Positions 1 through 15,584 of a DNA stretch of 15,584 bases are shown here, piece after piece; the first letter of the stretch is position 1; every line of letters starts with the position of its first letter. The notes under the pieces are model-generated. The model ran no database searches, was not told the origin of the DNA, and saw only the letters and a program-made list of their open reading frames with translations. The stretch is taken from assembly GCA_018816605.1 (NCBI GenBank), contig JAHIVS010000186.1, positions 1-15,584 of the forward strand, written 5' to 3'. The translations under genes and the position numbers were made by a program. The DNA comes from Pseudomonadota bacterium. Lineage in GTDB: Bacteria > Desulfobacterota > Desulfobacteria > Desulfobacterales > Desulfobacteraceae.

Positions 1-82
1 CAATCCCGATACCCAGCACCTTGTTAAAGGGCAGAAATTCAAGGTAGTATTCTTTGATTTTTTCCAGAACCTGTGTGCGCAT
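1..82 (-). CDS. N-terminal fragment of an unidentified protein, possibly a PaaI-like thioesterase
   Basis: Only the first 27 codons lie in the window; the gene runs off the left edge. It starts with ATG at 82 and reads MRTQVLEKIKEYYLEF, then LPFNKVLGIGI. An AGGA ribosome-binding site sits 7 bases upstream of the ATG, within GGAAAGGATTTCACC, so the start is well supported. The LPFNKVLGI segment resembles the N-terminus of hotdog-fold thioesterases of the PaaI/DUF4442 kind, where an amphipathic helix precedes 'PFN..LG'. That assignment is only a resemblance in a short fragment. The gene follows the methyltransferase gene on the same strand after 77 bases and may share its transcript. Confidence 0.55.
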   Translation of the reverse strand, partial: MRTQVLEKIKEYYLEFLPFNKVLGIGI

Positions 83-159
83 GGTGAAATCCTTTCCATA
101 GGGTAATTAGGGGGTCTTGAGTCAAACACTTTTTGCTGAAGCCGGCAAGCCTAAAACTT

Positions 160-771
160 TTATTTTTTCTGGAGCGCACCAAGGGTCTGGGTCATTTCAA
201 GCTCAGTATACATGCCGGTAGCAATGGCCTGCTCATATACCTGCCGGGGTGCCTGACCGCCCTTGGCAGGATCCAAAAAAACATCATGGATCACCAGAAG
301 CCCCTTGGACAAAAGATGGGGGGACCAGGTCAGAAAATCGGCATGGGCTGCTTCATAGGAATGACCGCCATCAATAAAAACCATGGACAAAGGGGTCTGC
401 CACATTTTGCCCACCACCACGGATGTGGAAACAATGGGAATGACCGTATCTTCAAGCTTGGTTTTTTTTAGGGTTTCCCGGAAAAAAGGAAGGGTATTGA
501 CCCCTCCGGTCCGCTCATCAAACAATTCCGGATCAAAGTATTCCTCGCCCGGCTGCTGCTCCTCTGATCCCGTATGGTGGTCTATTGAATACAGGATGGC
601 GTTGTTTTTCTGGCAGGCCCTGCCGATGATGACCGCCGATTTTCCGCAATAGCTGCCGATTTCAAGGACAGGGCCCATTAGCGACGCCCTGGAAGCCAGG
701 TCAAAAAGCCTGTGGGCTTCGGCTTCATTCATGAAGCCTTTAATGGTATTAATAATTTTCATATCAATCAT
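160..771 (-). CDS. Class I SAM-dependent methyltransferase (Methyltransf_24-like)
   Basis: The product is about 203 residues and probably cytosolic. Counting from a possible TTG start at 777, the glycine-rich SAM-binding motif I is VLEIGSYCGKSAV at residues 37-49. An acidic motif with SIDHHTG follows at 64-70, and the VFIDGGHSYEAAHADF block at 133-148 is characteristic of the Methyltransf_24/TylF-like group. A late VIHDVF strand lies at 162-167. The substrate cannot be told from the sequence. The ATG at 771 overlaps the end of ftsK (stop 766-764), so translation is probably coupled. TTG 777 and ATG 762 are alternatives, and none has a strong Shine-Dalgarno. No frameshift or missing motif is seen. 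Fold and cofactor are confident; the biological role is unknown. Confidence 0.85.
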   Translation of the reverse strand: MIDMKIINTIKGFMNEAEAHRLFDLASRASLMGPVLEIGSYCGKSAVIIGRACQKNNAILYSIDHHTGSEEQQPGEEYFDPELFDERTGGVNTLPFFRETLKKTKLEDTVIPIVSTSVVVGKMWQTPLSMVFIDGGHSYEAAHADFLTWSPHLLSKGLLVIHDVFLDPAKGGQAPRQVYEQAIATGMYTELEMTQTLGALQKK

Positions 772-3073
772 CGTCAAAGTTTCTCACAAGGACTTCCCGT
801 TGTTTGGCGCCAATCTGGGGGCCGACAATTCCCTCGTGCTCCATCATTTCAATGAGCCTTGCGGCTCTGTTATAACCGATGCGCATCCGGCGCTGTACAT
901 AGGAGATGGACGCCTGCCGTGATTGTGTCACAAGGGCTACGGCTTCATCATATTTTGCATCATATTCTGCGTCATCAAACTCTTTTGCCTCCTCCTCCCC
1001 TTCTCCCATGGTGACACTCTCATCATAATCCGGCTTTCGCTGTTCTTTTAAAAATCCGGTAATTCTTGCTATCTCTTTTTCAGAGATATACGCCCCCTGT
1101 ATCCGCATGAGCTTTCCGGTTCCCGGCGGGCAGAAAAGCATGTCACCATTTCCCAGAAGGCTTTCAGCCCCGCCCTGGTCAATGATAATCCGGGCATCGA
1201 TCTTGGACGAAACCTGGAAAGAAATCCGGGTGGGAAAATTGGCTTTGATGGTGCCGGTGAGCACATCGGCCGAAGGCCTTTGTGTGGCCAGAATGATGTG
1301 GATTCCGGCGGCCCTGGCCATCTGGGCGAGCCGTGTCAGGGCATACTCCACATCCTTTGAGGCCACCATCATCAGATCACCCAGCTCATCCACAATCACC
1401 ACAATAAAGGGAAGGGGCTCGGGCGGAGGCGCCTGTTTATCATCATCGGCCACCAAAGCCCATTTTTTCATTTCTTCCCTGACCATCTCATTGTACTGGT
1501 CCAGGTTTCTTAAACCGCTTTCTTCCAGAAGCTCATACCGGCGCTCCATTTCCCGAACCGCCCAGAAAAGGGCGTTGGTTGCCTTCTTCATATCCGTCAC
1601 CACAGGAGATATCAAATGGGGAATATCGTTGTAAACAGACAATTCAATGCGTTTGGGATCAATCATGATCAGCTTGACCTCATCCGGAGTGGCCTTGTAC
1701 AACAGGCTGATAATCATGGAATTTAAGCCCACGCTCTTGCCGGTTCCTGTTGCGCCGGCAATGAGCAGATGGGGCATCTTGTCCATCTGGGTGGCAACGG
1801 GTTTTCCCAAAAGATCTTTTCCAAGACCCAGCGTCAGCAGGGATGTAGACTGGACAAAGGCCTTTGAAGAAATCATCTCCCTCAGGTTGACCAGCTCCCG
1901 CTCTTCATTGGGAATTTCTATGCCCACCACGTCCCGGCCAGGGATTGGGGCCACGATTCGGATACTGATGGCACTCAGGGCCAGGGCCAGGTCATCGGAA
2001 AGACCCACGATCTTGCTCAACTTTATCCCAGGGGCCGGACGGTATTCAAAAGTGGTAATAACAGGCCCTGGTAGAATTTCCACCACCTCGCCGGCCACAT
2101 TAAAATCCTTGAGTTTTTCCTCAAGAATTCTGGCCTTTTCCTGGAGGACCTGGGTATCAATCTGCCGGTGGATTCTGGGTTTCTCATCTAAAAAAGAGAG
2201 CTTGGGCAGAATAAAATCGGCTTTCCCCCGGATATCCTTGATAATAGGGTCACAGACATATTCAGCATCATCGGGCTCCAGCGCCACAATGGTTGGCGCA
2301 AAAAGGTCATCCAGGGGGATGCTCTCCTGATTTTTCGGTAACACTTTTTCGGGAATTTTAATCATTGGTTTTTTGAGCCCAGGTACCGGGGTGATATCGA
2401 TCTGTTCCTGAGCAGGCCCACCTTTGCCACGGGTATTGCTGGCCCGGTCAAGCTTCACCTTATTTCTGTCTTCCCGGAACCGGCTTATCCTGAGCTTAAT
2501 ATAGTCTGTAAATTCCCTGAAATCCTCTTTTACCGTGCCCATCAAATGAAGGGCTTTTTGATAGACAAACAAGGCAAGGGCAACCAGGGAGATTCCCGTT
2601 GCAAGGGTAAACCCAATGACCATAAAAAAAATCAGGATGGTAATACACCCTAGGGTATTGGTATATTTTAGCAGAAAAGCGCTTAGCCCCCGGCCGATCA
2701 CACCGCCGGCAGAAATTATGGTGTGGGAAAACCCGTAGGCATCCTTGAATAAAAACAAAATGCTGCCGGTGCTGATCATCAGAACCATTCCCCCTGCCAG
2801 GGTCAGCCAGATTATTTTAGAAGAGCGCTCTTTGAGATACCAGAGGCTGAGCAAAGACAGAACAAGGGGTACCCACAGGGCGCCCAGTCCGAAAAGATAC
2901 ACAAAGGCGCCTGCCACATGGGCGCCCACGAGGCCAAACAGGTTATGCACAATTGGCGGAACCGTGGAAAATCCGTTCCCGATGCAAGGATCGGCAGCAT
3001 CATAGGAAAAAAGACTGACCGCCGTAAGAATAATGGAAAACAACAACAAAATGCCATATAATTCTTTTTTCAT
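764..3073 (-). CDS. ftsK: DNA translocase FtsK
   Basis: Septum-anchored ATPase that pumps chromosomal DNA through the closing division septum and works with the XerCD/dif system. The 769-residue product has an N-terminal membrane region with about four hydrophobic segments (roughly 5-23, 55-78, 85-108, 140-172) and a short charged linker to about 300. The alpha/beta motor domain follows: Walker A GATGTGKS at 440-447, the IDPKR segment near 471-475, and Walker B IVVIVDEL with the acidic pair around 562-563. The C-terminal winged-helix gamma domain, which reads KOPS DNA sequences, is at about 705-766 (SRQASISYVQRRMRIGYNRA). The linker is far shorter than in E. coli FtsK, as is usual outside enterics (SpoIIIE-like length). 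Its ATG overlaps the TGA of the RNase J gene as ATGA, so it is probably translationally coupled to it. Confidence 0.97.
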   Translation of the reverse strand: MKKELYGILLLFSIILTAVSLFSYDAADPCIGNGFSTVPPIVHNLFGLVGAHVAGAFVYLFGLGALWVPLVLSLLSLWYLKERSSKIIWLTLAGGMVLMISTGSILFLFKDAYGFSHTIISAGGVIGRGLSAFLLKYTNTLGCITILIFFMVIGFTLATGISLVALALFVYQKALHLMGTVKEDFREFTDYIKLRISRFREDRNKVKLDRASNTRGKGGPAQEQIDITPVPGLKKPMIKIPEKVLPKNQESIPLDDLFAPTIVALEPDDAEYVCDPIIKDIRGKADFILPKLSFLDEKPRIHRQIDTQVLQEKARILEEKLKDFNVAGEVVEILPGPVITTFEYRPAPGIKLSKIVGLSDDLALALSAISIRIVAPIPGRDVVGIEIPNEERELVNLREMISSKAFVQSTSLLTLGLGKDLLGKPVATQMDKMPHLLIAGATGTGKSVGLNSMIISLLYKATPDEVKLIMIDPKRIELSVYNDIPHLISPVVTDMKKATNALFWAVREMERRYELLEESGLRNLDQYNEMVREEMKKWALVADDDKQAPPPEPLPFIVVIVDELGDLMMVASKDVEYALTRLAQMARAAGIHIILATQRPSADVLTGTIKANFPTRISFQVSSKIDARIIIDQGGAESLLGNGDMLFCPPGTGKLMRIQGAYISEKEIARITGFLKEQRKPDYDESVTMGEGEEEAKEFDDAEYDAKYDEAVALVTQSRQASISYVQRRMRIGYNRAARLIEMMEHEGIVGPQIGAKQREVLVRNFDDD

Positions 3074-4719
3074 ACTTCAATAACAATGGGAACGATCAAG
3101 GGTTTGCGGTTAATGGCAAAGGCAAAATATTGTTTGAGTTCCCGGGAAAGTTTTTTGCGAATCAGATCTACCCTGGATTCCAGTCCCGCCTCAACCTCTT
3201 CAACAATCTCAAGGATCACGCACTGGGCATCGTCCACCAAATGGCCCGTGGCAGAATCAAAAACAAATCCCTTGGAAATCAATTCCGGTCCATAGAGCAC
3301 CACCCCTGTTTCTTCGTCAATGATCAGGGTGACCACCACAAGCCCGCCCTCGGAAAGCTCCCGGCGCTCCTTGAGAACACTTCTGCCCACATCCCCGATC
3401 CCTTTTCCGTCCACAAGAATCCTTCCGGTGTGAACCTTTCCTTCAATACGGCCGCTTTCCTGATCAAAAACAATGACGTTACCGTCCTCGGCCACAAGGA
3501 CATTCTCCCTTGCAAGCCCCATTTTCTCTGCCAGTCGGGCATGGATGACCAGATGACGATACTCGCCGTGGATGGGGATAAAATACCTGGGTTTGGTCAG
3601 GTTCAGCATGAGCCTGAGCTCTTCCTGGTGGCCATGGCCCGAGGCATGGATCTGGGCAACCTTTGAATAAACGACTTCTGCTCCCCGCCGATACAGCTTG
3701 TTAATGATATTTCCAATGGCTTTTTCATTGCCCGGGATATGTTTGGAAGAGAGAATGACCGTATCTTTTTTCTTAATATTAATATGCCGGTGAATTCCAG
3801 AGGCCATGCGAACCAATGCGGACATGGGTTCCCCCTGGCTTCCCGTGGTGATGATGATCACTTTGTCATCTGCACAGGAATTGATCTGTTTGATATCCCG
3901 GATCATGCTGGGGGGACATTTGATATACCCAAGGCTTGTGGCAACAGAGACGATCTGTTCCATGCTCCGGCCGTTGAAAATGATTTTGCGGTTGTTGTGG
4001 ATGGCAATGTCAATCACCTGCTGAATCCTGGATACATTGGATGCAAACAAGGCCACAATCACCCTGCCCGGTGCCACTGCAATCAATTTGCCAAGATTTC
4101 TGGCCACCTCCTGCTCGGACATGGTATATCCTTCCACCTCGGCATTGGTGGAATCGGACATCAAGGCCAAAACCCCTTCTTCCCCGAATCGGGCAAAGCT
4201 GGAGATATCTGTATTTTTCATCTTATCGGCATTGTGGCTGATGCGAAAATCGCCGGTGTGGACCACCAGGCCTTCCGGAGTTTTAATGGCAAGACCGACG
4301 CCGTCTATGGTGGAATGGCTCACCCGGATAAATTCAATTTCAAAGGGATCTATGGAAAGGGTTTCCCCCGGATTGACCAGGTTCAGATCAATGTGCTTGT
4401 TCAGGTCAAACTCCACCAGCTTGTTTCTGACAATCCCCAGGGTAAATGCAGTGCCGTAAACCGGAAGCCGAATTTCCTTTAACAGATAGGGCAAGGCCCC
4501 GATATGGTCTTCATGGGCATGGGTGAGAATGATCCCCTGAACCTTGTCTCGATTTTCCCGGATATAATCCATGGCCGGAATAACAATATCCACCCCCAGC
4601 ATATAATCTTCCGGAAACATGAGACCGGCGTCAATGATAAACATCACATCGCCGTATTCCACCACCATCATGTTCAGGCCTATCTCACCCAGACCGCCAA
4701 GGGGTATTATTTTAAGCAT
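3070..4719 (-). CDS. rnj: Ribonuclease J (metallo-beta-lactamase/beta-CASP RNase)
   Basis: A 549-residue RNase J, combining endonuclease and 5'-3' exonuclease activity in mRNA decay and rRNA maturation in the cytosol. The zinc-binding signature THAHEDH is at 66-72, followed by HTGDF at 154-158 and the SDSTNAE segment at 189-195. The beta-CASP region includes TGSQGEP (292-298) and HASGHGHQEEL (358-368), then the PIHGEYRHL block (382-390). The RNase J C-terminal domain runs from about 450 to the end. Length and motif order match the family closely. The start at ATG 4719 is preceded by AGGTTGGATCA, a moderate ribosome-binding site. The RNase J-FtsK gene pair is tightly packed, with the TGA of this gene overlapping the ftsK ATG. 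Confidence 0.96.
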   Translation of the reverse strand: MLKIIPLGGLGEIGLNMMVVEYGDVMFIIDAGLMFPEDYMLGVDIVIPAMDYIRENRDKVQGIILTHAHEDHIGALPYLLKEIRLPVYGTAFTLGIVRNKLVEFDLNKHIDLNLVNPGETLSIDPFEIEFIRVSHSTIDGVGLAIKTPEGLVVHTGDFRISHNADKMKNTDISSFARFGEEGVLALMSDSTNAEVEGYTMSEQEVARNLGKLIAVAPGRVIVALFASNVSRIQQVIDIAIHNNRKIIFNGRSMEQIVSVATSLGYIKCPPSMIRDIKQINSCADDKVIIITTGSQGEPMSALVRMASGIHRHINIKKKDTVILSSKHIPGNEKAIGNIINKLYRRGAEVVYSKVAQIHASGHGHQEELRLMLNLTKPRYFIPIHGEYRHLVIHARLAEKMGLARENVLVAEDGNVIVFDQESGRIEGKVHTGRILVDGKGIGDVGRSVLKERRELSEGGLVVVTLIIDEETGVVLYGPELISKGFVFDSATGHLVDDAQCVILEIVEEVEAGLESRVDLIRKKLSRELKQYFAFAINRKPLIVPIVIEV

Positions 4720-4740
4720 TGATCCAACCTAGATATTTTT

Positions 4741-5073
4741 TTAAATGCAGATGGAAAGCTTTTCCAGGATGGCATCTGTCTGATCGATCAACCAGTCACG
4801 CTGCTCCTTTCCGGCATAGCCCATGCAATCGCATTTGATGTTTTTTTTAATCCTCACAAGAAGCTCACAAGACAATTGGCTTTCTTCCAGCATCAGGGCA
4901 AACACATGGGGTCCGCAGGCTTCATGGGACTTCTGGACAGGGGTGAGTAACTCCCCATCCAGCGCAAGCCAGTATATCCCCTCAATGGCAGCAGGTTCCA
5001 GATACTTGTCAAGGTAATCCTTTAAGCATTGAAAGTCTTTGGGGCTTAGCCCGTCTATTACATATTGTTTCAT
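4741..5073 (-). CDS. Small conserved-type hypothetical protein with a CxC motif
   Basis: A protein of about 110 residues that I cannot assign to a named family. It is acidic, begins MKQYVIDGLSPKDF, and has an IEGIYWLAL segment, a SCELLVRIKKNIKCDCMGYA core and an EQRDWLIDQTDAILEKL C-terminal helix. Four cysteines (CGPH, SCEL and the CDC pair) could bind metal, but nothing proves it. There is no signal peptide or membrane segment. It is cotranscribable with RNase J, ending 21 bases before that start, so a role near RNA processing is possible but only inferred from position. ATG 5073 is preferred because the MKQY start looks natural. ATG 5091 adds six residues, and neither has a clear Shine-Dalgarno. 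Confidence 0.75.
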   Translation of the reverse strand: MKQYVIDGLSPKDFQCLKDYLDKYLEPAAIEGIYWLALDGELLTPVQKSHEACGPHVFALMLEESQLSCELLVRIKKNIKCDCMGYAGKEQRDWLIDQTDAILEKLSICI

Positions 5074-5128
5074 ACCAAATCTAATTAGCATAATTTTGTT
5101 TCAATATGCAACCGGTAATAATCGAACT

Positions 5129-6013
5129 TCAGGCAGGAGCTCCGGGCTTTTTTCTTAAGGCCAGAAAATTGCCCCCCAGAACAAGAAAAAGACCGGCGAT
5201 GGAATAAAAATTCCAGACATATCCTTCGACAAAGGAAGAAATAATCAGGGCCACCACCGGCACCACCATGATGGCATAGGAGGCTTTGTCCGGTCCGATG
5301 GATCCGATGAGGGTCAGATAACACCCAAAGGCGATAATGGACCCGAATACCGATAAAAAGACGAGGGAGCCCACATAGGGAAGGGAAAATGAAAAGGTAA
5401 ACTCCTTGCCCAGGCTAAGGGCAATCAAAATCAGGAAAAGGGTGCCGTATCCCATGCCATAGGCATTGGCCTGAATCACAGGAATGTTTTTTTTTGTGTT
5501 GCGTGCTGAAATTATATTGCCGAAAGAAGCCAGCAGCACACTGGAAAATCCCAGGACAAGGCCCAGTACTCCTTTATCTGCCAGATGGAAAGACTTTATT
5601 TCCGGCATAAAAATCAAAAGGAGTCCCGCAATTCCGGACACGGCACCGATAATTAATTTTTTTTCCAGGGGAGATCCCAGAAAAAGGGTTCCAAGGGCCA
5701 TGTTGAAAAATACAATGGAAGAAAAAAGGACGGCCACAAGACCGGAAGTCAGATAAACTTCCGCCAGATACACCAGCCAGTAGTTGAGGGAAAACAAAAA
5801 CATACCCAAAAGGGCCATGAAAAGATGCTCTTTGACGGTAAACCTCAGGGTCAGCCCCTTGAGTTTGCAAAAAAGAACCAAGAGGACTGCGGCAAGACCG
5901 AACCGATAGATAACCGACACGATGGGCTCCACAGATCCCAGTTGATACTTGATGCCGATCCAGGTGGATCCCCAGACCAGAATAGTAATAATATAGAGGC
6001 TTATATTTTTCAT
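5129..6013 (-). CDS. EamA/DMT-family inner-membrane transporter
   Basis: A polytopic membrane protein of about 294 residues in the drug/metabolite transporter superfamily. Members export amino acids, metabolites or drugs; the substrate here is unknown. About ten hydrophobic helices form two EamA repeats, the first starting with the typical VWGSTWIGIKYQLG and the second beginning around residue 145 (LGLVLGFSSVLLASFGNII). It ends with GGNFLALRKKPGAPA, a basic cytoplasmic tail. ATG 6013 (MKNISLYIITILVWGSTW) is preferred because GGGAAAA lies just upstream and it gives the usual EamA N-terminus. ATG 6025 adds four residues without a ribosome-binding site. The gene is divergent from a MocR-type regulator across about 100 bases, an arrangement that suggests the regulator controls it. 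Confidence 0.9.
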   Translation of the reverse strand: MKNISLYIITILVWGSTWIGIKYQLGSVEPIVSVIYRFGLAAVLLVLFCKLKGLTLRFTVKEHLFMALLGMFLFSLNYWLVYLAEVYLTSGLVAVLFSSIVFFNMALGTLFLGSPLEKKLIIGAVSGIAGLLLIFMPEIKSFHLADKGVLGLVLGFSSVLLASFGNIISARNTKKNIPVIQANAYGMGYGTLFLILIALSLGKEFTFSFSLPYVGSLVFLSVFGSIIAFGCYLTLIGSIGPDKASYAIMVVPVVALIISSFVEGYVWNFYSIAGLFLVLGGNFLALRKKPGAPA

Positions 6014-6025
6014 TTGTTTTCCCAT

Positions 6026-6126
6026 ACTAAATCATTGATTTTGTGCCGAGTATATATTAAACAGAAATGAAAAACAGTTACAGAAGATAATCTTATCAAC
6101 CATAACAGATCGCGGATCAAATAAAA
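6026..6126. promoter_or_regulatory. Divergent promoter region between EamA transporter and MocR regulator
   Basis: AT-rich spacer between two divergent starts, expected to hold both promoters and the regulator's operator. On the minus strand TATACT at 6054-6049 is a good -10 candidate for the transporter, though no good -35 sits at the right distance. The inverted repeat GATAA-tc-TTATC at 6086-6097 and the flanking GTTACAG (6077-6083) and ATAACAG (6102-6108) half-sites could be where the MocR protein binds. The promoter placement is inferred, not demonstrated. Confidence 0.45.
6086..6097. repeat. Short inverted repeat, candidate regulator operator
   Basis: GATAATCTTATC has perfect 5-base arms (GATAA/TTATC) around a 2-base centre, 29 bases upstream of the MocR start. 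Short AT-rich palindromes occur by chance, so the operator role rests mainly on position between divergent regulator and transporter genes. Confidence 0.3.
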
Positions 6127-7575
6127 TTGGCTGTTAACTTTCGATATGTGGCCCTTGCCGATGAAATCCAGGAAAACATCATGGCGGGACTTTTTTCCCC
6201 CGGTGAAAAGCTTCCTTCCCTGAGAAAACTCCACAACAACCTGGGACTAAGCGTTTCCACCATCCACCAGGCCTATATAGAACTTGAAAAACGCGGCCGG
6301 GTCGAGGCCAGGGAAAAATCGGGCTTCTATGTCAAGGCCCTGGACGCAAGCCCCCTTGGCAAACCCGCCAGGGGAAAAGAAGATGCCAGGCCCAGCCGGG
6401 TGAAGGTAAACGCCCTGGCTGAAACCATTCTTTCAGATCTTCAGTCCGATGAGATCCTCCAGCTGGGGGCCGCCATGCCCTCAAAGGAACTCATGCCCAT
6501 CAAGCAGCTGTCCCGGATTTTAAAATCCCTCCCCTCAACCGAACTTGGGGAATGCATGGGCAATTATGATGTCTGCGCCGGCTTTTCAGGACTTCGGGAA
6601 GCCATCGCCAAGCGGATGCTGGGATATGCCTGTATGATTTGTGCAAGCGATGTGGTCACCACCAATGGGTGCCTGGAAGCGGTCAGCCTGTGCCTGAGGG
6701 CTGTTGCCAGCCCCGGTGATACCATTCTGGTGGAATCCCCTGTATTCCATTGTTTTTTGCAGCTCATAGAAGACTTGAATATGTATGTTGTGGAGCTACC
6801 CGGCTGCCCGGAAACCGGCATTGATCCGGCTGCCTTTGAAACGGCGGTATCTTCCAAACAGATAAAAGCCTGCCTTTTGAACCCCAATTTTCAGAACCCT
6901 CTGGGGTCGGTTATTTCCACAGAAAATAAACGGACCATCCTCAATATTGCCAATTCCCACGATTTGCCCATCATTGAAGACGATATCTACGGAGATCTTT
7001 ATTTTGGGGCGAAAAGGCCCACCACCTTTAAAAGCATGGATACCCGGGGGCTTGTCCTGTATTGTTCTTCTTTCTCAAAAACATTGGCACCGGGCCTGAG
7101 AACCGGATGGACCCTTCCGGGTCGCTTTAAACGCCAGGTAATCCGCATGAAACTGAACTCCCTGCTTTCGGCGCCCAATATCAATCACCGAATTGTGGCC
7201 CGGTTTATCGACACCGGGGCCTATGACCGCCATTTGAGAAAACTGAGAAACCAGATCAAAAACCAGGCCTCGGCCATTGCCATTGCCGTTGCAAACCATT
7301 TCCCCGCAGACACCCAGATTACCTTTCCCAGGGGAGGGCTGTTTATCTGGATTGTTTTAAATAAAAAAATTGATACCATGGTCATTTATCAGAAAGCCTA
7401 CGGGCAGAACATCTCTATCCTGCCCGGTGTCATCTGCTCTTCATCGGACCGGTACCTGCATTGCCTGAGAATCAACATCGGCATCAAATGGAGCCCACGA
7501 CTGGAAAAGGGTATCCACCTGCTGGGACAACTTGTGAAAGAAGAATACAAAAACAACGACCTGGCATTCACATAA
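6127..7575 (+). CDS. MocR-type transcriptional regulator (GntR wHTH fused to aminotransferase-like domain)
   Basis: A 482-residue fusion. Residues 5-70 are a GntR winged helix-turn-helix (ALADEIQENI, GEKLPSLRKL, LSVSTIHQAYIELEKRG). Residues about 105-470 form a fold-type I, class I aminotransferase domain. PLP-site residues are visible: QNPLG (256-260), the aspartate and tyrosine of EDDIYGD (284-290), the Schiff-base lysine K318 in SSFSKTLAPGLRTGW, and a late arginine in HCLRINIG that would bind a carboxylate. Known MocR proteins sense PLP or an amino acid and usually regulate a neighbouring divergent gene, here the EamA transporter. The start is TTG 6127: an in-frame stop lies at 6103-6105, and the first ATG (6181) would remove part of the DNA-binding domain. 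It converges on the rhodanese-DsbD gene with a 95-base gap. Confidence 0.93.
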   Translation: MAVNFRYVALADEIQENIMAGLFSPGEKLPSLRKLHNNLGLSVSTIHQAYIELEKRGRVEAREKSGFYVKALDASPLGKPARGKEDARPSRVKVNALAETILSDLQSDEILQLGAAMPSKELMPIKQLSRILKSLPSTELGECMGNYDVCAGFSGLREAIAKRMLGYACMICASDVVTTNGCLEAVSLCLRAVASPGDTILVESPVFHCFLQLIEDLNMYVVELPGCPETGIDPAAFETAVSSKQIKACLLNPNFQNPLGSVISTENKRTILNIANSHDLPIIEDDIYGDLYFGAKRPTTFKSMDTRGLVLYCSSFSKTLAPGLRTGWTLPGRFKRQVIRMKLNSLLSAPNINHRIVARFIDTGAYDRHLRKLRNQIKNQASAIAIAVANHFPADTQITFPRGGLFIWIVLNKKIDTMVIYQKAYGQNISILPGVICSSSDRYLHCLRINIGIKWSPRLEKGIHLLGQLVKEEYKNNDLAFT

Positions 7576-7670
7576 CAAACCGATGCGGCAATTCCAAAGG
7601 ACAGGTCCAGCTCAGAATATGTGCCGGGACAATTGTCTCCATGGGGTTTAAAAAACCGTTGATACCCGTG

Positions 7671-9422
7671 TTATCTGTTTGCCTTGTTTAATCTTTCCAG
7701 GAAAGCTTCCGGGGGTTCGAAGTCTACCAAGCGCAGCGCTTTGATTTCATGACCGGTCCTGTCCAGAAAAATAAGTGTTGGAACGCCTTTGATCTGATAT
7801 TCCATGAGCAGTTTTTCATGGATTGGATTGCCCTGGCGGGTCAGGTCCACCTTGATCAGAATAAAATTATTGGCTGTCTGTCCCACCACTTCGGCATCAC
7901 GAAACGTAATATCATCAAGCGCTCGGCAGGGGCTGCACCATTGTGCGGAAAAGTCTAGGATCACAGGTTTATCCATCTTCTTTGCCTGGACCAGCAGTTT
8001 TTCATCATAGGGACTAAAATTGGCCCCAGAGCCCTGGTTGATAAAAGTTCCCAAAAGAAGGGTCATAAACACGAAAGCGGACATGGCCGCTGTCACTTTA
8101 ATCCACTCAAAGGCCTTAAAAGCAGCTTTTGTTTTATCGATCCAGCCCAGGTGAAGCCCGGCAAACAGAGCCACGCCTGCCATAAAAAAAACCCCGATGG
8201 TTTTGGAAAAAATCGGTTGGACAAAATAAACAGCCATGCCCACCAATACCCAGCCCATGAGTTTTCTGACCCAAAGCATCCATTCTCCCGACCGGGGGAG
8301 TCGCCTGATACGGCCGGAAAAAAAGGCCAGGAAAAAAATGGGCAGACCCAATCCCAAGCTTAGTGTAAAAAAAATAACAAATCCCAGCCAGGGACTTCCC
8401 ATGCCGGCTACCCAGGCAAGCAAGCCCAGGACAAACGGACCGATGCAGGGGGCAGCAACAATTCCCATCATCAGCCCCATGAACAATGAACCCCAATATC
8501 CGGCATGTGATTTTGTTGCAGCCTGCATTAGTTTATACGGAACCCGTAATTCCCACAACCCGAACAGGCTGAGCGAAAGAAAAATCAAAAGAAAGGCTAT
8601 CAGTATCAGCACCAGGGGATGCTGCAGTAATGCCCCCATCAGCCCGCCTGTCAGTGCTGCAAACACACCGAGCATTGAATTTGTAACGGCAAGCCCGCCC
8701 ACATAGCAGATGCTGTGGACAATTGTTTTCCCTTTACCTTCCCGTCCCCCAAAAAAGGATATGGTGATGGGGATGAGCGGATATACGCACGGTGTCAAGT
8801 TCAGGGCCATGCCGCCGGCAAAAACACCCAGAAGCGTCCAGACCATTGCCCAGCCGTATAATGGGCCGTAGGCATACTCCTTGGCACCGTCTACCCTTCC
8901 GGCGGCCGGATTCGATTCAGCGGATCCAGCCAAAATCGTTTTTACCGGATATCCTCTGGCCTGCCATTCAGGATATCCCGACGGATCACGGAAAACATTT
9001 GTGTAGCCAAGTTTTACAGCCACACGGGCTGCCGAGTCACTTCGAACTCATGCCAGGCCCGCTCAGTAAAAAACAATGGTTCGGTCCTTATCCGGGCCAA
9101 GGGCCTTTTCAAGGGAGGCTTTTTTCTGCCACCGTGAAAACCAGGTCGGCTCCATGGAGAAATTGATGGCCTGCTGGATATGTCCGGTGCGAAATTCCCA
9201 TTCCTGGCGGGTATCAACAATCAGAAACGTGTCAGGACCTTCCTGGTATTTTTGCCAGAGCGCATCTGTTTGTATAAGACGATACCCGCCGTCCCTTGAC
9301 TCGGCCACCACATCTCCCCAGGATGTCTCCTTTGGGGCAACCGCCCGGTTGGTAAACCACAGGACACCGATTGTCAGACAGATTCCAATCAGCACAATGC
9401 GATTTTTTTTAATTGTTTTCAA
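7671..9422 (-). CDS. Probable double-selenocysteine rhodanese-DsbD-thioredoxin fusion protein (two in-frame UGA codons)
   Basis: I read this as one 583-residue gene with UGA at codons 120 and 125; a standard caller would split it at 9063 and 9023. In order: basic N-terminus and signal anchor (IVLIGICLTIGVLWF), then an extracytoplasmic rhodanese domain (about 45-160) whose active segment reads VFY-U-AGLA-U-VRSDSAARVAV, continuing in frame as KLGYTNVFRDPSGYPEWQARG. Next is a CcdA/DsbD membrane core with the two conserved cysteines in NLTPCVYP (C212) and AAPCIGP (C326). Last is a thioredoxin domain with WCSPC (C496, C499) and GVPTLIF. Homologous rhodanese domains carry YCxGxxCxRS, so both UGA codons replace cysteines. 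The rhodanese takes the place of the usual DsbD alpha domain. The likely role is passing electrons from cytosolic thioredoxin to a periplasmic selenol/sulfur site. The TTG start at 9422 has AAGGAGG 4 bases upstream. Selenocysteine is inferred; domains and frame continuity are seen directly. Confidence 0.85.
9016..9032 (-). promoter_or_regulatory. Candidate bacterial SECIS hairpin for the second UGA (9050-9048)
   Basis: GCAGCC-CGUGU-GGCUGU forms six base pairs (five Watson-Crick, one G-U) around a five-base loop CGUGU, again with G at loop position 2. The loop begins 21 bases after the second UGA. It shares bases with the lower stem of the first hairpin, so the two structures would form in turn as the ribosome advances. 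Confidence 0.6.
9033..9050 (-). promoter_or_regulatory. Candidate bacterial SECIS hairpin for the first UGA (9065-9063)
   Basis: The RNA UGAGUU-CGAAGU-GACUCG folds into a six-base-pair stem (two G-U pairs) with a six-base loop CGAAGU. The loop starts 18 bases after the first UGA and has G at its second position. Both fit the usual bacterial SECIS rules (loop roughly 16-37 bases downstream, G in the first two loop bases). An additional lower stem CGGGC/GCCCG (9061-9057 with 9029-9025) could extend it. The second UGA codon is itself the start of the upper stem. Confidence 0.65.
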
Positions 9423-9426
9423 TCAA

Positions 9427-9433
9427 CCTCCTT
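9427..9433 (-). promoter_or_regulatory. Strong ribosome-binding site deciding the TTG start at 9422
   Basis: AAGGAGG on the minus strand, 4 bases before TTG 9422. It is the best Shine-Dalgarno match in the window and justifies a non-AUG start for the rhodanese-DsbD gene, giving a normal basic N-terminus and signal anchor. The spacing is a little short. Confidence 0.7.
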
Positions 9434-9488
9434 AAACAACTCTTTTTTATCTTGAAATCATCTGTTCAGGTTCCTGGGGATTTTTTAC

Positions 9489-9526
9489 GATTCTTCTATT
9501 CAATTAATCTCTTGAATAGAAGAATC
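9489..9526. repeat. Perfect 15-base inverted repeat with 8-base loop
   Basis: Arms GATTCTTCTATTCAA (9489-9503) and TTGAATAGAAGAATC (9512-9526) are exact complements around TTAATCTC. After one mismatch, four more pairs follow on each side. No U-tract follows on either strand, so it does not look like an intrinsic terminator. It lies 67 bases upstream of the TTG start of the rhodanese-DsbD gene and could be an operator, a leader hairpin or a mobile-element scar. Confidence 0.8.
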
Positions 9527-9638
9527 ATAAATATCAGACCCCTTAAAGTCAATAATTTTCTGGTTTGGTACCTTTCTCTTTGATCAGAGAAAACTTATAC
9601 ACACCCATGTATTTTATTAGTTTTGACAAACTTTTCCC

Positions 9639-9720
9639 CTTGTCCCTTGCAAAACAGTTTTTGGATGTTTATCCTTTGTTTAGGGACAAGTCCCTTGGGA
9701 TTGGAAAAACCAGGCAAGGG
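9639..9720 (+). repeat. Self-complementary leader cluster upstream of the small ORF
   Basis: CTTGTCCC (9639-9646) is complementary to GGGACAAG (9683-9690), and the overlapping CCCTTGC (9644-9650) is complementary to GCAAGGG (9714-9720). GGGAC-aa-GTCCC (9683-9694) can also fold on itself. The pairings are mutually exclusive, which would be typical of a switching leader RNA, but no known riboswitch is recognised. The function is unknown. Confidence 0.35.
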
Positions 9721-9764
9721 CGTTTTTGGAGGGAATACGTTTACAATTATAAAGGAGCCAGCAT

Positions 9765-10004
9765 ATGAAAGACCGAGCAATAAGACGGCACCAGACAGCA
9801 AAAGTTAAACACAAAATTGAAAAGACGTATAATAGTTGCATTGAAGAATTATCCAGCGAGGAACGGCAGAATGTGGAAGGGAAGGTTGAAAAATTGAAAA
9901 AAGTGTGTGCCTCCCCCTATTCAGAGGAACATGACCGGAGCCTGGGGCATAAAACCCTACAGGAACGAAAACATGATATTACCATGCGAGAACAGATAAA
10001 ATAA
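9765..10004 (+). CDS. Small basic hypothetical protein
   Basis: A 79-residue, highly charged, lysine/arginine-rich protein without signal peptide or membrane segment. It begins MKDRAIRRHQTAKVKHKIEK, a start reminiscent of short basic proteins beginning 'M(K/R)xRAIRRH' seen in various bacteria, and is predicted largely helical (EELSSEERQNVEGKVEKLKK). AAAGGAG at 9751-9757 lies 7 bases before the ATG, which strongly supports real translation. It is the only plus-strand gene in its neighbourhood and sits between repeat elements in an otherwise gene-poor stretch, so it may be accessory DNA. Nucleic-acid binding is plausible from its charge but not shown. I do not recognise a family. Confidence 0.65.
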   Translation: MKDRAIRRHQTAKVKHKIEKTYNSCIEELSSEERQNVEGKVEKLKKVCASPYSEEHDRSLGHKTLQERKHDITMREQIK

Positions 10005-10026
10005 ACAGATGCCATTATTTTACATG

Positions 10027-10100
10027 GGGTCAGGCTTTCTTTATTGCAGTTTGTTCCGTCTAAATTATTGATAAAAATCACAATAAAAAAAGCCTGACCC
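10027..10100. mobile_element. REP/MITE-like long inverted repeat
   Basis: Arms of 20 bases (10027-10046 and 10081-10100) pair at 19 of 20 positions around a 34-base centre. The ends read GGGTCAGGC and GCCTGACCC. Such GGGTCAGG-ended palindromes resemble the REP sequences mobilised by IS200-like (RAYT) transposases, but no transposase lies here. It sits between the convergent small ORF and the DUF554 gene and could also act as a transcript-end hairpin. No U-tract follows either arm. Confidence 0.5.
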
Positions 10101-10177
10101 TTGCCAGAAAAGCCCAAGTCCCAAATGTGAGGTATCTCTCTTAAAAAAAAACCGGAGCCAAAGGGATCAACGCATCG

Positions 10178-10861
10178 TCAGAACGCCAACCGGATCAAGT
10201 AATAGACCAGGGGAACAAAAACAGCCGGCAGCATATTGCCCACCTTGATCTTTTTTTCCCGGAGCATGTTCAGTCCCAGGGCCAGGATCAAGAGTCCGCC
10301 GGTGCCGGACATCTGGCTGACCACGGCAGGTATGAGCAAGGGCTTTAAAACCCCTGCCATCAATGTGATCCCCCCCTGATAAACCAGCACAGGCACAGCG
10401 GAAAACATGACACCGATTCCCAGGGAAGTGGTCAGGATGATCCCGACGATTCCATCGATACAGGCCTTGGCAAACAGGGTGTCATGATTGCCGGTAAGCC
10501 CGCTTTCAAGGGAGCCCACAATGGCCATGGACCCCACACAATACATTAGGGAAGCCGTGACAAAGCCTGCGGAAAAGCCCGTGGAATTTTTCGAAAATTT
10601 TGTTTCCAGAAAATTGCCCACCCTTTCCAGATAGGATTCAATGCCGATAAATTCTCCCACAACCGAGCCGATTGCCAGGCTGATGATGATAACAAGCAGA
10701 TCGTCGCATCCCAGGGCACTTTTGATCCCCACCAGAATAACGGCAAGCCCCATGGCCTGCATCACGATATGATTGTATCTTTCGGGAACACCGTTTTTAA
10801 ACAGCATTCCGGCAAGGCTTCCGCAGATAATGGCCACACAATTGACAAAGGTTCCCAGCAC
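10178..10861 (-). CDS. DUF554 family membrane protein
   Basis: A 227-residue polytopic membrane protein. The N-terminus MLGTFVNCVAIICGSLAGMLF, the GIKSALGCDD and LAIGSVVGEFIGIE segments and the GFVTASLMYCVGSMAIVGSLESGL block match the DUF554 (YqgA/YdfK-like) family, whose biochemical role is not established and is sometimes suggested to be transport. About six to seven hydrophobic helices are visible. The start is GTG 10861, with CGGAG about 10 bases upstream. It lies 35 bases after purQ on the same strand, so it may be the last gene of the rseP-purL-purQ transcript, but nothing links it functionally to purines. The length is normal for the family. Confidence 0.9.
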   Translation of the reverse strand: MLGTFVNCVAIICGSLAGMLFKNGVPERYNHIVMQAMGLAVILVGIKSALGCDDLLVIIISLAIGSVVGEFIGIESYLERVGNFLETKFSKNSTGFSAGFVTASLMYCVGSMAIVGSLESGLTGNHDTLFAKACIDGIVGIILTTSLGIGVMFSAVPVLVYQGGITLMAGVLKPLLIPAVVSQMSGTGGLLILALGLNMLREKKIKVGNMLPAVFVPLVYYLIRLAF

Positions 10862-10896
10862 GTTGATTCAGCTCCGCTTGCTTATAGAGATTAAAA

Positions 10897-11730
10897 TTAG
10901 CGTTGGTTTAGAAACGTATCCCGGATATAGTCAACCCCGTTTTTAAACAAACGGATACCGATGGTCATACCGGTATCCAGTGTCTCACCCCGACGCTTTC
11001 CCTGCTCTTTTTGACGGGTCCAGTCCGGATGGTTTGTAAAATGGTTATAGCCTTCGGGGTGGGGCATGAGTCCGAATATCCTGCCGGTGGGATCACAGAT
11101 ACCGGCGATATCCGACATGGACCCATTGGGATTTAAGGGGAAGGTGCCCTTTGCAGGCAATCCTTTGCTGTCGGCATATCGGAACACCACCTGGTTGTCG
11201 GCGATCAATTGTGCAATGACCTTGGGATCGGCAATGACCTTTCCCTCTCCGTGGCGGACAGGATAATCTGCCAGTTCAATCCCCTTGGAAAAGACACAGG
11301 GGCTGTCGGCATTGCCTGCCAGGTGAACCCACTGGTCCCTGAAATTTCCGCAGTCATTGAAGGTAATGGAAACGGACCGCCGGGTATAATCGGCCTCAAG
11401 TCCCGGCAGAAGGCCCAGGTTAACCAGGGCCTGAAATCCGTTGCAGATACCGATGACCAGTTTCCCCTCCTTCACAAAGGAGAGCAGGTCCTGCCCAATA
11501 TGGTTTTTGAGTTTGAGCGCCTGGATAACCCCTGCCCCATGGTCGTCCCCCCAGGAAAATCCGCCCCCAAGGGCAAGGATATGATAGTCTGAAAGCTTTT
11601 CCTTGCCTGCAATCAACGAATTGATGTGAACCCTGTGGGACCGGGCACCGGCCAGTTCAAAGGCCAGGGCTGTCTCAGTATCGCAATTCAAACCAAAACC
11701 GGTTAAAATCAATGCTTTAACCTTTTTCAT
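10897..11730 (-). CDS. purQ: Phosphoribosylformylglycinamidine synthase, glutaminase subunit PurQ
   Basis: A 277-residue class I glutamine amidotransferase that supplies ammonia to PurL for converting FGAR to FGAM in purine biosynthesis (cytosol). The nucleophile C96 sits in GICNGFQALVNLG (94-106), and the catalytic His-Glu pair is H224/E226 in MPHPEGYNH. The oxyanion region is LALGGGFSWGDD (52-63). It is longer than typical small PurQ proteins (about 220-230 residues), closer to the amidotransferase domain of large PurL enzymes. Its ATG overlaps the TGA of purL as ATGA, so the two subunits are probably coupled. GMTIGIRLFKNGVDYI forms the C-terminal tail. Confidence 0.95.
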   Translation of the reverse strand: MKKVKALILTGFGLNCDTETALAFELAGARSHRVHINSLIAGKEKLSDYHILALGGGFSWGDDHGAGVIQALKLKNHIGQDLLSFVKEGKLVIGICNGFQALVNLGLLPGLEADYTRRSVSITFNDCGNFRDQWVHLAGNADSPCVFSKGIELADYPVRHGEGKVIADPKVIAQLIADNQVVFRYADSKGLPAKGTFPLNPNGSMSDIAGICDPTGRIFGLMPHPEGYNHFTNHPDWTRQKEQGKRRGETLDTGMTIGIRLFKNGVDYIRDTFLNQR

Positions 11731-14700
11731 ATATGGTCTCCAAAAGTCTTGTTAAAGGCCTTATCAAGGGCATCACAAGACAGATTAACAATGGCTTTTT
11801 TCTCCCTGCCGTCAATTTTCAAACAGGTATGAGCGTCTGTGACGCTCCCGACACAAGTGACAGGAAGTCCCTTACATAATTTTTCAAACACGCCTTTATT
11901 GTCCGGCGAAATGGTTAGAATAACCCGCCCGGCAGATTCAGAAAACAGGAGGATATCATCGGACAGGCCGCCCTTGCCCCTGAGCGCATTGCTCATGGGC
12001 AGACAGGACAGGTCTATCTCCATGCCAAGCTGTCCGGCCATGGCCATAAGGCACAGATGAACCCCGATCCCCCCCCTTGCCACGGCATGGCTGGAGGCGA
12101 TCAATTCCATATCAATGGCTTTTTCCAGGACTTTATAGAGTATTTTACAGGCATCAAAATCCACTTCCGGCACATTTTTTCCCGTTTTATCAAACAGATC
12201 ATAATATTCCGATGCGCCCAGCTCATTTTTGGTTGTGCCCATGACATAGACAAGATCGCCTGCCACCTTGGGGTCCATGGTCACACATTTTGATATATCG
12301 TTCAGGACGGAAGTTGCCGAAAACTGAACCGTTGGAAGAGCAGAGACCTTTACCCTTTCCCCGAACTGTCCTTCCAGATGTCCGTCCACATACATGCTGT
12401 CTTTGCCCGAAAGCAAGGGAATCTTATAGGCCATGCAGGTATCTTTTAAGGCCCGGCATGCCCTGACCAGCTGGGCTGCCTTGAATTTGCCGTCCGGATT
12501 TTTCTCTGGGTCAAACCCGATATTGGGCCAGCAGAAATTATCCACCCCCCCGATATGCTCAAAAGACCCGCCCACACAGATCAGCCGCCGAACCGCCTCA
12601 TCAATGGTGCAGGCCATCATGTGATAGGCATCAATTCTAGAGTACCATGGCAGCAGGCTCTGGGAAAAGGCAAGCCCCTTCTGGCTTGTGAGCACAGGAC
12701 GCGTCACCGAGGCGTCCGACGGGATATTGCGGTTTACGCCCACCAGGGGTTTGACCACGGAACCGCCCTGGACCTCATGGTCATACTGCCGTAAAATCCA
12801 TTCTTTGGAGCAAATATTGGGCCGGGCCATCATCTCAAGCAGCAATCGGTTAAAATCTGCGGGTGTGCTGATCACAGGTTCCGTAAGCCCCCTTGTTTCC
12901 GGCGGCAGCCAGACAGCATCAAATTCCCAGGAGGGAAATCCTTTTTCAAGCAGGTCCATATCCACATAGGCACAGGTTTCCTCCTTGTATTTAATATGCA
13001 GCTTGCCCGTATCGGTATATTTTCCGATCACCGTGCTTTCCACCGCATGCTCCCGGGACAATTCCATGAACCGATCCAGATTTTCCGGCTTTACGGCAAT
13101 GGTCATGCGCTCCTGGGATTCGGAAATCCAGATCTCCCACATGTCCAGACCCTCATATTTTAAGGGGACACGGTCCAGCCAGACCTCGCATCCGTTGGAC
13201 AGCATGGCGGATTCGCCCACAGACGAAGAAAGACCTCCCCCGCCGTTGTCGGTAATAAAAGTGGTAAGCCCCTCGTCCCTGCAGACCAGCAGAAAATCAT
13301 GCATTTTTTTCTGGGTATAGGGGTCACCGATCTGAACGTGGCCGGCCGGTGTATGCTCGGAATAACTTTCCGAAGAGGCCGTGACCCCGTGGATACCGTC
13401 CTTGCCCACCCGCCCGCCGCTCATGATAATCAATTCGCCGGGAGCGGTGGTTTTTTTATGGCTGGGTTTACCGGCAATAAGGGCCGGCATGATGCCCAAA
13501 GCGGTTACAAAAACAAGACTCTTGCCCATGTATCCCGGATCAAACAGGGTCTGGCCGAAGGTGGTGGGCACGCCGCTCTTATTGCCGCCGTCCTTAACCC
13601 CTTCGATGACGCCGTCCAGAAGGCGCCTGGGATGCAACGGCGGATTCAAGGGACCGTCATACCCCACCTCCCCCACACAAAATCCGAAACTGCCCATGAA
13701 CAATTTGGCACCAAGGCCGGTTCCCATGGGATCCCGGTATACCCCGACGATGCCCGTGATGGCACCCCCATAGGCTTCCATGTTGGAAGGGGAGTTATGG
13801 GTTTCGCCGGTGATCACATAATTATTGTCATCGTCAAATTTTCCCACACCTGCATTGTCCCACAAAACAGAGACCACCCAGTCTTTTTCTTCCTTAAGGG
13901 CCAGTGTTGGGCGCTGGATATAGGTTTTAAACAAAGAGTTTTCAACGACACTTTCATTGGTGGCAGCATCCGTGTATTGGAAAATACCATTAAAGGTGTT
14001 GTGATTGCAATGGTCGCTTCTGGCCTGGGAAATATATTCCAGTTCCACATCCGTGGGTACGGACAACCCCTTTTCCCGCCTTTCCCTAAGAACCTTCGGG
14101 TCCAGAAAATAGGCCCGTATAACCGGTATATCCCGGGGATTCAGGGCCAGATTCCTCTGGTCGCTGATCTGGGAAAGCATCTCATCGGAATCGATACAGA
14201 TGGTGCTGCAACAGGGGGTGTGGTCCAGAATTACCTTGGCCGGTTTGACATCGGCACCCGTTTTTTTATTCCACTCCTTGGCGGAAAAAATCTTAAACTG
14301 CTGAATGATGGGATTGGACAGCAACTCGACTGCCAACGTTTCAATTTTTTCCCGGGTCAGGGTTTCCCCCTTCAGACAATACCGTCTGGAGGTATAGATT
14401 CCTTCATCCTTCCCAAAGGTCTTGCCCAGAACATCTGAGATGGCTTCCATTGCCGTAGCGCCTGCATTGTCCTTGACGCCGGGCCGGAATCCGATCCAGA
14501 CACACCAGTCAAAGACGATATCCAATGGATGTAAACTTGAAATCTGGGTCACCGGATTTGTCAGAATCTCATCTTTTACCCGATCAAGCTCTGCCCCATC
14601 CAGGTCAGCGTCAATGGTTACGATATGGACACACCGTGCCGCCGTGATCTTGATTCCGAAATAGGAATCGGCCTTTTTCCTTAAAGAAGATGCTTCCGCA

Positions 14701-14744
14701 TCCGAAAGCTCTTGTTTAAGAGCAATTTCAATACATGAAACCAT
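11727..14744 (-). CDS. purL: Phosphoribosylformylglycinamidine synthase PurL, long form with PurS-like N-terminus
   Basis: ATP-dependent FGAM synthase subunit of de novo purine synthesis, about 1005 residues. Numbering from ATG 14783, residues 15-85 (IEIALKQELSDAE to NPVTQISS) and 90-167 (FDWCVWIGFRPGVKDNAG to NPIIQQFKIFS) look like two successive PurS-type repeats. A linker with RSDHCNHNTF (256-264) follows, then the first AIRS-like half with the catalytic GETHNSPS (326-333), and a second half ending in the glycine-rich SHAVARGGIGVHL. A separate PurS gene is therefore not needed here. ATG 14744 is preferred: GGGTGGA precedes it and the PurS-like domain begins at once. ATG 14783 would overlap rseP by 8 bases and has no ribosome-binding site. 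PurQ is encoded directly downstream. Confidence 0.95.
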   Translation of the reverse strand: MVSCIEIALKQELSDAEASSLRKKADSYFGIKITAARCVHIVTIDADLDGAELDRVKDEILTNPVTQISSLHPLDIVFDWCVWIGFRPGVKDNAGATAMEAISDVLGKTFGKDEGIYTSRRYCLKGETLTREKIETLAVELLSNPIIQQFKIFSAKEWNKKTGADVKPAKVILDHTPCCSTICIDSDEMLSQISDQRNLALNPRDIPVIRAYFLDPKVLRERREKGLSVPTDVELEYISQARSDHCNHNTFNGIFQYTDAATNESVVENSLFKTYIQRPTLALKEEKDWVVSVLWDNAGVGKFDDDNNYVITGETHNSPSNMEAYGGAITGIVGVYRDPMGTGLGAKLFMGSFGFCVGEVGYDGPLNPPLHPRRLLDGVIEGVKDGGNKSGVPTTFGQTLFDPGYMGKSLVFVTALGIMPALIAGKPSHKKTTAPGELIIMSGGRVGKDGIHGVTASSESYSEHTPAGHVQIGDPYTQKKMHDFLLVCRDEGLTTFITDNGGGGLSSSVGESAMLSNGCEVWLDRVPLKYEGLDMWEIWISESQERMTIAVKPENLDRFMELSREHAVESTVIGKYTDTGKLHIKYKEETCAYVDMDLLEKGFPSWEFDAVWLPPETRGLTEPVISTPADFNRLLLEMMARPNICSKEWILRQYDHEVQGGSVVKPLVGVNRNIPSDASVTRPVLTSQKGLAFSQSLLPWYSRIDAYHMMACTIDEAVRRLICVGGSFEHIGGVDNFCWPNIGFDPEKNPDGKFKAAQLVRACRALKDTCMAYKIPLLSGKDSMYVDGHLEGQFGERVKVSALPTVQFSATSVLNDISKCVTMDPKVAGDLVYVMGTTKNELGASEYYDLFDKTGKNVPEVDFDACKILYKVLEKAIDMELIASSHAVARGGIGVHLCLMAMAGQLGMEIDLSCLPMSNALRGKGGLSDDILLFSESAGRVILTISPDNKGVFEKLCKGLPVTCVGSVTDAHTCLKIDGREKKAIVNLSCDALDKAFNKTFGDHI

Positions 14745-14775
14745 AGTATCCACCCGATTTGATCTAACTGATTTT

Positions 14776-15584
14776 TCAGCCATTGATCATTCTGACAATG
14801 TCGTTATAAAAAACAAAAACCATTAATGCCACCAGCAGTGCTGCCCCGAACTGAATCAGTTTTTCCCGCAGCTTATCACCCACCGCTTTACCCGTAATTG
14901 CCTCAATCCCGAAAAACAAAAGATGTCCGCCGTCTAAAACCGGAATGGGAAACAAATTGATAATACCCAGGTTGACGGAAAGCAGTGCAATAAACCAGAC
15001 AAAATTAACGGCTCCGGCCTTGGCCTGTTCCCCTGCCATCTGGGCGATCATCAAAGGCCCCCCCAAATTGTCTGCGGAAACGCTGCCGGTCACCATCTTC
15101 ACCACAGACAGAATGGTCAGCTTCACAAGGCCATAGGTATCGGAAATGGAACGGCCAATGGCCTGGAGCGGGTTCAAACTTCTATGGAAGGTCTCACCGG
15201 TTCCCAGAATGCCGATCACATATTTGTCCACATCCTCTCCAAATACATTTTTTGCACTCCGCTTCTCGGGGATGAGGGTGACAGAGGTTATCTGCCCTTC
15301 CCGTTCAATGACAATTTCAAGCTTATCGCCCTTACCGGTGCCGATCACCCGGGAGATATCTTCAAAGGACTCAACGGATTTCTGATCAATGGCCTTGATC
15401 CTGTCCCCGGGTTTAAGTCCCGCACTCTGGGCCGGCGTATTTTCCAGAATCTTTCCGATGACCGGTGCTGCCATGTATATTCCGGAAAACTGATACAGCA
15501 CATAAAAAATAAACAAGGCCAGAAAAAAATTAAAAGCCGGACCGGCTGCCACAATAATACTTTTCTGGGCCAAACTTTTATGGG
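14776..15584 (-). CDS. rseP: Site-2 intramembrane metalloprotease RseP, 3' part
   Basis: At least 269 C-terminal residues of an RseP/RasP-type protease; the gene continues past the right edge, so the HExxH zinc site is not visible. The visible part starts HKSLAQKSIIVAAGPAFNFFLALFI, the standard membrane segment after the active site. One PDZ domain (VIGKILENTPAQSAGLKPGD, about residues 40-105 of the fragment) and the C-terminal LFPIPVLDGGHL motif, whose aspartate binds zinc, follow. The family cleaves membrane-embedded substrates such as anti-sigma factors. There is no internal stop. The coding end lies 31 bases before the preferred purL start, so the two are probably cotranscribed. Confidence 0.95.
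   Translation of the reverse strand, partial: HKSLAQKSIIVAAGPAFNFFLALFIFYVLYQFSGIYMAAPVIGKILENTPAQSAGLKPGDRIKAIDQKSVESFEDISRVIGTGKGDKLEIVIEREGQITSVTLIPEKRSAKNVFGEDVDKYVIGILGTGETFHRSLNPLQAIGRSISDTYGLVKLTILSVVKMVTGSVSADNLGGPLMIAQMAGEQAKAGAVNFVWFIALLSVNLGIINLFPIPVLDGGHLLFFGIEAITGKAVGDKLREKLIQFGAALLVALMVFVFYNDIVRMING

What the first reader, a model, noticed from the sequence alone, without database searches (positions are those of the whole stretch)
7671..9422. Double-selenocysteine rhodanese fused to DsbD: two UGA codons in one active-site segment
Seen directly: the minus-strand frame from TTG 9422 to the TAA at 7671 is interrupted only by UGA at 9065-9063 and 9050-9048. Protein homology runs through both: the rhodanese domain begins before the first UGA and finishes (GYTNVF...PEWQARG) after the second. 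Established: related rhodanese domains have YCxGxxCxRS here, so both UGA codons sit at cysteine positions, giving FYUAGLAUVRS. UGA ends at least four other genes in the window (rseP, purL, rnj, ftsK), so a recoded genetic code is unlikely. Selenoproteins are common in Desulfobacterales. To my knowledge a UxxxxU rhodanese fused to a DsbD core is not a standard described selenoprotein, although Sec-containing rhodaneses have been reported in surveys. Conventional annotation would yield two false genes.
Basis: partly seen in the sequence, partly recalled or inferred. Interest (0 to 1): 0.93.

Follow-up and report, generated by a model that had tools for sequence, protein, structure and literature searches.

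The report
Double-selenocysteine membrane rhodanese (TsoB)
A gene, likely from a relative of the sulfate reducer Desulfobacula, carries two in-frame stop codons (UGA) that are predicted to be read as the rare amino acid selenocysteine; it belongs to a published protein family (TsoB), and its relatives keep two RNA segments right behind the two codons that are predicted to fold into hairpins and likely direct this, one for each codon.

Summary
Minus-strand frame 9422-7671 is open except for UGA at 9065-9063 and 9050-9048. The read-through product matches NCBIfam NF045694, "rhodanese/DsbD fusion-like selenoprotein TsoB", with 939.5 bits (cut-off 805), and a 2026 review lists TsoB as UxxxxU with two Sec (passages). 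The central claim is therefore already in print. Of 126 distinct relatives read as DNA, 125 have TGA/TGA, one TGC/TGT, none a mixture. selA and selD occur in 5 of 5 nearest genomes. What I add is the RNA layout: two adjacent predicted hairpins follow the codons, and the four codons with the strongest synonymous constraint in the gene (ranks 1-4 of 472) lie in them. Hairpin 2 shows synonymous compensatory changes; hairpin 1 holds the second UGA in its stem but does not covary. I infer one SECIS per UGA; one hairpin for both is not excluded. Protein role, inferred: a DsbD-type electron relay ending in a two-selenium rhodanese site. The window's copy lacks tsoA and tsoC motifs beside it.

The parts
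7671..9422 (-). tsoB coding frame, 583 codons before TAA, two of them UGA predicted to be read as Sec
9427..9433 (-). Shine-Dalgarno-like AAGGAGG before start TTG 9422
   Evidence: read from the sequence
9063..9065 (-). UGA 1, residue 120, catalytic-Cys position of the rhodanese domain
   Evidence: Cys in L038, P0025, P0026, P0061, P0098
9048..9050 (-). UGA 2, residue 125, in a two-residue insertion of the rhodanese active loop
   Evidence: insertion seen in the two alignments to solved rhodaneses that were shown
9033..9050 (-). Predicted hairpin 1 (loop 9044-9039, starting 18 nt after UGA 1); its 5' arm is UGA 2 plus GUY
   Evidence: synonymous constraint, no covariation
9016..9032 (-). Predicted hairpin 2 (loop 9026-9022, starting 21 nt after UGA 2 and 36 nt after UGA 1)
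   Evidence: synonymous constraint and compensatory changes
8958..9263 (-). Rhodanese domain, residues 54-155
8211..8843 (-). DsbD transmembrane core, residues 194-404, with invariant C212 and C326
7761..8003 (-). C-terminal thioredoxin domain (residues 474-554) with invariant C496 and C499 (CSPC), closest to DsbD gamma

Best explanation
This is a tsoB gene whose two in-frame UGA codons are predicted to be decoded as selenocysteine, most likely each under the direction of its own downstream RNA hairpin, giving a membrane protein that would pass electrons to a two-selenium rhodanese site. Shown: the frame, the family, the TGA/TGA conservation, the two constrained RNA segments, and the domains with their invariant cysteines. 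Inferred: hairpin 1 (which holds UGA 2 in its stem) serves UGA 1; the ribosome then opens it and hairpin 2 serves UGA 2. Inferred: the rhodanese domain takes the place of the N-terminal domain of DsbD; electrons run from cytoplasmic thioredoxin through C212/C326 and C496/C499 to the Sec120-Sec125 pair, which takes sulfane sulfur (or a related oxidised sulfur substrate) on Sec120, is resolved by Sec125 as a diselenide with release of sulfide, and is reduced again by the thioredoxin domain.
For: NF045694 939.5 bits, cut-off 805; UxxxxU with 2 Sec in the review table. TGA/TGA in 125 of 126 distinct loci, TGC/TGT in 1, mixed in 0. dN/dS window vs nearest relative 0.26 before UGA 1, 0.32 after UGA 2, 0.31 overall. 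The nearest relative ends tsoB itself in TGA. selA 5 of 5, selD 5 of 5 nearest genomes; selB over cut-off 18 of 20, tRNA-Sec 17 of 20 (15 of these at 69 bits or more). RNA: codon ranks 1-4 of 472 are 130, 126, 134, 132; hairpin 2 pair 36-48 is GC 83, AU 32, GU 4, CG 2, UA 1, UG 1, unpaired 2, and pair 39-45 is CG 115, UA 10, of 125, all at third codon positions; on the tree columns 39 and 45 change 5 times, always together. The loop of hairpin 2 has G then G/U in 125 of 125. Protein: C120, C125, C212, C326, C496, C499 are invariant in 38 of 38 aligned rows, Sec read as C; the C-terminal domain is closest to DsbD gamma, the N-terminal part to rhodaneses.
Against: Hairpin 1 shows no covariation, falls short of the -7.5 kcal/mol bSECIS threshold when folded alone (median -6.3, window -4.1), lacks the G[G|U] loop pattern, and the RNAalifold consensus draws another 5' structure in its place. 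Two of the five shuffle measures for the pair of hairpins were not above chance: pairs with a change on both sides (152 of 500 shuffles as high) and further pair types (500 of 500). Hairpin 2 lies 36 nt from UGA 1, still inside the 16-37 nt range quoted in PMC13188914, so it could serve both codons. On supported branches there are only 3 independent contrasts for each covarying position, too few for p < 0.05. In the window's own RNA a competing 9-bp hairpin takes part of hairpin 2 in the longest fold, and hairpin 2 is absent from the fold of columns 28-69 in 45 of 125. selB is not over cut-off in 2 of 20 genomes (in G003 it lies there in two pieces) and tRNA-Sec not in 3 of 20; G007 has neither, yet keeps TGA/TGA in tsoB. 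The tRNA-Sec cut-off is also passed by 5 of 14 control genomes, so weak hits prove little. Substrate, topology and electron route are not tested; the model's confidence is moderate (pLDDT 75.9, pTM 0.50).
Confidence: 0.7

Rival explanations
1. Same double-Sec TsoB, but one hairpin (hairpin 2) serves both UGA codons; the conserved stretch called hairpin 1 is needed for something else, such as the context of UGA 2 or the spacing.
For: Hairpin 2 alone covaries and fits the G[G|U] loop pattern; it lies 36 nt from UGA 1, inside the quoted 16-37 nt; RNAalifold keeps hairpin 2 and not hairpin 1.
Against: Codons 130, 126, 129 and 128 rank 1, 2, 8 and 15 of 472 in synonymous constraint, with UCN 117/117, GUY 120/120, GAC 121/124 and AGY 125/125 against 66.5, 64.1, 51.5 and 53.5 expected; UCN, GUY and GAC are what the stem of hairpin 1 asks for.
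Confidence: 0.25
2. The two UGA codons are real stops: a pseudogene, a sequencing error, or two separate genes.
For: Gene finding gives two ORFs, and 115 of the 120 listed database relatives are the 3' piece alone.
Against: TGA/TGA in 125 of 126 distinct loci, purifying selection on both sides, no frameshift in the frame.
Confidence: 0.02
3. UGA is a sense codon (for example Trp) throughout this genome.
For: Two in-frame UGAs in an otherwise open frame.
Against: UGA ends six window genes and ends tsoB in the nearest relative; Cys, not Trp, stands there in four full-length homologues and in L038.
Confidence: 0.01
4. The protein is an electron donor to other periplasmic partners (for example the TsoA and TsoC selenoproteins) and not a sulfur enzyme in its own right.
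For: TsoA motif lies upstream in 61 of 118 and TsoC motif downstream in 61 of 92 loci with enough flank; TsoC was found in 21 of 23 genomes; DsbD itself is a donor to other proteins (recalled).
Against: 28 of 85 loci with both flanks have neither motif beside them, and the window has none; TsoA was not found in 9 of 20 genomes.
Confidence: 0.3

Closest known systems
TsoB (NCBIfam NF045694), of the Tso 'three selenoprotein operon'
   Same: Over the family cut-off along nearly the full profile; UxxxxU; rhodanese, DsbD core, thioredoxin in that order.
   Different: The window's copy has no TsoA, TsoC or TsoX motif in the window; in its nearest relative G001 TsoA was not found and TsoC lies on another contig.
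DsbD (thiol:disulfide interchange protein)
   Same: Transmembrane core with two invariant cysteines and a gamma-like thioredoxin domain.
   Different: Scores 247.9 bits, below the DsbD model's cut-off of 330; a rhodanese domain stands at the N-terminal side.
Single-Sec rhodanese selenoproteins (NF041203 CxU and the other forms in PMC13188914)
   Same: Sec in a rhodanese domain.
   Different: One Sec each in the review table; NF041203 scores 40.1 here against a cut-off of 115.
UxxU redox proteins (bacterial Prx-like and putative mercuric reductase; eukaryotic SelL, name recalled, its paper seen only as a title in a reference list)
   Same: Two close Sec residues in one redox motif.
   Different: Other folds and spacing; eukaryotic SECIS lies in the 3' UTR.
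ArsR-rhodanese-like protein beside tsoC in G001 (L170 3019-3696, minus; name from motif, not searched)
   Same: Same enlarged loop, YCRGPYC.
   Different: Cys/Cys, N-terminal part of another kind, no membrane part evident.

Membership tests
TsoB (NF045694) | Full-length match over the curated cut-off | tested here: met
   939.5 bits vs 805, profile 5-571 of 572
TsoB (NF045694) | UxxxxU with two in-frame UGA | tested here: met
Tso operon | tsoA and tsoC beside tsoB | tested here: not met
   No TsoA, TsoC or TsoX motif in any of six frames of the window; the rest of the window's genome is not held
Bacterial selenoprotein | Sec machinery in the same genome | not testable with these tools
   Own genome not held; relatives:
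Bacterial selenoprotein | Cys at the Sec positions in homologues | tested here: met
   L038 TGC/TGT; P0025, P0026, P0061, P0098 Cys/Cys, P0053 Gly/Arg
bSECIS, hairpin 2 | Loop 3-9 nt, stem 4-16 bp, G in first two loop positions, 16-37 nt after UGA, MFE <= -7.5 (PMC13188914 Fig. 2 legend) | tested here: met
   5-nt loop, 5-6 bp, G 125/125, 21 nt after UGA 2, median -9.5 (weakest -3.3), window -8.0
bSECIS, hairpin 1 | Same criteria | tested here: inconclusive
   6-nt loop, 5-6 bp, G at loop position 2 in 125/125, 18 nt after UGA 1, but alone median -6.3, window -4.1; -18.3 for the 47 nt from UGA 1, there with a lower stem that I rejected
DsbD | Match to the DsbD model over its cut-off | tested here: not met
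   247.9 vs 330; it is predicted to work like DsbD, it is not filed as DsbD
Rhodanese | Pfam Rhodanese over gathering score | tested here: met
   56.3 vs 22.2 bits
Rhodanese | Sulfurtransferase activity | not testable with these tools
   needs an assay

The most novel reading that the evidence does not exclude
TsoB mRNAs carry a relay of two interleaved bacterial SECIS hairpins: the second selenocysteine codon is built into the stem of the first SECIS, so the ribosome must unfold the first element to expose the second UGA, which the next hairpin then serves. This would be a compact solution for placing two selenocysteines five residues apart, and it would explain why both-Sec and both-Cys forms are found and no mixed form among 126 loci.
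Probability: 0.5. Interest if true: 0.65.

Novelty: new member of a known kind. Interest (0 to 1): 0.42.

Why it matters
A bacterial UGA needs its recoding hairpin inside the coding sequence just behind it, so two Sec codons 15 nt apart pose a packing problem. TsoB offers a natural case with 125 sequences in which one can test whether one SECIS can serve two codons or two SECIS elements are interleaved. It also shows that 115 of the 120 listed database relatives stand there as truncated proteins, many of them named DsbD or thioredoxin family.

Tried and rejected
Long lower stem enclosing hairpin 1 (columns 4-9 with 37-42): the structure is 86% paired, without covariation and no better than shuffles; rejected. 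Recoded genetic code and pseudogene: rejected. TsoA's own hairpin was compared (loop AGGUG about 20 nt after its UGA): similar spacing, no shared loop sequence firm enough to use. The one Cys/Cys DNA copy (L038) keeps most hairpin pairs, so it does not discriminate. Codon columns meant as controls were not all neutral: V136 GTA 62/121 against 12.6 expected and G122 GGC 64/125 against 49.3 were enriched too, L123 CTG (47/123 against 50.0) was not; rows are related, so these simulations overstate significance. Controls for the tree contrasts: unpaired columns 36/42, 36/27, 48/27, 48/60 and 36/15 went the same way in 1.3 of 3, 0.5 of 3, 0.4 of 4, 0.6 of 3 and 1.3 of 2 contrasts, against 2.9 of 3 and 3.0 of 3 for the paired columns (the 36/60 control was cut from view). 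Paper searches that would have shown two close UGA codons or tandem SECIS in bacteria: searches gave no paper, 78 and 82 gave listings; the one listed paper with 'adjacent UGA' (PMC10778597, passages) speaks of a single codon. Haft and Tolstoy 2025, the source of TsoB, is not held, so I cannot say that the hairpin layout is unpublished. Rfam has no match in the window at gathering thresholds. My working note says the synteny with L001 runs over 15 kb; one search shows window 4171-15420, and the report uses that.

Rows dropped: 159 motif hits were reduced to 126 distinct loci. Of the 49 loci, L046 (matched only from residue 126, at its contig's start), L048 (39% identity, residues 165-579 only) and L049 (partial copy) gave no motif. 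A1 holds 46 of the 47 rows then known, L038 left out. A2 holds 34 of those 47 plus 4 of the 5 full-length database proteins, P0053 left out.

Full report
The sequence. The minus-strand frame from TTG 9422 to TAA 7671 is interrupted only by UGA at 9065-9063 and 9050-9048. The read-through product has 583 residues: a predicted N-terminal helix (2-24), Rhodanese (54-155), DsbD_TM (194-404) and a thioredoxin domain at the C-terminus. The UGA codons are residues 120 and 125.

What it is. NCBIfam NF045694, 'rhodanese/DsbD fusion-like selenoprotein TsoB', matches over profile positions 5-571 of 572 (939.5 bits, cut-off 805, E 4.7e-283). The review PMC13188914 (passages read) lists it as rhodanese form 5, UxxxxU, two Sec, citing Haft and Tolstoy 2025, and describes Tso as 'three selenoprotein operon'. 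The family is therefore known; I could not read the source paper.

Relatives. One scan of GTDB contigs gave 49 loci. Three larger samples had a match over the cut-off in 22 of 395, 56 of 389 and 27 of 257 genomes (the samples overlap). Of the 110 matches over the cut-off in these three calls, 109 have exactly two TGA and one has none. A search that did not fix the residues at the two positions found 126 distinct loci: 125 TGA/TGA, 1 TGC/TGT, 0 mixed. Among the 120 listed of 7745 protein-database hits, five keep the rhodanese domain: four Cys/Cys and one (P0053) with Gly and Arg. The nearest relative, L001 (Desulfobacula sp. S2_67), is syntenic over window 4171-15420, apart from a gap at 7557-7648, at 92-95% nucleotide identity and keeps both TGA; dN/dS is 0.26 before UGA 1, 0.32 after UGA 2 and 0.31 overall. 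Eight neighbouring proteins are 90.5-100% identical there (six of the eight 95-98%), TsoB 86%.

Machinery. The window's genome is not held. In 20 genomes of relatives selB is over its cut-off in 18 (G003 has it in two pieces, G007 none) and tRNA-Sec over its gathering score in 17, of which 15 have 69 bits or more; of 14 control genomes 2 and 5 pass these cut-offs. In the five nearest genomes selA is found in 5 of 5 and selD in 5 of 5, each selD itself with one TGA; selB and tRNA-Sec were searched in two of these five (G001, G019) and found in both.

RNA. I numbered columns from UGA 1. Hairpin 1 is columns 16-33 (loop 22-27), hairpin 2 columns 34-50 (loop 40-44). Across 46 sequences and 472 codon columns, the four codons with the greatest excess of synonymous conservation are 130, 126, 134 and 132, and the top 11-codon window is 125-135; Tyr119 just before UGA 1 (TAC 44 of 45) ranks 7. 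In 125 sequences hairpin 2 keeps pairing through synonymous changes (36-48: GC 83, AU 32, GU 4, CG 2, UA 1, UG 1, unpaired 2; 39-45: CG 115, UA 10). For both hairpins in 46 sequences, cells with a change on both sides number 16 against 4.0 +/- 1.6 in shuffles, 0 of 500 as high; the covariation score and the percentage paired also exceed every shuffle; the number of pairs with such a change (152 of 500) and of further pair types (500 of 500) do not. On a 125-row tree columns 39 and 45 change five times, always together; columns 36 and 48 change 11 and 13 times, the pair 15 times; on supported branches there are only three independent contrasts for each, going the same way in 2.9 and 3.0 of 3, which cannot reach significance. 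Hairpin 1 is paired in 97% of cells but does not covary. Its case rests on codon choice: GUY 120/120, AGY 125/125, GAC 121/124, UCN 117/117 and UCG 97/117, against 64.1, 53.5, 51.5, 66.5 and 14.4 expected from each gene's own usage (rows are related, and two of three control columns were enriched too). Folding of columns 13-54 gives both hairpins in 101 of 125. Against this: RNAalifold prefers another 5' structure, hairpin 1 alone is weak, and the window's own RNA has a competing hairpin.

How it likely works. Each UGA has a hairpin whose loop starts 18 nt (UGA 1, hairpin 1) or 21 nt (UGA 2, hairpin 2) downstream, within the 16-37 nt quoted in PMC13188914. UGA 2 is the base of hairpin 1's stem. 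I infer that hairpin 1 recruits SelB for UGA 1, is then opened by the ribosome, and hairpin 2 serves UGA 2. The alternative, hairpin 2 for both (36 nt from UGA 1), is not excluded. In the protein, C120, C125, C212, C326, C496 and C499 (Sec as C) are invariant in 38 of 38 rows. The C-terminal domain is closest to DsbD gamma; rhodaneses match residues 48-162 by sequence and appear among the fold matches (model pLDDT 75.9, pTM 0.50). In the two alignments to solved rhodaneses that were shown, the active loop here is two residues longer. I infer a DsbD-type relay ending in a Sec-Sec pair that reduces sulfane sulfur; nothing here tests it.

Neighbourhood. TsoA motif upstream in 61 of 118, TsoC motif downstream in 61 of 92 loci with enough flank; of 85 with both flanks, 42 have both, 12 TsoC only, 3 TsoA only, 28 neither (motif search, so degenerate copies are missed: L009 has a TsoC with TAA at the Sec position). 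By family model TsoA occurs in 11 of 20 and TsoC in 21 of 23 genomes. The window has neither motif; in its nearest relative TsoC lies on another contig beside an ArsR-rhodanese-like gene.

Verdict. The observation and the selenoprotein reading hold. The family is known. The open and testable point is the interleaved pair of hairpins.

Noticed in passing
L170 3019-3696 (minus), G001: tsoC of the nearest relative sits on another contig next to an ArsR-rhodanese-like gene with a Cys/Cys loop YCRGPYC, the same enlarged loop as TsoB.
   Followed up: partly
L038 / L168 and L018 / L057 (genome G012): One genome carries both a Sec/Sec and a Cys/Cys TsoB; the Cys/Cys copy still keeps most of the hairpin pairing.
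   Followed up: partly
L049 6001-6852 (G019 contig C103): A partial second tsoB copy that lacks the segment with the two UGA codons, on the same contig as an intact Sec/Sec copy.
   Followed up: partly
L009 6310 and following (G007): The TsoC next to this TsoB has TAA where L011's TsoC has the Sec TGA; the same genome has another TsoC with TGA elsewhere, and no selB or tRNA-Sec over cut-off.
   Followed up: partly
P0053: A full-length TsoB relative with FYGHGLARVRS: neither Sec nor Cys at the two positions.
   Followed up: no
window 7671-9422 vs L001: TsoB is 86% identical to its syntenic counterpart while six of eight neighbouring proteins are 95-98%: it differs more than most of its surroundings.
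   Followed up: partly
window 9001-9025 (minus): A 9-bp hairpin in the window's RNA would compete with hairpin 2; in L001 the 3' arm is changed.
   Followed up: no
window 9423-10177: About 750 bp upstream of tsoB without an assigned gene; a 79-aa ORF on the plus strand (9765-10004) has no Pfam match at E 0.1.
   Followed up: partly
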